Notes under the pieces: generated by a model | Told to the model about the DNA's origin: nothing | Database searches by the model: none | Seen by the model: the letters and a program-made list of their open reading frames with translations, nothing else | Shown: positions 1-64,000 of the stretch, one piece after another | Layout: each line of letters begins with the position of its first letter | How positions within the stretch are numbered: position 1 is the first letter of the stretch | Origin: an uncultured beta proteobacterium | GTDB taxonomy: Bacteria > Pseudomonadota > Gammaproteobacteria > Burkholderiales > Burkholderiaceae_C | Reading direction: 5' to 3' | Assembly (NCBI GenBank): GCA_903838565.1 | Contig: CAILZB010000060.1 | Location: 124,001 to 188,000 of the forward strand | DNA: 64,000 nt | Program-made: the position numbers and the translations under genes

Positions 1-293
1 ACTCCGAGCGCGGCCCCTTCGTGCTGGCGCTCGTGGGCGCAACCATCGTGGGCAGCATGGCCACGGTCTGGCACGGCGTGGTGAACGCGCCGCGTCCCGG
101 TGTGCTGCGTGAATGGCGCTACGACGATCAGGGCATCGCGCTGAACCAGGGTCAGGAAATGGGCCGCTTTCTGCTGGGCTCGACCGTGGTGCTGCTGTTC
201 CCCAAGGGCGCGCTGCAGTTCAATCCCTCGTGGGCCCCAGCCCACGCCGTGCGCCTCGGACAGGCCATGGGAACGGCACTTTCTTCTTCCTAA
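1..293 (+). CDS. psd: Phosphatidylserine decarboxylase proenzyme, C-terminal part (cut by window edge)
   Basis: This is the 3' end of a gene whose start lies outside the window; the reading frame begins at base 3. The segment GRFLLGSTVVLLFPKGAL contains the LGST site where bacterial Psd proenzymes self-cleave, turning the serine into the pyruvoyl prosthetic group of the small alpha subunit. The upstream VGATIVGSMATVWHG is also typical of the family. The enzyme makes phosphatidylethanolamine from phosphatidylserine at the inner membrane. The remaining sequence ends shortly after the alpha subunit, as expected for a complete C terminus. purT follows 18 bp downstream on the same strand. The assignment is firm from the cleavage motif; upstream neighbours cannot be seen. 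Confidence 0.93.
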   Translation, partial: SERGPFVLALVGATIVGSMATVWHGVVNAPRPGVLREWRYDDQGIALNQGQEMGRFLLGSTVVLLFPKGALQFNPSWAPAHAVRLGQAMGTALSSS

Positions 294-311
294 ACATTCA
301 ACCACACGACC

Positions 312-1553
312 ATGAAAACCATCGGTACCCCGCTCTCACCCCAGGCCACCAAAGTCATGCTGCTGGGCAGCGGCGAACTCGGCAAGGAAGTCCTGATCGC
401 GCTGCAGCGCCTGGGCGTGGAGACCATCGCCGTGGACCGCTACGAGAACGCGCCGGGGCAGCAGGTGGCGCACCATGCGCGCACCATCACCATGAGCGAC
501 CCGGCCCAGCTCAAGGCACTGATCGAGGCCGAAAGGCCGCACCTGGTGGTGCCCGAGATTGAGGCCATCGCCACGCCCATGCTGCAGGAGCTGGAGGCGG
601 CGGGCACGGTGCGCGTCATCCCCACGGCGCGCGCTGCACGCCTGACCATGGACCGCGAAGGCATACGCCGTCTCGCGGCTGAAACCCTGGGGCTGCCCAC
701 CAGTCCCTACCAATTCTGCGACTCGCTGGCCGAGTTGCAGGCCGCGATCGACGGAGGCATCGGCTACCCCTGCATCGTGAAGCCGGTGATGAGCAGTTCG
801 GGCAAGGGCCAGAGCAAGATCGACGGACCCACCGACGTGAAGAAGGCCTGGGACTACGCCATGGCCGGAGGCCGTGTCAGCCACGGTCGCGTGATCGTCG
901 AAGGCTTCATCGCCTTCGATTACGAAATCACCCTGCTCACGGTGCGCGCCATCGGCGCCGACGGCCTGGTGGAGACGCATTTCTGCGAGCCCATTGGCCA
1001 CGTGCAGGTCAATGGCGACTACGTTGAATCCTGGCAGCCGCAGCCCATGCACACCGTGGCGCTGGAGCGCTCGCAGCACATCGCCAAGGCCGTGACCGAC
1101 AACCTGGGCCAGGGCCTGAACGGCGACTCGACCCAGGGTCCGAGCGTGGGCCTGGGCCTGTTCGGCGTGGAGCTGTTCGTGCAGGGCGAGCAGGTCTGGT
1201 TCAGCGAGGTCAGCCCGCGCCCGCACGACACCGGCATGGTGACCATGACCACGCAGTGGCAGAACGAGTTCGAACTGCACGCCCGCGCGATCCTGGGCCT
1301 GCCGGTGAACACCGCGCTCAAGAGCCCCGGCGCCAGCGCCGTGATCTACGGCGGCGTGGAGGCCAAGGGCATCGTGTTCGACGGCGTGGCCGAGGCGCTG
1401 CGCGTGCCCAACACCGACATCCGCCTGTTCGGCAAACCCGAGAGCTTCGTCAAGCGCCGCATGGGCGTGGCGCTGGCGTTTGACGCCGACGTGGAAGTGG
1501 CGCGCGTCAACGCCAAGCTGGCGGCGTCCAAGGTCAAGCCCCGGGTCGCGTGA
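312..1553 (+). CDS. purT: Formate-dependent phosphoribosylglycinamide formyltransferase 2 (PurT)
   Basis: A 413-residue ATP-grasp enzyme that formylates glycinamide ribonucleotide with formate and ATP in purine synthesis, without folate. The N-terminal pre-ATP-grasp fold starts with [13 protein letters not shown] (residues about 15-27). The ATP-binding loop appears as [13 protein letters not shown] near residue 160, and the metal-binding part as [25 protein letters not shown] near residue 280. Length matches the E. coli enzyme (about 390) with a slightly longer start. ATG start follows the psd stop closely. The gene ends exactly where the opposite-strand acyltransferase ends (stop codons abut at 1553/1554), so the two are convergent with no spacer or visible terminator. 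Confidence 0.96.
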
Positions 1554-3152
1554 TCATTCGCCCCAAGGCAGCATCAGCGTGATCATCGCCAGCTTGGCGA
1601 ACTCGGGTTCGAAGGCGTCGATGATGGCCTGCGGATCGGGGCACAGCGTGCTGTCGGTGATGACGCCGAACTGCACGCCGCCGCCGTAGCTCAGGATCGA
1701 CACGCCCAGGCCGACCGAGCCCGACTGCGGCACCCAGAACAGGCTTTGCTCAAGGGTGGAGCCGCACAGCGTGAGCTTCTTGGCTGGTCCCGGGACATTG
1801 GTCATCACGGCCGTGGTCTTCTTCGAGAACAGGTTCAGCATCGCGTCTTGCGCCGGCTTGATCAGCAGGCCCGCGACCGCCAGCAGTCCAAAGGTCAAGA
1901 GGGGCTGCATCGAGCCCTTGAGTTCGGCCATGCGTCGGCGCACTTCGTACACGCGCTCCACCGGATTGGCCACGCCGATGGGCAGCACCAGCGGCGCCAG
2001 ACCGAAGCGGTTGCCAAGCTTGTAGGCCTGATCCATGGGCCGCAGGTTCACCGGCACCATGGCGCGAATCTCCTGATGCGCGACGTCGTCGCCCTTGGCC
2101 TTGAGGTATTCGCCGATGGCGCCCGCGACGCAGCTCAGCAGCACGTCGTTGATGGAGCAGTGCAGCGCCCGTCCCACGGCTTTGACCTCCTCCAGCGGGA
2201 TCGGCTGGCACCAGGCCACGCGCTTTTGCCTACCGGGCTGGCCCTTGAGCCGCGTCTTCGAATCGTCTGGCATGAGCGCCAGCGCGGCCAGGTCGCTCAC
2301 CACCTGATACGCCATTTTGGCCATGTCCATGGAGCCGCTCACACCCTTTTGCGGGTCACCGATCAGGCCCAGAGATTGGGCCGCGCCGTCACCGGCCATG
2401 TCCATGGCACGCACCGCCACGTCGGTCAGCGGTCGCAGCAGCGTGTCGGTGATCCAGTCCTCGGCGCCCTCCATGCCGGAGCGCTTGGCCTTCGGGCTTG
2501 CGCGCTCGGGCGGCGGCGCGCCGCCGTCCATCAGCGACATCACGACCGAGATGAGAGCGATGCCGTCGGCGATGCAATGGTGAATGCGCAGGATCATGGC
2601 GGAGCCACCCTGGTAATCCTCCACCAGATGGAACTGCCACAGCGGATGGGCGGCGTCCAGCGGCTGCATGGTCAGCTCGGCCAGGCGGTCCTGCAGCGCG
2701 ATCTGCTCCTGGCCCTTGGCCGTCTTGGGCAGTTTCTCGATCACGATGTGGCGGTCGATCTCGAATTCGGTGTGATCCACCCATGAGGCGCCGGCGGCAC
2801 CTTGCACCGTGCGCTGGGTGAAGCGCCGGTACTTCAGCAGCCGCTCACTCAAGCGTTCGCGCAGCGGATTGATCTTGATGCCGGGCTTGAGGATCCACAC
2901 GCCCACGATCATCATCAGATTCGATTCGGAGTCCATCCGCAGCCAGGCCGTGTCGACCTTGCTCATGCGCTCGCCACCCAGCCCCAGGGCGCCCGAAACC
3001 GCATCGGTCACGCCCTGCGGCATGGCGGCCGAGGCCTGCTGCACGCTGTTGCGCGCGGTTTTCCCGGCACGTCTCGCGACCGGTCCCACGCGGGCGGCAA
3101 GCTCGCGGCCGGCCTGGGAAACAACTTGCTGTGCCTGGATGCGGGTGACCAT
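1554..3152 (-). CDS. Wax ester synthase / diacylglycerol O-acyltransferase (WS/DGAT family)
   Basis: A 532-residue acyltransferase of the bifunctional WS/DGAT family, which joins acyl-CoA to fatty alcohols or diacylglycerol to make neutral storage lipid. The catalytic motif HHxxxDG is present as HHCIADGIA near residue 190. Other family features are the MSxxDxxWL-like start of the condensing domain (MSKVDTAWLRMDSE, residue about 63) and the late NVPGP motif (MTNVPGPAKKLTLCG, about residue 450). An unusual Ala/Arg-rich stretch of about 60 residues precedes the domain and may be an extension or a mis-chosen start; an internal ATG at MSKVD would give a more standard length. Its neighbour across the divergent promoter is an acyl-CoA-binding protein, which fits acyl-CoA supply. 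Confidence 0.92.
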   Translation of the reverse strand: MVTRIQAQQVVSQAGRELAARVGPVARRAGKTARNSVQQASAAMPQGVTDAVSGALGLGGERMSKVDTAWLRMDSESNLMMIVGVWILKPGIKINPLRERLSERLLKYRRFTQRTVQGAAGASWVDHTEFEIDRHIVIEKLPKTAKGQEQIALQDRLAELTMQPLDAAHPLWQFHLVEDYQGGSAMILRIHHCIADGIALISVVMSLMDGGAPPPERASPKAKRSGMEGAEDWITDTLLRPLTDVAVRAMDMAGDGAAQSLGLIGDPQKGVSGSMDMAKMAYQVVSDLAALALMPDDSKTRLKGQPGRQKRVAWCQPIPLEEVKAVGRALHCSINDVLLSCVAGAIGEYLKAKGDDVAHQEIRAMVPVNLRPMDQAYKLGNRFGLAPLVLPIGVANPVERVYEVRRRMAELKGSMQPLLTFGLLAVAGLLIKPAQDAMLNLFSKKTTAVMTNVPGPAKKLTLCGSTLEQSLFWVPQSGSVGLGVSILSYGGGVQFGVITDSTLCPDPQAIIDAFEPEFAKLAMITLMLPWGE

Positions 3153-3167
3153 AAAATTCCTCGGTTT

Positions 3168-3258
3168 TTGGGGTCAGCGCCCAAATTCGCCAGGCCTTCG
3201 ACCTGTGCCGGTCGGCCGCGGTGCGGTGCACCGCATCGAAATTGGTGTCTGACCCCAA
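3168..3258. repeat. Inverted repeat TTGGGGTCAG...CTGACCCCAA between divergent genes
   Basis: The arms 3168-3189 and 3237-3258 are inverted copies with about 18 of 22 positions matching, including TTGGGGTCAG opposite CTGACCCCAA. Between them is a perfect 14-bp palindrome TGCGGTGCACCGCA (3222-3235). Related GACCCCAATA sequences occur at about 18555 and 48816. This looks like a REP-type palindromic element; I cannot tell whether it terminates or regulates transcription here. Confidence 0.6.
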
Positions 3259-3269
3259 TAACCGCCATT

Positions 3270-3297
3270 TTGCAGGCAAGCCATCGCTTACGATAAT
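3270..3297 (+). promoter_or_regulatory. Candidate sigma-70 promoter for the acyl-CoA-binding protein gene
   Basis: TTGCAG (3270-3275) and GATAAT (3292-3297) are separated by 16 bp. They sit about 30 bp upstream of the ATG at 3328, and an AGGAG ribosome-binding site follows at about 3317. The match is by eye only. Confidence 0.45.
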
Positions 3298-3327
3298 GGG
3301 CACATACCCCAACCCCAGGAGAATTCC

Positions 3328-3582
3328 ATGGCCGACCTGAAAACGAAATTCGAAGCTGCCGCAGCCCAATCCAAAACGCTGAGCGAGCGTCCGGACAACG
3401 CCACGCTGCTCAAGCTCTACGCGCTCTACAAGCAGGGCAGCGCAGGCGACAACGGCGAGAAGAAACCCGGTTTCAGCGACATGGTGGGGCGCGCCAAATG
3501 GGACGCCTGGAACGGCCTCAAGGGCACGCACAGCGCCGAGGCGATGCAGCAGTACATCGATCTGGTCGAGTCGCTCAGCTGA
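3328..3582 (+). CDS. Acyl-CoA-binding protein (ACBP)
   Basis: An 84-residue soluble four-helix protein that binds medium- and long-chain acyl-CoA. The family signature runs from LLKLYALYKQGSAGD through KPGFSDMVGRAKWDAWNGLKG, including the conserved Tyr, Lys and Trp residues that hold the CoA. Length equals the usual 85-90. An AGGAG ribosome-binding site precedes the ATG. ACBP is common in eukaryotes and scattered in bacteria. Here it is divergent from a wax ester/DGAT synthase and is followed by a CoA-transferase on the other strand, so it probably buffers or delivers acyl-CoA for lipid storage or turnover. Confidence 0.95.
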   Translation: MADLKTKFEAAAAQSKTLSERPDNATLLKLYALYKQGSAGDNGEKKPGFSDMVGRAKWDAWNGLKGTHSAEAMQQYIDLVESLS

Positions 3583-3597
3583 GCTGTCAAGCTCCGA

Positions 3598-4821
3598 TCA
3601 GCCCGCCACGCCGCGGGCGTGCAGCTGGGCGATCTGCTCTTGCGACAAACCCACTTCGCGCAGCACCGCGTCGGTGTCCTGCCCCAACGTGGGCGCATCG
3701 CGGCGGTGGCTGGCAGGTGTGAGGCTGAGCTTGGGAACAAAACCAGGCACTGCCATGGTGCTGCCGTGGCTCATCGTCACCTGCTGCAGCATGCCGCGCG
3801 CGGCGTAGTGCGGATCCGCGGCGATGTCGGCCACCGTGTAAATTTTCCCCGCGGGAACGCTGGCACGCTCCAGCGCCTGCAGCACTTCCTGCACCGTCAG
3901 CGTTTGCGTCCATTGACCAATGGCCGCATCGAGTTCCTGCACCCGCGCCACGCGACCGGCGTTGTCCGCCAGCGCGGGATCCTCTGCCAGGTCGGAACGG
4001 CCTATGCACTGCATCAAGCGCTTGAAGATGCTGTCGCCATTGCCCGCGATCAGCGCGTAGCCGCCGTCGGCGCACAGGTAGGCATTGGTGGGCGCAATGC
4101 CGGGCAAAGCCGAACCAGCGGGGCCGCGCACGGCACCGAAGGCGCTGTACTCGGGCAGCAGGCTCTCCATGCAGTTGAACACCGCTTCGTACAGCGCCAC
4201 GTCGATCACCTGGCCCCGGCCCTTGGGTGCTTCTGAGCTCACGCTGGCGTGCCGGTGCTGCAGCGCCAGCAGGATGCCGATCACGCCGTGCAGCGCCGCC
4301 AGCGTGTCGCCAATGCTCACGCCCACGCGCACCGGCACGCGGCCCGGTTCGCCGGTGAGGTGGCGCATGCCGCCCATGGCTTCGGCCACCACGCCAAAGC
4401 CGGGGCGATCGCGGTAGGGCCCGGTCTGGCCATAGCCACTGATGCGCAGCATGATGAGGCCCGGGTTCAGCGCCGCCAGCGCGTCCGGGCCCAGGCCCCA
4501 GCCCTCCATCGCACCGGGGCGAAAGTTCTCTATCAGCACGTCCGCTTCGGCCACAAGCTGCCGCACGATCTGCTGCGCCTCGGGCTGTTTCAAGTCGAGC
4601 GCGAGCGAGCGCTTGTTGCGTGACTGCACCTGCCACCAGACCGAAGTGCCATCCTTGATCAGGCGCCATTGGCGCAGCGGGTCGCCGCCGCCAGGCGCCT
4701 CGATCTTGATGACCTCGGCACCAAAGTCGGCCAGGGTCTTGGCGGCGAAGGGGCCGGCGATGAGCTGGCCCAGTTCGATCACCTTGAGTCCGGCCAGAGG
4801 CCCGGAAGAAGGTGCGTTCAT
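3598..4821 (-). CDS. Family III CoA-transferase (CaiB/BaiF type)
   Basis: A 407-residue CoA-transferase of the CaiB/BaiF family, which moves CoA between carboxylic acids through a covalent Asp intermediate. Family features visible are LKVIELGQLIAGPFAAKTLADFGAEVIKIE at the N terminus, RNKRSLALDLK, ADVLIENFRPG, and the catalytic-Asp region GQVIDVALYEAVF (about residue 205). Length is typical. The substrate cannot be named from sequence; formyl-CoA, succinyl-CoA and carnitine enzymes share these motifs. The start overlaps the stop of the upstream PHA-system gene by 4 bp (4818-4821), so the two are translationally coupled. Confidence 0.93.
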   Translation of the reverse strand: MNAPSSGPLAGLKVIELGQLIAGPFAAKTLADFGAEVIKIEAPGGGDPLRQWRLIKDGTSVWWQVQSRNKRSLALDLKQPEAQQIVRQLVAEADVLIENFRPGAMEGWGLGPDALAALNPGLIMLRISGYGQTGPYRDRPGFGVVAEAMGGMRHLTGEPGRVPVRVGVSIGDTLAALHGVIGILLALQHRHASVSSEAPKGRGQVIDVALYEAVFNCMESLLPEYSAFGAVRGPAGSALPGIAPTNAYLCADGGYALIAGNGDSIFKRLMQCIGRSDLAEDPALADNAGRVARVQELDAAIGQWTQTLTVQEVLQALERASVPAGKIYTVADIAADPHYAARGMLQQVTMSHGSTMAVPGFVPKLSLTPASHRRDAPTLGQDTDAVLREVGLSQEQIAQLHARGVAG

Positions 4822-5141
4822 TTCTTCTTCGTCTTCACCTTGGATGCCGGCTTTTCAGCCAGCAGGTCGTCCAGGTTCTTCACGATTTCGCCCTCGATGC
4901 GGTCCTTGAAGGCGCCCAGCAGGAAGCCCAGTTTGGCGTCGAGCTCGAAATGTTCGTGCGTGACCTTGAGCGTGCCGTTGACGCCAGAGCGCGTGAAGGA
5001 GACCTCGTCCACCGTCACACCCTCTTCGTAGGTGCACACCATGTCGAACTCCTCTTCCACCTGTTCGGCCCAGCGAAAGGCGATTTTTCTGGCCTTGGGC
5101 AGGCCCAGGCCGTGCTTGCGTTGAATCTGGATATCAGCCAC
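4818..5141 (-). CDS. Polyhydroxyalkanoic acid system family protein
   Basis: A 107-residue protein of the small family (TIGR02610/PF09650) found in PHA-producing proteobacteria and thought to act at PHA granules. The order is MADIQIQRKHGLGLPKARKIA, a middle beta-rich part with acidic residues, and a Lys-rich tail (KPASKVKTKKK). Translation starts at GTG; this start overlaps the end of the upstream aminopeptidase gene by 8 bp. The stop overlaps the following CoA-transferase start by 4 bp. Coupling of all three genes suggests one transcript. Exact function in the family is unproven. Confidence 0.85.
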   Translation of the reverse strand: MADIQIQRKHGLGLPKARKIAFRWAEQVEEEFDMVCTYEEGVTVDEVSFTRSGVNGTLKVTHEHFELDAKLGFLLGAFKDRIEGEIVKNLDDLLAEKPASKVKTKKK

Positions 5142-6234
5142 GTGGGACCTCCGGTGCGGTGAGTTGTTTCAGGGTTTGGGTGCGCTCTTCCTTGGGCAGG
5201 CGCGCGAGCCGGCGCACCGCATCATAAAACCTGGGCCAATCCTGGCCGCTGGCCGTGAACAGCGCCTCAAAGCCGGGGACAAGCTCGTCATACGCGGCGA
5301 TCGCGCCAAAGGAGGCATTGTTGGCCCTGGCCACCCAGGCGTCGTAGCCCGCGTAGCCGCCCCAGCTGGCCTTGAGTTGCGCGTAGCGTTCGCGAAATTC
5401 CTGCATCGCGCGCTGCTTGCGTTCGGACCTCTGCGCAAGGTCGGCCTCAAGGGCCGCAGCGCCGGAATACACCGTTTCCAGCGCCCGGCGCGTGGCGCGG
5501 GTGAGCGCGCGAAACTGCTGGCGGCGGGCATCCAGTTCAGCGTATTCCTGCTGCGCCTGGAGCGAGCCCTGGGCCGCGAGCCAGCGCTGCGCGCCCAGGC
5601 GCTCCACGGCCGTGGCGAAGGATTCGTTGAACACGGTGTCGTCCTGGACGTACAGCAGTTGATGCGCCAGCTCGTGAAAGATCATGCGCGCGAGTTCGCC
5701 CTCGGGATGACGAATGAAGGTATTGAGCAAGGGGTCGCCGCCGGCCCAGTTCATCCAGCCCAGCGTGGAGTAGGCCGGCACGCCGTACACGCTCGTCTCC
5801 AGATCTTGCGTCTGCAGGCGTCGAGATTCAGCCTGTGCCTGCTTCTCCTCGAAATACCCCTTGTAGCCAATGCAGCCGGCGACCGGAAAACACCAGGTCT
5901 TGAGCGTGAGCGAAAAGGCGGGCGCTGCCACCACGTTCCAGACCACGGCGCTGCGCTGCAGGTCGGCGTAGCTGGTGTAGCTGGCGTTGTCCGGCAGGCC
6001 CAGGTCCGACACCGAAAACGAGCGCATGCGCTGCGCCAATTGCAGGCGTTGCCGCAGCGCCGCAGGCGTGTGCTCGTCGCTCAGCCATTGCTCCACCGGC
6101 CTGGCGGCCCGCAGCACCTGCAGGTGGCCCTGAAGGGTCCGCAGCAGGTAGCCGGTGTCGGCGCATCCGCCCAGCGCACACAGAGCAATTGCGCTCAGGC
6201 ACCAGCGTCTGAAGGGATGAATGCGCAGCGTCAT
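5134..6234 (-). CDS. Predicted aminopeptidase lipoprotein (COG4324 / PF10023)
   Basis: A 366-residue predicted zinc metallopeptidase. The start at 6234 is chosen because it gives a clean lipoprotein signal: basic n-region, hydrophobic core and lipobox LGGC (MTLRIHPFRRWCLSAIALCA then LGGC). A longer reading frame upstream has no such signal. The active-site motif HExxH appears as FHELAHQLLY, with the downstream glutamate in NESFATAVE, matching gluzincin-type peptidases of this family. The C-terminal half is helical and charged. The family is annotated as predicted aminopeptidase without a demonstrated substrate. It is divergent from ilvE, with about 125 bp between them. Confidence 0.85.
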   Translation of the reverse strand: MTLRIHPFRRWCLSAIALCALGGCADTGYLLRTLQGHLQVLRAARPVEQWLSDEHTPAALRQRLQLAQRMRSFSVSDLGLPDNASYTSYADLQRSAVVWNVVAAPAFSLTLKTWCFPVAGCIGYKGYFEEKQAQAESRRLQTQDLETSVYGVPAYSTLGWMNWAGGDPLLNTFIRHPEGELARMIFHELAHQLLYVQDDTVFNESFATAVERLGAQRWLAAQGSLQAQQEYAELDARRQQFRALTRATRRALETVYSGAAALEADLAQRSERKQRAMQEFRERYAQLKASWGGYAGYDAWVARANNASFGAIAAYDELVPGFEALFTASGQDWPRFYDAVRRLARLPKEERTQTLKQLTAPEVPRG

Positions 6235-6316
6235 GGGAGCGCAAAGTTTAAGCTGTCGGTTGAGGTCGCGGCGGCGCTCGTAAAATCGACCTTTCGGCTG
6301 CACGCAGCCCCACCAG

Positions 6317-6338
6317 CCCCTCTGGCGCATGAGAGGGG
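6317..6338 (+). promoter_or_regulatory. Hairpin in the ilvE leader
   Basis: CCCCTCT (6317-6323) and AGAGGGG (6332-6338) form a perfect 7-bp stem with an 8-base loop. It lies 21 bp before the ilvE ATG, so it could fold in the 5' leader and affect translation. There is no T-run after it, so it is not a standard terminator. Confidence 0.35.
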
Positions 6339-6359
6339 ATATGACCTCAAGGAAACACG

Positions 6360-7298
6360 ATGAGCATTTCACCTCCCTCAATGTCCGACCGCGACGGCAA
6401 GATCTGGATGGACGGCCAGATGGTCGAGTGGCGCGACGCCAAGATCCATGTGCTGACGCACACGCTGCACTATGGCTGTGGCGCCTTTGAAGGCGTGCGC
6501 GCCTACAACACCGTCAACGGCACGGCCATCTTCCGGCTGGAGGAGCACACCGAGCGTCTGTTCAACAGCGCCAAGATCCTGCGCATGAAGCTGCCGTTCA
6601 CCAAGGAAGAGGTGAACGAGGCGCAAAAGGCCGTGGTGCGCGAGAACAAGCTCGAATCCTGCTACCTGCGCCCGCTCACATGGATCGGCGACAAGAAGCT
6701 GGGCGTGTCACCCAAGGGCAACACCATCCATCTGATGGTCGCAGCCTGGCCCTGGGGCGCGTACCTGGGCGAAGAAGGCATGCAGCGCGGCATCCGCGTG
6801 AAGATCTCCAGCTACACGCGCCATCACGTCAACATCACCATGACGCAGGCCAAGGCGGTGAGCAACTACACCAACTCGATCCTGGCGAACATGGAAGTCA
6901 CCGACGAAGGCTACGACGAAGCCATGCTGCTGGACTCGTCGGGCTTTGTCTCCGAAGGCGCAGGCGAGAACGTGTTCGTGGTGAAGAACGGCGTGGTCTA
7001 TACCCCCGACTTGTCCGCGGGCGCGCTCAACGGCATCACGCGCAACACCGTGCTGCACATCTGCAAGGACCTGGGGCTGGAAGTGGTGCAAAAGCGCATC
7101 ACGCGCGACGAGGTCTACATCTGCGACGAGGCCTTCTTCACCGGCACCGCGGCCGAGGTGACACCGATTCGCGAACTCGACCGGATCGAACTGGGCAGCG
7201 GGTCGCGCGGCCCCATCACCGAGAAAATTCAGAGCGCGTTCTTTGACATCGTCAACGGCCGCAATCCCAAATACGCTCACTGGCTTACCAAGGTTTAA
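6360..7298 (+). CDS. ilvE: Branched-chain amino acid aminotransferase
   Basis: A 312-residue fold-type IV PLP enzyme that interconverts valine, leucine or isoleucine and their 2-oxo acids with glutamate/2-oxoglutarate. Visible family elements are KIHVLTHTLHYGCGAFEGVRAY near the N terminus, the PLP-lysine region TQAKAVSNYTNSILA (about residue 160-175), EGAGENVFVV (about 200) and ITRNTVL followed by FFTGTAAEVTPI near the C terminus. Length agrees with E. coli IlvE (309). It heads a tight run: the zinc-finger gene starts 3 bp after the stop and the heptosyltransferase overlaps that in turn. Confidence 0.96.
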   Translation: MSISPPSMSDRDGKIWMDGQMVEWRDAKIHVLTHTLHYGCGAFEGVRAYNTVNGTAIFRLEEHTERLFNSAKILRMKLPFTKEEVNEAQKAVVRENKLESCYLRPLTWIGDKKLGVSPKGNTIHLMVAAWPWGAYLGEEGMQRGIRVKISSYTRHHVNITMTQAKAVSNYTNSILANMEVTDEGYDEAMLLDSSGFVSEGAGENVFVVKNGVVYTPDLSAGALNGITRNTVLHICKDLGLEVVQKRITRDEVYICDEAFFTGTAAEVTPIRELDRIELGSGSRGPITEKIQSAFFDIVNGRNPKYAHWLTKV

Positions 7299-7301
7299 CC
7301 C

Positions 7302-7508
7302 ATGAAAAACTCCACTATCGAACTGCTGGCCAAAGACCTCAACGTCCAGGGCGGCGTGTACTGCCCCAGCGCCCAGGCCGACATGAAGCTGTGGAACAGC
7401 CACCCCAAGGTGTACCTGGACGTGGCCCATACCGGCGAGGCCAAGTGCCCCTATTGCGGCACGGTGTACAAGCTCAAGGACGGCGAACATTTCGGTGGCC
7501 ATCACTAA
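7302..7508 (+). CDS. Small zinc-finger domain protein (zf-CHCC type)
   Basis: A 68-residue protein with C..H...CPYCGTVY spacing, the pattern of the zf-CHCC/YjdM-unrelated family whose eukaryotic homologue is the NDUFS6 subunit of complex I. The conserved YCPS..H.KVYLDV..tGeakCPYCGT layout is clear. In proteobacteria it almost always follows ilvE and precedes a heptosyltransferase, as here, but its role is not established. It is probably a metal-binding accessory protein. Its last 14 bp overlap the next gene in another frame. Confidence 0.88.
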   Translation: MKNSTIELLAKDLNVQGGVYCPSAQADMKLWNSHPKVYLDVAHTGEAKCPYCGTVYKLKDGEHFGGHH

Positions 7509-8514
7509 CTCGCTCGTCGTCGCGCCGCAGTGGATCGGCGACGCGGTGATGACCGAGCCACTGCTGCGCCGACTGCAGGCGCGCGGCGAGCGGCTCACCG
7601 TGGGCGCCCTGCCCTGGGTGGCGCCGGTGTACCGCGCCATGCCGCAGGTCGCCGAGGTGATCGAATTTCCCTTTGCCCACGGCGGCCTGCAGTTCAAGGC
7701 CAGGAGGGCGCTCGCGGCCCAGTTGCAGGGCCGGTTCGACACCGCCTATGTGCTGCCCAATTCCCTGAAGAGTGCGCTGCTGCCGCTGCTCGCGGGCATT
7801 CCTAAGCGCGTGGGCTATCTGGGCGAGGCGCGCATCGGGCTGCTGACGCACCGACTGAAGAATCCCCCCAAGGACCGGCGCCCACCCATGGTCGCCTTCT
7901 ATTCGGCACTCAGCGGCGACACCGACGTGCTGTCGGACCGGCCGCAGTTGCAGTTGCCGGCCGAGCGCATCGCGGCCACGCTGCAAATACTGGGCCTGGA
8001 CGGAATCGCCTACACGGTATTTGCGCCCGGCGCCGAGTTCGGCCCCGCCAAGCGCTGGCCGACAGCGCACTACGCCGAACTGGCGCAGCGACTTGAGCGG
8101 CGCGTCGTGTTGCTGGGGTCGGGCAAGGAAGCCGCGCTGTGCGAAGAGATTGCGGCAGTGGCCAACGTGGAACGCGCCGGCCACTGCCTGAATCTGGCCG
8201 GAAAGACCTCGCTCGACCAGGCCCTGTGCCTGATCGCCGCGGCCGCCAACATGGTGAGCAACGACTCGGGGCTGATGCACGTGGCGGCCAGCCTGGGCGT
8301 GGCGCAGGTCGCGATCTTCGGCTCCTCCAGCCCGCTGCATACGCCACCGCTGAACGACAAGGCGCAGGTGCTGTGGCTCAAGAACGACGACCGGTACCAA
8401 CCGCCGCTGGACTGCGCGCCCTGCTTCGAAAGGGCTTGCCCGCTGCCCGCGGGTCCGCTCCATCTGCGTTGCCTGAATGACATCACCGCCGCACGGGTGT
8501 TGATGTACCTGTAG
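7495..8514 (+). CDS. waaF: ADP-heptose:LPS heptosyltransferase II (WaaF-like)
   Basis: A 339-residue GT9 glycosyltransferase that adds the second L-glycero-D-manno-heptose to the LPS inner core on the cytoplasmic side of the inner membrane. The start APQWIGDAVMTEPLLRRL resembles WaaF (PxWIGDxVMxxPLL). The nucleotide-sugar site motif is NMVSNDSGLMHVAASLG (about residue 250), and the C terminus is Cys-rich as in WaaF. Start is GTG at 7495, overlapping the zinc-finger gene by 14 bp. This start is supported by homology-like alignment from its first residues. Confidence 0.93.
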   Translation: MAITNSLVVAPQWIGDAVMTEPLLRRLQARGERLTVGALPWVAPVYRAMPQVAEVIEFPFAHGGLQFKARRALAAQLQGRFDTAYVLPNSLKSALLPLLAGIPKRVGYLGEARIGLLTHRLKNPPKDRRPPMVAFYSALSGDTDVLSDRPQLQLPAERIAATLQILGLDGIAYTVFAPGAEFGPAKRWPTAHYAELAQRLERRVVLLGSGKEAALCEEIAAVANVERAGHCLNLAGKTSLDQALCLIAAAANMVSNDSGLMHVAASLGVAQVAIFGSSSPLHTPPLNDKAQVLWLKNDDRYQPPLDCAPCFERACPLPAGPLHLRCLNDITAARVLMYL

Positions 8515-8594
8515 CCTGGCCTCGCAAGGTCTAGGGGAAACCCGCTGGTGACGCCAGCGTGCTCCGCGCTTAATGGTCGGCCAAGGAGTTGTCC

Positions 8595-9788
8595 ATGTCC
8601 CCTCGTTTTCGCTATTTGATCCCGGTTCTGCTGCTCGCATTGTCGACGTGGGCGGGTGCGCAGCCCAGTCCGATACGCATCGGCGTCATCGGTCCGTTCA
8701 CCGGGCCGTCGGCCGACTTTGGCATTCCCATGCTCAATGGCGTGAAGCACGCGGTGGACGAGATCAACGCCGTCGGAGGCTATCTGGGCCGGCCGATCGA
8801 ACTCGTGGTCAAGGACGACACGGCGAATCCGGACGTGGGACTGAAAGCTTCCGAAGAATTGGTGGCAGACAAGGTGCTGGCCACCATCGGCTTTTGCAAC
8901 ACCGGCGTGGCCGCCAAGTCGCTGGAGGTGTTTCAGAAGAACCAGCTTCCGCTCATCATCCCCTGCGCCACCGGCACCCCGTTGACGTCCAAGTACCCGG
9001 GACCGGAAAGCTACATCTTCCGCAACTCGGCCAAGGACGGCATTCAGGCGCCGTTCGTGGTGGAGGACATCGTGAAACGGGGCTGGACCCGGGTCGCCAT
9101 CTTTGCCGACACCACCGGCTACGGCGAAGCCGGCCTGAAGGATGTCGAAGCGGCTCTGGCAGCGAAGAAACTCAAACCGGCGTATGTGGCGCGCTTTGCC
9201 ACGGGAGTGAAAGACCTGAGCGCCGAGTTGCAGGCGGCGCGCGCAGCCGGCGCCAACGTCGTGTTCAGCTACACCGTCGGACCGGAGAATGCCGTGATCG
9301 CCAAGGGGCGAAAGGAGCTGAGCTGGAAGGTGCCGCAGGTCGGTGCGTGGACCCTGTCCTTTCCCTTCTTCATCGACGGCGCCAAGGCCGATGCAGAGGG
9401 CGCGCTGATGGCGCAAACCTTCATCGCGGAGCCCAGCAACGAGCGGCGCGCCGCGTTCCTGACAGCCTATGCGCGCAAGTACAAGGTGAAGAAGATCCCG
9501 GTCCCCATGGCCGCGGCCCAGGGCTATGACGCCACTTATCTGCTGATGTATTCGCTGTTCGGAATTCACGATGGCAAGCTCACCGGCCCGGCGGTCAAGG
9601 TCGCGCTGGAGAACATGACACGTACCTACTACGGCGTGGTGGCAACCTACGAAAAGCCGTTCAGCCTGCAGGACAAGGACGCCGTCACGTCCAACATGCT
9701 GGTCATGGGCATGGTGAAGAACGCCGCCGTCACCTTTGCCTATCCGGAAGACGCCAAGCGCAATCTGTTCGTGCAGCGAAAGCAATAG
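8595..9788 (+). CDS. Branched-chain amino acid-type ABC transporter substrate-binding protein
   Basis: A 397-residue periplasmic binding protein of the LivK/Leu-Ile-Val type (type I fold). ATG at 8595 is preferred over the upstream TTG because AAGGAG (8583-8588) is 6 bp before it. A signal peptide ends at WAGAQ (about residue 22). The mature protein starts with IRIGVIGPFTGPSADFG and contains DEINAVGGYLGRPIELVVKDD, both hallmarks of the family. The true ligand is unknown; relatives bind amino acids, amides, urea or aromatic acids. No permease or ATPase gene is adjacent, so it is an orphan here. Confidence 0.92.
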   Translation: MSPRFRYLIPVLLLALSTWAGAQPSPIRIGVIGPFTGPSADFGIPMLNGVKHAVDEINAVGGYLGRPIELVVKDDTANPDVGLKASEELVADKVLATIGFCNTGVAAKSLEVFQKNQLPLIIPCATGTPLTSKYPGPESYIFRNSAKDGIQAPFVVEDIVKRGWTRVAIFADTTGYGEAGLKDVEAALAAKKLKPAYVARFATGVKDLSAELQAARAAGANVVFSYTVGPENAVIAKGRKELSWKVPQVGAWTLSFPFFIDGAKADAEGALMAQTFIAEPSNERRAAFLTAYARKYKVKKIPVPMAAAQGYDATYLLMYSLFGIHDGKLTGPAVKVALENMTRTYYGVVATYEKPFSLQDKDAVTSNMLVMGMVKNAAVTFAYPEDAKRNLFVQRKQ

Positions 9789-9859
9789 CCCCCAGGCTTG
9801 TCACTTCGTGTACTACGCTGGACGAGATGGTGCCCAAGGCATCATCCCTTCGTCCCGTC

Positions 9860-9881
9860 CATTCCTGCGCAGGCAGGAATG
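9860..9881. repeat. REP-like palindrome CATTCCTGC-GCAG-GCAGGAATG
   Basis: A perfect 9-bp stem with a 4-base loop in the gap between the binding-protein gene and the convergent kinase gene. Its core resembles the CATTCC(T/C)GCGCAGGC(A/G)GGAATG palindromes scattered in many beta- and gammaproteobacterial genomes. It may act as a bidirectional transcription stop; there is no T-run. Confidence 0.6.
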
Positions 9882-9980
9882 TAGCCGCGGGACTCAGCCC
9901 CGAGGGGGTTGTGCCCTCGCACGAGTCTTGCAGAGACGACGCGACAGGCTTGGGGCGGCCCGGCGCGGCGGCGCCCCAAC

Positions 9981-10019
9981 GCGTTCCTCGCGGCCACTCG
10001 TCCCGGGGCTGGTCACTGC
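9981..10019. repeat. 39-bp dispersed repeat, copy 1
   Basis: This 39-bp stretch matches the reverse complement of 57490-57528 at 36 of 39 positions (shared cores GCGTTCCTCG and CACTCGTCCCGGGGCT). It covers the last codons and stop of the kinase gene. The other copy lies at the start of lptE. Confidence 0.7.
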
Positions 10020-11305
10020 TGCATCCGGGCCAAGGGCAGCTCGACGACAAAACAGGCGCCGCCGCCCTCGCGGTCTTCGCAGCGCACCGTTCCTGCGTGC
10101 CGCTGTGCGATGGCCTTCACCAGCGCCAGTCCCAAGCCCACGCCGCCCTCGCGTTCACTGGCGCCGGGGAGCCGGTAAAACGGCTCGAAGATGCGCTCGC
10201 GCAGCGCCGCCGGTACGCCAGGACCGCGGTCGCACACGCTGAGCTGCGCAAACGCACCCGAAGGACGCAGCAGCACCGTGATCTCGCCGTCGCCGTAACG
10301 CCGCGCATTTTCCAGCAGGTTGCGCACCAGGCGGCGCAGCAATCGCGCGACGCCGTCGACCGCGATCGCCGCCCCTTGGCCGGCACCTTCCGCCTGGACC
10401 TCCAGCAGCGCGTCCACGCGGGCACATTCCTCGGCCACGAGTCCGGTCAGGTCCACCGATTCCACGGTGCCCAGGTCCGCCTCGCGCGCGTCCAGCCGGC
10501 TGGCCAGCAGAATCTCTTCCACCAGCTGATCGAGTTCCGTGACGTTGCGCGAAATCTCGTCGCGGGAGGCGTTCGATGCGCCGCCTCCGATCAACTCCAG
10601 CCCCATGCGGATGCGCGCCAGCGGCGAGCGCAGTTCGTGCGAGGCGTTGGCAAGCAGGGATTTTTGCGCCTGCAGCAAAGCCTGCTGCTGCGCCATCAGG
10701 GTCTCGATGCGTTGCGCTGCGAAATTGAATCGTTCGGCCAGAAACGCGACCTCGTCCTGCCCGCGCACCGGAACGCGCACCGACAAGTCACCCGCGCCCC
10801 ACTGCTCCACACCCTGGCGCAGCAGTTCCAGGCGCCGCGTGAGCTTGCGCACGATCGGGTAGGTGGCCAGCGCGACGGCCACGCCCACCAGCACCAGCGA
10901 CCAGAAGAAACCAAAAGGCAAGCGGCTCCAGGGCGAGCGCGGCGGTCGCGGCAGGTGCACATGCAGCGTCTGCCCGTTCTCCATGATCACGGTGAATTCC
11001 GGCCCCGGGCCGTTCGGACTCTGGCTGGCCGAGGCCTCGTCCGCTTCGTTGCGCGGCGTTTCGGTGTGCGGGTTGGCGCCGTCGCCATGGCCGTGCCGCG
11101 GCAGTCCCTGGCCAATGACCTGCCCCACCTCGTCGCGCACCACCATCTCCCGCAAAGGCGGCTCCACCGTCATGCGCCAGACCCAGCCCACCAACAGCGT
11201 CAGCACGGCCACCGTGAGCACCACGCCCAGCCAGATCCGGACGTAGAGCCGATTCCACAGGCGCGCCAGCAACGGGGGGGGGGAGCCTGGGCCGACCGAT
11301 GACAT
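10013..11305 (-). CDS. Sensor histidine kinase, CpxA/RstB-like
   Basis: A membrane histidine kinase of about 430 residues paired with the response regulator at 11316-12029. Order: TM1 (IWLGVVLTVAVLTLLVGWVW), a roughly 110-residue periplasmic loop with a His-rich patch (RHGHGDGANPH), TM2 (FFWSLVLVGVAVALATYPIV), HAMP linker, dimerisation helix with phospho-His in ANASHELRSPLARIRM, N box NLLENARRYG, and G boxes DRGPGVP and GVGLGLALV. ATG at 11305 leaves 10 bp after the regulator stop; an upstream ATG at 11341 would overlap the regulator by 26 bp. Codons shortly after the start contain a run of ten C (see 11274-11283), so the frame is unstable to slippage. The metal-like periplasmic patch hints at sensing envelope or metal stress, which is inference. 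Confidence 0.93.
   Translation of the reverse strand: MSSVGPGSPPPLLARLWNRLYVRIWLGVVLTVAVLTLLVGWVWRMTVEPPLREMVVRDEVGQVIGQGLPRHGHGDGANPHTETPRNEADEASASQSPNGPGPEFTVIMENGQTLHVHLPRPPRSPWSRLPFGFFWSLVLVGVAVALATYPIVRKLTRRLELLRQGVEQWGAGDLSVRVPVRGQDEVAFLAERFNFAAQRIETLMAQQQALLQAQKSLLANASHELRSPLARIRMGLELIGGGASNASRDEISRNVTELDQLVEEILLASRLDAREADLGTVESVDLTGLVAEECARVDALLEVQAEGAGQGAAIAVDGVARLLRRLVRNLLENARRYGDGEITVLLRPSGAFAQLSVCDRGPGVPAALRERIFEPFYRLPGASEREGGVGLGLALVKAIAQRHAGTVRCEDREGGGACFVVELPLARMQQ
11274..11283 (-). repeat. Homopolymer of ten G/C inside the kinase gene
   Basis: Ten consecutive G on the + strand (C in the coding sense) encode part of Gly-Ser-Pro-Pro-Pro within the first dozen codons after the ATG at 11305. 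Runs of this length slip during replication and are also prone to sequencing errors. Confidence 0.9.
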
Positions 11306-11315
11306 CAAGAATCCG

Positions 11316-12029
11316 TCAGTCCTGTTGCTTGGCAAAGACATAGCCCACGCCGCGCACCGTCAGAATGCGCTTGGGGCTCTTCGCGTCGACCTCGATCGCC
11401 GAGCGGATGCGCCCCATGTGCACGTCGATCGAGCGATCAAAGGCTTCGAGTTCGCGCCCGCGCACGGCCTCCATGATCTGATCGCGCGAAAGAACGCGGC
11501 CCGAGCGCTCGGCCAGCACCAGCAACAGGTCGAACTGGTAGGCCGTCAGGTCGCAGGCGACACCGGCCACGCTCACGCTGCGCGCGTCGCGGTCGATTTC
11601 GAGCGAGCCAAAGCGCAGCGTCTGGTCTGACGGCGCCACTGGCGAACCACGCCGACGCAGGATGGCGCGAATGCGCGCCAGCAACTCGCGCGGCTCAAAC
11701 GGTTTGGGCAGGTAATCGTCAGCGCCCATCTCCAGGCCCACGATGCGGTCCATCGGGTCGCCCTTGGCGGTCAACATCAGCACCGGCGTCTGCGCCAGGC
11801 TGCCAGGCATGGCACGGATGCGCCGGCACACTTCGAGCCCATCCATGTCCGGCAGCATCAGGTCCAGGATGACGAGGTCGGGCGCCGCCGTGGCCTGCGC
11901 TTGCAGCTGGCTCAGGCCCGACTGTGCATTCACCGCGTGTGAAAATTCAAAGCCGGACTGGCCGAGGTAGTCGCCCACCATCGCGGCCAGTCGACTGTCG
12001 TCTTCGATCATCAGCAGGTGTTGTTTCAT
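11316..12029 (-). CDS. OmpR-family response regulator, CpxR/RstA-like
   Basis: A 237-residue two-domain regulator. The receiver has the acidic pocket IEDD, the phospho-Asp in LVILDLMLPDMDG (about residue 56), the Thr in LMLTAKG and the Lys in LPKPF. The C-terminal winged helix ends with FDRSIDVHMGRIR and RILTVRGVGYVF, close to the FDRAIDxH pattern of CpxR and RstA. It is upstream of the kinase gene in the same direction. A GTAAA-N6-GTAAA direct repeat of the kind CpxR binds lies 73 bp before its start, which suggests autoregulation. Confidence 0.95.
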   Translation of the reverse strand: MKQHLLMIEDDSRLAAMVGDYLGQSGFEFSHAVNAQSGLSQLQAQATAAPDLVILDLMLPDMDGLEVCRRIRAMPGSLAQTPVLMLTAKGDPMDRIVGLEMGADDYLPKPFEPRELLARIRAILRRRGSPVAPSDQTLRFGSLEIDRDARSVSVAGVACDLTAYQFDLLLVLAERSGRVLSRDQIMEAVRGRELEAFDRSIDVHMGRIRSAIEVDAKSPKRILTVRGVGYVFAKQQD

Positions 12030-12101
12030 GGATAAAGTCTAACGCTTCGAATGGGGTGCTGCGATCGTGCACCCGCGAGATGACGCGGGGCCTTACCCGC
12101 G

Positions 12102-12117
12102 GTAAAGTTTTCGTAAA
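12102..12117. promoter_or_regulatory. CpxR-like box GTAAA-N6-GTAAA
   Basis: GTAAA at 12102-12106 and 12113-12117 form a direct repeat with period 11. The known CpxR box is GTAAA-N(4-8)-GTAAA. It lies upstream of the CpxR/RstA-like regulator gene, which reads away on the minus strand. The 131-bp gap 12030-12160 holds nothing else that I recognise. Confidence 0.5.
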
Positions 12118-12160
12118 CGACCGCGCGCCAGGTCCGTCGGCGCCGGGGCGGCGGCACGAC

Positions 12161-13180
12161 TCAGGCGCAGCTGACGCGGTCTCGTCCCGTCTGTTTGCTC
12201 TGGTACAGGGCCGCGTCGGCCCGGGCGATCAGGCTGACCGCATCGTCACCTGCATCCAGACTCGCGACACCGGCGGACACGGTGACGGTGAGCAGGACGT
12301 CCTGGGTCTTGCGGTTGCGGATCTTCAAGGCCTTGGTGCGTTGACGCACCGACTCGGCCAGCGCCGCGCTTTGGCTCAGCGTGCTCTGCGGCACCAGGAT
12401 CGCGAACTCTTCGCCGCCGTAGCGCGCCACGGAGCAGGCGTCAGCGGGCGCGCAGGCGCGCAGCACTTCGCCCAACGCCTGGATCACCCGGTCCCCGGTG
12501 ACATGGCCATGGGTGTCGTTGACGCGCTTGAAGTGGTCAATGTCCAGCATGATGAGGCAGTGGCTGCGGCCGGGTTCGACCGGCTGCTGCAGCATCGTGG
12601 CGAGTCGCTGGTCAAAGCCGCGCCGATTGAGCACGCGCGTCAGCGGATCCAGCAGGGCCTCGTGCCGCACGCGCCCCAGCTCCGCCTGCAGCTGATCAAT
12701 TTCCGCCCGGCTGGTGGCCACCTGGTGCTGCAGGGCCTGGGCCGAACTGCGCATGCCGGCGGTGTTTTCCAGCGCCAGATTCAGCTGCGGCGACAGCGCG
12801 TCCACCCCACCAGCCTTGAGCGCCTCGGCCAGGCCCGAGAGTTGGTCGCCAAAGCGCCCCGCGTCATCTCCGGTGCGCAGCGCAGACTCCGCCAACCCGA
12901 CCATGGCCTGGGCAATCCGGCCGCTGATCTGCTCGACCGCCTGTTGGTCGACCGGTGCAATGTGGGCCCGAAACAGCTGCAGGACCGTCGCGTCGTTGAG
13001 CCGGGTTCCGGCCTGCAGCAGCGGCGCCAGGGCCTGTGTCAGGTCCGGGTTGATGCCGGCGACGTGCTCGTACCAGAGCGCGAAGCTGACCGGGTTGAAG
13101 GCGGCGTCGTTTTGCCCCAGGTGACTCAGCACGGTGCGCAGGATTTCCGCACTCTGCTCTCTGGACTCGGTGTAATTCAA
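12161..13180 (-). CDS. Diguanylate cyclase with GGEEF motif
   Basis: A 339-residue cytoplasmic protein. The C-terminal GGDEF domain has RYGGEEFAIL (about residue 255), the upstream LDPLTRVLNRRGFD and the LMLDIDHFKRVNDTHGH metal and substrate segments, so it should make cyclic di-GMP. The N-terminal 150 residues are helical with no membrane segment (ESREQSAEILRTVLSHLG...), a region seen in a subset of soluble cyclases; its ligand is unknown. I do not see an RxxD inhibitory site in the usual place just before the GGEEF motif. It sits alone between the two-component operon and YggS. Confidence 0.92.
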   Translation of the reverse strand: MNYTESREQSAEILRTVLSHLGQNDAAFNPVSFALWYEHVAGINPDLTQALAPLLQAGTRLNDATVLQLFRAHIAPVDQQAVEQISGRIAQAMVGLAESALRTGDDAGRFGDQLSGLAEALKAGGVDALSPQLNLALENTAGMRSSAQALQHQVATSRAEIDQLQAELGRVRHEALLDPLTRVLNRRGFDQRLATMLQQPVEPGRSHCLIMLDIDHFKRVNDTHGHVTGDRVIQALGEVLRACAPADACSVARYGGEEFAILVPQSTLSQSAALAESVRQRTKALKIRNRKTQDVLLTVTVSAGVASLDAGDDAVSLIARADAALYQSKQTGRDRVSCA

Positions 13181-13269
13181 GCGTGGCTCCGTTCGAAAAA
13201 ATCTCTGGGATTATCGGCGAGAGTGCCGCCCTGCGGCGGTGCGGCCACGAGGCCCCCTGGGCAGGCGCT

Positions 13270-13953
13270 TTACTGACGTGCGCCGAAGATGGCGCTGCCC
13301 ACGCGCACCAGCGTGCTGCCGCAGTGGATCGCCGCTTCAAGGTCGCCCGACATGCCCATGGACAGCGTGTCCAGATCGAGCCCGTCGCGGCGCAGCGCGT
13401 TGAACAGCGCCAGCGTTTGCCGGTGCACCGCGCAGGCGCTGTCGAAGTCCGGGGCGGGCTCGGGGATCGTCATCAGGCCGCGCAGCTTGAGCCGCGGCAG
13501 GCGCGCGACTTCCCTGGCCAGGGCCAGGGCTTCATCGGGCAGCACGCCGCCCTTGCTGGCGCCAGCGTCCACGTTCACCTGGATGCAGACCTGCAGCGGC
13601 TCGAGCTGCGCCGGCCGCTGCTCGCTCAGGCGCTGCGCGATCTTCAGTCGGTCCACGCTGTGCACCCAGGCAAAGTGCTCGGCCACGGGTCGGGTCTTGT
13701 TGCTCTGGATCGGGCCGATGCAGTGCCACTGGATCGGCAGCTGCTTGAGCAACGCCATCTTGTTCAGCGCCTCCTGGATGTAGTTCTCGCCAAAGGCGCT
13801 CTGGCCCGCGGCCACGGCCTGGGCCAGCGTTTGCGCGTCCACTGTTTTTGAAACAGCAAGTAACGTCACCTGCCGCGGATCGCGCCCGGCCGCAGCGCAG
13901 GCCGCAGCGATGCGTTTGCGCACCAATTCCAAATTTTCGCCAAGGGTGGTCAT
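13270..13953 (-). CDS. YggS/PLPBP family pyridoxal phosphate homeostasis protein
   Basis: A 227-residue fold-type III PLP-binding protein of the YggS/PROSC family, which keeps PLP levels balanced and has no known catalytic reaction. The PLP lysine lies in VTLLAVSKTVDAQ (about residue 36), followed by GENYIQEALNK and WHCIGPIQSNKTRPV. The C terminus has LSMGMSGDLEAAI and GSAIFGAR. The start at 13953 is chosen because the family begins there; a much longer open frame upstream overlaps pilT. Its divergence from pilT with only 33 bp between them is a conserved arrangement in betaproteobacteria. Confidence 0.95.
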   Translation of the reverse strand: MTTLGENLELVRKRIAAACAAAGRDPRQVTLLAVSKTVDAQTLAQAVAAGQSAFGENYIQEALNKMALLKQLPIQWHCIGPIQSNKTRPVAEHFAWVHSVDRLKIAQRLSEQRPAQLEPLQVCIQVNVDAGASKGGVLPDEALALAREVARLPRLKLRGLMTIPEPAPDFDSACAVHRQTLALFNALRRDGLDLDTLSMGMSGDLEAAIHCGSTLVRVGSAIFGARQ

Positions 13954-13986
13954 AATTGCTTCAGTCGAACAAAACGGGGAGTACGG

Positions 13987-15030
13987 GTGGATATTACTCA
14001 ACTGCTGGCATTCAGCGTCAAGAACAAGGCCTCGGACCTGCACCTCTCTGCGGGCCTGCCGCCCATGATCCGGGTGCACGGCGACGTGCGCCGCATCAAC
14101 GTCGATCCGCTGGACCACAAGACCGTGCAGTCCATGATCTACGACATCATGAACGACACCCAGCGCAAGAACTACGAAGAGTTTCTGGAAGTGGATTTCT
14201 CCTTCGAAATCGAAGGCCTGGCGCGCTTTCGCGTGAATGCTTTCAACCACAACCGCGGCTCGGGCGCGGTGCTGCGCACCATTCCCTCCAAGATCCTGAC
14301 GCTGGAGCAGTTGAACGCCCCCAAGATCTTCGGCGACCTGGCGCTCAAGCCCCGCGGCATGGTGCTGGTCACCGGACCCACCGGTTCAGGCAAGTCGACC
14401 ACGCTCGCGGCCATGGTCAACTACCTGAACGAGACCGAGTACGGCCACATCCTGACGGTGGAAGACCCGATCGAGTTTGTGCACGAGTCCAAGAAGTGCC
14501 TGATCAACCAGCGTGAAGTCGGTCCGCACACGCTGAGCTTTTCCGCCGCATTGCGCTCGGCGCTGCGCGAGGATCCGGACGCGATCCTGGTGGGCGAAAT
14601 GCGCGACCTGGAAACCATCCGGCTGGCCATGACCGCGGCCGAGACCGGGCACCTGGTGTTCGGCACGCTGCACACGTCCAGCGCCGCCAAGACCATCGAC
14701 CGCATCATCGACGTCTTTCCGGCCGAGGAAAAGGAGATGATCCGCTCCATGCTGTCGGAGTCGCTGCAGGCGGTGATTTCGCAGACGCTGTGCAAGACCA
14801 AGGACGGCCAGGGTCGCGTCGCTGCGCACGAGATCATGTTGGGCACCAGCGCGATTCGGAATCTGATTCGCGAAGCCAAGGTGGCGCAGATGTACTCCTC
14901 CATCCAGACCGGCTCCAGCGTGGGCATGCAGACGCTGGACCAGAACCTGATGGACCTGGTGCGGCGTAACGTGATCAGCGCGGCCGAAGCGCGCGGCAAG
15001 GCCAAGATACCGGAAAATTTCCCGGGCTGA
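13987..15030 (+). CDS. pilT: Type IV pilus retraction ATPase PilT
   Basis: A 347-residue hexameric ATPase that powers pilus retraction and twitching. GTG start at 13987 gives the standard N terminus MDITQLLAFSVKNKASDLHL. Walker A is GPTGSGKSTT (about residue 132), the Asp box is EDPIEFVH, Walker B is DAILVGEMRD, and the retraction-specific AIRNLIREAK lies near residue 288. Length matches the family (about 345). pilU follows 45 bp downstream. Confidence 0.97.
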   Translation: MDITQLLAFSVKNKASDLHLSAGLPPMIRVHGDVRRINVDPLDHKTVQSMIYDIMNDTQRKNYEEFLEVDFSFEIEGLARFRVNAFNHNRGSGAVLRTIPSKILTLEQLNAPKIFGDLALKPRGMVLVTGPTGSGKSTTLAAMVNYLNETEYGHILTVEDPIEFVHESKKCLINQREVGPHTLSFSAALRSALREDPDAILVGEMRDLETIRLAMTAAETGHLVFGTLHTSSAAKTIDRIIDVFPAEEKEMIRSMLSESLQAVISQTLCKTKDGQGRVAAHEIMLGTSAIRNLIREAKVAQMYSSIQTGSSVGMQTLDQNLMDLVRRNVISAAEARGKAKIPENFPG

Positions 15031-15075
15031 TGACAGTCCCGCCACCGAAAAGCCCAACGCCAAAGGACGGATGCC

Positions 15076-16212
15076 ATGGAACGTGATCAGGCCAGTGTGT
15101 TCATCAACGATCTGCTCAAGCTGCTCATCAGCCGCAATGGCAGCGACCTGTTCATCACCTCGGACTTCCCCCCGGCGGTCAAGGTCGACGGCAAGATCAC
15201 CAAGGTCTCGCCGCAGCCGCTGAATGCCGGCCACACGCTGGCGCTGGCGCGTTCGGTCATGAACGACCGGCAGACGGCCGAGTTCGAGCGCACCATGGAA
15301 TGCAATTTCGCGATCTCGCCGCCGGGCATCGGACGGTTTCGCGTCAACGCCTTCATCCAGCAGGGCAAGGTCGGCATGGTGATGCGGGTGATTCCCGGAA
15401 CGCCGCCCACGATCGACGGAACGGGCCTGCCGCAGATCCTCAAGGAAATTGCCATGACCAAGCGCGGCTTGTGCATCCTGGTGGGCGGAACGGGTTCGGG
15501 CAAGTCCACCTCGATGGCGGCGATGGTGGACTGGCGCAACGAGAACTCCTTTGGTCACATCATCACGATCGAGGACCCGGTGGAGTTCGTGCATCCGCAC
15601 AAGAATTGCGTGGTGACACAGCGCGAAGTCGGACTCGATACCGAGAACTGGGCGGCCGCGCTCAAGAACACGCTGCGCCAGGCGCCGGACGTGATCCTGA
15701 TGGGTGAATTGCGCGACCGCGAAACCATGGAGCACGCCGTGGCCTTCTCGGAAACCGGCCACCTGTGCCTGGCCACGCTGCACGCCAACAGCGCGAACCA
15801 GGCGCTGGACCGCATCATCAATTTCTTCCCCGAGGAACGCCGCACCCAGCTGCTGATGGACCTGTCGCTGAACCTCAAAGCCATGGTGTCGCAGCGCCTG
15901 ATCCCGCGCCAGAACAGCAAGGGCCGCACTGCGGCGGTGGAGATCCTGCTGAACACGCCGCTGGTCAGCGACCTGATCTTCAAGGGCGAGGTCTCCGAGA
16001 TCAAGGAGGTCATGAAGAAGAGCCGCAACCTGGGCATGCAGACCTTCGACCAGGCGCTGTTTGACGCCTACGAGAACAACCTCATCACCTACGAAGACGC
16101 GCTGCGAAACGCCGATTCGGTGAACGACCTGCGTCTGCAGATCAAGCTCTCCAGCCGTCGCGCCAAGACCCAGGATCTGGCCGCCGGAACCGAGCACTAC
16201 ACCATCGTCTGA
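15076..16212 (+). CDS. pilU: PilT-like ATPase PilU
   Basis: A 378-residue PilT paralogue that assists pilus retraction together with PilT. It has Walker A GGTGSGKSTS (about residue 137), EDPVEFVH, and Walker B DVILMGELRD, plus a longer C terminus than PilT that ends in SSRRAKTQDLAAGTEHYTIV. The N terminus ERDQASVFINDLLKLLISRNGSDLFI matches PilU. It lies in the usual position behind pilT. Confidence 0.96.
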   Translation: MERDQASVFINDLLKLLISRNGSDLFITSDFPPAVKVDGKITKVSPQPLNAGHTLALARSVMNDRQTAEFERTMECNFAISPPGIGRFRVNAFIQQGKVGMVMRVIPGTPPTIDGTGLPQILKEIAMTKRGLCILVGGTGSGKSTSMAAMVDWRNENSFGHIITIEDPVEFVHPHKNCVVTQREVGLDTENWAAALKNTLRQAPDVILMGELRDRETMEHAVAFSETGHLCLATLHANSANQALDRIINFFPEERRTQLLMDLSLNLKAMVSQRLIPRQNSKGRTAAVEILLNTPLVSDLIFKGEVSEIKEVMKKSRNLGMQTFDQALFDAYENNLITYEDALRNADSVNDLRLQIKLSSRRAKTQDLAAGTEHYTIV

Positions 16213-16280
16213 GTTCCTCGACCGGCCCGACGAACCCATCCTTTCTTCTCACCTTCCAACCACAAGCGACAACCATCACC

Positions 16281-17195
16281 ATGGCCAACATCAACGCCAA
16301 GACCTACGAACCCAGCAGCCCGCGCAACGTCGCCTTCCTCGGACTGGGCGTCATGGGCTATCCCATGGCAGGACATCTGGCTCGCGCCGGGCACAGCGTC
16401 ACCGTCTACAACCGCAGCGCCGAGAAGTCTGCCGCCTGGTGCGCGGAGTTCTCCGACAGCGCGGCTCCAGCTCAGGCCGGCACACCCTTTCTGGCGGCGC
16501 AGGGTGCAGACATCGTTTTTTGCTGCGTTGGCAATGACGACGACCTGCGATCGGTCACGCTGGGGGCGCAAGGCGCCTTTGCCGGCATGAAAACCGGCGC
16601 CATCTTTGTCGACCACACCACGGCTTCAGCCAACGTGGCGCGCGAACTGCACGCGCAGGCCCTGGCCCTGGGGCTTCACTTTGTCGACGCGCCGGTCTCG
16701 GGCGGTCAGGCCGGGGCGCAAAACGGCCTGCTCACGGTGATGTGCGGCGGCGCGCAGGCGGCGTTCGATGCCGCCCGGCCGGTGGCGCTGGCGTTCTCGC
16801 GTGCTTTCGCCCTGCTGGGCGAAAGCGGCGCCGGGCAACTCGCCAAGATGGTGAATCAGATCTGTATCGCCGGACTGGTGCAGGGTTTGAGCGAAGCCAT
16901 TGCCTTTGGACAAAAGGCCGGACTGGACATGAACCAGGTGCTGGACGTGATCGGCAAGGGCGCGGCACAGAGCTGGCAGTTGGACAACCGCGGCAAGACC
17001 ATGGTGGCGGACCAGTTCAACTTCGGCTTCGCCGTGGACTGGATGCGCAAGGATCTGGGGCTGGTGCTGGAGGAAGGCCGGCGCAACGGCGCGCGCCTGC
17101 CGGTGACGGCGCTGGTGGATCAGTTCTACGCCGACGTGCAGGGCATGGGCGGCCAGCGCTGGGACACGTCCAGCCTGATCAAGCGCCTGCGCTAG
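16281..17195 (+). CDS. NAD(P)-dependent beta-hydroxyacid dehydrogenase (3-hydroxyisobutyrate dehydrogenase family)
   Basis: A 304-residue Rossmann-fold dehydrogenase. The dinucleotide loop is FLGLGVMGYPMAGHL (residue about 19-33), the substrate motif is DAPVSGGQAGAQNG (about 138), and the catalytic lysine lies in GAGQLAKMVNQI (about 185). The second, helical domain ends at a normal length. The family reduces tartronate semialdehyde, oxidises 3-hydroxyisobutyrate or handles succinic semialdehyde; specificity cannot be assigned. It is convergent with the DolP-like gene, only 3 bp from stop to stop. Confidence 0.93.
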   Translation: MANINAKTYEPSSPRNVAFLGLGVMGYPMAGHLARAGHSVTVYNRSAEKSAAWCAEFSDSAAPAQAGTPFLAAQGADIVFCCVGNDDDLRSVTLGAQGAFAGMKTGAIFVDHTTASANVARELHAQALALGLHFVDAPVSGGQAGAQNGLLTVMCGGAQAAFDAARPVALAFSRAFALLGESGAGQLAKMVNQICIAGLVQGLSEAIAFGQKAGLDMNQVLDVIGKGAAQSWQLDNRGKTMVADQFNFGFAVDWMRKDLGLVLEEGRRNGARLPVTALVDQFYADVQGMGGQRWDTSSLIKRLR

Positions 17196-17198
17196 ACC

Positions 17199-17852
17199 TC
17201 ACGGCGCCTTGGGCGCGGGGGTGGGAGCCGTTGTCGGCTGCACCAGCAGATTGCGCAGTTCCTCGTCGCTGAGGTATTCAAAGATGCGCACCACTTTTTG
17301 CACGCCACTGGTGCTGCGGGCGATCTCGGTGGCCCGCGTCGCTTCGGCCTGCGTCACCCGACCCATGAGAAACAGGGTGCCCCGTTCCGTCACCACCTTG
17401 AAGTTGTTCGCGCTCAAGTCCTTGGCATCAATGAAGGCTGCCTTGACACGCCCGGTGATGATCGCGTCGGATGACCTCTGGGTCAGCGAAGAGTTTCCGC
17501 TCACGGCCAGCTCGTTCACGATGCCGCGCACATTTTCCACCTTGCCTATGACCTGTTCGGCCAATTGCCGGTCATTGTCCGTCGGCACTTCGCCGGTGAG
17601 CAACACCTGGCGGTTGTAGCTGGTGAGGTTGACGTGGCCGCGCTCGGCCAGCGCCTCGCGCAGGCGAATGGTGCCGCGCAACTCGATGCCTTCGTCTTCC
17701 ACTTGCGCACCCGACGTGCGCCGGTCTATCGCCATCATCGTCCCGCCCACCATGGCGCCGCCCATCAGCAGCGGCGCACAGGCCGTGAGGGAGGAACACA
17801 GGCTGGCCGCTGCCAGGACGCCAAGGATCGATTGCCTGGAGATCAATTTCAT
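17199..17852 (-). CDS. BON-domain outer-membrane lipoprotein, DolP/YraP-like
   Basis: A 217-residue lipoprotein with two BON domains. The start at 17852 gives a lipoprotein signal with LTAC lipobox (about residue 25). BON1 includes [30 protein letters not shown]2 includes [23 protein letters not shown]. DolP-type proteins maintain outer-membrane integrity, and E. coli yraP lies directly after diaA, as this gene does (ATGA overlap at 17849-17852). It ends in a Pro/Ala-rich tail. Confidence 0.9.
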
Positions 17853-18448
17853 GTTGAAGTTTCCTGTTCGCCCAGTAGCTGGTTGTCCACACCGTCGCAC
17901 AGGCAATGCACGACCAGCAGGTGCACCTCCTGGATGCGCGCGGTGCGGTCGTGCGGCACACAGATGTGCACGTCGGTCTCGCGCAAGGCCTGCGCCATTT
18001 TCCCGCCGCCCTTGCCGGTGAGCGCCACCACCGTCATGTCGCGCTCGTGCGCCGCCTCCACCGCGGCCAGGATGCTGGCCGAGTTGCCACTGGTGGAGAT
18101 CGCCAGCAGCACGTCACCGGGCAGGCCCAGCGCGCGCACCTGCCTGGAAAAGACAACGTCGTAGCCGTAGTCGTTGGCCACGGCGGTGAGGATGGACGAG
18201 TCGGTCGTGAGGGCGATGGCGCCGAGTTCCGGGCGCTCGCGCTCGAAGCGCCCGACAAACTCAGCGGCGAAGTGCTGCGCATCGGCGGCAGACCCGCCAT
18301 TGCCGCAAGCCAGCACCTTGCCGCCGCTGGTGACGCAGGCCAGCATGGCCTGCACCGCCGCAGCAATGGGTTTGCTCAAACTCTGCGCCGACTGGTACTT
18401 CAGGTCGGCGCTGTCGATGAAATGTTGTTGAATGCGCAGCTCTAGCAT
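17849..18448 (-). CDS. SIS-domain phosphosugar protein, DiaA/GmhA-like
   Basis: A 199-residue SIS-domain protein. The ligand loop is [23 protein letters not shown] (about residue 44) and the second motif is [20 protein letters not shown]. GmhA (sedoheptulose-7-phosphate isomerase) and DiaA (DnaA-binding initiation factor) share this fold. The pairing with a DolP-like gene through a 4-bp overlap matches E. coli diaA-yraP, so DiaA is the likelier role, but the sequence alone does not settle it. The start at 18448 is the standard family start. Confidence 0.88.
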
Positions 18449-18590
18449 GGGTGGGGATGATACTCGGGCGGGACGCAGCCAGCCAAGCACGCCAACGTCC
18501 GCCACGGGCTGGGAATAAACTAGCGGGCTCGTCGGGAAGTCAAGCACACGTCATTCAGACCCCAATACCCGCATTTATTAGGAGATGATC

Positions 18591-19214
18591 ATGTCCGTCA
18601 CACCTTCCACCCTGGCCACGATTCAACAAGCAGGTCAGTCCATCGACGTGGCACGGCAGTCGCTCGTTGCCGCAGTGAATGAACACGCGCAACAGGTCAT
18701 GGCTGCGGTGTCCGAGCAGCCTTTCAGCGTGGACAACGACAAGCTGTTTGCCACCTGGAAAACCCTCTCGCGCATGGCGCAGGAAGTGAACGCGATCGAG
18801 GAACAGTTCAAGGCGCTCTATCAAAGTGCCGCCGCCCTGGTGCAGCCCGAAACCGCGGTGCTGATGTCGCTGTCGCACAGCCCACGCCACAAGGTGTCTG
18901 CGCGCAGCTTGGACGCCGACAACGCGATCGCGCAGGACGTCCAGATCAAGCCGCGGGCACTGAAAAAGGAAAGCCGGCGCGCAGCGCCCCCTGCCAGCCG
19001 CAAGCCCGGCGCCAAGACCCTCAGCGCCAACGACACCCAGGTGCTGAGCTATCTGCAGACCGTGCTGGACCGCAGGAGCTGGACCCGCCTGACGCAGGCC
19101 GGCATGGCCGCAGGCGCCGGCATCCCACTGGGATCGATCGGTCTGGCGCTGCGCCGCCTGATCAGCATGGGCCGGGTGCTTGAAGGCGCCAAGGGACGCT
19201 ACAAGCTGGCCTGA
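18591..19214 (+). CDS. Unrecognised protein with helical N terminus and winged-helix-like C terminus
   Basis: A 207-residue protein I do not recognise. ATG at 18591 is preferred over 18585 because AGGAG lies 6 bp before it. Residues 1-80 are mostly helical and heptad-like (QQAGQSIDVARQSLVAAVNEHAQQ). The middle is a basic, Pro-rich linker (KPRALKKESRRAAPPASRKPG). The last 65 residues (TQVLSYLQTVLDRRSWTRLTQAGMA... GSIGLALRRLISMGRVLEG) look like a winged helix-turn-helix. That suggests a DNA-binding protein, but this is inference. It is preceded by a GACCCCAATA repeat element at about 18555 and converges with glcB with no gap. Confidence 0.75.
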   Translation: MSVTPSTLATIQQAGQSIDVARQSLVAAVNEHAQQVMAAVSEQPFSVDNDKLFATWKTLSRMAQEVNAIEEQFKALYQSAAALVQPETAVLMSLSHSPRHKVSARSLDADNAIAQDVQIKPRALKKESRRAAPPASRKPGAKTLSANDTQVLSYLQTVLDRRSWTRLTQAGMAAGAGIPLGSIGLALRRLISMGRVLEGAKGRYKLA

Positions 19215-21437
19215 CTACGCCCCCGCCCCCGCCTTCACCTTCAAGCGCCAGGCGTGCAGCAGCGGCTCGGTGTAGCCGCTGGGCTGCACCAGCCCCTTGA
19301 ACACGAGGTCGGTGGCGGCCTGGTAGGCGGCGCCTTCGTAGTTGCCGGTCATGTTCTTGTACAGCGGGTCGCCCGCGTTCTGCTTGTCCACCACCTTGGC
19401 CATGCGCTTGAAGCTGGCGCGCACCTGGGCCTTGGTCACGACGCCGTGCAGCAGCCAGTTGGCGATGTGCTGGCTGGAGATGCGCAGCGTGGCGCGGTCT
19501 TCCATGAGGCCGATGTTGTGGATGTCGGGCACCTTGGAGCAGCCCACGCCCTGGTCGATCCAGCGCACCACGTAGCCCAGGATGCCCTGGGCGTTGTTGT
19601 CGATTTCCTGCTGGCGTTCCGCGTCGCTCCACTTGGCTTTCTTCACCACCGGGATCTGCAACAGGTCGTTCAGGATCGCGTCGCGCTGCTCCTGCGGATC
19701 GATGAAGACCTGCGCCTGTTCCATGTCCTTTTGCACCTGCGACACCTTCACCTGGTGGTAGTGCAGCGCGTGCAGCGTGGCGCCGGTGGGGCTTGGCACC
19801 CAGGCGGTGTTGGCGCCGGCCAGCGGGTGTGCAATCTTCTGCTGCATCATGGCCGCCATCAGGTCCGGCATGGCCCACATGCCCTTGCCGATCTGCGCCT
19901 TGCCGCGCAGCCCGCAGGCCAGGCCCACCAGCACGTTGTTCTTCTCGTAGGCCTGGATCCAGGCGCTGCTCTTCATGTCGCCCTTGCGGAAAACCGGGCC
20001 GGCGTGCATGCAGGTGTGCATCTCGTCGCCGGTGCGGTCCAGGAAACCGGTGTTGATGAAGGCCACGCGGCTGCTCGCGGCGGCGATTGCAGCCTTCAGG
20101 TTCACGCTGGTGCGGCGCTCCTCGTCCATGATGCCCAGCTTGACCGTGCTGTCAGGCAGACCCAGCAGCTTTTCCACGCGGGCGAACAGTTCGGCGGCAA
20201 AGCCCACTTCTGCCGGGCCGTGCATCTTGGGTTTCACGATGTAGACGCTCCCCTTGCGCGAGTTGCGGATGCCGTCCTTGCCGTGGCCCTGCAGGTCGTG
20301 CAGCGCAATCGCGGTGGTGACGACCGCGTCCAGGATGCCTTCGGGAATCTCGCGCGTCTGGCCTTGTGCGTCGGTGTAGAGGATGGCGGGGTTCGTCATC
20401 AGGTGACCGACATTGCGCAGGAACATGAGGGCGCGACCGTGCAGGCGCACTTCATTCCCGCCATCGGCAGCGGTATAGACGCGATCGGGATTGAGGCCGC
20501 GCGTGAAGGTCTTGCCGCCCTTGCTCAGCTCTTCGGTGAGCGTGCCCTTGAGGATGCCGAGCCAGTTGCGGTAGCCCAGCACCTTGTCCTGCGCGTCCAC
20601 GGCCGCGACCGAGTCTTCCAGATCGAGGATGGTGGAGAGCGCGGCTTCGACCACCAGGTCGGCCACGCCGGCCGGGTCGGTGGCGCCGATGACGTGACCA
20701 CTGTCGATGCGCAGGTCCAGATGCAGACCGTTGTTGAGCAGCAGCACGCCCGACGGTGCAGCCGCATCGCCCTGGTAGCCGACGAACTGCCTGGCGCTCT
20801 TCAGCTCCACGCGCTTGCCGCTCTTGAGCGTGACCACCAGCTTGCTGTTCACCACCGCGTAGCCGGTGGAGTCCAGGTGCGAGCCGCCCTTGAGTGGCGC
20901 GGTGCGGTCCAACACATGGCGCGCGTACTCGATCACTTTGGCACCCCGTTTCGCGTTGTAGCCCGAGCCCTTTTCGCAGCCGTCCGCTTCGGAGATGACG
21001 TCGGTGCCATAAAGCGCGTCGTAGAGCGAACCCCAGCGCGCATTCGCCGCATTCAGCGCGTAGCGCGCGTTCAGGATCGGCACCACCAGCTGCGGACCGG
21101 CCTGCAGCGCGAGCTCGGCGTCCACGTTCCTGGTCGTGGTTTTCACCTGCGCCGGCTCCGGCACCAGATAGCCGATCTTCTCCAGGAACTTGCGATAGCT
21201 CTTCATGTTCTTGATCGGACCGGGGTGCGCCTTGTGCCAGGCGTCGAGCTCGCTCTGCAGGCGATCGCGCTCTGCCAGCAGCGCGATGTTCTTCGGCGCC
21301 AGATCCGCCACGATGCCGTCAAAGCCCTGCCAGAAAGAAGCACTGTTGACTCCGGTGCCCGGCAGCACCTCGGCGTCGATGAACTGCTGCAGCTCGGTGG
21401 CAACCTGCAGGCGATGGAGGGTGGTGCGTTGGGTCAT
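19215..21437 (-). CDS. glcB: Malate synthase G
   Basis: A 740-residue monomeric malate synthase that condenses glyoxylate with acetyl-CoA. Typical isoform-G segments are [22 protein letters not shown], the Mg-ligand region [28 protein letters not shown] and the C-terminal [19 protein letters not shown]. Length is slightly above the E. coli GlcB 723. A HAD-type dehalogenase gene lies 18 bp upstream in the same direction, and a divergent LysR gene precedes both, so the LysR protein may control glyoxylate use. Confidence 0.97.
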
Positions 21438-21455
21438 GGTGAAGGTCCTCGAAGG

Positions 21456-22157
21456 TCAGTGGGGAAAGAGATCAAGTACGTGGCGCAGGCTGGCGCCGGT
21501 GTGCGTTGGCTGAGTGCCGAGTTCCTCGAACGGCAGGCCCGAGCGGTTCACCCACAGCGTGCGGTAGCCGTACCAGGTGGCGGCCAAGGCGTCCCAGGAG
21601 TTGCTGCTGACGAAGACGATCTGGCTGGCGCTGCAGCCGCAGGCCTGTTCGCCCAGCGCGTAGGCCTGTGGGTGGGTTTTGTATTTTCGGATGACGTGGG
21701 TGCTGATGACGTGGTCCAGCAGGTCTTCCAGACCCGCGGACTTCACCGCCACCTCCAGCATCGCCGGGTCGCCGTTGGACAGGATGCCGGTGGCAAGCCC
21801 CAGGTCCTTCAACGCACGCAGCACTTCACGGACTTCCGGAAAGGCGCTCAGGTGTCGGTACTGGTTCATCAGCTGGCCTTCGCGCGCGGTCGTGAGGTTC
21901 AGGCCCAGGCGCTTGCAGGCGTAACGAAGAGCAGCGCGGGTCAGGTCCCAGAACGGCTGGTAATGCGCGCCGTCGTTGCTGGTGGTCACAAGCCGCGTGT
22001 AGTCGATCTGCTTGTCGCGCCACATGACACCCAGTGCCTGGCCCTTGCCAGGGAACAACTGTTCCGCCAGCGAGCCCACGCTGTACACGTCGAACAGCGT
22101 GCCGTAGGCGTCGAACAGCACCGCCTTGGGCAGGGGGAGAAGCGGGAGGTTTTCCAT
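21456..22157 (-). CDS. Haloacid dehalogenase type II (HAD superfamily)
   Basis: A 233-residue (S)-2-haloacid dehalogenase-like protein. The nucleophile Asp lies in VLFDAYGTLFDVYSV (about residue 15), motif II is GILSNGDPAML, the lysine is in RKYKTHPQAYALG, and motif IV is FVSSNSWDALAATWYGY. These match L-2-haloacid dehalogenases rather than general phosphatases. ATG at 22157 follows a GGAGG-type site in the short divergent gap. Linkage to malate synthase suggests removal of halogen from C2 acids to feed glyoxylate metabolism, which is inference. Confidence 0.92.
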   Translation of the reverse strand: MENLPLLPLPKAVLFDAYGTLFDVYSVGSLAEQLFPGKGQALGVMWRDKQIDYTRLVTTSNDGAHYQPFWDLTRAALRYACKRLGLNLTTAREGQLMNQYRHLSAFPEVREVLRALKDLGLATGILSNGDPAMLEVAVKSAGLEDLLDHVISTHVIRKYKTHPQAYALGEQACGCSASQIVFVSSNSWDALAATWYGYRTLWVNRSGLPFEELGTQPTHTGASLRHVLDLFPH

Positions 22158-22245
22158 GGCTTCAAATGTATTCCACGCTTGGCCAGCGATTAATTCCTGA
22201 AGATGCCGGTTATCCCGGACGAAAATGGAGGTAATCTCCGAAGCT

Positions 22246-23172
22246 ATGGACAAACTCAAGCAGATGGAAGCCTTCGTGGCCGTGGCGCTGCGCGCCAGCC
22301 TGACGGCGGCGGCCAAGGCGTCGGGGCTGACGCCGGCCGTGATGGGGCGGCGCCTGGACGCGCTGGAGGAACGCCTGGGGGTGAAGCTGCTGGTGCGCAC
22401 CACGCGCCGCATCAGCCTCACGCACGAGGGCAGCGCCTTCCTGGAAGACTGCCAGCGCCTGCTGGCCGACATGGCCAACGCCGAGGCCAGCGTGAGCGCG
22501 GGCGGCGTCAAGGCCAGCGGCCATTTGCGCGTCACCGCGCCCGCGGGCTTTGGCCGACGCCATGTGGCGCCTCTGGTGCCGCGGTTTCGCGAGCTGCACC
22601 CCGAGGTGACGATCTCGCTCAATCTGGGCGATCGCGTGGTCGACCTCGCCGGCGAAGGCTTCGACTGCGCGGTGCGCGTGGGCGACATGCCCGACTCAAC
22701 GCTGGTGAGCGTGCGCCTGGCAGACAACCGGCGTCTGTGCGTGGCCACGCCGAAGTACCTGAAGCAGCACGGCACGCCCCAGCATCCCGGCGACCTGGCC
22801 CGGTTCGATTGCCTCACGCTCTCCAGCGACGCTTCACAGACGCGGGGCTGGGCCTTTTGCCTGCCGCAAGCCGCGGGCCAACCGGCGCAGGTCAGCTACC
22901 TCAAGCCAGGCGGCCCGCTGGACTGCTCCGACGGTCAGGTGCTGCACGCCTGGTGCCTGGCGGGCTACGGCATCGCCTGGCGCAGCACCTGGGAGGTGGA
23001 GTCCGAGATCGCCAGCGGCCAGCTGGTGGAACTGCTGGCCGACTACGCGGCGCCGCCCAACGGCATCTACGCCGTGTTTCCGCAGCGCAAGCACCTGCCG
23101 CTGCGCGTGCGCCTGTGGATCGACTTCCTGAAACACCACTACAGCCAGCCCCAGTTCTGGCACGCACCATGA
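22246..23172 (+). CDS. LysR-family transcriptional regulator
   Basis: A 308-residue regulator with an N-terminal winged helix (MEAFVAVALRASLTAAAKASGLTPAVMGRRLDALEERLG) and a periplasmic-binding-like effector domain (GHLRVTAPAGFGRRHVAPLVPRFRELHP). ATG at 22246 gives the standard family start. It is divergent from the dehalogenase-glcB pair across 88 bp, the usual geometry for a LysR target. Its stop overlaps the start of the deacetylase gene by 4 bp. Confidence 0.94.
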   Translation: MDKLKQMEAFVAVALRASLTAAAKASGLTPAVMGRRLDALEERLGVKLLVRTTRRISLTHEGSAFLEDCQRLLADMANAEASVSAGGVKASGHLRVTAPAGFGRRHVAPLVPRFRELHPEVTISLNLGDRVVDLAGEGFDCAVRVGDMPDSTLVSVRLADNRRLCVATPKYLKQHGTPQHPGDLARFDCLTLSSDASQTRGWAFCLPQAAGQPAQVSYLKPGGPLDCSDGQVLHAWCLAGYGIAWRSTWEVESEIASGQLVELLADYAAPPNGIYAVFPQRKHLPLRVRLWIDFLKHHYSQPQFWHAP

Positions 23173-24026
23173 AAGCCAGCGCGAGCCGTACCGATGGCTT
23201 CGCGGAACGCAAGCGCATCGTGCTGTGCGCCGACGATTTCGCCGTGCACGAAGCGGCCTCGCGCGGCATAGCGCAGCTGGCTTCCCTGGGGCGCCTGAGC
23301 GCCACCAGCGTGATGGTGCTGTCGCCGCGCTGGAGTCAGGACGTGGCGCTGCTGCACGAGCTGCGCGGCCGCATCGACGTGGGCCTGCACCTGGACTGGA
23401 CCAGTGACTTTGCTCTTCGCGCAGGACACGGCGGTTCGCTCAACGCCGCCATGCTCAAGGCGCTGCTGGGTGGCTTCGACGTCGCCGCGGCGCGCCGCGT
23501 GATCGATCGCCAGCTCGACGCCTTTGAGTTGTTTTGGAAGGCGCCGCCCGACTACGTCGACGGGCACCAGCACGTGCAGCAGTTCGACGGCATACGCCAG
23601 GCCCTGGTGCAGGCCATGAGCGCACGCTACGGCGACGCTCAACCCTACCTGCGCATCTCGCAGGCAGTACCTTCGCACGCGGGCCTCAAGGGCCGCATCA
23701 TCTCTTCCATGGGTGCGTCGGCGCTGCGCGAGCTGGCCGTGTCAGCGAACATTCCCTGCGCTGCGACCTTGAGCGGAATCTACGACTTCACGGGGGGCGG
23801 CACGCGCTACGCAAAGCTGATGAACGACTGGCTGGCGCTTGCGACCGAGGGCGACATCGTCATGTGCCACCCTGCCATCCGCTGCGAACCCGGAGACGGG
23901 ATTGGCGCGGCGCGGCAATGGGAGTTCGACTATCTGGCCAGCCCCGAATTTGCCGAAGCACTGCGGCGCATGCAGGTGCAGCTGGTGCGCGGTGCCGGGC
24001 TGTACACGACGCCCCTCAGCGCCTGA
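23169..24026 (+). CDS. YdjC/ChbG/HpnK-type carbohydrate deacetylase
   Basis: A 285-residue protein of the YdjC-like deacetylase family. Metal-binding residues are visible in VLCADDFAVHEA (about residue 20), GLHLDWT (about 75) and YVDGHQHVQQF (about 125), with MCHPAI near 238. Family members include ChbG (chitooligosaccharide), HpnK (hopanoid loci) and NaxD/LgmC, which deacetylates polyprenyl-linked N-acetylhexosamine for lipid A modification. The 3' end overlaps the facing GtrA gene by 11 bp. With GtrA and a GT2 enzyme next door, the NaxD-like role is attractive but unproven. Confidence 0.88.
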   Translation: MKASASRTDGFAERKRIVLCADDFAVHEAASRGIAQLASLGRLSATSVMVLSPRWSQDVALLHELRGRIDVGLHLDWTSDFALRAGHGGSLNAAMLKALLGGFDVAAARRVIDRQLDAFELFWKAPPDYVDGHQHVQQFDGIRQALVQAMSARYGDAQPYLRISQAVPSHAGLKGRIISSMGASALRELAVSANIPCAATLSGIYDFTGGGTRYAKLMNDWLALATEGDIVMCHPAIRCEPGDGIGAARQWEFDYLASPEFAEALRRMQVQLVRGAGLYTTPLSA

Positions 24027-24384
24027 ACGCCCAGTAGCGGCTCAGCAGATAGGTCTGTGCGGCCGCGACGAGCATGGCGACAAACAGCGCCAGCAGCGAA
24101 GGCCAATGCAGGCCGCGCAGCAGGCCCACGAACACCAGCTCGTTCGAGCCAAACCCGAGCAGCGCGGTCACTGCAAAGCGGCCCAGGCTCTGGCGCACGC
24201 TCGTCCCCGCATCCTGAAAGCTCAACAGCCGGTGGCCCGCAAAACTCACGCAGAAGGCCACGGCGAAGCCCAGCGCGTTGGCCAGCTCCGGCCAGATCGC
24301 GTGCTCGACTGCCGCAAACACCAGCATGTGCGTCAGCGCCGCAGCGCCACCCACCGCCAGGAACCAGAAGCCCGCGCGCGACAT
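24016..24384 (-). CDS. GtrA family membrane protein
   Basis: A 122-residue protein with four predicted membrane helices, for example FLAVGGAAALTHMLVFAAV and LFVAMLVAAAQTYLLS, ending in the family signature LSRYWAFRR. GtrA proteins are thought to flip polyprenyl-phosphate sugars made by a GT2 partner. That partner is directly upstream (9-bp gap). Confidence 0.92.
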   Translation of the reverse strand: MSRAGFWFLAVGGAAALTHMLVFAAVEHAIWPELANALGFAVAFCVSFAGHRLLSFQDAGTSVRQSLGRFAVTALLGFGSNELVFVGLLRGLHWPSLLALFVAMLVAAAQTYLLSRYWAFRR

Positions 24385-24393
24385 GGATCCGGT

Positions 24394-25404
24394 TCAGAGC
24401 AGCGAGGAATCGCGCCGCGCCGTCGGCTCGGCCGCGAACGCCTCGCCGCTGTCCAGACCGCTGCCGGTGCGCTCGCTCACGAGGAACAGCGGGCGCTGCT
24501 TCACCTCCTCGTAGATGCGGCCCACGTACTCGGCCAGCACGCCGATCGACAGCAGCTGGATGCCGCTCAGAAACATCATGCTCGCGACGATCGTGGCGTA
24601 GCCCGGCACGGCGATGCCCCAGACAAAATAGTCCAGCACCACCCAGCTGCCATAGCCCATGGCGCCCAGCGCCAGCAGCAAGCCGCCCAGCGCCAGCAGG
24701 CGCAGCGGCGCAATCGAAAAGGCCAGGATGCCGGTGAGCGCCAGCGCGAACGCGCCGCGCAGCCCGAAGCTGCTTTGCCCCTGCTGGCGCGGCAGCGGTT
24801 CGTAGTCGATGGCGGTGGCATGGAAGCCGACCCAGGCGTACAGGCCCTTCATGAAACGATTGCGCTCGGGCAGCGCGTTCAAGGCCGCCACCACCTTGCG
24901 ATCCATCAACCGGAAGTCGCCTGCATGCGGTGGTATCTGCACCCGGTTGCCAAAATTCACCAGCTTGTAAAACAGCTCCGCCAGGCCGCCGTGCAGGCCC
25001 GATTGGTCGGCCCGCGTCTTGCGCACGGCGTACACCACGTCCGCACCGAGCTTCCATTTCTGCAGCATCTCGGGCAGCAAGGACACGGGGTGCTGGCCAT
25101 CGGCATCCAGCAAGACGACGACGTCGCCGCGCGCCGCGGCCAAGCCCGCGGTCAGCGCCGCCTCCTTGCCGAAGTTGCGCGAGAGTTGCAGCAGCACCAG
25201 CTGCGGGTGCGCAGCACACAGCGCGCGCGCCACCTGCACCGTGGCGTCGCGGCTGCCGTCATCGACCACGATCAGCTCGACCTGCGTGGCCAAGGAATTG
25301 AGCATGGCCAGCACCTGCGGCACAAAGCTGTCCAGGCTGCCCGCCTCGTTGAAGGCCGGCATGACGCAGGAAATGGACGGGGCGGCTTGGGGGCGTGGGC
25401 TCAT
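24394..25404 (-). CDS. Polyprenyl-phosphate glycosyltransferase, GT2 (GtrB/ArnC-like)
   Basis: A 336-residue GT2 enzyme. The GT-A domain begins SCVMPAFNEAGSLDSFVPQVL and has the ELIVVDDGSRDAT, DVVVLLDADGQHP (metal-binding DxD-like) and RNRFMKGLYAWVGF motifs. Two membrane helices follow (LALTGILAFSIAPLRLLALGG, MMFLSGIQLLSIGVLAEYVGRIYEE), typical of GtrB and ArnC. It should load a sugar onto undecaprenyl phosphate. It is upstream of gtrA in one transcript. Confidence 0.92.
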   Translation of the reverse strand: MSPRPQAAPSISCVMPAFNEAGSLDSFVPQVLAMLNSLATQVELIVVDDGSRDATVQVARALCAAHPQLVLLQLSRNFGKEAALTAGLAAARGDVVVLLDADGQHPVSLLPEMLQKWKLGADVVYAVRKTRADQSGLHGGLAELFYKLVNFGNRVQIPPHAGDFRLMDRKVVAALNALPERNRFMKGLYAWVGFHATAIDYEPLPRQQGQSSFGLRGAFALALTGILAFSIAPLRLLALGGLLLALGAMGYGSWVVLDYFVWGIAVPGYATIVASMMFLSGIQLLSIGVLAEYVGRIYEEVKQRPLFLVSERTGSGLDSGEAFAAEPTARRDSSLL

Positions 25405-25463
25405 GGGTGGATCATGCCAAAAGATGGGGAGGATGGGGACGGGGCCGCAAAGAAAATGCGCGC

Positions 25464-28052
25464 CTAACTTTCATGCTGACCGTGCGCGCGCACGAAGGCT
25501 TCGAATTCCGGCGCGGGCAAGGGCGGGCTGAACAGGTAGCCCTGATAGGTCAGGCAGCCATTGGCCGCCAGGAAGCCGCGCTGCGCTTCGGTCTCGACGC
25601 CCTCGGCGATGACGGCCAGGCCCAGACTTTGCCCCAGGGCCACGACCGTGCGGGCGATGGCGGCGTCGTTGGGATCGATCAGGATGTCGCGCACAAAGGA
25701 GCGGTCGATCTTCAGCTGGTCCAGCGGCAGCCGCTTGAGGTAGGAGAGCGATGAATAGCCCGTGCCGAAGTCGTCCAGCGAGAAGCTCACCCCGTGACCC
25801 TTCAATGCCAGCATCTTCTCGATGATGTCCTCGGCGTTCTCCAGCAACAGGCTTTCCGTCAGCTCGAGCTTGAGCTGCGTGGGCGCGACGCCCGTCCGCT
25901 CGATCACGTCCAGCACCTGTTGCACGAAGTCGGGCAGGTTGAACTGGTGGCCGCTGACGTTCACCGCCAGGCTCAGTTGCGCCGTTTCAGACTGACTTGC
26001 CCAGGCCGCAAGCTGGGTGCACGCGCTCTCCAGAACCCATTGCCCCAGCGCCAGGATGAGACCGGTTTCCTCGGCCAGCGGAATGAACTCGGCCGGCGAC
26101 ACCAGGCCGCGCTCCGGGTGACGCCAGCGCAGCAGCGCTTCGCCACCGATCACATGGCCCGCCGCATCCACCTGCGGCTGGTAGTACAGCACGAATTCGC
26201 GCTCCAGCAGGGCCTTGCGCAGGTCAAGTTCCATGGCGGCGCGCGCCGTGATGGCTTCCTGCATGGCGGGGTCGAACATGCGCACGGCGTTGCGCCCCGC
26301 GCGCTTGGCCTGGTACATGGCGATGTCGGCATGCTTGAGCAATTCATCGATCGACGCATTGTGGCCGCTGAACAGCGTCACGCCGATGCTGGGCGTGCTG
26401 CGGTATTCGTGCGACGCCAAACGGTAGGGTTGATTCAACGACTCGAGTATCTTCTGCGCCACGGCCTTGGCGTGTGCGCCCGCGCCGACGGGCAGTGCGC
26501 TCAAGTCGGCCAGCATCACCACGAATTCGTCGCCGCCTAGGCGCGCCACGGTGTCGCCTTCGCGCACGCAGGCGCTCAGGCGCTGAGCCACCTGCTGCAG
26601 CAGCAGGTCGCCGATGTCGTGGCCCAGGGTGTCGTTCAAGGTCTTGAAGTGATCCAGGTCGATGAACAGCAACGCCGCTTCGCGTCCGCTGCGCGCGCTC
26701 GAAGCCAGGGCCTGTTCCAGCCGGTCCATCAGCAGGCGCCGATTCGGCAGGTGCGTGAGCGGGTCGAAAAACGCCAGGTTTTCGATCTCGGCGCTGGCCA
26801 GGTGCAGATCGGTCACGTCGTGATACACGATCACCAGGCCGCCCTCGGGCGTGGGGCGCTCGGTGATCTGGATGAAGCGACCGTTGGGCAAGGTCTGTTC
26901 GTGCGGGTCCTTTTGCTGCCACTGGAGCGCCAGGCGCCGTTCAACCCAGTCACGCTGCTCGGCCTCGCTGGCAGCGGGCAAATGGTGTTTCACCGTCACC
27001 TCCAGCACGCGGCGAAACGGCATCAGGTGGCTCATCGAACCCGCCAGCCAGGGAAAAATCTCCTCGAAGCGGCGGTTCCAGCGCAGCACCCGGTGCTCGG
27101 AGTCGAGCAGCATGAAGCCGCTGACCATGGCCTCCAGCGCCTGGTCCAGCGTCGCCTTGGACTGAACGATGGCGCGCCGCGCCTGCGTCAGTCGGCTTAA
27201 GTACCAGATGGAAAATCCGCCTGCGGCCAGAAGCAGCAGGGCAAACACCAGCGCCACCGCAACCACGACCGCGCTCTGCCGAGTCCAGTCATGCAAGGCG
27301 GTCGCGATCGGGATGCTGGCGGAGATCCGCAGGTCGCGCGCCAGCACGGGCCGGGTCACGACGATCGCATCGGCGCCGGCCGGTCTGCCTTCGCGCGTGG
27401 GAACGCTGGCCAGCACTCGCCCATCGCCGCGCTCCAGCGCCACCTCGAGCCCGGCAATTTCCACACCCTGGATCAGGATGTTCATCAGCACCGGAATCTG
27501 CACTTCGGCCACGGCCAGCACCCTGGAGCCGTCGGTCAGCTTGATGTGGCGCGCCAGGTAGATCACCTGCTCGGAACTGGCAAAGCTCACGGCCGGCGCG
27601 CTGACGTTCAGGCTGGAGACCGGTTGCGCCAGAACCTCGTCCAGAAACCCCGGCGGCAGGTTCAGCTCCAACTCGACGCCAAGGGGGTCGGAGGAGGCGA
27701 CGATGTGACCCTTGGCGTTGATCAGTGCCACGTTGCGCACCATCAGGTTTTGCCGCACCGTGGCGCGCATCAGCTGGCTTGCCGTCTTCGGATCGATCCA
27801 CTCCGCGGTCAGCGCCGACAAGCCCAGCAGGTCGTCCATGCTGGCGAGCATCACGTCGATGCCGAGCAGACTGCGATTGACGGCGGCCTCGGCGCCGCTG
27901 ATGAAGCGCGTCGCGCCTGTTTCACCCTCGGCCAGCGCGGTCTGGCGCGCGCTCCAGACCAGGCTGGTCGCGGCCAGAACCACGGCCGCCAGAAATACCG
28001 CCATCAAACCCAGTACCCAGGCCGTCGAGCGGCTGAACTGGATGCGCCTCAT
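25464..28052 (-). CDS. Membrane GGDEF-EAL protein with periplasmic sensor and PAS
   Basis: An 862-residue cyclic di-GMP enzyme. Order: TM1 (residues about 12-35), a periplasmic domain of about 210 residues, TM2 (VVVAVALVFALLLLAAGGFSIWY), PAS-like region (LDQALEAMVSGFMLLDSEHRVL), GGDEF with intact RLGGDEFVVML, and EAL with GEALLRWRHPERG plus DDFGTGYSSLSYLKRLPLDQLKIDRSFV. Both catalytic motifs look intact, so direction is unclear. Its ATG overlaps the stop of the TRAP binding-protein gene by 4 bp, so the two are coupled, and the periplasmic domain probably reads the binding protein. The upstream frame remains open and should not be read as part of this protein. Confidence 0.93.
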   Translation of the reverse strand: MRRIQFSRSTAWVLGLMAVFLAAVVLAATSLVWSARQTALAEGETGATRFISGAEAAVNRSLLGIDVMLASMDDLLGLSALTAEWIDPKTASQLMRATVRQNLMVRNVALINAKGHIVASSDPLGVELELNLPPGFLDEVLAQPVSSLNVSAPAVSFASSEQVIYLARHIKLTDGSRVLAVAEVQIPVLMNILIQGVEIAGLEVALERGDGRVLASVPTREGRPAGADAIVVTRPVLARDLRISASIPIATALHDWTRQSAVVVAVALVFALLLLAAGGFSIWYLSRLTQARRAIVQSKATLDQALEAMVSGFMLLDSEHRVLRWNRRFEEIFPWLAGSMSHLMPFRRVLEVTVKHHLPAASEAEQRDWVERRLALQWQQKDPHEQTLPNGRFIQITERPTPEGGLVIVYHDVTDLHLASAEIENLAFFDPLTHLPNRRLLMDRLEQALASSARSGREAALLFIDLDHFKTLNDTLGHDIGDLLLQQVAQRLSACVREGDTVARLGGDEFVVMLADLSALPVGAGAHAKAVAQKILESLNQPYRLASHEYRSTPSIGVTLFSGHNASIDELLKHADIAMYQAKRAGRNAVRMFDPAMQEAITARAAMELDLRKALLEREFVLYYQPQVDAAGHVIGGEALLRWRHPERGLVSPAEFIPLAEETGLILALGQWVLESACTQLAAWASQSETAQLSLAVNVSGHQFNLPDFVQQVLDVIERTGVAPTQLKLELTESLLLENAEDIIEKMLALKGHGVSFSLDDFGTGYSSLSYLKRLPLDQLKIDRSFVRDILIDPNDAAIARTVVALGQSLGLAVIAEGVETEAQRGFLAANGCLTYQGYLFSPPLPAPEFEAFVRAHGQHES

Positions 28053-29131
28053 GGGGCGGCGGGCACCAGAACGCCGACCGCCGGTCCGATCGAGCGGTTC
28101 CAGACCTCGTTGCAGCGTCCATGACAGCGCTGCAGCCAGCGCGGCAGCACGGCCGAGCGCAAGACCTCCTGGCGCCGCTGTTCGTCCTGCGCCGACACGC
28201 CCGTGGCCAGCATGTGGCCGGTGCTGGCGCCGGCGCAGATGCGCGCGCCGGTGTTGCAAGCCAGACCCTGCATCGTCTCTTGTTCGCTCTCGGCCCAGAT
28301 CGCCGCCTCCAGCTTGGGAAGCTCGCGCCGCAACAGGGACTTCAACTCGGGATCGAGCGCGTCCCACGCGGCCAGGTTGGCGCCGAAGATCGCCACACCC
28401 CAGGTGATCGGGAGCGTGAACACATGCGACGTCACCCGGTGCAGCCCCATGGTATTGCCCGTCATGGAGCCGGTGATGGCGCATTCGGTATTGCCCGAGG
28501 CCATGTTGGACATGATCTGCGCAAACGAGGTGAGCACCGGAACGCCTCCGAGTGCCGCCACGAAATCGGCCTGCGTCGCCGCCGCCACGCGCACGCGCCG
28601 GCCCGCCAGATCGCTCAGACGGGTGATGGGGTTCTTGCAGAACAGCACCTGGGCCGGGTAGATGTACAGCGCCAGCACCTCGATGCCCTGGCGCGCTCGC
28701 AGCGAGCTCTCCAGATAGGGGCGAAAGGCCGCCACCGACTTTTTCAGACTGGTCAAATCGGGGTTGAGTCCGGCCAGATCCGGGGCGGTGTACTCGGGGT
28801 ATTGCGCCGAGAGCGAACTCATCAGCGCCGTGCCAAGCGGGACCACGCCCAGTTGGATCAGCCGCAGCATGTCGTCTGCCGCCACGCCCGCACGATCGAA
28901 GGGGACGATGTCGGCGCTGAACTTTCCACCACTGACACGCGGCAAGGTCTGGGTCCAGAACGGCTCTTCCTGGCGCGTGTATTGGTGGATTCCCGCCAGG
29001 CCACCGACGACGCGCAACTTGTAGGCTGGCGCCGTCTGCGCCCAGGCACTGCCAGCGCACAGCCCGAGCACGACCCACAGCAGCTTGGCAGCGCAGCGCG
29101 TGCAATGCGTCAGGACTTGGGAGCAGGGCAT
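28049..29131 (-). CDS. Solitary TRAP-type substrate-binding protein (DctP family)
   Basis: A 360-residue periplasmic protein with a signal peptide ending at SAWAQ (about residue 32). DctP features include QLGVVPLGTALMSSL, NPITRLSDLAGRRVRV (the Arg that binds carboxylate ligands), and the ECAITGSMTGNTMGLHRVTSHVFTLP segment. DctQ and DctM membrane genes are absent nearby. Instead the gene is coupled by ATGA to a GGDEF-EAL protein with a periplasmic sensor. That suggests a signalling rather than a transport role. The C-terminal part is Cys-containing (NTGARICAG, RCHGRC), which is unusual for the family. Confidence 0.88.
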   Translation of the reverse strand: MPCSQVLTHCTRCAAKLLWVVLGLCAGSAWAQTAPAYKLRVVGGLAGIHQYTRQEEPFWTQTLPRVSGGKFSADIVPFDRAGVAADDMLRLIQLGVVPLGTALMSSLSAQYPEYTAPDLAGLNPDLTSLKKSVAAFRPYLESSLRARQGIEVLALYIYPAQVLFCKNPITRLSDLAGRRVRVAAATQADFVAALGGVPVLTSFAQIMSNMASGNTECAITGSMTGNTMGLHRVTSHVFTLPITWGVAIFGANLAAWDALDPELKSLLRRELPKLEAAIWAESEQETMQGLACNTGARICAGASTGHMLATGVSAQDEQRRQEVLRSAVLPRWLQRCHGRCNEVWNRSIGPAVGVLVPAAP

Positions 29132-29205
29132 GGATGGTTCAGGCTTGCATCGATTGGAAACGCTGACATTCTGGCAGAAATATCACGCCCGCCTTCATGT
29201 GAAAG

Positions 29206-30774
29206 TTAGGCGAAATAGCGCGCCACAAAGTCATCGAAATTCCCCTGCGGCTGGGCCTCGAGCGCCTGCTGCTCGCGCAGCGAGTCACGCGCGCTGGCCT
29301 CGAAGCGCTGCAGCGTGGCCGCGTCCAGCGGTTGCGCCAGCAAGTCCTGCTTGTGCTGTTGCGACCATTGCATCAGCGTCGGGAAGTAGCCGCCCTGGTC
29401 CCGGCACGCAGCCAACACCTGGGCCGAGGGCGTGCTCTCGGGGTGGTCGATGCGCTTGCGCAGCGCCTGCATCGCGCTGCCGTAGCGGTTCGTGGCCCAG
29501 GCACTGTCGAGCATCGCGGCAAAGGGCGCCATGTCGTCGAACAGTTCGTGCGCCAGCGCGCGAAACGGCTGCTCGCGGTTGTGCACCAGCAGTTGCAGAT
29601 CGGGCTGACGGCCGCGATTCACGACGCGCTGCTTGTTCTCGTCGTTCTCGGCCTGCTCGCGCGCAGTGATCGGCGGACTGTCGCGAAACAGGCACATCAG
29701 CAAGAAGGCGTCGGCAAAGCGGGCCTGATCCGGCGTGATGGCAATGTCCACCATCGGGTTCAGGTCGAACAGGCGCACTTCCAGGTATTCCACGCCGTAG
29801 CGCTGCAGCGCCAGCGCCGGACGCTCGCCCAGCTTGCCGATGCGCTTGGGCCGGATGCCGGCGTAGAACTCGCTTTCGGTCTGCAGCAGATTCGCGCTGA
29901 GCTGCTTCCAGTGCTCGCCGTCCTTCACGCCGAGCTCCTGGTAATAGGGGTCGGGCGTGCGGATCGCGGCTTCGAGCGCACTGGTGTACTCGGCGAGCGA
30001 ATTGAAACTCACCTGCAATTTGTCCTGGGCCCGGTTCTGGTAGCCCAGATCGCTCATGCGCAGACTGGTGGCATAGGGGCCGTAGAGCGTGCCGGGAAAG
30101 AGCTCGGGCAAGTCGGTGCTGCGTCCCTGCAGGAAGGATTTGCAGATCGCCGGAGACGCGCCGAACAGGTAGGGGATGAGCCAGCTGTAGCGCAGGAAAT
30201 TGCGGATCAGGCCGAAGTAGCGCGTGCTCTGGAAGTCCTGCATGCTCTGCGTGCGCCCGCAGCAGCCGGCTGCGTCCAGCGCCTCCCAGAAGGCTTGCGG
30301 CAGCGACCAGTTGTAGTGCACTCCGGCGATGGTCTGCATCTGGCGCCCGTAGCGCAGGCCCAAGCCCTCGCGGTACACGTATTTGAACTTGGCCGCGTTC
30401 GAGCTGCCGTAGTCGGCCAGCGGGATGTCCTTGTCCTGCGCGAGGATGCAGGGCATGGAGCCGGCCCACAGGGTCTCGTTGCCCAGATGGCGCACGGTAT
30501 AGCGGTGGATGTCGCGCACCTGCTCCAGCGGTAGCTCCGGGTCCTGCACCGGCGGCGTAATGAATTCGAGCAGGGCCTCCGAGTAGTCGGTGGTGATGCA
30601 AGGGTGCGTGAGCTTGGAACCGAGCGCGCGCGGGTGCGGCGTGAGTGCGAGCTTGCCCTGCGAATCGACGCGCAAACACTCCTTCTCGAAGCCGCGCGTG
30701 ATGCCGCGCAACACCTGCGCCTGATCTGCGCTGGAAAACTGATTGACGGTATCGCAACAGGTGAATTTCAACAT
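29206..30774 (-). CDS. gshA: Glutamate-cysteine ligase, enterobacterial type (GshA)
   Basis: A 522-residue gamma-glutamylcysteine synthetase of the E. coli class. The start at 30774 gives MLKFTCCDTVNQFSS followed by the family core RGITRGFEKECLRVDSQGKLALTPHPRALG. Later motifs are TTDYSEALLEFITPP and VEYLEVRLFDLNPM. Length is that of E. coli GshA (518). It makes the first glutathione intermediate. A second, non-homologous ligase of the same reaction is encoded at 53197-54477, so this copy may be acquired or kept for another condition. It is divergent from the bufferin gene over 182 bp. Confidence 0.96.
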   Translation of the reverse strand: MLKFTCCDTVNQFSSADQAQVLRGITRGFEKECLRVDSQGKLALTPHPRALGSKLTHPCITTDYSEALLEFITPPVQDPELPLEQVRDIHRYTVRHLGNETLWAGSMPCILAQDKDIPLADYGSSNAAKFKYVYREGLGLRYGRQMQTIAGVHYNWSLPQAFWEALDAAGCCGRTQSMQDFQSTRYFGLIRNFLRYSWLIPYLFGASPAICKSFLQGRSTDLPELFPGTLYGPYATSLRMSDLGYQNRAQDKLQVSFNSLAEYTSALEAAIRTPDPYYQELGVKDGEHWKQLSANLLQTESEFYAGIRPKRIGKLGERPALALQRYGVEYLEVRLFDLNPMVDIAITPDQARFADAFLLMCLFRDSPPITAREQAENDENKQRVVNRGRQPDLQLLVHNREQPFRALAHELFDDMAPFAAMLDSAWATNRYGSAMQALRKRIDHPESTPSAQVLAACRDQGGYFPTLMQWSQQHKQDLLAQPLDAATLQRFEASARDSLREQQALEAQPQGNFDDFVARYFA

Positions 30775-30817
30775 GAAGGGTTTCCTAAAGGGCGGGCATG
30801 CCGCGCGGATTATGCGA

Positions 30818-30835
30818 GTCGAAACTATTTTCGAC
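30818..30835. promoter_or_regulatory. Inverted repeat GTCGAAA-CTAT-TTTCGAC
   Basis: A perfect 7-4-7 inverted repeat between the divergent gshA and bufferin genes. It sits immediately upstream of the candidate ECF promoter, so it could be an operator. No known regulator is assigned. Confidence 0.4.
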
Positions 30836-30841
30836 GCCGGG

Positions 30842-30869
30842 TGTAAGAAAATCCCCGCTCCCGCGTCTA
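30842..30869 (+). promoter_or_regulatory. Candidate ECF sigma promoter TGTAAG-N16-CGTCTA for the bufferin operon
   Basis: TGTAAG (30842-30847) and CGTCTA (30864-30869) are 16 bp apart. This combination resembles ECF-type promoters (TGTAA near -35, CGTC near -10), and bufferin operons elsewhere are controlled by ECF factors. The start site would be near 30876, about 80 bp before the ATG. No ECF gene is in the window. Confidence 0.5.
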
Positions 30870-30956
30870 ACAGCGGAGACCTCATGTGCCAACGCAGCGT
30901 TGGCCCCATGCGGCTCCGATTCTTCTGCAACTTGTTTCAACTTTAAAGGATTTCAC

Positions 30957-31277
30957 ATGAGCACAACTTCCAAGTCCCTCTCCAGCCTGACCCTCGCCCT
31001 GGCACTGGGTGGCGCCATCGCCGCCGCGTCACTGCCGGCGTCGGCGCAGGACATGGGCAAGCCCAACATGGACAAGGAGAAATGCTTCGGCGTCGCTCTC
31101 AAGGGCAAGAACGACTGCGCTGCCGGTCCCGGCACCACCTGCGCCGGCACCTCCAAGGTGGACCATCAGGCGAATTCGTGGTCGCTGGTGCCCAAGGGCA
31201 CGTGCGAGAAGACCGCCTCCAAGACTTCGCCCACCGGCATGGGTCAGCTCGCCGCGTTCGCACCCAAGAAGGCCTGA
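30957..31277 (+). CDS. bufA1: Bufferin-type copper metallophore precursor (BufA1/DUF2282)
   Basis: A 106-residue secreted peptide. A Sec signal ends at PASAQ (about residue 31). The mature part holds the DUF2282 core: four cysteines in [23 protein letters not shown] and LVPKGTC, with the family-typical [19 protein letters not shown]. Relatives are ribosomal precursors whose Cys residues are modified by an MNIO enzyme (DUF692) and partner (DUF2063), giving copper-binding bufferins. ATG at 30957 follows AAAGGA. Here DoxX follows after 3 bp and no DUF692 or DUF2063 gene is present in the window. Confidence 0.9.
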
Positions 31278-31280
31278 TCG

Positions 31281-31817
31281 ATGAACCCCTCCACCCACAG
31301 CGCCGCGCCAGGCGCGGCCGGCATCTACTTAGCCCTGGCGCGCCGGGTGGATGGGATCATCACGCTGGCATCGGCCATCCCGCAAAGCCTCATCGCCTTG
31401 CTCGGCCGCTTCTCCATCGCCGCGGTGTTCTGGAAGTCCGGCCAGACCAAGGTCGAAGGCCTGGCCATCGACCTGCTGGACGGGCAGTTTCATTTTGGCC
31501 GGCCGCATCTGTCGGACTCGGCGACAGCGCTGTTTCGCGACGAATACCGGGTTCCCCTGCTCTCGCCCGAGGTCGCCGCGCCCCTGGCGGCATTGGGCGA
31601 ACATGCTTTTTCGGCGCTGCTGCTGCTGGGGCTGGCGACGCGTTTCTCGGCGCTGGCGCTGCTGGGAATGACGGCCGTGATCCAGCTCTTCGTCTACCCC
31701 GGCGCCTACCCCACGCACGGCACCTGGGCTGCGGTGCTGCTCTATCTGGTTGCCACCGGGCCCGGCAAGCTGTCGCTGGATCACTGGATCGCCAGGGCCT
31801 GCCATCGATCGGATTGA
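31281..31817 (+). CDS. DoxX family membrane protein
   Basis: A 178-residue membrane protein with about four hydrophobic helices. DoxX features are LIALLGRFSIAAVFWKSGQTKVEGL near residue 40 and LGEHAFSALLLLGLATRFSALALLGMTAVIQLFVYP in the middle. DoxX proteins take part in redox or quinone-linked processes and are the usual last gene of bufferin operons. The 3-bp gap to bufA1 shows one operon. It converges with the GGDEF-EAL gene 16 bp downstream. Confidence 0.9.
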   Translation: MNPSTHSAAPGAAGIYLALARRVDGIITLASAIPQSLIALLGRFSIAAVFWKSGQTKVEGLAIDLLDGQFHFGRPHLSDSATALFRDEYRVPLLSPEVAAPLAALGEHAFSALLLLGLATRFSALALLGMTAVIQLFVYPGAYPTHGTWAAVLLYLVATGPGKLSLDHWIARACHRSD

Positions 31818-31833
31818 CGCGCGCCTGGTCAGC

Positions 31834-33768
31834 TCACTGGCGCGTGGCAAAGACCTCGAATTCCTCGATGCCCAGCGGCCGGCTGAACAGCAGGCCCTGG
31901 AAGCGATGACAACCCATGGCGGCAAGCCGATGTTCCTGCGCCAGGGTTTCCACGCCCTCGGCCAGGATGCTCATGCCGAAGTTTTCCGCCAGCGCGATGA
32001 CCACCTTTGAAATCGCCGCATCGCCGGGGTCGCTCAGCATGTCGCGCACGAAACTGCGATCGATCTTCAACTGATCCAGCGGCAGCCGCTTGAGGTACGC
32101 GAGCGAAGAAAGCCCGGTGCCGAAGTCGTCCAGCGAGAGCCCCACGCCTTCGGCCTTCAAGGCCTTCATCGCGACCACGACGTCGTCGATCTTCGACGCC
32201 AGCAGGCTTTCCGTCAGCTCCAGCGTGAGCCTTTGCGCGTTCGCGCCCGAGCGCTTGAGCGCCTCAAGGACGCGCGCGACAAAACCCTCCTGGCGGAACT
32301 GGCGCGCGCTGACGTTCACGGAAATGGTCAAGCGCTCGGTCTCGGGTCGCCTGGCCCACTGCGCCAGTTGCGCGCACGCTGTTTCAAGCACCCACTGCCC
32401 CAGTGGCTGAATCAGGCCGGTCTCCTCGGCGATGGGTATGAACTCGGCTGGCTCGACCAGGCCCAATTGCGGATGAACCCAGCGCACCAGCGCCTCGGCG
32501 CCATAGAGACGATGGTCTGCATCGACCTGCGGCTGGTAGTGCAGGACGAATTGCGATTGCTTCAAGGCCTCGCGCAAACCCGACTCCAGCGCCGCCCTGG
32601 CGCTCACCACCGCCTGCATCTCCGGGTCGAAAAAGCGCAGTGTGTTGCGGCCCGCCAGCTTGGCCTGGTACATCGCCATATCGGCGCGCTTCATGGGCCC
32701 GGCGGCAAGTTCCTGCGGGTCTCCGCCGAACAGCGTGATGCCGATGCTGGCCGTGATGTGCTGCTCGGTGTCGTCGAGCCGGTACGGCTGAGCCAGCGTC
32801 GCGCGGATCTTTTCACCCGCCGCTTCGGCCTGGCTGGCCGCATCCAGCGTGTCTTCGCTGAGGTTCTCCAGCATCACCAGAAACTCGTCGCCGCCCAGTC
32901 GCGCCACGGTGTCGCCCTCGCGCACACAAGTGCTCAGGCGTCTGGCCACCTCCTCCAGCAGCAGGTCCCCATGGTGATGGCCCAGCGTGTCGTTGACGGC
33001 CTTGAAATTGTCCAGATCCACGAACAGCAGTGCGCCCTTGCGCAGGTGGCGCAGACCCAGTGCCAGCGCCTGCTCGAGCCGGTCCATGAAGAGGCGGCGA
33101 TTGGGCAATCCGGTCAAGGGGTCGTAGAACGCCAACGCCCTGATCTTCGAAATATCGGACAGCACGATCCAGGACTGCACCGCGCCGTCGGCGTCGCGCA
33201 CCTTGCGCACCGTGAGGTTGACCCACAGCGCCTTGCCACCCGCCTGCACGATGCGCAGGTCGGCCGAATGGGTATCGCCGTTCCTCGGCAACTGCCGATG
33301 CAGCAGGTAGAAGCCGTCCTGATCGTCAGGGTGAATGAAACGGGTCAGGGGCTGCCCCAGCAGCTCATCCCGCGGCAGCGCCAGCATCACCGCTGCGGCC
33401 AGGTTGAGCTGCAGAATCTGCCCCTCTTCGCTCACCGTGCCGTAGCCCACCGGCGCGCGGTCGTAGAGCTCGACGTAGCGCGTGCGCTCCACATCCAGCG
33501 CCGCCTGCGTGCGCTGCAATTCCTCGTTCTGCAGCTCCAGTTCCAGCTGGTGCACCTGCAGTTCGTGCAGCGCCCGCTTCAACACCTCCGGCGAATCTAC
33601 TTCCCTCTTTCCCGACGGGTGCTCGGTGCGATCGCGCAGCGCGCTCTGCGCCAAGCTGCGCAACTCCGTGCGACTCGGCCGCGCTGGCGCGCCGCCATCA
33701 CCCGCCAGCACGGAATCATCCGGCGTGGCCGCCTGAGCCTCCTGCAAAATGGGCGTCATCTTCTTCAT
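31834..33768 (-). CDS. PAS-GGDEF-EAL cyclic di-GMP protein
   Basis: A 644-residue soluble protein. A charged N-terminal coiled coil (ALHELQVHQLELELQNEELQRTQ) leads to a PAS domain (YDRAPVGYGTVSEEGQILQLNLAAAVML), then GGDEF (RLGGDEFLVML) and EAL (AEALVRWVHPQ, DDFGTGLSSLAYLKRLPLDQLKIDRSFV). Both active-site motifs appear intact, so either cyclase or phosphodiesterase activity could dominate. The PAS-leading helix resembles those in CheB/CheR-PAS proteins, and such a gene is divergent from this one. Confidence 0.92.
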   Translation of the reverse strand: MKKMTPILQEAQAATPDDSVLAGDGGAPARPSRTELRSLAQSALRDRTEHPSGKREVDSPEVLKRALHELQVHQLELELQNEELQRTQAALDVERTRYVELYDRAPVGYGTVSEEGQILQLNLAAAVMLALPRDELLGQPLTRFIHPDDQDGFYLLHRQLPRNGDTHSADLRIVQAGGKALWVNLTVRKVRDADGAVQSWIVLSDISKIRALAFYDPLTGLPNRRLFMDRLEQALALGLRHLRKGALLFVDLDNFKAVNDTLGHHHGDLLLEEVARRLSTCVREGDTVARLGGDEFLVMLENLSEDTLDAASQAEAAGEKIRATLAQPYRLDDTEQHITASIGITLFGGDPQELAAGPMKRADMAMYQAKLAGRNTLRFFDPEMQAVVSARAALESGLREALKQSQFVLHYQPQVDADHRLYGAEALVRWVHPQLGLVEPAEFIPIAEETGLIQPLGQWVLETACAQLAQWARRPETERLTISVNVSARQFRQEGFVARVLEALKRSGANAQRLTLELTESLLASKIDDVVVAMKALKAEGVGLSLDDFGTGLSSLAYLKRLPLDQLKIDRSFVRDMLSDPGDAAISKVVIALAENFGMSILAEGVETLAQEHRLAAMGCHRFQGLLFSRPLGIEEFEVFATRQ

Positions 33769-33850
33769 CGGTCAAGACTTGATGGGTGCGACAGCGGGAT
33801 CCGAATCCATGCAACTCGGGTCAGAACCAAATAATATCCTCTTAGCTCTC

Positions 33851-33866
33851 AATATGGAAACATATT
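33851..33866. promoter_or_regulatory. AT-rich palindrome AATATG-GAAA-CATATT
   Basis: A perfect 6-4-6 inverted repeat in the divergent gap between the PAS-GGDEF-EAL gene and the CheB/CheR gene. It stands out as AT-rich in GC-rich surroundings and could be an operator or promoter element. Confidence 0.3.
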
Positions 33867-33951
33867 CGGGCGCTCGAATCACGAACCTGCTGCACCTGAC
33901 CTCTTGACTGGAGTAGCATCGCTGGCGAAGAACGCCATGAGAATACACGCC

Positions 33952-34383
33952 ATGCCTGACAAGAAAAGCACGAAGTCGGCCCCGAACGCCGCCCCCGACG
34001 GCGCGGCTGAGGAAACGCCGCATCCGCCGAGCGCGGCGCCAGCAAAGGCCTTTCCCATCGTCGGCCTGGGCGCCTCGGCCGGCGGGCTGGAGGCGTTCGA
34101 GCAGTTCTTCCAGCACGCGACCACCGACAGCGGCATGGCCTTCGTGCTGGTGCCGCATCTGGACCCCAGCCACGCCAGCATCCTGACGGAGATCCTGCAG
34201 CGCAGCACCACCATGCCGGTACTGGAAGCGGTGGACGAGGTGCTGGTGCAGCCGGACCATGTCTACATCATCCCGCCGAATCGCGACATGGGAATCTTCA
34301 ACGGCCGGCTGCAGCTGAGCGTTCCCGAGCAGCCGCGCGGGCAGCGCATGCCGATCGACGCCTTCCTGCGCTCGCTCGCCTAA
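33952..34383 (+). pseudogene. CheB methylesterase N-terminal part, cut by an in-frame TAA
   Basis: This is the first part of a CheB-CheR-PAS chemotaxis-type protein. It has the CheB triad serine in GLGASAGGLEAFE and the histidine in VPHLDPSHAS. The frame then ends at TAA (34381-34383) in the sequence RSLA-stop-DQGENAVG, where relatives have RSLAEDQGE: a GAA to TAA change. The third triad residue, the Asp of SGTGTDG, lies after the stop in the same frame. So the methylesterase is split between two frames of the same phase. Start choice (33937 or 33952) is uncertain. Confidence 0.8.
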
Positions 34384-34401
34384 GACCAGGGCGAGAATGC
34401 C

Positions 34402-36945
34402 GTGGGCATCATCCTCTCGGGCACCGGCACCGACGGCACGCTCGGGGCGCGCGCCATCCACGGAGCCGGCGGCATCACGCTGGTGCAGGAGCCGACCCAG
34501 GCCAAGTTCGACGGCATGCCCTCGAGCGCGATCCAGGCCGGCTACGTCACGCAGGTCCTGCCTGCGGACCAGATGCCGCAGGCCCTGCTGTCCGGCGTGC
34601 GCAAGCTGGCTGTGCTGCAAAAACTGCCGCTGACCACCGCTTCCGGCGGCAGCATGAACCGCATCCTGGCGCTGCTGCGCTCGGCCACGGGGCACGATTT
34701 CTCGCAGTACAAGAAGAGCACCATTGGCCGGCGCATCGAGCGGCGCATGTCGCAGCACGACATTGACGACACCGAGGTCTATGTGCGCTACCTGAAGGAG
34801 CACCCCTCCGAACTCGTGGTGCTGTTCAAGGAGTTGCTGATCAACGTGACGCGGTTCTTTCGCGACCCGGAGGCCTTCGTCGCACTCAAGGTTGACGTGC
34901 TGCCGATGCTGTTCAAGGACAAGCCCGAAGACGATGTGTTTCGCGCCTGGGTGCCCGGTTGCGCCAGCGGGGAGGAGGCCTACTCCATCGCCATGCTGCT
35001 GCGCGAATACATGGACGAGACGCAGCGCGAGTTCAAGGTCCAGCTCTACGCCACGGATCTGGACGACGACGCGATTGCCAGCGCGCGCGCCGGGGTCTAT
35101 CCGCCCAACATTGCGCAGGACCTCACGCCCGAGCGGTTGCGGCGCTTCTTCAGCAAGGATGACGCCGGGTTCCGGGTGAGAAAGGATATCCGCGAGATGG
35201 TGGTGTTTGCGGTGCAGAACGTGATCAAGGACCCGCCCTTCACCCGGCTGGACCTGCTGAGTTGCCGCAACCTGATGATCTACCTGGAGCCGGCATTGCA
35301 GGCGCGCCTGATACCGGCTTTCCACTACGCACTCAAGACCGGCGGCGTGCTCTTCCTCTCGCCCTCGGAGAGCATAGGCAACCATCCGGAATTGTTCGTC
35401 TCACTGAACCGCAAGTGGAAGCTCTACCGCGCCACGCCTTCGGCCGCGTCGGTGCGCGCGCTCATGTCCAGCGGCATGGCCTGGGCCGCCGGCGGCGCAA
35501 CCAAAGCACCCGAGGAATCCATGCAGAAATCCAAGGAAGTCAACTTCGCCGAACTCACGCGCCGCGTGCTGCTCCAGTCCTACGCACCAGCCTCGGTGGT
35601 GACGGACCTCAAGGGCAACATCCGCTTCGTGCACGGCGACACCGGCCGCTACCTGCGCGCGCCGCCGGGACAGGCCACGCTCAACGTGGTCGAGATGGCG
35701 CGCGAAGGCCTGCAGCTCGATCTGCGCGCGGCGGTGCTGGCGGCAACGCAGGGAACACCCACGCTGGAGCGCGAAGTGTCGGTGCGCACCAACGGCGAGT
35801 TTCACAGCGTGGCCTTCAGTGTGCGCACCCTGTCCGAGCCCGACGCGGGCGAGGACCTGCTGCTGCTGAGCTTTGAGGAAGTGACGCACAAGGCGCCCAG
35901 GGCGCCGACGGCGAAGTCCAAGGGAGGCAAGCGTGCCGCCGCCTCGGCCGAGCGCACGCGCGTGGAGGAACTGGAGCGCGAGCTGGGCTACACCAAGGAG
36001 AACCTGCAGGCCACGATCGAAGAGCAGCAAGCGTCGAACGAGGAGCTCAAGTCGGCCAACGAGGAGATGCAGTCGACCAACGAGGAGATGCAGTCGACCA
36101 ACGAGGAGCTGGAGACATCCAAGGAAGAGCTGCAGTCGGTGAACGAGGAACTGATCACCGTCAACACCGAGCTGCAGTCCAAGATCGAGCAGTTGTCCAG
36201 CATGCAGAATGACATGAAGAACCTGCTCGACAACATCAACGTCGGCACCATCTTTCTGGACCAGCATCTGGCCATCCGGCGCTTCACCCGCGACGCGGTC
36301 AAGGTCTATCGGCTCGCCGCTTCGGACGTGGGCCGCCCCTTGAGCGACATCAAGTCCAACCTTGAAGGCGAAGACCTGCTGCGCGAATCGCAAAGCGTGC
36401 TCGACACGCTGGTGCCGGTGGAGCGCGAAGTGCGCAGCGCCGACGGCACCTGGTTTCTCGCGCGCGTCCAGGCCTACCGCACCGTGGACAACGTGATCGA
36501 TGGCGTGGTGCTGACCTTCACCGACATCACCGAGCGCATTGCCGCCATCGCCGAGCGCGAAGCGCGCAAGCTCGCCGAAGGCCTGGTGGACGCGGTGCTG
36601 GAGCCGTTGGTGGTACTCGACGGCGACCTGCGCGTGGTCGCCGCCAGTCGCTCCTTCTACAGCAGCTTTGGCCTGAACGAGCGCGACACGGCGGGCCGCC
36701 TGCTCTTCGAACTCGGGGCACAGCAGTGGGACGCGCCGTCCCTGCGCGAAGCGCTGCAGGAGGTGTTGCTGCACGACCAGAGTTTCAGCGGATTTGTGCT
36801 GGAGGGCGACTTCCCCGGGACCGGTCGGCGCAAGCTGGTGCTCAACGCACGGCGCATCGTCGGCGGTGCGCGCCACACCGCCTTGATCCTGCTGGCGGTG
36901 CAGGATGCCTGCGCGCCACCCCTTCCCGCGAACGCCACACCCTGA
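34402..36945 (+). CDS. CheB(remnant)-CheR-PAS chemotaxis-type protein, downstream part
   Basis: An 847-residue open frame continuing the interrupted gene in the same phase. Order: the end of the CheB domain (VGIILSGTGTDGTLGARAI), CheR methyltransferase (KKSTIGRRIERRM, FFRDPEAF, the SAM motif WVPGCASGEEAYSIAML, NVIKDPPFTRLDLLSCRN), a PAS-like region, a long coiled coil made of NEEMQST-type heptads, and a C-terminal PAS domain. GTG at 34402 could restart translation, giving a CheR-PAS protein without methylesterase. In intact relatives both activities are in one chain. No cheA or receptor gene is nearby. Confidence 0.85.
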   Translation: MGIILSGTGTDGTLGARAIHGAGGITLVQEPTQAKFDGMPSSAIQAGYVTQVLPADQMPQALLSGVRKLAVLQKLPLTTASGGSMNRILALLRSATGHDFSQYKKSTIGRRIERRMSQHDIDDTEVYVRYLKEHPSELVVLFKELLINVTRFFRDPEAFVALKVDVLPMLFKDKPEDDVFRAWVPGCASGEEAYSIAMLLREYMDETQREFKVQLYATDLDDDAIASARAGVYPPNIAQDLTPERLRRFFSKDDAGFRVRKDIREMVVFAVQNVIKDPPFTRLDLLSCRNLMIYLEPALQARLIPAFHYALKTGGVLFLSPSESIGNHPELFVSLNRKWKLYRATPSAASVRALMSSGMAWAAGGATKAPEESMQKSKEVNFAELTRRVLLQSYAPASVVTDLKGNIRFVHGDTGRYLRAPPGQATLNVVEMAREGLQLDLRAAVLAATQGTPTLEREVSVRTNGEFHSVAFSVRTLSEPDAGEDLLLLSFEEVTHKAPRAPTAKSKGGKRAAASAERTRVEELERELGYTKENLQATIEEQQASNEELKSANEEMQSTNEEMQSTNEELETSKEELQSVNEELITVNTELQSKIEQLSSMQNDMKNLLDNINVGTIFLDQHLAIRRFTRDAVKVYRLAASDVGRPLSDIKSNLEGEDLLRESQSVLDTLVPVEREVRSADGTWFLARVQAYRTVDNVIDGVVLTFTDITERIAAIAEREARKLAEGLVDAVLEPLVVLDGDLRVVAASRSFYSSFGLNERDTAGRLLFELGAQQWDAPSLREALQEVLLHDQSFSGFVLEGDFPGTGRRKLVLNARRIVGGARHTALILLAVQDACAPPLPANATP
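36050..36112 (+). repeat. 21-bp tandem repeat encoding heptads in the coiled coil
   Basis: Nearly identical 21-bp units containing gtcgaccaacgaggagatgc (about 36050-36112) encode STNEEMQ repeats. They may expand or contract by recombination without changing the frame. Confidence 0.7.
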
Positions 36946-36971
36946 GCGCGGACTTGCATGTCAGCGCGGCA

Positions 36972-37925
36972 TCACGTCGCCTGGACTGATGGCCGGATCG
37001 GCGGTCGATGCAGGCACCCCTGCTCGTCGACCGCGAGGTAGTCCACCTGCTGCGCATCGAGGAAGGCCAGCGCCCCGTCGCCCTTGAGCATGGCGATCGT
37101 GGTGAGCGCACCGGCAGCCAGACAGGCCGGCGCCACGACGCTCACCGATTGCCAGCCGTGCACCGGCCAGCCGCTGCGCGGATCAAGCACGTGGCAATAG
37201 CGCCGGCCGTCGACTTCGAAGAAGCGCTCGTAATCGCCGCTGGTGGCCAGCGCGCCCTGGTGCAGGCTCATGGTCGCCAGCAGCGCGCCCGGCTGGCGAG
37301 GATGGGCGATGCCCAGCGCCCAGGGTTCGCCGTCGGGCCGGGGACCGACGAGCCGGATGTCGCCGCCCAGATTCACCATGGCCGAGCTCGCGCCCAGGCG
37401 CTGCAACAGCGTGGCAGCGCGGTCGGCAGCGTACTCCTTGCCGATACCACCGAAATCGAGCTCCATGCCCGCGCGCGGCAGGGCCACCTGGCCACCGGCC
37501 CAGTGCACCTGATGCCAACCCACCAGCGGTAGCAGCGCCTCAAGCTGTCCGGCCGCGGGAGCGCGAGCGGCCTTGAAGTCCCAGGCGCGGCGCAACACGC
37601 CCGAGGTGACGTCGAACAGGCCGTCGCTGGCGGCGTGCAGCTGTGCGGCAAAGTCGAGCAGGTGAGCGGTTTCTTCGTCCACGGCCAACGCCGCGCCCGT
37701 TCCGGCTGCGGCATTGATGCGCGAGAGCACGGAATCGGCCCGGTAGCGCGAATAAGCGGTCTCGATGCGCCGCACTTCGGCGATGGCCTGGTGCGCGAGG
37801 CGGGTTGCATGCGCCGCCGCCAGACCGCTGATGCGCACTTCGCAAACGCAGGCCATGGCGCCGAACTCGAAGCCGATATCTTCTGTCGCGCCGCCATCGG
37901 CTCCGGAGAACGTAGAGGCAGACAT
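36972..37925 (-). CDS. apbE: FAD:protein FMN transferase ApbE
   Basis: A 317-residue flavin transferase that attaches FMN through a phosphoester to Ser/Thr of target proteins using FAD and Mg. Family segments are AYSRYRADSVLSRINAAAG, LDFGGIGKEYAADRA (about residue 155), MVNLGGDIRLVG and ATSGDYERFFEVDGRRYCHVLDPRSGWPV. No clear signal peptide is visible, so localisation is uncertain. It is last in an operon with DUF3570 (13-bp gap), DUF4266 and TlpA-like genes, and the DUF3570 protein carries the modification motif it should recognise. Confidence 0.94.
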   Translation of the reverse strand: MSASTFSGADGGATEDIGFEFGAMACVCEVRISGLAAAHATRLAHQAIAEVRRIETAYSRYRADSVLSRINAAAGTGAALAVDEETAHLLDFAAQLHAASDGLFDVTSGVLRRAWDFKAARAPAAGQLEALLPLVGWHQVHWAGGQVALPRAGMELDFGGIGKEYAADRAATLLQRLGASSAMVNLGGDIRLVGPRPDGEPWALGIAHPRQPGALLATMSLHQGALATSGDYERFFEVDGRRYCHVLDPRSGWPVHGWQSVSVVAPACLAAGALTTIAMLKGDGALAFLDAQQVDYLAVDEQGCLHRPPIRPSVQAT

Positions 37926-37938
37926 GGCCGACTCGCTC

Positions 37939-39126
37939 TCAGAACTTGCGGCTGACCCCGAGCATCAGGACGGTCGAGTTCAAGGGCGCCAGTCCGGCCG
38001 AGCCCGCACCCAGGCACCAGTTGCCGCGCTGCGAACTGACCTCGACCTTGGCGTCTGCGCTCCACAACCGGTCGATGCGGTAGTCGACCTTCAGGCCCAG
38101 CGTGAACGAGCCAAACGCCGACAGTCTCGGGTCGAGCGAAATGTTGTGCGGCGGCTGTGCCGCGTCGAAACCCGACGGGTAGGGTGCACCCAGCACCGGG
38201 TCGTAAACCGGCCCACGGTAGAAGCTCGCGGCGCTCTGGGTGTAGTAGCGCAGCATGGGTGTGAGGGTGTAACTCACGCCCAGCGGCTGCACCCACTCGG
38301 CCTGCAGCGTGTGGGCGCGGATGCCATCGCTGTCGCGGTACCAGCGGTAGCTGGTGCGCAGCGTGGAATCAAAGGCAAACTGGTGGTTCCAGCGCGCCAG
38401 CAGCGCGCTCTCGTTGTGGAAATCAGGGCGCTGGTCCAGTGCCTTGTAGGCGTCGTTGTAGTAGCCCGTTCCATGGCTCAGGCTCAGATTGAACTGCAGC
38501 AGATCCTGCGCCGACCAGGCCTGCGTCACGCCCAGCAGCAGTTGCTGCGTCTGCTTGCGCTGTGTTGTCACCAGATGGTTGGCCGGGTTGATGCTGTCGC
38601 GCGACAGGCCCAGTCCGAAGTTCAGCGTCGTGTTGTTGTCTTCGCTGGAGCGGCTGGCATCGAACGAGGCGGCGTTGGAGTGGTAGTCGTGCTCGGTCGA
38701 GCGGCTGATGCCCAGCGCCAGGGAACTGCGCTCGCCGTAGTGCGTGATCTTGATGTCGCCCGCGAGGCGTCTTTCATGCATCACCGAGGCGCTTGAAACC
38801 GAGCTGTGCCAGCGCGGCGTGGCACCCGACACCACGTCGATCACGCCCGCACCCTCCAGCGACCAGCGCGGCGACAAAGGCGCCAGCACATAGATCGACG
38901 GCGCATCCACCCGCACGCGCTGCAGCCCCGGCTGCGAGTCCTGGTAGTGCAGGAACTTGAGCCCGATCACGCCCTCTTCGGGCGCAGTTTCAGCGTGGGC
39001 CTGGCTCCACACGCCGGGCAGCGCCAAGGCGGCCAGCACCACCGCGCCCATGCCGGGATGAAGAGCCGCTGGACGCGGGCAGCCGGTGACGGGCGCCACG
39101 GGCAAATTGTCTTGTTTTGTCGTCAT
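37939..39126 (-). CDS. DUF3570 outer-membrane beta-barrel with DxxSGAT flavinylation motif
   Basis: A 395-residue exported protein of the DUF3570 family. A signal region ends at QAHAE (about residue 45). The rest has alternating hydrophobic, aromatic-rich strands and ends in phenylalanine (LMLGVSRKF), as outer-membrane barrels do. Near the start of the mature protein is DVVSGAT (residues 97-103; bases 38818-38838), which matches the DxxSGAT flavinylation motif of NqrC and RnfG, where the last Thr carries FMN. ApbE is the next gene. Function is not established; covalent flavin on a barrel-associated protein is inferred. Confidence 0.88.
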   Translation of the reverse strand: MTTKQDNLPVAPVTGCPRPAALHPGMGAVVLAALALPGVWSQAHAETAPEEGVIGLKFLHYQDSQPGLQRVRVDAPSIYVLAPLSPRWSLEGAGVIDVVSGATPRWHSSVSSASVMHERRLAGDIKITHYGERSSLALGISRSTEHDYHSNAASFDASRSSEDNNTTLNFGLGLSRDSINPANHLVTTQRKQTQQLLLGVTQAWSAQDLLQFNLSLSHGTGYYNDAYKALDQRPDFHNESALLARWNHQFAFDSTLRTSYRWYRDSDGIRAHTLQAEWVQPLGVSYTLTPMLRYYTQSAASFYRGPVYDPVLGAPYPSGFDAAQPPHNISLDPRLSAFGSFTLGLKVDYRIDRLWSADAKVEVSSQRGNWCLGAGSAGLAPLNSTVLMLGVSRKF

Positions 39127-39137
39127 CGCTGTTCGTT

Positions 39138-39386
39138 TCAGTTGCAGCCGCAGCCGCCGCCACCGACGCCCGAGCCGCCGGAGGCGGCTTCCTTGCTGGT
39201 GGAAATGTGCTCATCCAGGCGCTGCTCCAGCGGATCCCGGTTCATCGTCATCGCCGGTTTGGCCAGCGCGCCTTTCTCCCAGGCCTGGGGCGGGTTGAAG
39301 CTCGAGCAGCCGCCCAGCAGCAGCGCGCCCCAGGCGGCGCAGGGCCACAGCAGCGAGCGCGGCGTTCGAGATGCGATCACGGTCAT
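39138..39386 (-). CDS. DUF4266 small lipoprotein with C-terminal CxC
   Basis: An 82-residue lipoprotein. The lipobox is LGGC with lipid-Cys at residue 27, followed by SSFNPPQAWEKGALAKPAMTM, the DUF4266 core. The C terminus is a Gly-rich tail ending GGGGCGCN, with two cysteines that could bind metal or form a redox pair. It lies between the TlpA-like gene (9-bp gap) and DUF3570 (11-bp gap), so it probably works with both. Role unknown. Confidence 0.88.
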   Translation of the reverse strand: MTVIASRTPRSLLWPCAAWGALLLGGCSSFNPPQAWEKGALAKPAMTMNRDPLEQRLDEHISTSKEAASGGSGVGGGGCGCN

Positions 39387-39395
39387 GCGGTACTT

Positions 39396-39923
39396 TCAGT
39401 TCTTTTGCGAGACGAGAGGGCTGGACGAGTTGAGCGCAGCCGCGATCTGCGCTTCAAGCTGCGCGCGTTCTTCGTTGCGAAAACCCTGGTGCAGGTAGAG
39501 CAGCTTTCCGTCAGCACCGATCAGCACCGAGGTGGGCATGGCCTTGACGCCAAAGCGGCGCGCGCTTTCGCCCCGCGGGTCGAACGCGAGCGCAAACGAG
39601 GCCGGGTTCCAAGCCAGGAATCCGTCGGCGTCGCCACGTTTGGCGTCCAGGTTGATCGCCAGCACCTGAAAGCCCCTGGCTGCGTATTTCTTCTGCATCT
39701 CGTTCATCCACGGGAACGATTGCTTGCACGGTCCGCACCACGAGGCCCAAAAGTCCACATAGACGAGCTTGCCGCGCAGGTCGGACAGGTGGGCCACGCT
39801 GGCGCCGGGCAGCTCGACTTCGGGCGCCGACTGGCCCAGTTCGATCGCCTGCGTCGGCAAAGCCGCCAGGCACAGCGACAGGACCAGGGCCGGCAAGGCG
39901 CACAGGCGTTTCATTCTTTTCAT
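39396..39923 (-). CDS. TlpA-like periplasmic thioredoxin
   Basis: A 175-residue exported thioredoxin-fold protein. The signal peptide ends at LPTQA (about residue 26). The active site is DFWASWCGPCKQSFPWMNEM with WCGPC (about residue 63). The cis-Pro is in VKAMPTSVLIG. It is the first gene of the TlpA-DUF4266-DUF3570-ApbE operon and could keep the CxC tail of the DUF4266 lipoprotein reduced. Confidence 0.93.
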   Translation of the reverse strand: MKRMKRLCALPALVLSLCLAALPTQAIELGQSAPEVELPGASVAHLSDLRGKLVYVDFWASWCGPCKQSFPWMNEMQKKYAARGFQVLAINLDAKRGDADGFLAWNPASFALAFDPRGESARRFGVKAMPTSVLIGADGKLLYLHQGFRNEERAQLEAQIAAALNSSSPLVSQKN

Positions 39924-39982
39924 CGGGGATCCTGGGGGCAGGTAACGGAGGGCTGAGCGCCCGCCCGTTTATATCGGGGCGT

Positions 39983-39999
39983 TGTTAACGAATTGTTAA
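39983..39999. promoter_or_regulatory. Direct repeat TGTTAA-N5-TGTTAA upstream of the TlpA-ApbE operon
   Basis: TGTTAA at 39983-39988 and 39994-39999 repeats with an 11-bp period, the spacing of tandem half-sites bound by OmpR/PhoP-type regulators. It lies about 60 bp before the operon start and overlaps the stop codon of the CoA-transferase gene. Confidence 0.45.
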
Positions 40000-41936
40000 G
40001 ACCCCGGCCCGGGCGCGCGAACGGCTTCCAACCGGGCCTTCAGGAAACCGACCGTGCCGTAGCGCGTGACCCGGCTGTAGTAGCAGTCGCCCAGGCGCTT
40101 CACCATGGCGGCGTAGTCGTCGATCAGCGTGGGCAGCACGCTGCAGTTGTCGTAGTTCACGACCACGGCCACGCGCTCGCCCAGCGGCTCCAGCAGTTCG
40201 CGCAGATGCGATTCGATCGCCGCGATGTCGGCGGCCGAATCGATGCTCAGGCCCTCGAAGTTGATGAACAACAGCCGGTGTTCGCGTGCCAGCTCGAAGC
40301 GCTGCGCCAGCGGCGTGGCCAGCAGGCGCGAGCGCAAGCCCATGGTCTCGGCGCGAAACAGCGCCGCGTCCATCAGCTTCAAGTGCGGGCTGACGACGGG
40401 GGAGAAGTCCATCTGCGCCAGCAGATCGCGCTGCAGATCGATGCCGGGCGCGATCTCGATCAGCTCAAGGCCTGCATCGGTCAACTCGAACACGCAGCGC
40501 TCGGTCACATACAGCACGCGCTGGCCGCGCCGGCGCGATTCGCGTCCGCTGAAGGTGCGGTGCTCCACCGCCTGCACGAACTTGCGCTGTCGGCCCTCGC
40601 GCAGCACGGTGAGACTTCCGTCATCGATCTTCAACTGCAGCCCGTCGGCGGTGAAGCTGCCGAGGAACACCACCGCTTTGGCGTTCTGGCTGATGTTGAT
40701 GAAGCCGCCGGCGCCTGCCAGGCGCGGGCCGAATTTGCTGACATTCAGATTGCCCTGCGCGTCGGCCTGCGCCAGACCCAGCACGGCGATGTCGAGCCCG
40801 CCGCCGTCGTAGAAATCAAACTGGCTCGGCTGGTCGATGATGGCCTGGGTGTTGATGGCCGCGCCAAAGCTCAGGCCACTGGCCGGTATGCCGCCGATCA
40901 CGCCGGGCTCGGCCGTGAGCGTGAGCAGGTCGATGATCTTTTCTTCTGCCGCCACGCTGGCCACGCCTTCGGGCATGCCGATACCCAGGTTCACCACGTC
41001 ATTGGCGCGCAGCTCCAGCGCCGCGCGCCGCGCCATGATCTTGCGCTCGCACAGCGGCATCACGCCCAGGCCATCCAACGGTACGCGGATCTCGCCCGAG
41101 TAAGCGGCGTTGTACTGCTCGGAAAAGGTCTGCATGTGGTGCGCCGGGTCCGTGGCGACCACCACCGCGTCCACCAGCACGCCCGGCACCTTGACCTGGC
41201 GTGGATGCAGCGTGCCGCGCTCGGCGATGCGCTCCACCTGGGCGATCACGATGCCGCCCGAGTTGCGCGCCGCCATCGCGATGGCAAGGACTTCGAGCGT
41301 GAGCGCCTCGCGCTCCATCGTGAGGTTGCCGTCGGCGTCGGCGGTGGTGGCGCGAATGATGCCGACCGAGATCGGGAACGCCTTGTAGAACAGGTACTCC
41401 TTGCCGTCTATCGTCATCAGCCGCACCAGTTCCTCGGTGGTGCGCGCATTCACCTTGCCGCCGCCAAAACGCGGATCGACGAAGGTGTCCAGACCCACGT
41501 GCGTCAGGGTCCCGGGCTTGCCTGCGGCGATGTCGCGAAACAGGTGCGAGATCACGCCCTGCGGCAGGTTGTAGGCTTCGATCGCGTTGTTCACGGCCAG
41601 CTTTTGCAGTTCGGGCACCAGTCCCCAATGGCCGCCGATCACGCGCTTGACCATGCCGGCGTGGCCCAGGTGATTCAGCCCGCGCTTCTTGCCGTCGCCC
41701 TGCCCCGCGGCATACACCAGCGTCAGTTGGCGCGGCGCGCCGACACCGGTCTGCTGCTGCGCGTCAAGGAAGCGCTGCTCGAGCGCGACGGCAATGCTTT
41801 CGGCAAAACCGATGCCGACAAAGCCGCCGGTAGCGAGCGTATCGCCATCGTGGATCAAACGCACCGCCTCGGCCGCGCTCACGACCTTGTTGCGTCGCGC
41901 CTTGTGGCCTGCGTGCTCGGTAAACTGGCTGTGCAT
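39996..41936 (-). CDS. Family I acyl-CoA:acetate/3-ketoacid CoA-transferase, fused subunits
   Basis: A 646-residue enzyme containing both alpha-like ([29 protein letters not shown]) and beta-like ([21 protein letters not shown]) halves in one chain, as in propionate CoA-transferase. The active-site Glu lies in [14 protein letters not shown] (about residue 340). A C-terminal segment of about 120 residues ([12 protein letters not shown]...[12 protein letters not shown]) exceeds the usual length and may be an extra domain. Exact acyl substrate is unknown; it may serve short-chain acid or PHA metabolism. Confidence 0.9.
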
Positions 41937-42044
41937 GGGAGCGCCTTTCGCGTGAGCCTCACATCATGCGGGAAAATGACAACAAATTCAAAACCCGAAC
42001 CAAGATGAACCCGTTCCAGTCCCCGCGCCAACTTGCGTCACACC

Positions 42045-43502
42045 ATGACTGATCTGGCGGCACTTCAGCTGCGCCATGGTTCGCGCTACCGCTGGCTGTT
42101 GCTGGCCTCGGTGATGCTCGGCACCATGGCCTCGATCATGTCGTCGACCATCATCAACGTGGCCATCCCCGACATGAGCCTGCAGTTCAACCTCGGGCAG
42201 GAGCGCGCGCAATGGGTGGGCTCGGGCTTCATGCTGGCGATGACGGTGTCGATGCTGACCACGCCCTGGCTGCTGGCCCGTTTTGGCTACCGCCGCACCT
42301 ACACCCTGACGCTGTGGCTGCTGTTGCTGGGAGGCCTCGCCGGCGGCGCATCAGATGAGTTCTATGCGGTGCTGGCAGCGCGTGTGGCGCAAGGCCTGGC
42401 CGCCGGCGTGATGCAGCCGATTCCGGCGATCATCATCCTTCATGGCTTTGCTTCGCAGGAACAGGGTCGCGCCACCGGACTGTTCGGCATGGGCGTGGTG
42501 CTGGCGTCGGCCATGGGGCCCACGGTGGGCGGCGTGTTGGTCCATGCCTTTGGCTGGCGTTCGGTCTTCTTCATGGTGGTTCCGTTTTGCCTGGCGGCGC
42601 TGTGGATGGCGCGCCGCTTCGTTCCCGCCAGGACCCTGGGCGCCGTGGACCCGGTTTCGCGCCTGGACTGGCGCGGTCTGCTGCTGGGGTCGGTGGGTGT
42701 CATCTGCCTGCTGAACGCGCTGGTGCAGTGGCGCACCGGCAGTGCGCTCGTAGCTGGCGTGCTGATCACCACGGCCGCGCTCGCGCTGACGGGCTTTGTC
42801 GGCTGGCAACAGCATATCGGGCGCTCGCAAGCGCACGCCGATGTCGAGCCGCTGATGCGCATGAGCCTGTTTCACAACCACCGTTTTACCCTGGGCTGCA
42901 TCGTGGCTTTTCTCTACGGCGTGGTCTTGTTTGGCTCGACCTACCTGCTGCCGGTCTATATGCAGTTGGGCCTGGGCATGTCGGCGGCCCAGGCTGGCTG
43001 GATGCTGTTGCCCGCAGGCGTGGCGCTGGCGCTCACGATCGCCATGGTCGGACGCCTGCTTGACCGCAAGCCGCACTACCCTCTGGCCACGCTGGGTTTT
43101 GCCCTGTTGACGGTCTCGATGGCATTGACCTTCAGCGTGGGTCTGGACAGCCTGTGGACCGCACTCGCTGCCTGGGTGCTGCTGGGTCGCATCGGTCTGG
43201 GGCTGATCCTGCCCGCGATGCATTTCGGCACGATGCGCAGCGTCGCGCCAGACTTGGTGGCGCAAGCCGCCAGTGTGTCCAACTTCATGCGCGTCCTCGG
43301 CGGCGCCATGGGCGTGAGCCTGTGCGGCATCGCGCTGGAGTGGCGCATTGCGGCGCACGGGGATTCGCTCAAGTTGGCGGCCAGCAGCGTGCAGCGCCTC
43401 TCGGCGTTCAACGAAGCATTCGCGCTGCTGGCGTCAGTGTGCTTCCTGGCGGCTCTGGCCTCATGGCGCTTGCGCGCGACTCGCCCACAAAACATGTCAT
43501 AA
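42045..43502 (+). CDS. MFS drug efflux transporter, DHA2 (14-helix) family
   Basis: A 485-residue membrane transporter. ATG at 42045 is favoured over the upstream TTG because it gives the usual short cytoplasmic start. Motif A is replaced by ARFGYRRTYTLTLWLLLLGG, and the DHA2-type motif C is seen as VVLASAMGPTVGGVLVHAFGWRSVFFMVVP. About 14 hydrophobic helices can be counted. Typical relatives are EmrB/QacA-type proton antiporters. No membrane-fusion partner lies next to it. Confidence 0.92.
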   Translation: MTDLAALQLRHGSRYRWLLLASVMLGTMASIMSSTIINVAIPDMSLQFNLGQERAQWVGSGFMLAMTVSMLTTPWLLARFGYRRTYTLTLWLLLLGGLAGGASDEFYAVLAARVAQGLAAGVMQPIPAIIILHGFASQEQGRATGLFGMGVVLASAMGPTVGGVLVHAFGWRSVFFMVVPFCLAALWMARRFVPARTLGAVDPVSRLDWRGLLLGSVGVICLLNALVQWRTGSALVAGVLITTAALALTGFVGWQQHIGRSQAHADVEPLMRMSLFHNHRFTLGCIVAFLYGVVLFGSTYLLPVYMQLGLGMSAAQAGWMLLPAGVALALTIAMVGRLLDRKPHYPLATLGFALLTVSMALTFSVGLDSLWTALAAWVLLGRIGLGLILPAMHFGTMRSVAPDLVAQAASVSNFMRVLGGAMGVSLCGIALEWRIAAHGDSLKLAASSVQRLSAFNEAFALLASVCFLAALASWRLRATRPQNMS

Positions 43503-43632
43503 CTATAATCAAAAGATTTCTGATCTGACCATCCCCGTAGCGCAGGCGGCCAGATCGGCTTGTGCCGCGCTCGCGTCGCAGGCAGAACACCGGGCATCGA
43601 GCCCTGCACTCAACGTCCTCGAGGTTTTCACC

Positions 43633-44049
43633 ATGCCACTGTTCAAACGTTTATTGACCCTCGTGTCTCTTGTCATCGCCTGCCAGGCGACCCATGCCGA
43701 GCAAAAGTCCCGCATCGTTGCGGTTGGAGACTTCGATTCGGTGAACGTCGGTCAAAACGGCTATTGCGGCAAGCGCACCGAGGTGCCGAGCAATGAATGG
43801 AAGAACATCCTCGTGCGCGGCGACGAACGGGTGTGGTTCCAGATGAAGTCGGTGATCCACAGCACCTCGTTCACAACGACTTGCGAAGGCGACTACACCT
43901 TCGTTCCGGCTGCGGGCAAGGCCTACATCATCAGGTTTTCGCTGGATGTCGGCGTCTGCCGCTTCGAGCTGTTCCGCGTGGTCCCGAATGCGGATCCGGT
44001 GCGTGAGCCGCTCACCCATCCGGAACCGCAGAGTTGCCTCTTCCACTGA
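43633..44049 (+). CDS. Unrecognised small secreted protein
   Basis: A 138-residue protein with a Sec signal ending at ATHAE (about residue 22). The mature part is beta-rich with Cys in GYCGKRTE, TTCEGDYTF, GVCRFELF and PQSCLFH. Four cysteines suggest disulfides. It resembles small periplasmic proteins of unknown function and no catalytic motif is visible. A terminator follows at 44065-44089. The 130-bp gap before it (43503-43632) shows no other gene. Confidence 0.75.
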   Translation: MPLFKRLLTLVSLVIACQATHAEQKSRIVAVGDFDSVNVGQNGYCGKRTEVPSNEWKNILVRGDERVWFQMKSVIHSTSFTTTCEGDYTFVPAAGKAYIIRFSLDVGVCRFELFRVVPNADPVREPLTHPEPQSCLFH

Positions 44050-44064
44050 AGTGTGCTGCGGCGA

Positions 44065-44089
44065 CCTCGCGGCAGGCCGAGGCGTTTTT
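44065..44089 (+). terminator. Intrinsic terminator after the small secreted protein gene
   Basis: CCTCG (44065-44069) pairs with CGAGG (44078-44082) across an 8-base loop, followed by CG and five T. The stem is short but the T-run and position 15 bp after the stop fit a rho-independent stop. Confidence 0.5.
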
Positions 44090-44134
44090 GGCACCGGGTT
44101 CAGTGACGCGCCGATGACAAGTTAAACTTCACGC

Positions 44135-44956
44135 ATGTGCCAACTCCTTGCGATGAACAGCCGCCTGCCGGCGAGCCTGACGCTGAGCTTCACCGGTTTC
44201 TCGCAGCGTGGCGGCTGCACCGACCACCACGCCGACGGCTGGGGCATCGCCTTCTTCGGCGCCGATGGCGGCCAACCCGGCCGAGGCGTGCGCTGCTTCG
44301 TCGACAGCGAAAGCGCCTCGAACTCACCCATCGCGCAGATGCTGTGCTCGTATCCGATCAAGAGCCACAACGTCGTAGCCCATGTGCGCAAGGCCACGGT
44401 GGGCGAGATCACGCTGGAAAACAGCCACCCCTTTGTGCGCGAACTGTGGGGCCGCTACTGGGTGTTTGCGCACAACGGCGACCTGAAGGATTTCCATCCG
44501 GCGCTGCACGGCAATTTCCACCCCGTGGGCGACACCGACAGCGAACTGGCTTTTTGCTGGCTGTTGCAGCAGCTCTCAAAGTCGCACGCCAGCGTTCCCA
44601 GCGTGGAGGAGCTCACGCTGACGCTGCACGAACTGGTGCCGCAGATCGCCAAGCACGGCACCTTCAACTTCCTGCTGAGCAACGGCCAAGCGATGTGGGC
44701 GCACGCCAGCACCAAGCTGCACTATCTGGTGCGCCAGTATCCGTTTGCCGACGTGCAGCTCAAGGACGACGACGTGCACGTCGATCTGGCCCAGCTCAAC
44801 GGTCCGGACGACCGCCTTGCCATCGTCGTGACCGAGCCGCTAACGACCAACGAGACCTGGACTGCGTTCGAGCCGGGCGAGTTCAAGGTGTTTGTCGACG
44901 GCGCGCCGATTCCGGACCGGCGCGCGCAACACCGCTCAACTGCCGTCGCTGCCTAG
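44135..44956 (+). CDS. Class II glutamine amidotransferase
   Basis: A 273-residue Ntn-type amidotransferase of the YafJ/EgtC-like group. The nucleophile is Cys2 after removal of Met (MCQLLAMNS). Further family segments are RGGCTDHHADGWGIAFF (about residue 25), HVRKATVGEITLENSHPFVREL and FAHNGDLKDF (about 115). It lacks a synthetase domain, so it should release ammonia for an unknown partner, or hydrolyse a gamma-glutamyl compound as EgtC does. Convergent with the sigma-54 regulator, 6 bp apart. Confidence 0.93.
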   Translation: MCQLLAMNSRLPASLTLSFTGFSQRGGCTDHHADGWGIAFFGADGGQPGRGVRCFVDSESASNSPIAQMLCSYPIKSHNVVAHVRKATVGEITLENSHPFVRELWGRYWVFAHNGDLKDFHPALHGNFHPVGDTDSELAFCWLLQQLSKSHASVPSVEELTLTLHELVPQIAKHGTFNFLLSNGQAMWAHASTKLHYLVRQYPFADVQLKDDDVHVDLAQLNGPDDRLAIVVTEPLTTNETWTAFEPGEFKVFVDGAPIPDRRAQHRSTAVAA

Positions 44957-44962
44957 GCTAGT

Positions 44963-46891
44963 TCAGCTCTGCCCCAGCGCGGCAGACTGGATCTTGCGGT
45001 ACAGCGTCTGACGGCTGATCCCCAGACTGAGTGCTGCCTGCGTGACGTTGCCGCCGCTGCCAGCCAGGGCCTGGCGGATCGCCGAACGCGACAGGTCCTG
45101 CAGATTTTGCGACACGCTGCTCGTCGCTGCGACGGCAGGCGCAGCGGCCGACTTGCACAGCTCCTCCACGATGTCGTCGGCCAGGTGTTCCCAGTCAATG
45201 CGGTTTTCATCCGGCTCCAGCATCGCGCTGGCGGTGCGCAGAACGCTCGCAAACTGTCGCAGGTTGCCCGGCCAGGGATGGGCACGCATCTTCTCCAGCA
45301 CGTCCGGCGCCAAATGGATGTCGCGCTCGGCGTTGAGGCTGCGCAGCAGGCGCTGCGTGAGCGCCTGGAAATCGGTGCGCTCGCGCAAGGCGGGCAGCTG
45401 CACCGTCAGGCCGTTGATGCGGTAGTAGAGGTCGCTGCGGAACCTGCCTTTGTCGGCCTCCTCGCGCAGCTTGCTGTGGGTGGCGCAAATCAGCGCGAAA
45501 TCGACATCGACCGAGCGCCCGCCCAGCGGCGTCACGCTGCGCTCCTGCAGCACGCGCAGCAGTCGGGTCTGCATGCCCAGCGGCATGTCACCGATCTCAT
45601 CCAGGAACAGCGTGCCGCGATGCGCCTCGCGCAAACGGCCCAGACTGCCTTCGCGCCGGGCGCCGGTGAAGGCTCCGGGGGCGTAGCCAAAGAGCTCGGC
45701 CTCAATCAGGTTCTCGGGGATGGCGGCACAGTTGATGGCGACGAAGGGCGCGGCGCGGCGCGGTCCGCTGTCGTGTGCGGCGCGCGCAAAGAACTCCTTG
45801 CCCACGCCCGATTCGCCCTGGATCAGGATCGGGATCGGCTTGTCCAGAATGCGCCGCGTCTTCTCTGCCGCGCTGCGCCAGCGCAGGTCGCCGGTATCCA
45901 GGCAGGCGAGCGCGTCGATCGGCGCCGCAGCCACGCTGTAGACCGCGGTTGCGGGCTCGGCCCGGGTGAGTTGTTCGCCGTGCAGTTGCACATAGAGCAC
46001 CGTGCCGTCATGCCGATGCGCCTGGAAGATCTGCTGCGGCCGGCGTCGATGCCGGTTCAACAGGTCGTCCAGGCGCAGGTCAATGCAGCTGAACAGATCG
46101 GTGCTGCCCAGACTCGCCGCCGTGATGCGCAGCAACGCCAGCCCCGCGCGGTTCGCGCCGACGATCCAGCCGTCGTCCGAGAGCGCGACGATGCCTTCGG
46201 CCACGGTCCCCAGACCTTCCGCCTGCGCGTGCAGATGCAGGCGCAGGTTGCGCCGGCAGGTGGATGCGATGAGCTGGTTTTCTATCATGCAGGCGGCGGT
46301 GCTGACCAGCCCCAGCGAATGCGGGTGCCCGCTGCGATGGTCGCCCGATATGTCGAGCACGCCCAACAGCGCTCCGGTGGACGACAGGATGGGTGCGGCC
46401 GCGCAGGTGAGGAAACCGTTGCGGTCCAGAAAGTGTTCGGAGCCGTGGATTTCGACGCCGCTGACTTCAGCCAAGGCCGTGCCGATCGCGTTCGTGCCGC
46501 GGTGCTGTTCATGCCACGAAGCGCCGTTGGACAGCGCCACGCGTTCGGCCTTGCTCAGGAAGTTCGCGTCTCCCAGCGTGTGCATCAGGGTTCCGGTCTC
46601 ATCGGCCAGGATCACGATGCTCTGGCTGTGCCGCACCTGCTCGAACAGGAACTCCATCACGGGACGCGAATGGGCGAGCAGCTCGCGCTGGCTCGCCATG
46701 ATGTGGCGCACCTCACTCTGGCTGCTGGTGCCGATGTCGTTGAAGCGGCCCATGGGCAGCAGTCCGGCGGCGACGCTGCGCTGCCAGGAGCGGGCCAGGC
46801 GCGCGTCCACCGCGCCGGGCGGGCAGTTGCCGTTCTCCATGAGTTGCTGACGCGCCTGGCGCAGCGCCACAGCAGGCAGGGTTCTATGCAC
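44963..46891 (-). CDS. Sigma-54-dependent activator, AcoR-like
   Basis: A 642-residue enhancer-binding protein. Order: GAF-type sensor region (residues about 50-220), a PAS-like stretch, the AAA+ domain with Walker A GESGVGKEFFARAAH (about 350), the sigma-54 contact loop GAFTGA in ELFGYAPGAFTGARREG, Walker B GTLFLDEIGDMP, and a C-terminal Fis helix-turn-helix (GGNVTQAALSLGISRQTLYRK). AcoR-type proteins activate acetoin, ethanol or aldehyde catabolism. The divergent aldehyde dehydrogenase gene has a -24/-12 promoter and an upstream dyad, so it is the likely target. Confidence 0.94.
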   Translation of the reverse strand: MHRTLPAVALRQARQQLMENGNCPPGAVDARLARSWQRSVAAGLLPMGRFNDIGTSSQSEVRHIMASQRELLAHSRPVMEFLFEQVRHSQSIVILADETGTLMHTLGDANFLSKAERVALSNGASWHEQHRGTNAIGTALAEVSGVEIHGSEHFLDRNGFLTCAAAPILSSTGALLGVLDISGDHRSGHPHSLGLVSTAACMIENQLIASTCRRNLRLHLHAQAEGLGTVAEGIVALSDDGWIVGANRAGLALLRITAASLGSTDLFSCIDLRLDDLLNRHRRRPQQIFQAHRHDGTVLYVQLHGEQLTRAEPATAVYSVAAAPIDALACLDTGDLRWRSAAEKTRRILDKPIPILIQGESGVGKEFFARAAHDSGPRRAAPFVAINCAAIPENLIEAELFGYAPGAFTGARREGSLGRLREAHRGTLFLDEIGDMPLGMQTRLLRVLQERSVTPLGGRSVDVDFALICATHSKLREEADKGRFRSDLYYRINGLTVQLPALRERTDFQALTQRLLRSLNAERDIHLAPDVLEKMRAHPWPGNLRQFASVLRTASAMLEPDENRIDWEHLADDIVEELCKSAAAPAVAATSSVSQNLQDLSRSAIRQALAGSGGNVTQAALSLGISRQTLYRKIQSAALGQS

Positions 46892-47007
46892 GTTGTCTCC
46901 TTGACAGATGATCTCTGTTCTGTGATGTCAAAACGCAGGCCATGTTAGCCAACTGCCACGGTCCCGGCGATATGAAGTGGCTTGCATAGATGATGACAGC
47001 CAGGGGT

Positions 47008-47041
47008 GTTCCATTTTGTGACAGCTGTCGCGGTGTGGAAC
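47008..47041. promoter_or_regulatory. Large dyad, probable activator binding site
   Basis: GTTCCA (47008-47013) and TGGAAC (47036-47041) flank the palindrome GACAGCTGTC (47020-47029), all symmetric about the same centre. It lies about 110 bp upstream of the -24 element, a standard distance for an enhancer-binding protein. This site and the promoter are the content of the 314-bp gene-free stretch 46892-47205. Confidence 0.6.
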
Positions 47042-47131
47042 GTTGCATCGGCGCCGCTGCGCGGCCACAGCTCAACCTGCAAAAGTGGAAATCCCCAGCG
47101 TAGCCCGACCTCGCCCGCAAGCTGCAGCAAT

Positions 47132-47147
47132 TGGCACGGGACTTGAT
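47132..47147 (+). promoter_or_regulatory. Sigma-54 promoter (-24/-12) for the aldehyde dehydrogenase gene
   Basis: TGGCACG (47132-47138) with TTGAT (47143-47147) fits the sigma-54 pattern TGGCACG-N4-TTGCW except for A in place of C in the -12 box. The ATG is 59 bp downstream of TTGAT. A sigma-54 activator gene is divergent. Confidence 0.65.
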
Positions 47148-47205
47148 ATGAGGTATGGCCCGCAAGGGAATATTTCCGATTGATTTCAAATAACGAGGAC
47201 ACACG

Positions 47206-48726
<1,521 letters not shown>

Positions 48727-48737
48727 TCTTTTGAAGT

Positions 48738-48790
48738 CTTGCGGGACAGACCAAGAGTTACGCGCAGCGAACTTTGCTCTGTCCCCAACC
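48738..48790. repeat. Hairpin repeat family, copy A
   Basis: GGGACAGA (48743-48750) and TCTGTCCC (48778-48785) form a perfect 8-bp outer stem; inside, AGTT-A-CGC-GCA-GCG-AACT folds further. Copies B and C are at 53115-53165 and 61101-61141. A second hairpin TTGGGG-TCAGAG-CCCCAA (48816-48833), belonging to the GACCCCAATA family, follows immediately. Confidence 0.75.
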
Positions 48791-48877
48791 AATTAGAGTT
48801 GTGGGACAGGGGTTGTTGGGGTCAGAGCCCCAATAACTGCGGGGCGGGCAACCGCCCCTTTTCCAATGGAGACAGCC

Positions 48878-49261
48878 ATGGTTGAGAAAGTCATCGCCAC
48901 GCAAGCCGCGCTGGAACTGGTGGAGTTCCTCAAGACCAAGCACGGAGCCATGATGTTCCACCAGTCCGGCGGCTGCTGCGACAACAGCGCCGCCAACTGC
49001 TACCTGCCGGGCGAGATCACCATGGGCGCAGGAGACGTCTATCTGGGCGACATCGGCGGCTGCCCGTTCTATATCGGCAAGGCGCAATACCAATACTGGA
49101 AACACACGCAGCTCATCATCGACGTGATCGAAGGCCACGGCGGCACTTTCTCGCTCGAAGGGCCCGAGGGCAAGGCGTTTCACACGCGCTCGCGGGTGTT
49201 CGACGAATCCGAGATGGCCGAGTTGCAGCTCGAATCGGCGCAGCAGAGCCGACGCGTCTGA
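48878..49261 (+). CDS. DUF779 protein associated with aldehyde dehydrogenase
   Basis: A 127-residue protein of the DUF779 family. ATG at 48878 is preferred over 48866 because GGAG is 6 bp upstream. It has the Cys-rich SGGCCDNSAANCYLPGE and PFYIGKAQYQYWKHTQLIIDV, matching the family. DUF779 genes nearly always accompany acetaldehyde dehydrogenases; a role in metal or cofactor handling is possible but untested. A strong palindrome (49303-49330) follows. Confidence 0.9.
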   Translation: MVEKVIATQAALELVEFLKTKHGAMMFHQSGGCCDNSAANCYLPGEITMGAGDVYLGDIGGCPFYIGKAQYQYWKHTQLIIDVIEGHGGTFSLEGPEGKAFHTRSRVFDESEMAELQLESAQQSRRV

Positions 49262-49302
49262 ACAGCGCCTATGCGGGCGGCTACAGCAGGCTGCGCGCGA
49301 AG

Positions 49303-49330
49303 GCCAGAGTCCCGTGCACGGGACTCTGGC
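49303..49330. terminator. Perfect 28-bp palindrome, likely transcription stop
   Basis: GCCAGAGTCCCG-TGCA-CGGGACTCTGGC is perfectly symmetric with a 12-bp stem. It lies 41 bp after the DUF779 stop. There is no T-run on either side, so it may stop transcription poorly or bind a protein instead. Confidence 0.55.
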
Positions 49331-49360
49331 GCTAAACTGAGGCCCCCCCAGGGTCATCCA

Positions 49361-50116
49361 GTGAAAATACCCGTCCTATCGTTTGCATTGCTGACCGCGT
49401 GGCCGCTGGCGGCCTGTGCCGCACAGGCCGCCTCCGTTTCGGTCGCCGTCGCCGCCAATTTTTCCGTGCCGATGCACAGAATCGCTGCGGATTTCGAGCG
49501 CGACACCGGGCACAAGCTGCTCATCTCCAGCGGCGCCACCGGCAGCTTTTATGCGCAGATCAGGAATGGCGCGCCGTATGAAGTTCTTCTGGCGGCAGAC
49601 GCAGAGACACCCGCCCGACTCGTGAAAGAAGGTTCGGCGGTGGCGGCAAGCCAGTTCACCTACGCGGTCGGAAAACTGGTGTTGTGGTCGGCGCAGCCGG
49701 GGCTCGTGGATGCTGCAGGCGAGGTGCTGAAGAAGGGCCGCTTCGGGCACATCGCGCTGGCCAATCCCAGGCTCGCGCCGTATGGCGCGGCTGCGGTGCA
49801 GGCGCTCAAGGCGCTCGGTGTCCATGACGCGCTGGAGCCCAAGTTCGTGACCGGAGAGAACATCGCCCAGACCTACCAGTTCGTCCACAGCGGCAGCGCG
49901 GCCCTGGGCTTCGTCGCCTTGTCGCAGGTGCGCCGGGAGGGAACGATTGAAGGCTCGGCCTGGCTCGTTCCGGCCCGGCTGTATCAACCGCTGCGTCAGG
50001 ACGCCGTGATCCTGAGCAAGGGCCGGGGCCAGCCGGCAGCCGAGGCGCTGATGCAATACCTGAAGGGCGATAAAGCCAGGGCGCTGATCAGGTCCTGCGG
50101 TTACGAGGTGCGTTGA
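49361..50116 (+). CDS. modA: Molybdate-type ABC transporter periplasmic binding protein (ModA-like)
   Basis: A 251-residue periplasmic binding protein. GTG at 49361 gives a signal peptide ending near CAAQAAS. The mature part begins VSVAVAANFSVPMHRIAADFERDTGHKLLISSGATGSFYAQIRNGAPYEVLLAADAE, the ModA oxyanion-binding layout. ModB and ModC are not adjacent: the next gene (gshB) is convergent, 15 bp away. It may therefore act with a remote transporter or bind another oxyanion. Confidence 0.88.
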   Translation: MKIPVLSFALLTAWPLAACAAQAASVSVAVAANFSVPMHRIAADFERDTGHKLLISSGATGSFYAQIRNGAPYEVLLAADAETPARLVKEGSAVAASQFTYAVGKLVLWSAQPGLVDAAGEVLKKGRFGHIALANPRLAPYGAAAVQALKALGVHDALEPKFVTGENIAQTYQFVHSGSAALGFVALSQVRREGTIEGSAWLVPARLYQPLRQDAVILSKGRGQPAAEALMQYLKGDKARALIRSCGYEVR

Positions 50117-50131
50117 CTTTCACGTTGACCT

Positions 50132-51085
50132 TCACGCGGCTGGGTTCAGCGCCTGCTCCAGCGCGTCCACAAACAGCGCTGCCACGTCGCAACCGGTCTG
50201 GTCAAAGATTTCCTGAAAACAGGTCGGGCTGGTGACGTTGATTTCCGTCAGGCAGTCGCCGATCACGTCCAGCCCCACCAGCAGCAGGCCGCGTGCAGCC
50301 AGCAGCGGACCGAGCGCGTTGGCAATCTCAAAATCGCGTGCACTCAAGGCTTGCGCCACACCCTTGCCACCCGCGGCCAGATTGCCGCGCACTTCGCTAC
50401 CCTGCGGTATGCGCGCCAGGCAGTAGGGGACAGGCTTGCCGCCGATGACGAGCACGCGCTTGTCGCCCAGCACGATCTGCGGCAGGAACTTCTGCACCAT
50501 CAGGCTTTGCGCGCCGTGGCGGTTCAGCGTCTCGGTGATCGAGCCCAGGTTCAATCCGTCGGGCCCGACCCGGAAGATGCCCATGCCGCCCATGCCGTCC
50601 AGCGGCTTGAGGATGATGTTACCGTGCTCGGCGTGGAAACGCTTGATGTCGGCCTCGTCGCGCGTCACCAGCGTGGGCCCGATGTACTGCGGGAACTCCA
50701 TGATGGCGAGCTTTTCCGGATGGTCGCGCAGCGCGCTGGGCTTGTTGAAGACCCTGGCGCCGTCGCGCTCGGCCTGCTCCAGCAAATGCGTCGCATAGAA
50801 GTACTCGCTGTCGAAGGGCGGGTCCTTGCGCATGAGGACGGCGTCAAATTCTTTCAGCGCCACGGAACGCGATTGCGTGACCTCGAACCAGGCATCGGCC
50901 TGGCCGGTAAGCGTGATGTCGCGCACATGGGCCGTGACCGGCGCGCCGCGCTGCCACAGCAGGTCCTGCTGCTCGCACACGCTGATGCGGTGGCCGCGCT
51001 TGTGCGCCTCGCGCATCATGGCAAAAGTCGTGTCCTTGTAGATCTTGAAGGACTCGATCGGGTCGGCGACGAACAACAGTTTCAT
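50132..51085 (-). CDS. gshB: Glutathione synthetase
   Basis: A 317-residue ATP-grasp enzyme that adds glycine to gamma-glutamylcysteine. ATG at 51085 gives the family start MKLLFVADPIESFKIYKDTTFAMM; the open frame continues 9 codons upstream into the kup end, but E. coli GshB (316) supports this start. Motifs include LRKDPPFDSEYFYATHLLEQ-like RKDPPF, ILKPLDGMGGMGIFRV, GGKPVPYCLARIPQG and the C-terminal EINVTSPTCFQEI. It is 16 bp behind kup. Confidence 0.96.
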   Translation of the reverse strand: MKLLFVADPIESFKIYKDTTFAMMREAHKRGHRISVCEQQDLLWQRGAPVTAHVRDITLTGQADAWFEVTQSRSVALKEFDAVLMRKDPPFDSEYFYATHLLEQAERDGARVFNKPSALRDHPEKLAIMEFPQYIGPTLVTRDEADIKRFHAEHGNIILKPLDGMGGMGIFRVGPDGLNLGSITETLNRHGAQSLMVQKFLPQIVLGDKRVLVIGGKPVPYCLARIPQGSEVRGNLAAGGKGVAQALSARDFEIANALGPLLAARGLLLVGLDVIGDCLTEINVTSPTCFQEIFDQTGCDVAALFVDALEQALNPAA

Positions 51086-51101
51086 GGGTACGGTCTCGGG
51101 T

Positions 51102-52970
51102 TCAAATTTCAATCTTGCTGCCCAGCTCCACTACCGCGTTGTTCGGCAGTTGCAGGAACTCTGCGGCCGCGCTGGCGTTGTGGTGCATCTGGGCGAACAG
51201 CTTCTCGCGCCACTGCGCCATGCCGCTGCCGATCGTCGGAATGACGATGTCGCGCGACAGGAAGTAACTGGTGCTCATGGCATCGAGTTCGCAGCCACGG
51301 CCCTTGAGCTGCTGCAGCGCCTTGGGCAGGTCCGTGTCGTTCTTGAAACCGTAGTTCACGATCACCTGCCAGCAGTCGTGGCCCAGCGACTCGATCTCGA
51401 CCCGCTTGTTCAGCCCGACCCACGGAATTTCGTGGTTGCGCACGGTCACGAACAGGTTGATCTCGTGCAGCACCTTGTTGTGCTTCAGGTTGTGCAGCAG
51501 GGCGTTGGGCACGGTGCCTGGGTCGGCCGTCAGGAACACCGCGGTGCCGGCCACGCGCATGGGCGGGCTCACGAACACGGCCTCCAGGAAGCTGCTGAGA
51601 TCGATGGCGTCGGCGCGCAGCTTGGCGTTGAGCAGCCGGCGCCCGTCCTTCCAGGTGGACATCACGACATACAGCACCACCGCCATCACCAGAGGAAACC
51701 AGCCGCCCTGGGGGATCTTCAGCGAATTCGACGCGATGAAGGTGGCGTCGATGATGCCGAAGAATCCGGTCGAGGCAATGCACAGCGGCAGCGGGTATCC
51801 CCAGCCGTAGCGCACGACAAAGAAGGTCAGCAGCGTGGTGATGAGCATCACCAGGCTGACCGAGATGCCGTAAGCACCCGCCAGCGCGTCGGACGATCCG
51901 AACAGGCTGATCGCCACCACCACGCCCCCCAGCAGGGTCCAGTTCACGACCGGCACATAGATCTGGCCGGTGTCACGGATGGAGGTGTGCAGTATGGACA
52001 GGCGTGGCAGGAAACCCAGCTGTATGGTCTGCTTGGCGGCTGAGAATGCGCCCGAGATCAGCGCCTGCGACGCGATCACCGTGGCCAGCGTCGCGAGTAC
52101 CACCAGCGGGATCAGGGCCCAATCCGGCGCCATCAGGAAGAACGGGCTTTTCGCCGCCTTCTGGTTCGCCAGCACGAGCGCACCCTGACCAAAATAGTTC
52201 AGCATCAAGGCCGGCATGACCAGGCTGAACCAGGCGATGCGGATCGGCTTCTTGCCGAAATGGCTCATGTCGGCGTACAGCGCTTCGGCCCCGGTCAGGC
52301 ACAGAAAGACCGCCCCCAGCGTGAGAAAGGCCAGCTCATAGTGCACGATCGCAAAGTGCGCCGCGTGCAGCGGCGAAATGGCCGCCAGAACGGAGGGGTT
52401 CAAGGCGATCTGCACCGCACCCATGATGCCGATGACCGTGAACCACAGCACCATCACGGGCCCGAACATCTTGCCGATGTCGGCAGTACCGCGGCGCTGG
52501 ACGGCAAACAGCAGGAACAGCACCGCCAGCGACAGGGGAACGACATAGGGTTTGGCCGCCGGCGTGACGACTTCCAGGCCTTCGAGCGCCGACAGCACCG
52601 ATACCGCGGGCGTGATGACGCCGTCGCCAAAGAACAGCGCCACGCCGAACACCCCCACCACGAGCAGGATGCGGCGCAGCTTCTGGTTGCCCTTGATGGA
52701 GATCGAAGCCAGCGCCAGCAAGGCCATCAGGCCGCCTTCGCCGTGGTTGTCGGCGCGCATGATGAGCACGATGTATTTGAGCGAGACGATGAGCGTCAAC
52801 GCCCAGAAAAACAGCGAGAGCACGCCCAGCACGTTGTCGTGCGTGATGGGCACGTGACCGCTGGCGAAAACTTCCTTGAAGGCGTAGAGAACGCTGGTGC
52901 CGATGTCGCCGTAGACCACACCGATGGCACCCAGTGTGAGTACCGTGAGAGACGATTTTGAACTAGCCAC
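51102..52970 (-). CDS. kup: Low-affinity potassium transporter Kup
   Basis: A 622-residue potassium:proton symporter of the KUP/HAK family. The signature [17 protein letters not shown] lies near the N terminus. About 12 helices precede a soluble C-terminal domain, and the length is that of E. coli Kup (622). It sits between a glutamate-cysteine ligase gene and gshB on the same strand; glutathione and potassium fluxes are linked in other bacteria through Kef channels. Confidence 0.96.
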
Positions 52971-53114
52971 AAAAAGACCCCGACACCATGGTTTCGAGGT
53001 TCCGTTCCGTTAGGGAGCGCTATTTTGCGCCGGGCGGCTTCAGGCGCATACGACTGGCCTGCCTAAAGCGTCGAAATATTTGCGTTGTTGCAGCGCAGCA
53101 ACTTTCCTGAGACC

Positions 53115-53165
53115 TTGCGGGACGGACCAAGAGTTACGCGAAGCGAACTTTGCTCGGTCCTCAAC
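53115..53165. repeat. Hairpin repeat family, copy B
   Basis: Closest to copy A (shared GACCAAGAGTTACGCG and AGCGAACTTTGCTC). It folds as GGACC ... GGTCC around AGTT-A-CGC-GAA-GCG-AACT. It lies 32 bp downstream of the second glutamate-cysteine ligase gene. The remaining gap 52971-53196 holds only this and a weaker hairpin around 53084-53102. Confidence 0.7.
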
Positions 53166-53196
53166 TGATCGTCAGATATTGGAGGTCCCTTGCTGC

Positions 53197-54477
53197 TCAA
53201 AGGGTTTGCGCCTCCGGATCCGTCGCTTCCAGCTCGTAGCTCGCCGCCAGCATCGCCAGACGAGCCACCACACCGTACATGTAGAACCGGTTCGGTGCGC
53301 TGGCGCCGGGCTTGACGCCGGGCTGGGGCAGATGCGTGCTGTGTTCGAACGCCAATGGCACAAACCTCGACCCCGGGGCGCTCAGGTCCTCGTCCACGCC
53401 GCGCTCGGCGTGGATGCGGTAGAAGCCGCCCACGACATAGCGATCCATCATGTAGACCACCGGCTCGGCCACGGCGTCGTGCATGCGCTCGCAAGTGAGC
53501 ACCCCCTCCTGGATGATGACTTCGCTCGCCGGCGTGGCCTGCGGATCCTTTTTCGCCTGCTCCTGCAGCACGTCCAGCGCTTTCACGTCGCGCACGGTGA
53601 TGATGCCTGAGCCCGCGGCCACGTTGTCGGCCTTGACCACGACAAAGGGCTTTTCCGGGATGCCGTATTCCTTGTACTTGCGCCGGATCTTGGTGAGCAG
53701 CGCGTCCACGTTGCTGCGCAGGCATTCCATGCCCTCGTCCTGCGCAAAGTCGACCTCGCCGCAATGGCCGAACATCGGGTTGATGAGCCAGTGATCCACG
53801 CCCAGCAGCTTGCCGAAGCGCTTGGACACCTCCTCGTAGCACTGGAAATGCCGGCTCTTGCGCCGCACCGGCCAGCTCGCGTGCAGCGGCGGCAGCAGGT
53901 ATTGCTCGTGCAGGTCTTCCAGAATGCCGGGCACGCCCGCGGCCAGGTCGGTGTTGAGCAGAATGGTGCAGGGGTCGAAATGCTTGAGCATCAGGCGCCC
54001 GTTGACGCGCTGCACCGGCTCCAGCGTCACGCTCTCGCCATTGGCCAGATGGATGCTGGTGTTCTGCTTGATCTCAGGATCGATGGAACCGATGCGAACG
54101 TTCAGCCCCGCCATGTGAAAGATGCGGCGCAACTGCGCCACGTTGGAGAGATAAAAGCTGTTGTGCGCGTGGTTCTGGGGAATCAGCAGCAGGTTCTTGG
54201 CTTCGGGACAGATCTTTTCGATCGACGCCATCGCCGCCTGCACCGCGAGCGGCAGCATTTCGGGCGTGAGGTTGTGCCAGCCGCTGGGGCAGAGGTTGGT
54301 GTCCACGGGCGCGAGCTTGAAGCCCGAATTGCGGATGTCGACCGAGCTGTAGAACGGCGGCGTGTGCTCCATCCACTCGAGCCGGAACCAGCGCTCGATC
54401 GCCGGCATCGAGTCGAGCACGCGTTGTTCGAGTTCGTTGGTCGGGCCGGTCAAGGCGGTGATGAGATGCGGAACCAT
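53197..54477 (-). CDS. gshA: Glutamate-cysteine ligase, Acidithiobacillus/betaproteobacterial type
   Basis: A 426-residue ligase of the TIGR02049 class, unrelated in sequence to the E. coli type. Segments include MVPHLITALTGPTNELE, WMEHTPPFYSSVDIRNSGFKLAPVDTNLCPSGWHNL, LLLIPQNHAHNSFYLSN, KPFVVVKADNVAAGSGIITV and EVIIQEGVLTCERMHDAVAEPVVYMM. It catalyses gamma-glutamylcysteine synthesis and is the usual glutathione gene of betaproteobacteria, upstream of kup and gshB. Together with 29206-30774 the window encodes two analogous enzymes. Confidence 0.93.
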   Translation of the reverse strand: MVPHLITALTGPTNELEQRVLDSMPAIERWFRLEWMEHTPPFYSSVDIRNSGFKLAPVDTNLCPSGWHNLTPEMLPLAVQAAMASIEKICPEAKNLLLIPQNHAHNSFYLSNVAQLRRIFHMAGLNVRIGSIDPEIKQNTSIHLANGESVTLEPVQRVNGRLMLKHFDPCTILLNTDLAAGVPGILEDLHEQYLLPPLHASWPVRRKSRHFQCYEEVSKRFGKLLGVDHWLINPMFGHCGEVDFAQDEGMECLRSNVDALLTKIRRKYKEYGIPEKPFVVVKADNVAAGSGIITVRDVKALDVLQEQAKKDPQATPASEVIIQEGVLTCERMHDAVAEPVVYMMDRYVVGGFYRIHAERGVDEDLSAPGSRFVPLAFEHSTHLPQPGVKPGASAPNRFYMYGVVARLAMLAASYELEATDPEAQTL

Positions 54478-54565
54478 GGCGGGCCTTGCTGCGGAGATGG
54501 AGTAGATTCTAGGGACTTGAGGGCGCCGCGCAAGGATGCAAGAGGCCAGGCCGTCCAGGCGAAAA

Positions 54566-55855
54566 TCAGCTGCGCACCTCGCCGTTGCCCAGCACCACGT
54601 ATTTCAGCGAGCTCAGGCCCTCGATGCCCACGGGACCGCGGGCATGGAACTTGTCGGTGCTGATGCCGATTTCCGCCCCCAAACCGAATTCAAAGCCATC
54701 GGCAAAGCGCGTGCTGGTGTTGACCATGACGCTGGCCGAATCCACCTCGCGCAGAAAGGCCTGGGCGTGCATGTGGTCGCGCGTGAGGATGGCGTCGGTA
54801 TGGTGCGACGAGTAGCGGTTGATGTGCGCGATGGCCTCATCCACGCCGGCCAGCACCTTGATGTGGATGATGGGCGCCAGGTACTCCTCGTACCAGTCCT
54901 GCTCGGTCGCGTCCACCAGCTTCGCTCCTGCGATGTTGGCGAGTATCGCCCTGGCCTCGGCGTCGCAGCGCATCTCCACGCCCTTGGCCGCGTAGATGGC
55001 GCCGATCAGTGGCAGGAAGGTCGGCGCCAAGCCGCGCGCCACCAGCAGGCCTTCGCTGGCGTTGCACGGGCTGTATTTCTGCGTCTTGGCGTTGTCGGCC
55101 ACGCGCACGGCCATCTCCAGATCGCAGGGGTCGTCGACGTAGGTGTGGCAGTTGCCGTCCAGGTGTTTGATCACCGGCACCTTGGCGTCGCGACTGACGC
55201 GTTCGATCAGGCCCTTGCCGCCGCGCGGAATGATCACGTCCACATACTGCGGCATGGTGATGAGCTGGCCCACGGCTTCGCGGTCCACCGTCGGCACCAG
55301 CTGCACCGCGTCCAGCGGCAAGCCACTGGCCTGTAGCGCCTGGCGCACCAGGGTGGCGAGCGCCTTGTTCGAATCGATCGCCTCGGAGCCGCCGCGCAGG
55401 ATACAGGCGTTGCCGCTCTTGATCGACAGGCTCGCGGCCTCGATCGTGACGTTGGGCCGGCTCTCGTAGATCATGCCGAACACGCCGATGGGGACGCGCA
55501 TCTGCCCCACGCGTATGCCGCTGGGCTGCTGCTTCATGCCGATGATCTCTCCCATCACGTCAGGCATGGCGGCGAGTTGCTCGCAGCCTTGGGCGCAGGT
55601 TTCGATCGCCCTGGCGTCGAGCTTCAGACGGTCCACCAGGGGTGCGGCCAAGCCGGCGGCGACGGCGCGCGCGAGGTCCTTGGCGTTCTCCGACTGCAGG
55701 GCTTGCACATTCGCGCGCAACAGCGCGGCCAGCGCGCGCAGGGCGTTGTTCTTGCTGGCGGTGTCGGCGCGCGCCATCAGCGCGCTCGCCGCCCGCGCCT
55801 GCAGACCCAGGGTCTGCATGAGGTCGGCAATATCGGGGACTTTCATGGGTTTCAT
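54566..55855 (-). CDS. proA: Gamma-glutamyl phosphate reductase
   Basis: A 429-residue NADPH-dependent reductase in proline synthesis. ATG at 55855 (or 55846) gives the normal start; the open frame upstream overlaps holA and is not coding. The ALDH-like cysteine is in [14 protein letters not shown] (about residue 245), and [17 protein letters not shown] and [23 protein letters not shown] are typical. It is the last gene of leuS-lptE-holA-proA. proB is not in the window. Confidence 0.96.
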
Positions 55856-55908
55856 TGTCGCATGGGCGGGCCTTCGGGCCGCGCCTGGGTCGGGCCTGTT
55901 CGGCAGAG

Positions 55909-56982
55909 TCAGCGCGAGCGAGCGCCAACCGGCTGCAGTGCGCATTCGCGGCACAGCTGCATCGCCAGGCGGTGCAGCGCCTGCCAGCTGCCGCCAGGCC
56001 AGTCGGGCTGTTTCAACCCCTTGACGATGCCGTCGACCAGATGGGCCGAGTGCAGCAGCTGGTCCAGCGCGATGGCGCTCAGCTGGGGCAGGACGCGTTC
56101 GAACAGGCGTTCGCGCGCACCCCAGATGCGCTGCTCGCGCAGCGCCACCGGCAAGGGGCGCCCGGCGCCGATCGCGTCCTTCACGCGTTTGAGCGCGCGG
56201 ATGTCTTCGGACAGCGCGTAGTGCACCAGCACTTCGGCCTCGCCCTCGGCCTGCAGTCCGTCGAGCATGCGCTGCACGCGAGCGCTCTGGCCGGCCAGCA
56301 CGGCCTCGGACAGCTTGAACACGTCGTAGCGCGCCACGTTGAGCACGGCGCTCTCCAGTTGCTCGAAGCTGAGTTCGCCCGGCGGGTACAGCAACGCGAG
56401 CTTCTGGATCTCCTGGAACGCCGCGAGCAGGTTGCCTTCGACCCGATCGGCAAAGAACTGCAGGCTGCGCTGCCCCTCGACACCGGCGGCGACGCGCAGG
56501 CCCAGCGTCTGCAAGCGCTGCGCAATCCACTGCGGCAGCACGGCGCGCTCCACCGGCTCGACGCCAATCGTCACGCCAAAACTTTCCAGTGCGCCGAACC
56601 AGGCGCCGGTCCTGGTGGCCTTGTCCAGCCGCGGCAGAATCACCACCGTGACCGTGTCTTCGTTGCCCTGCGCCGCCTGCGCCAGCTGCTGGATCGCGGG
56701 GCTGCCTTCCTTGCCGGGCTTGCCCGAAGGGATGCGCACTTCGATGATCTGCTTGTCTGCAAACAGGCTCAAGGACCCCGCGGCGGCCAGCACCTCGCTC
56801 CAGTCGAAGTGGGCCCCGGCGACGGTGTGCGAGCTGCGCTCGGTATAACCCTGCGAACGCGCCGCGGCGCGAATCGCGTCCACCGCCTCCTGCACCAGCA
56901 AAGTCTCGTCGCCGTACACGGTGTAGAGCGAGCGCAGGCCCTTTTGCAGGTGCGCTGCGAGTTGCGCCGGGGCGAGTTGCAT
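55909..56982 (-). CDS. holA: DNA polymerase III subunit delta
   Basis: A 357-residue clamp-loader subunit. The AAA+-like N domain begins [23 protein letters not shown], and the middle has [16 protein letters not shown], lacking a functional P-loop as in all HolA. The C-terminal collar is helical. Its ATG overlaps the lptE stop by 1 bp (56982). Order lptE-holA is the usual one in proteobacteria. Confidence 0.93.
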
Positions 56983-57539
56983 CAGAGCGTCTTCACCGCC
57001 GCGAGGCGCCGCATCACCTGCTGCACGACGTCGGACTGCATGTCGCGGTAGAGCAGGCTTTCTTCGGCTTCCTTGCCCAGCGCCGCAGACTCGCTGTAAC
57101 TCAGGTCGCGCTGCTGCGAGATTTCAGTGACGGGAATCAGCTCATGTCCGTCGGGTGTGCGCAGCCGGAACCTGATGCGCAGGCGCAATTGAAATTCCAG
57201 CACCTGCCCCGCTGGGCTGGAACCCATCACCACCTTCTCGCGCTGATCCGCCAACACCTCGAGCACTACTTGTGCGCTGTCGATCTTCCTGGCGTCGGTG
57301 ATGACCTGGACCTTGCCGTTGGCGGCGATGCTGCGCTTGAGCGCCAGGCCCAGAGCCGACTGCTCGCCCACCACCAGGGAGATCGAGCTGAAGGCGAAGT
57401 CGGGCGTCCCGCGCAAGGCGAAACCGCAGCCCGAGAGCAACGCTGCAGAAGCCAGGGCGAGAAGAAGGTGGCGCCGCCGTCCCGACGGGGCAGTGACAAG
57501 CCCCGGGACGAGTGACAGCGAGGAACGCAGGGGGGTCAT
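56982..57539 (-). CDS. lptE: LPS-assembly lipoprotein LptE
   Basis: A 185-residue outer-membrane lipoprotein that plugs LptD. Lipobox LLSGC (residue about 38) precedes the family start [17 protein letters not shown], and the C-terminal [18 protein letters not shown] is typical. ATG at 57539 is 4 bp after the leuS stop. The first 15-20 residues before the signal peptide are encoded by a dispersed 39-bp repeat, so the N terminus is longer than usual. Confidence 0.9.
57490..57528. repeat. 39-bp dispersed repeat, copy 2 (inside lptE)
   Basis: Reverse complement of 9981-10019 at 36 of 39 positions. It lies within the first codons of lptE. Confidence 0.7.
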
Positions 57540-57543
57540 GTAC

Positions 57544-60240
57544 TCAGACCACCACGTTCACCAGCCGGCCCGGCACCACCACCACCTTCTTCACCGGCGC
57601 GCCCTGCGCGAACAGCGCCACCGCCTCGTGCTGCAACGCCGCCTGCTCGATCGCTTCGCGCGTGGCCTGCGCAGCCACGCGCACCGAGCCGCGCAGCTTG
57701 CCGTTGACCTGGAGCATGAGCTCGATCTCATCCTGCTGCAGGGCGGCTTCATCCACCTTGGGCCAGGGCGCATCGAGCAGGTCGCCGAACGGCAGCACAT
57801 AACCCAACTCCTGCCACAGCGCATGCGCGATGTGCGGCGTGGCCGGGTACAGGCAGCGCAGCAGGATGCCGAAGCCCTCGTACAGCGCTACGGTCGCGCC
57901 GGCCGAATCGGCCGCCTTGAAATCGTCCAATGCGTTCAACAACTTCATGGCGCCGGAAACCACGGTGTTGTACTGCATGCGCTGGTAGTCGTAGTCGATC
58001 TGCTTGAGCACGGTGTGCACTTCCAGCCGCAGCGCCTTGGTTTCCTTGCCGAAAGAGATGTCCTGCAAACGGCTGGCGCCGGCCACGCTGGCGTCGGCCG
58101 CCACCGCGTCGATGGCCTTGAGCTTCACGCCGAAGTTCCACACGCGGCGCAGGAAGCGGTACGACCCTTCCACGGCCGCGTCGTTCCACTCCAGCGTGGC
58201 CTCGGGCGGCGCGGTGAACATGGTGTACAGGCGCGCGGTGTCGGCGCCGTACTTGCCGATCAGATCCTGCGGATCGACGCCGTTGTTCTTGCTCTTGCTC
58301 ATCGTGCCCACGCCTTCGTAGGTGATGAGCGTGCCCGCGGGCAGGTCGCCCTTGGCTTCTTTCAGTTGGGCACCGGTCACCTTGCCGGCAGCGTCGTGCT
58401 GGTCTTCGACTTCGGCCGGCCAGAAATACTCGACGCCGCCCTTGTCGCTCTTGCGCGAATAGATGTGGTTCAGCACCATGCCCTGTGTCAGCAGTTTGGT
58501 GAAAGGTTCGTCGATCTTGATGAGACCGAGGTCGCGCATCACCTTGGTCCAGAAGCGCGCGTACAGCAGGTGCAGGATGGCGTGCTCGATGCCGCCGATG
58601 TACTGGTCCATCGGCATCCAGTAATCGGCCCCGCCCGCCACCATTTTCTCGGCGTTGGTCGGATCGCAATAGCGCATGAAGTACCAGGACGAATCGACAA
58701 AGGTGTCCATGGTGTCGGTCTCGCGGCGCGCCGCCTTGCCGCAGACCGGGCAGGTCACGCCGGCGTGAAAACCTTCGTGCTTGTGCAGCGGATTGCCGGA
58801 GCCGTCGGGGATGCAGTCCAGCGGCAGCACCACCGGCAGATCCTTCTCGGGCACGGGCACGGCGCCGTGCTCATCGCAGTGGATGATGGGGATGGGTGTG
58901 CCCCAGTAGCGCTGGCGCGAAACGCCCCAGTCGCGCAGCCGCCAGGTGATCTTCTTCTCGCCCAGACCCTTCGCGGCGAGATCGGCGGCAACCGCATCGA
59001 CGCAGGCCTTGAACGACAGCCCGTCGTACTTGCCCGAATGGACGGCGACGCCGGCACCCTTCTCCGCGTACCAGTCAGCCCAGGCGGTGGTATCGAAGGA
59101 TTGAGCGTCGAGCGCCACCACCTGCCTGATCGCAAGGTCGTATTTCAATGCAAACGCGAAGTCGCGCTCGTCGTGCGCCGGCACGCCCATGACAGCGCCG
59201 TCGCCGTAGCTCATCAGCACGTAGTTGCCGACCCAGACCGCGACCTTGTCGCCGGTGAGCGGGTGCGTCACGAACAAGCCCGTGGCCATGCCCTTCTTTT
59301 CCTGGGTCGCGAGCTCGGCTTCGGTGGTGCCGCCCCTGCCACACTCCTCGATGAAAGCCGCCAGCGCGGGGTTGCTGGCCGCCGCGTGCTGGGCCAAGGG
59401 ATGCTCCGGCGCCACGGCGCAGAAGGTGACTCCCATGATGGTGTCCACGCGCGTGGTGAACACGTACATGCGACCGTCGCCGATCAACGCGCCGGCCGTG
59501 TCGCGGATCTCGTGCGGGAAGGCGAAGCGCACGCCCTCGCTCTTGCCAATCCAGTTTTCCTGCATCAGCTTGACGCGCTCGGGCCAGCCCGGCAGACCGT
59601 TTTGTACCTGGTCCAGCAACTCGGGCGCGTAGGCGGTGATCTTCAGGTAGTAACCCGGGATTTCGCGCTTCTCCACGGTCGCACCGGTGCGCCAGCCCTT
59701 GCCGTCGATCACCTGCTCGTTCGCCAGCACGGTCTGGTCCACCGGGTCCCAGTTCACGACCTGGGTCTTGCGGTAGGCGATGCCCTTCTCCAGCATCTTA
59801 AGGAACAGCCACTGGTTCCACTTGTAGTACTCGGGCGTGCAGGTCGCGACCTCGCGGCTCCAGTCGATGGCCAGGCCCATGCCCTGCATCTGCTGCTTCA
59901 TGTAGGCGATGTTCTCGAACGTCCACTTGGCCGGCGGCACGCCGTTCTTCAGGGCGGCGTTTTCCGCCGGCAGGCCAAAGGCGTCCCAGCCCATGGGCAT
60001 GAGCACGTTGTAGCCCTGCGTGCGCAGCTGGCGCGTGAGCATGTCATTGATGGTGTAGTTGCGCACGTGCCCCATGTGCAGCTTGCCGCTGGGGTAGGGC
60101 AGCATGGAGCAGGCGTAGAACTTCTTCTTCGGCTGGCCGTTGGCGTCAAGCGCGTTTTCCGTGACGCGGTAGGCGTCGATGGCGGTCCAGTGGCTGTGCG
60201 CGGCGCGCTCAACTTCGGCGGGGGTGTATTTGTCTTGCAT
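57544..60240 (-). CDS. leuS: Leucyl-tRNA synthetase
   Basis: An 898-residue class I synthetase. The HIGH motif is [17 protein letters not shown] (about residue 49), the zinc-binding region is [28 protein letters not shown], and KMSKS appears as [12 protein letters not shown]. An editing domain lies between them (GTMCPA-like [20 protein letters not shown]). It is the first gene of an operon with lptE, holA and proA, and is divergent from alaX with an 89-bp gap. Confidence 0.98.
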
Positions 60241-60329
60241 AGGGAGGAGTTGCGTACGGTTTGTCGCTTGGGCTGATTTTAGGCGGTGCGCGAACGCCCA
60301 AGCTGCCCGGCACCGCTATCATGCGACGC

Positions 60330-61097
60330 ATGACACAAGACCTCTTTCGTCTGGACGCCTACCTTGGCGAATGCAGCGCCACCGTGAGCGCCATCAGCGA
60401 GCAGGGCATCGCTTTGGACCGCACCGTGTTTTACCCGCTGGGCGGTGGCCAGGCGGGCGACGCGGGCGTGCTGGTGCTGGCAGACGGCACGGAAATCTCC
60501 ATTGCCGACACGCGCAAGGGCAAGGATGACACCGGGCAGTTCACCAGCGATATCTTCCATGTCCCGGCCTTGCCCGCGGACGCAAGCTTATCGATCCAGG
60601 CCTTCTGCGAACAACGCGGCCTGAAGCTGGGCGACAGCGTGACGGCCCGCATCGACTGGGAGCGCCGCCACCGGTTGATGCGCTTTCACACCACCACGCA
60701 TCTGCTGTGCCACCTGGTGCCGCAACTGGTGAACGGCTGCTCCATCACGCCCGACTATGCGCGCCTGGACTTCAACATGACCGATCCGCTGGACAAGGAA
60801 GCACTGAGCGCCGGCATTGCGAGGCTGGTAGCCGCAGCGCAAGCGGTCACGGTAGGCAGCATCACCGATGAAGAACTGGACGCGAATCCGGCGCTGGTGA
60901 AAAGCATGTCGGTGCAGCCGCCGCGCGGCAGCGGCCGCGTCCGCACCATCAGAATTGGACAAACCGAGCTCATCGATTTTCAGCCCTGTGGCGGCACGCA
61001 CGTGGCCAATACGTCGGAGATTGGCGCCGTGGTGGTGACGAAGATCGAGAAGAAGAGCGCGACCACGAGGCGTGTCGTGCTGGGGTTTGCTTCCTGA
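60330..61097 (+). CDS. alaX: Alanyl-tRNA editing protein AlaX
   Basis: A 255-residue free editing enzyme that removes Ser (or Gly) from misacylated tRNA-Ala. The metal-binding HxxxH is RFHTTTHLL and CxxxH is PCGGTHVANT. The N-terminal part has RTVFYPLGGGQAGDAG, like the AlaRS C-terminal region. ATG at 60330 is preferred; 60321 is also in frame. It lies on the opposite strand between leuS and exbD, which are adjacent in many related genomes. Confidence 0.92.
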   Translation: MTQDLFRLDAYLGECSATVSAISEQGIALDRTVFYPLGGGQAGDAGVLVLADGTEISIADTRKGKDDTGQFTSDIFHVPALPADASLSIQAFCEQRGLKLGDSVTARIDWERRHRLMRFHTTTHLLCHLVPQLVNGCSITPDYARLDFNMTDPLDKEALSAGIARLVAAAQAVTVGSITDEELDANPALVKSMSVQPPRGSGRVRTIRIGQTELIDFQPCGGTHVANTSEIGAVVVTKIEKKSATTRRVVLGFAS

Positions 61098-61100
61098 AAC

Positions 61101-61141
61101 TTTGCGGGACAGACCACGGCGAAGCGTGCTGTGTCCTCAAC
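61101..61141. repeat. Hairpin repeat family, copy C
   Basis: GGACA ... TGTCC outer pairs and CACG-G-C-GAA-GC-GTG inner stem. It shares TTGCGGGACAGACCA with copy A, but the inner stem differs while remaining paired (CAC/GTG in place of AGTT/AACT). Confidence 0.65.
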
Positions 61142-61209
61142 GGATCGAGCTGGAACGCTTTTCAGAGGCTGATTGAATGCCCGTGTTGCACTCGCGCTGA
61201 CCCCGCATT

Positions 61210-61293
61210 CCAGCCGAAGTTGGGGTACGCGCTTGGCGCGATTTCAAAAAGCGAAGCGTATGAGCGCCGGGCGTATATCCCAGCTTCGGCTGG
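61210..61293. repeat. 84-bp hairpin with CCAGCCGAAG / CTTCGGCTGG ends
   Basis: CCAGCCGAAG (61210-61219) is inverted at 61284-61293, and further partial pairing continues inward (TTGGGGTACGC against GCGTATATCCCAG). It lies between alaX and the exbD stop, in the 235-bp gap 61098-61332 that holds no gene. This is a REP/BIME-type element or an inactive mobile remnant. Confidence 0.6.
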
Positions 61294-61332
61294 CGCGCAC
61301 CCACGACGCCTGAACCGAACGGCTCGACAACG

Positions 61333-61767
61333 TCAATTCGGCTTGGCGTCCGCCGCCTTCGCATCCGCCACGAAGCCGATGCGGTTCAATCCCGCCTTTT
61401 GCGCCACACCCATGACCTCCACCACACGGCCGTAGGGAACGGCTTCGTCGGCGCGCAGTTGCACTTCGGTGTCGGGGTTTTGCTTGGCGGTTTGCGCCAG
61501 GCTCTGGGCCAGCAGTTCCAGCGTGATCGGCTGGTCCTGCAAAAAGGTCTGGCCGGCCTTATCCACCACGAGGGTGACGAACTTGGGTTCTTCCATGGGC
61601 TTGGCGGCGTCGGTCTTGGGCAGGTCCAGGCGGATGGAACTGGCCAGCAGCGGCGCGGTGATGATGAAGATCACCACCAGCACCAGCATCACATCCACCA
61701 GTGGCGTGACGTTGATGTCGCTGAAGGGCGCGGCGTTCTTGGAGCGTTCGAAGCGGCCAAAAGACAT
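61333..61767 (-). CDS. exbD: Biopolymer transport protein ExbD
   Basis: A 144-residue single-helix protein of the ExbD/TolR family. The proton-path Asp lies in TPLVDVMLVLVVIFIITAPLL (about residue 25). The periplasmic domain follows. With ExbB it forms the proton-driven motor for TonB, or the TolQR-like one. ExbB is 19 bp upstream. Confidence 0.93.
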   Translation of the reverse strand: MSFGRFERSKNAAPFSDINVTPLVDVMLVLVVIFIITAPLLASSIRLDLPKTDAAKPMEEPKFVTLVVDKAGQTFLQDQPITLELLAQSLAQTAKQNPDTEVQLRADEAVPYGRVVEVMGVAQKAGLNRIGFVADAKAADAKPN

Positions 61768-61786
61768 CGCTCAGCCTTGCGCGGAA

Positions 61787-62446
61787 TCAGTTCGCGGAAC
61801 CGGACCGTGGCTCGTCCGCCAGCAGGTCCAGCAGGTCGCGTGCAAAGCCTTCCAGATCGGCTTCGATGCGGCCGATGCCGCGCCCCAACACGTTGTACGC
61901 GAGCACCGCCGGAATCGCCACGGCCAGGCCGGCTGCGGTCATCAGCAGGGACTCGCCCACGGGTCCGGAAATCTTCTCGATCGTGATCTGGGCCGAGCCC
62001 GTCAGGCCCACGAGCGCGTGGTAGATGCCCCAGACGGTTCCCAGCAGGCCGACAAAGGGCGCGGTCGCGCCCACGGTGGCGAGCAGCACCTGGCCAAACT
62101 GGAGCTTGTGCAGCACCGCGTGCAGGGCGTCGCGCAGGCCGCGCGTCAATTGCTGGGCCTTGTTGCCAGCGCCGCCCAGGGTGGCGCTGGCCTGCAGCTG
62201 GGTCGCGGTGATGAGCGGCAGCACCAGGGATTCACGATCAAAGGCAGCCACCTTGACGTGTGCGTCTTCCATCGAGGCGGCTTGCCAGAAGGCCGCCGTG
62301 CAGCGGGCGACGTCGCCCAGGGCGCGCCTGAGCAGCCAGCCCTTCCAGAAGATGACGACCCAGCTGGCGACCGACATCAGCAACAGCAGGGCAGCCACCA
62401 CTTTGGTCAGCGCGTCACCCTGCGAGAAAAGTTGCGTCATGTTCAT
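61787..62446 (-). CDS. exbB: MotA/TolQ/ExbB proton channel protein ExbB
   Basis: A 219-residue protein with three helices. The N-terminal helix is KVVAALLLLMSVASWVVIFWKGWLL. The conserved channel helices are QVLLATVGATAPFVGLLGTVWGIYHALV and GESLLMTAAGLAVAIPAVLAYNVLGRGI. It pairs with ExbD and forms the five-subunit channel of the TonB energising complex. Confidence 0.94.
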   Translation of the reverse strand: MNMTQLFSQGDALTKVVAALLLLMSVASWVVIFWKGWLLRRALGDVARCTAAFWQAASMEDAHVKVAAFDRESLVLPLITATQLQASATLGGAGNKAQQLTRGLRDALHAVLHKLQFGQVLLATVGATAPFVGLLGTVWGIYHALVGLTGSAQITIEKISGPVGESLLMTAAGLAVAIPAVLAYNVLGRGIGRIEADLEGFARDLLDLLADEPRSGSAN

Positions 62447-62510
62447 GCCAGTTCTCCTGACAGGCCGCCCCGAACTGCGTGGCGGGCCGCGAACGAAGCG
62501 AGCGTGGGGG

Positions 62511-63341
62511 TCATTTCAAGCCCAGTACGTCAAACATGTCATACAGCCCCTGCTTTTTGCCAGAGAGAAAGCGCACGGCGCGCAGGCTGCCTTGCGCATA
62601 GGTGGCGCGGCTGCTGGACTTGTGCGTGATCTCGATGCGCTCGCCGGTCCCCGCGAAAAGGACGGTGTGGTCACCCACGATGTCGCCGCCGCGGATGGTG
62701 GCAAATCCGATGGATGAAGGGTCGCGTTCGCCGGTGACGCCCTCGCGCGCATAGACGGCGCAGTCCTTCAGGTTGCGGCCCAGCGCGTCGGCGATGACCT
62801 CGCCCATCTTCAGCGCCGTGCCCGAGGGCGCATCGACCTTGTGCCGGTGGTGCGCCTCGATGATTTCGATGTCGTAACCGGTGGACAGCGCCTTGGCAGC
62901 GAGTTCCAGCAGCTTCAGCGTGACATTCACGCCCACGCTCATGTTGGGCGCCATCACGATGGCGATGTCCTTGGCGGCCGCGGCGATCTCGGCCTTTTGT
63001 TCTTCGCTGAATCCGGTGGTTCCGATGACCGCGTTCACGCCCAGCGCGCGGCATTGGCGCAGGTGCGCCAGCGTGCCTTCGGGGCGGGTGAAATCGATCA
63101 GGACCCTTGCGTCTTTCAAACCCTGCTGCAGGTCCGAGGTGATCAGTACGCCGCTGCTGGCACCCAGAAATGCCGCCGCATCCGAACCGATGGAGGCGCT
63201 GCCGGCCAGGTCCAGCGCGCCGGCCAGAGCGCAATCGTCGCTGGCGCGGATGGCCTCGATCAGCATCTGGCCCATGCGCCCGCTGGCGCCGCAAACGGCG
63301 ACCGGGTTGCGCGCTGGCGAATTCACGGAAATGCCGCTCAT
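62511..63341 (-). CDS. dapB: 4-hydroxy-tetrahydrodipicolinate reductase
   Basis: A 276-residue NAD(P)H reductase in lysine and diaminopimelate synthesis. The nucleotide loop is [18 protein letters not shown], the substrate motif is [24 protein letters not shown] (about residue 155), and GTTGF and MSVGVNV are present. The short gap to exbB (62447-62510) contains a TGACCCCCacgctcg stretch like the ends of other repeats in the window. It is 19 bp downstream of bamE. Confidence 0.97.
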
Positions 63342-63360
63342 GTTCTGCTCCCTGGTGTCA

Positions 63361-63909
63361 TCAGCGTGCCGGCGCTTCCAGCGGCGGATAGCTGACGGGC
63401 AGGGGCGGGAGTTCGGCCTCCTTGGGCTGTGTTGCTGCCGGTAGCGCGAACGCCTTCAGGCTCTCGGGGGACGCTTCCAGCAGGGGCGGCGTGACGACCG
63501 GGCGCGCAACGTCCAGGCTCGCGACGAACTCGGCCTCGGTGGGCATGGGATCGCTTTGGAAGCGCTCCATCACATCGCCCTTGAAATACACCGTGAGCCG
63601 GCGAGATTGCGTGTGCACGCCCTTGCGCCGCAGCGTGAAGGCATAGTCCCAGCGCTCGCCGCGAAAAATGCTGGTGATCATGGGCGTGCCCAGCAGGTCG
63701 CGCACCTGGGCCCGGCTCATCCCCTCCTTGAGCAGCTGCACCTGTTCGCTGGCGACAAAGTTGCCTTGCACCACCTCCACCTTGTAAGGGGTGAAGATTT
63801 CGGCGCTGGTCACGTTGGGCAGATTGCTCAGACTGAATCCGCTGCAACCGCACAGGGCAGCGGCGAGAAACGAAGCCAGCAGGGCGCGGCCAGAAACAGG
63901 AACGGGCAT
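63361..63909 (-). CDS. bamE: Outer membrane protein assembly factor BamE (OmlA)
   Basis: A 182-residue outer-membrane lipoprotein of the BAM complex. The start at 63909 gives the lipobox LCGC (residue about 22); an upstream ATG at 63939 has a better AAGG site and would add ten residues. The BamE fold is seen in [30 protein letters not shown] Pro-rich C-terminal tail of about 70 residues exceeds the E. coli protein (113) and is common in betaproteobacteria. A divergent fur gene is usual next, outside the window. Confidence 0.92.
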
Positions 63910-64000
63910 GATGAAACCGGTAGCTATATGATCGGCCATTGTAGCCTTGAGACCCGAACCCGCCAGGGCCCCGGGTGATCCAGGCAAGCGCCGAGCCTCC

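Follow-up and report, generated by a model that had tools for sequence, protein, structure and literature searches.

A predicted flavin-bearing DUF3570 outer-membrane barrel and its signal-less ApbE in an uncultured beta proteobacterium

Described flavinylation clusters and the operon

Flavinylation of a DUF3570 protein by its ApbE, at two [ST]GA[ST] sites, is reported for Chlorobium luteolum in a 2021 survey that also catalogued gene clusters of ApbE, DUF3570, DUF4266 and a thioredoxin-like protein, 316 of them without DsbD (PMC8238504, Meheust et al. 2021). The cluster type was catalogued without a firm function. The window, by which we mean the whole 64,000-nucleotide stretch of DNA analyzed here, carries an operon that corresponds to the surveyed clusters, as they are presented there, in its four families, its motif and its DsbD-less gene set. 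The first-pass annotation had offered flavinylation as an inference, in which it was anticipated, the same four-gene cluster and the flavin on DUF3570 being already in print (PMC8238504). The terms barrel and porin do not occur in the main text of that survey, and a literature search for a flavinylated barrel or porin found none, returning only work on NosX, haem-type conduits and general studies.

The operon lies on the minus strand (39923-36972) in the order TlpA-DUF4266-DUF3570-ApbE, and both the ORFs and the Pfam matches agree with the gene content first assigned to it; the intergenic gaps, recomputed from the ORFs, are the 9, 11 and 13 bp originally given. The first gene encodes a TlpA/ResA-like thioredoxin of 175 aa (39396-39923, minus strand; Pfam Redoxin, 3.1e-22) with a WCGPC motif and, as judged by eye, a hydrophobic N-terminal signal. 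It is followed by a small DUF4266 lipoprotein of 82 aa (39138-39386, minus strand; Pfam DUF4266, 1.8e-21), in which a lipobox-like LLGGC can be read from the sequence and whose Gly-rich tail ends in the C-terminal letters GGGGCGCN. The third gene encodes the DUF3570 protein of 395 aa, which ends in Phe (37939-39126, minus strand; Pfam DUF3570, 2.3e-56), and the fourth an ApbE-family FMN transferase of 317 aa and of the Glu164/Gly272 subtype described below (36972-37925, minus strand; Pfam ApbE, 9.7e-80), whose score of 268.3 bits against PF02424, with a cut-off of 25.6, places it in the ApbE family. Read by eye, the translations of the four operon proteins contain no CxxCH haem site. DsbD is absent from the cluster, and the genome's sole DsbD_TM match lies on contig C95; this is a DsbD-less locus.

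The flavinylation motif and the modelled barrel

The DUF3570 protein contains DVVSGAT at residues 97-103 (codons 38818-38838, minus strand), as first read. This is the canonical ApbE motif, given as D-x-x-[ST]-G-A-[ST] in a review (PMC12052999), and FMN is predicted on Thr103. Shuffling the mature protein 20000 times produced the pattern D..[ST]GA[ST] by chance in 77 cases. When 82 DUF3570 sequences were aligned (80 relatives, the window protein and the second copy in the same genome), [DE]xx[ST]GA[ST] was found at the aligned position in 81, the sole exception being that second copy (DAVSNAS). By this comparison DVVSGAT is a conserved ApbE site, which, together with the flavinylation printed for C. 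luteolum, upholds the assignment of FMN to Thr103 in all but its novelty. Residues 110-114 (VSSAS; codons 38785-38799, minus strand) occupy the second-site position of relatives in degenerate form (SSAS, not SGAS). The first site is kept less often in distant relatives than in close ones: among 32 distant Pseudomonadota loci, 17 of the 22 that have a signal-less ApbE nearby retain it in canonical form, against 3 of the remaining 10. Of the five other loci with such an ApbE, four carry [ST]GAS at the second-site position, and locus L180 (LTGSS) has the signal-less ApbE and neither site in canonical form.

The first-pass annotation also stated that no Nqr or Rnf partner is present. This is correct for the neighbourhood of the operon, and a genome-wide search with FMN_bind (PF04205) gave nothing at E 0.001. 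A NosR-like protein encoded away from the operon's contig, beside the ApbE of contig C101, nevertheless gives a weak match to the RnfG model (E 0.0069), so the statement is limited to that neighbourhood, and the idea that the genome lacks another flavinylation target is weakened. Targets of the NqrC, RnfG and NosR type have an FMN_bind domain, whereas the DUF3570 protein is a predicted outer-membrane barrel.

The barrel assignment, made initially from the letters, is borne out by a structure model and its fold matches. The model has 16 strands (pLDDT 87.3, pTM 0.83), and the barrel was replicated in a model of a Chlorobium ferrooxidans relative (pLDDT 84.5). In each search against solved structures the 50 matches listed are all outer-membrane proteins by title, BamA among them (Z 22.0, rmsd 3.5 over 275 residues). 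The protein also combines the hallmarks of an outer-membrane barrel: a signal (by eye), an even number of strands and a C-terminal aromatic residue. The flavin sites fall in the hairpin of strands 3 and 4, on the long-loop side of the modelled barrel, where loops total 97 residues against 26 on the opposite side; from these lengths we take the motif side to be extracellular. Thr103 had been placed near the start of the barrel; more precisely, it would lie at the outer end of strand 3, on the presumed extracellular side. With facing assigned per strand by hydropathy, an assignment that is weak for strands 2, 7, 8, 12 and 16, conservation of the residues that face the lumen is higher in the outer half (Mann-Whitney p 1.9e-4), and near-invariant residues number 37 of 211 in the outer half versus 10 of 131 in the inner (Fisher p 0.0097). 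Sequence sets A2 and A3 comprise 64 and 38 of the 81 available sequences. Of 34 places found in the searches, 31 were fetched, the others being two in the genome itself and one below the cut-off.

DUF3570 proteins of 912-1002 aa occur among the loci from the genome search. Fusions of DUF4266 to DUF3570 were considered separately and rejected, the long DUF3570 ORFs being upstream out-of-frame extensions.

The signal-less ApbE and the site of FMN attachment

The ApbE domain of the operon protein begins at residue 24 with no hydrophobic stretch ahead of it, and hence no signal peptide or lipobox. A hydrophobic leader was found in 2 of 53 operon ApbEs versus 29 of 30 other ApbEs, as scored by hydropathy averaged over 10 residues rather than by a trained predictor and with 29 outside controls that are the best-scoring ApbE matches, not a random draw. 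The window ApbE has Glu164 and Gly272, as do 44 of 44 and 22 of 24 linked ApbEs, and none of 40 comparison ApbEs has them; the set of 44 was taken from 58 linked matches with a length filter of 250-380 aa. Gly272 occupies the D-x3-T position, where 39 of the 40 comparison ApbEs have D or E and where the Asp presumably binds Mg (D284/T288 in Treponema Ftp); a literature search on these ligands turned up nothing useful. In a quick tree the operon ApbE is placed in a clade of its own, separate by sequence and with altered active-site residues. It shares with the periplasmic ApbEs that act on NqrC, RnfG and NosR-type targets the family match, GGD, TSG, H245 and the target motif, and differs from them, as far as sequence can tell, in lacking a signal peptide or lipid anchor and in having Gly272 for Asp and Glu164 for Gly. 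In passages of PMC8238504 we found nothing about a DUF3570-linked ApbE that is signal-less or altered in its active site.

The Glu164/Gly272 clade is tied to DUF3570 in two phyla. DUF3570 is present in 12 of 13 genomes with such an ApbE and in none of the 12 genomes that have one ApbE only, of a different kind. The proposition that this ApbE always adjoins DUF3570 was rejected, as 4 of the 13 have no partner gene within about 6 kb; one of these genomes (G560) has no DUF3570 match. Since the operon ApbE is signal-less, forms a separate clade and co-occurs with DUF3570, FMN is probably attached in the cytosol before export, and the comparison with relatives suggests a cofactor that is attached inside the cell and ends at the cell surface. 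The cytosolic ApbE that serves a fumarate reductase in K. pneumoniae is likewise signal-less and acts in the cytosol, but its target is a soluble protein, whereas that of the operon ApbE is exported to the outer membrane (PMC12052999). We found no literature report of an FMN-bearing chain passing Sec. If true, a cytosolic ApbE clade for an exported protein would alter the usual picture, in which covalent FMN is added after export, and loading before export would avoid the need for an FAD supply outside the cytosol.

The genome's second DUF3570 and similar loci have relaxed sites, and these proteins, if flavinylated at all, would depend on ApbEs without the Glu164/Gly272 signature. A hydrophobic leader is present in 7 of the 9 such ApbEs that were fetched, which makes it probable that a different ApbE can also serve DUF3570. 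Relaxed-site loci are not invariably served by a signal-bearing ApbE, as we had considered: L208 (1.58), L209 (1.06) and the genome's own C112 ApbE (1.77) score below the cut-off, and the ApbEs below it are those of the window's own family. These leaders, and the signal-like leader of the C101 ApbE in the same genome, are what would be expected if DUF3570 were flavinylated in the periplasm, before BAM inserts it, by another, exported ApbE, the operon ApbE being cytosolic for some other reason or leaking out. We regard this as improbable, given that the operon ApbE belongs to a distinct clade whose link to DUF3570 spans two phyla and that the C101 ApbE has a likelier client in the NosR-like protein beside it.

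Operon neighbours and the proposed electron route

All three partners lie within 6 kb of DUF3570 at 50 of 80 loci, and by phmmer search at least one is missing at 30, where some contigs are cut and some Chlorobium loci have other neighbours. DsbD-cluster ORFs are found at 23 of the 80 loci and choice-of-anchor-D proteins upstream at 18; CX2-4CH occurs in 17 of 20 choice-of-anchor-D ORFs and a JDVT-CTERM tail in 13 of 20. From these sequences it appears that relatives often have the operon flanked by DsbD and by cytochrome-like proteins whose tails are of the surface-sorting type, and a search for JDVT-CTERM in the window's own genome gave nothing above the cut-off. The DUF4266 tail ends in CGC[NY] in 33 of 33 DUF4266 rows from 32 Pseudomonadota loci; a separate count based on the CGC pattern was circular and was set aside. 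Five candidate stretches on viral contigs were seen, none confirmed as a relative.

The frequent company of a thioredoxin and a CxC protein argues for redox use of the flavin, in keeping with the first-pass annotation, and makes it very unlikely that FMN is structural or protective, for instance in barrel folding, or a sensor, with no electrons passing through the barrel, even though a recombinant FMN-binding domain folded better and was more soluble with FMN attached (PMC12052999). Metal handling is a stronger alternative that we still consider unlikely: the CGC tail would bind iron or copper, the thioredoxin would keep it reduced, and the flavin barrel would reduce surface Fe(III) or Cu(II) for uptake rather than respiration. 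The genome's second DUF3570 cluster, with its cupredoxin and FTR1 iron permease, fits such a role, as do the VIT1 iron transporters found in 25 gene clusters of the 2021 survey (PMC8238504); beside the window operon, however, no metal transporter, iron gene, DsbD or cytochrome was recognised when the translations in the window were read by eye.

To the reading we prefer, that the four genes encode an outer-membrane unit for electron transfer whose flavin is loaded before export and faces outward, we give an even chance. While the DUF3570 chain is still unfolded in the cytosol, the dedicated signal-less ApbE would use FAD to place FMN on Thr103. Sec would then export the chain, which is modelled to assemble as a 16-strand barrel; the hairpin of strands 3 and 4 would hold the covalent FMN at the outer mouth, turned towards a polar, conserved vestibule. 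Electrons would run from thioredoxin to CGC tail to FMN to the outside: a DsbD-type protein encoded elsewhere may charge the periplasmic thioredoxin, which would reduce the CGC pair that the outer-membrane lipoprotein DUF4266 carries at the tip of its flexible, Gly-rich tail. The tail would hand electrons to the barrel flavin, and the flavin would release them to an acceptor at the surface, where ferric iron or a cytochrome is the probable candidate.

More tentatively, and with the balance tilted against it, the operon may form a flavin conduit that spans the outer membrane, a counterpart without haem to MtrCAB and Cyc2. Here the barrel would be loaded before Sec export by a dedicated cytosolic ApbE clade whose active-site carboxylate would have moved, one or two FMN would sit at its extracellular mouth, and the CGC tail would act as a disulfide swinging arm in the lumen, linking the periplasmic thioredoxin to Fe(III) or to JDVT-CTERM-anchored cytochromes. 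If the flavins do face outward, this would provide haem-free electron passage over the outer membrane in Chlorobiaceae, Burkholderiales and other Pseudomonadota. MtrAB is an outer-membrane porin-cytochrome conduit. Cyc2 (PMC8406198) and PioAB (PMC6831781) are described as placing a redox cofactor at an outer-membrane barrel that moves electrons, a likeness the DUF3570 operon would share. Cyc2, PioAB and MtrAB use haem, with CxxCH sites inside the barrel or in a plug of it for Mtr and Cyc2, whereas the DUF3570 operon, with its predicted flavin, proteins free of CxxCH, and thioredoxin and CxC lipoprotein as partners, is not a member of their group.

The operon and conservation of its flavinylation motif

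The operon lies on the reverse strand, and re-reading of the open reading frames and the sequence agreed exactly with the first-pass annotation on its four genes, gaps and motifs; it is of a known kind and had been correctly observed. By Pfam, the products are Redoxin/TlpA-like (39396–39923), DUF4266 (39138–39386), DUF3570 (37939–39126) and ApbE (36972–37925). The 4.35-Mb genome (141 contigs) encodes three ApbEs, two DUF3570 loci and a single DsbD-family match on a contig other than the operon's, and FMN_bind gave no match across it at E 0.001. Convergent with apbE is a CheB-CheR-PAS-like gene, named from its translation (33904–36945, forward strand), interrupted by an in-frame TAA (34381–34383). 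The ORFs 33904–34383 and 34402–36945 share one frame, and represent a pseudogene, a sequencing error or two genes.

The first-pass annotation had predicted FMN on Thr103 of the DUF3570 motif DVVSGAT (residues 97–103), in keeping with the ApbE target motif D-x-x-[S/T]-G-A-[S/T] (2025 review, PMC12052999). Conservation was assessed in the best 80 of 285 relatives from named genomes, retrieved via a different conserved stretch and by title from Burkholderiales, other betaproteobacteria and Chlorobiaceae; the window protein and the second copy of its genome bring the set to 82. The first site is kept in 81/82: position 97 is D in 80 and E in two, 100 is S or T and 102 is A throughout, 101 is G in 81, and 103 is either S (66) or T (16). 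Only the second copy from the window's genome departs from it (DAVSNAS). Within the order, 12 aligned sequences show no variation at Asp97 or Ala102 and almost none at Ser100 or Gly101. Many relatives carry a second site, SGAS, which is SSAS in the window (Ser114, 11 residues past Thr103) and is missing in some Limnohabitans and Chlorobium proteins. Conservation of the motif is looser in distant Pseudomonadota loci.

The modelled barrel and its genomic neighbors

AlphaFold2 (64 sequences) modelled DUF3570 as a 16-strand barrel (pLDDT 87.3, pTM 0.83), and the titles of the 50 structural matches listed in each of two comparisons, with Foldseek and with VIA-align, all denote outer-membrane proteins. 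Among them are BamA (Z 22.0, rmsd 3.5, 275 residues), CdiB (Z 20.5), PelBC (19.6), a polysaccharide outer-membrane secretin (19.4), CymA (19.2) and BcsC (19.0). In the model the motif sits at the end of strand 3 (88–102), and the second site just before strand 4 (115–130). Loops on the motif side total 97 residues versus 26 for the turns on the opposite side. As the periplasmic side of a barrel is usually the one with the termini and the short turns, an extracellular position is predicted for the motif hairpin, with the flavin facing outward. Conservation of lumen-facing residues, assigned like the lipid-facing ones by hydropathy, rises by thirds toward the motif side (0.65, 0.70, 0.82; outer versus inner half p 1.9e-4), with no parallel rise on the lipid-facing side (0.61, 0.47, 0.51). 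Invariant charged residues by the outer mouth may bind the phosphate of FMN and the substrate. The DUF3570 of Chlorobium ferrooxidans was also modelled and shows the same topology (pLDDT 84.5), with strand 3 at 84–97 and a flexible loop at 100–115.

Among 80 DUF3570 loci, cut contigs included, DUF4266 is found within 6 kb in 68, TlpA in 61, ApbE in 58 and all three in 50. A DsbD cluster is present in 23/80 (Pfam checked on one member), and a choice-of-anchor-D protein lies upstream in 18/80, a median of 769 bp before DUF3570 (e.g. locus L107, 7037–9148). The choice-of-anchor-D ORFs are cytochrome-like, with CX2-4CH in 17/20 (the three that lack it begin close to a contig edge), and 13/20 end in a JDVT-CTERM tail, akin to MYXO-CTERM. 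MYXO-CTERM proteins reach the cell surface in Myxococcus (PMC11980579). Both neighbors would suit electron export at the cell surface, but neither was recognised in the window. DUF1800 and DUF1501 genes also occur near the operon at six loci (L068, L077, L078, L079, L090, L091; Pfam checked on one member each).

A signal-less ApbE type and its loci

In 53 operons with ApbE directly after DUF3570, a median of 21 codons separates the DUF3570 stop from the start of the ApbE domain (≤30 in 39). A hydrophobic stretch (mean hydropathy ≥1.9) is found in two of these 53 ApbEs (L091, L099) and in 29 of 30 others (29 best matches from genomes of the class plus the ApbE of the genome's own contig C101). 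Among 22 further linked Pseudomonadota ApbEs, none of the 21 judged reaches 1.9 (maximum 1.84), L192 being left out as its match starts inside the domain. The type carries two signature residues: the canonical AKG becomes xKE (Glu164), and the aspartate of D-x3-T, which we take to be a Mg ligand as in Treponema Ftp, becomes Gly272. Both are present in the window, in 44/44 and 22/24 linked ApbEs, and in 0/40 comparison ApbEs; the two linked exceptions recur, as identical sequences, in the comparison set. In a quick tree, a single branch (SH-aLRT 98) separates the window and linked signature ApbEs (67 rows) from the others. Glu164 may take over the role of the missing aspartate.

The distant set comprised 32 Pseudomonadota loci, being 31 of 34 places found via DUF4266 in 398 genomes and one from another search; all 29 of their genomes encode an ApbE somewhere. 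A signature ApbE lies nearby in 22 (on the opposite strand in L186), and 17 of these keep a canonical sequence at the aligned first site. The exceptions are L195, L196 and L197 (SGGT) and L182 (GGAS), whose second site is [ST]GAS in each case, and L180 (TGSS), which lacks a canonical site altogether. The other ten comprise two with a non-signature ApbE ~5–6 kb off and eight with none in the stretch; at the first site, six of the ten have SSAS or SNAS, three have GAS and one has TAAS, and nine have an RGA stretch in the DUF4266 tail. ApbEs from the genomes of nine of the ten have a hydrophobic leader of at least 2.2 in seven, the remaining two (1.58 and 1.06) belonging to the window's family; six lie ~6–18 kb from DUF4266, one ~100 kb away and two on another contig.

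The genome's own second DUF3570 cluster (L030, contig C112, 46000–64000) is of the non-signature kind, with an ApbE leader of 1.77. It encodes a cupredoxin, an FTR1 iron permease, ApbE, a CxxCH protein with a hydrazine-synthase-alpha domain, further outer-membrane-barrel-like proteins, TlpA, DUF4266 and a DUF3570 with two relaxed sites, DAVSNAS and DVVTTAS. In the window's family, the ApbE of this cluster type (4710–5768 in L030; also L188 and L199) carries Glu272 and Lys276 in place of the usual D and T. The third ApbE (L031, contig C101) has a signal-like leader, and its neighbors encode CxxCH proteins and a NosR-like membrane protein; on visual inspection the locus resembles that of a quinoprotein dehydrogenase. 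Much larger barrels, DUF3570s of 912, 946 and 1002 residues with DTWSGA[ST] and an adjoining DUF4266, occur in two genomes (L004 = L198, L005, L017 = L203) and look like members of the same system.

Twenty more ApbE loci were chosen for short frames or late profile starts from two profile searches (16 + 4), and 13 are of the Glu164/Gly272 type. DUF3570, DUF4266 and TlpA are in the stretch at eight (L216, L217, L219, L220, L221, L227, L228, L231), and L224, at a contig end, has DUF3570 alone. We rejected the idea that a signature ApbE always adjoins DUF3570, as no partner gene lies in the stretch at L218, L222, L223 or L226. By genome, DUF3570 occurs in 12/13 with a signature ApbE and in 0/12 whose single ApbE was typed as another kind (11 were canonical and one was neither type); the ApbEs of another eight genomes were untyped, and three of those genomes have DUF3570. 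The exception is the genome of L222 (G560), rated 100% complete, with a signal-less signature ApbE and no DUF3570 match. Three short ApbEs (L225, L232, L233) start at the domain (PLLGTFVE) with canonical D/G residues and have no DUF3570 neighbor within the stretch; they represent a different kind of ApbE that also lacks an evident signal.

Proposed electron route and comparison with published systems

FMN would be attached in the cytosol by ApbE before export, and the barrel would present it outward. Electrons would pass from TlpA to the CGC tail of DUF4266, then to FMN and an acceptor. The Gly-rich tail, if extended, could span much of the barrel lumen, and we therefore favor a swinging arm. 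The site and redox ideas of the first-pass annotation hold, with this route and its acceptor as a proposal.

The 2025 review (PMC12052999) illustrates cytosolic ApbEs with a Klebsiella enzyme that acts on a soluble fumarate reductase. Meheust et al. 2021 (PMC8238504) used a signal-truncated A. ursilacus pair and cloned that of C. luteolum similarly, and they recovered DUF3570 from the pellet with guanidine, so the enzyme may be able to act on an unfolded chain; these conditions fit attachment before export without proving it.

The same paper reports that ApbE-associated DUF3570s carry two [ST]GA[ST] motifs, that the cognate ApbE flavinylates C. luteolum DUF3570, abolished only when both sites are altered, and that DUF4266 has a CXC tail that may cycle; in its survey, DUF3570 occurs in 227 DsbD clusters, and 316 ApbE/DUF3570/thioredoxin-like/DUF4266 clusters lack DsbD. 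Covalent flavin is thus in print for a relative, and the core inference of the first pass is already published. The words "barrel" and "porin" are absent from its main text, and it is the only paper naming DUF3570 or DUF4266 in the open-access literature searched; DUF3570 is absent from a 2024 paper (PMC11334425) and is not named in the 2025 review (PMC12052999). In the main texts of the open-access literature searched, we found no prior report of our additions. New and testable relative to the published system are the predicted outward-facing flavin and the dedicated clade of signal-less ApbEs with altered active-site residues.
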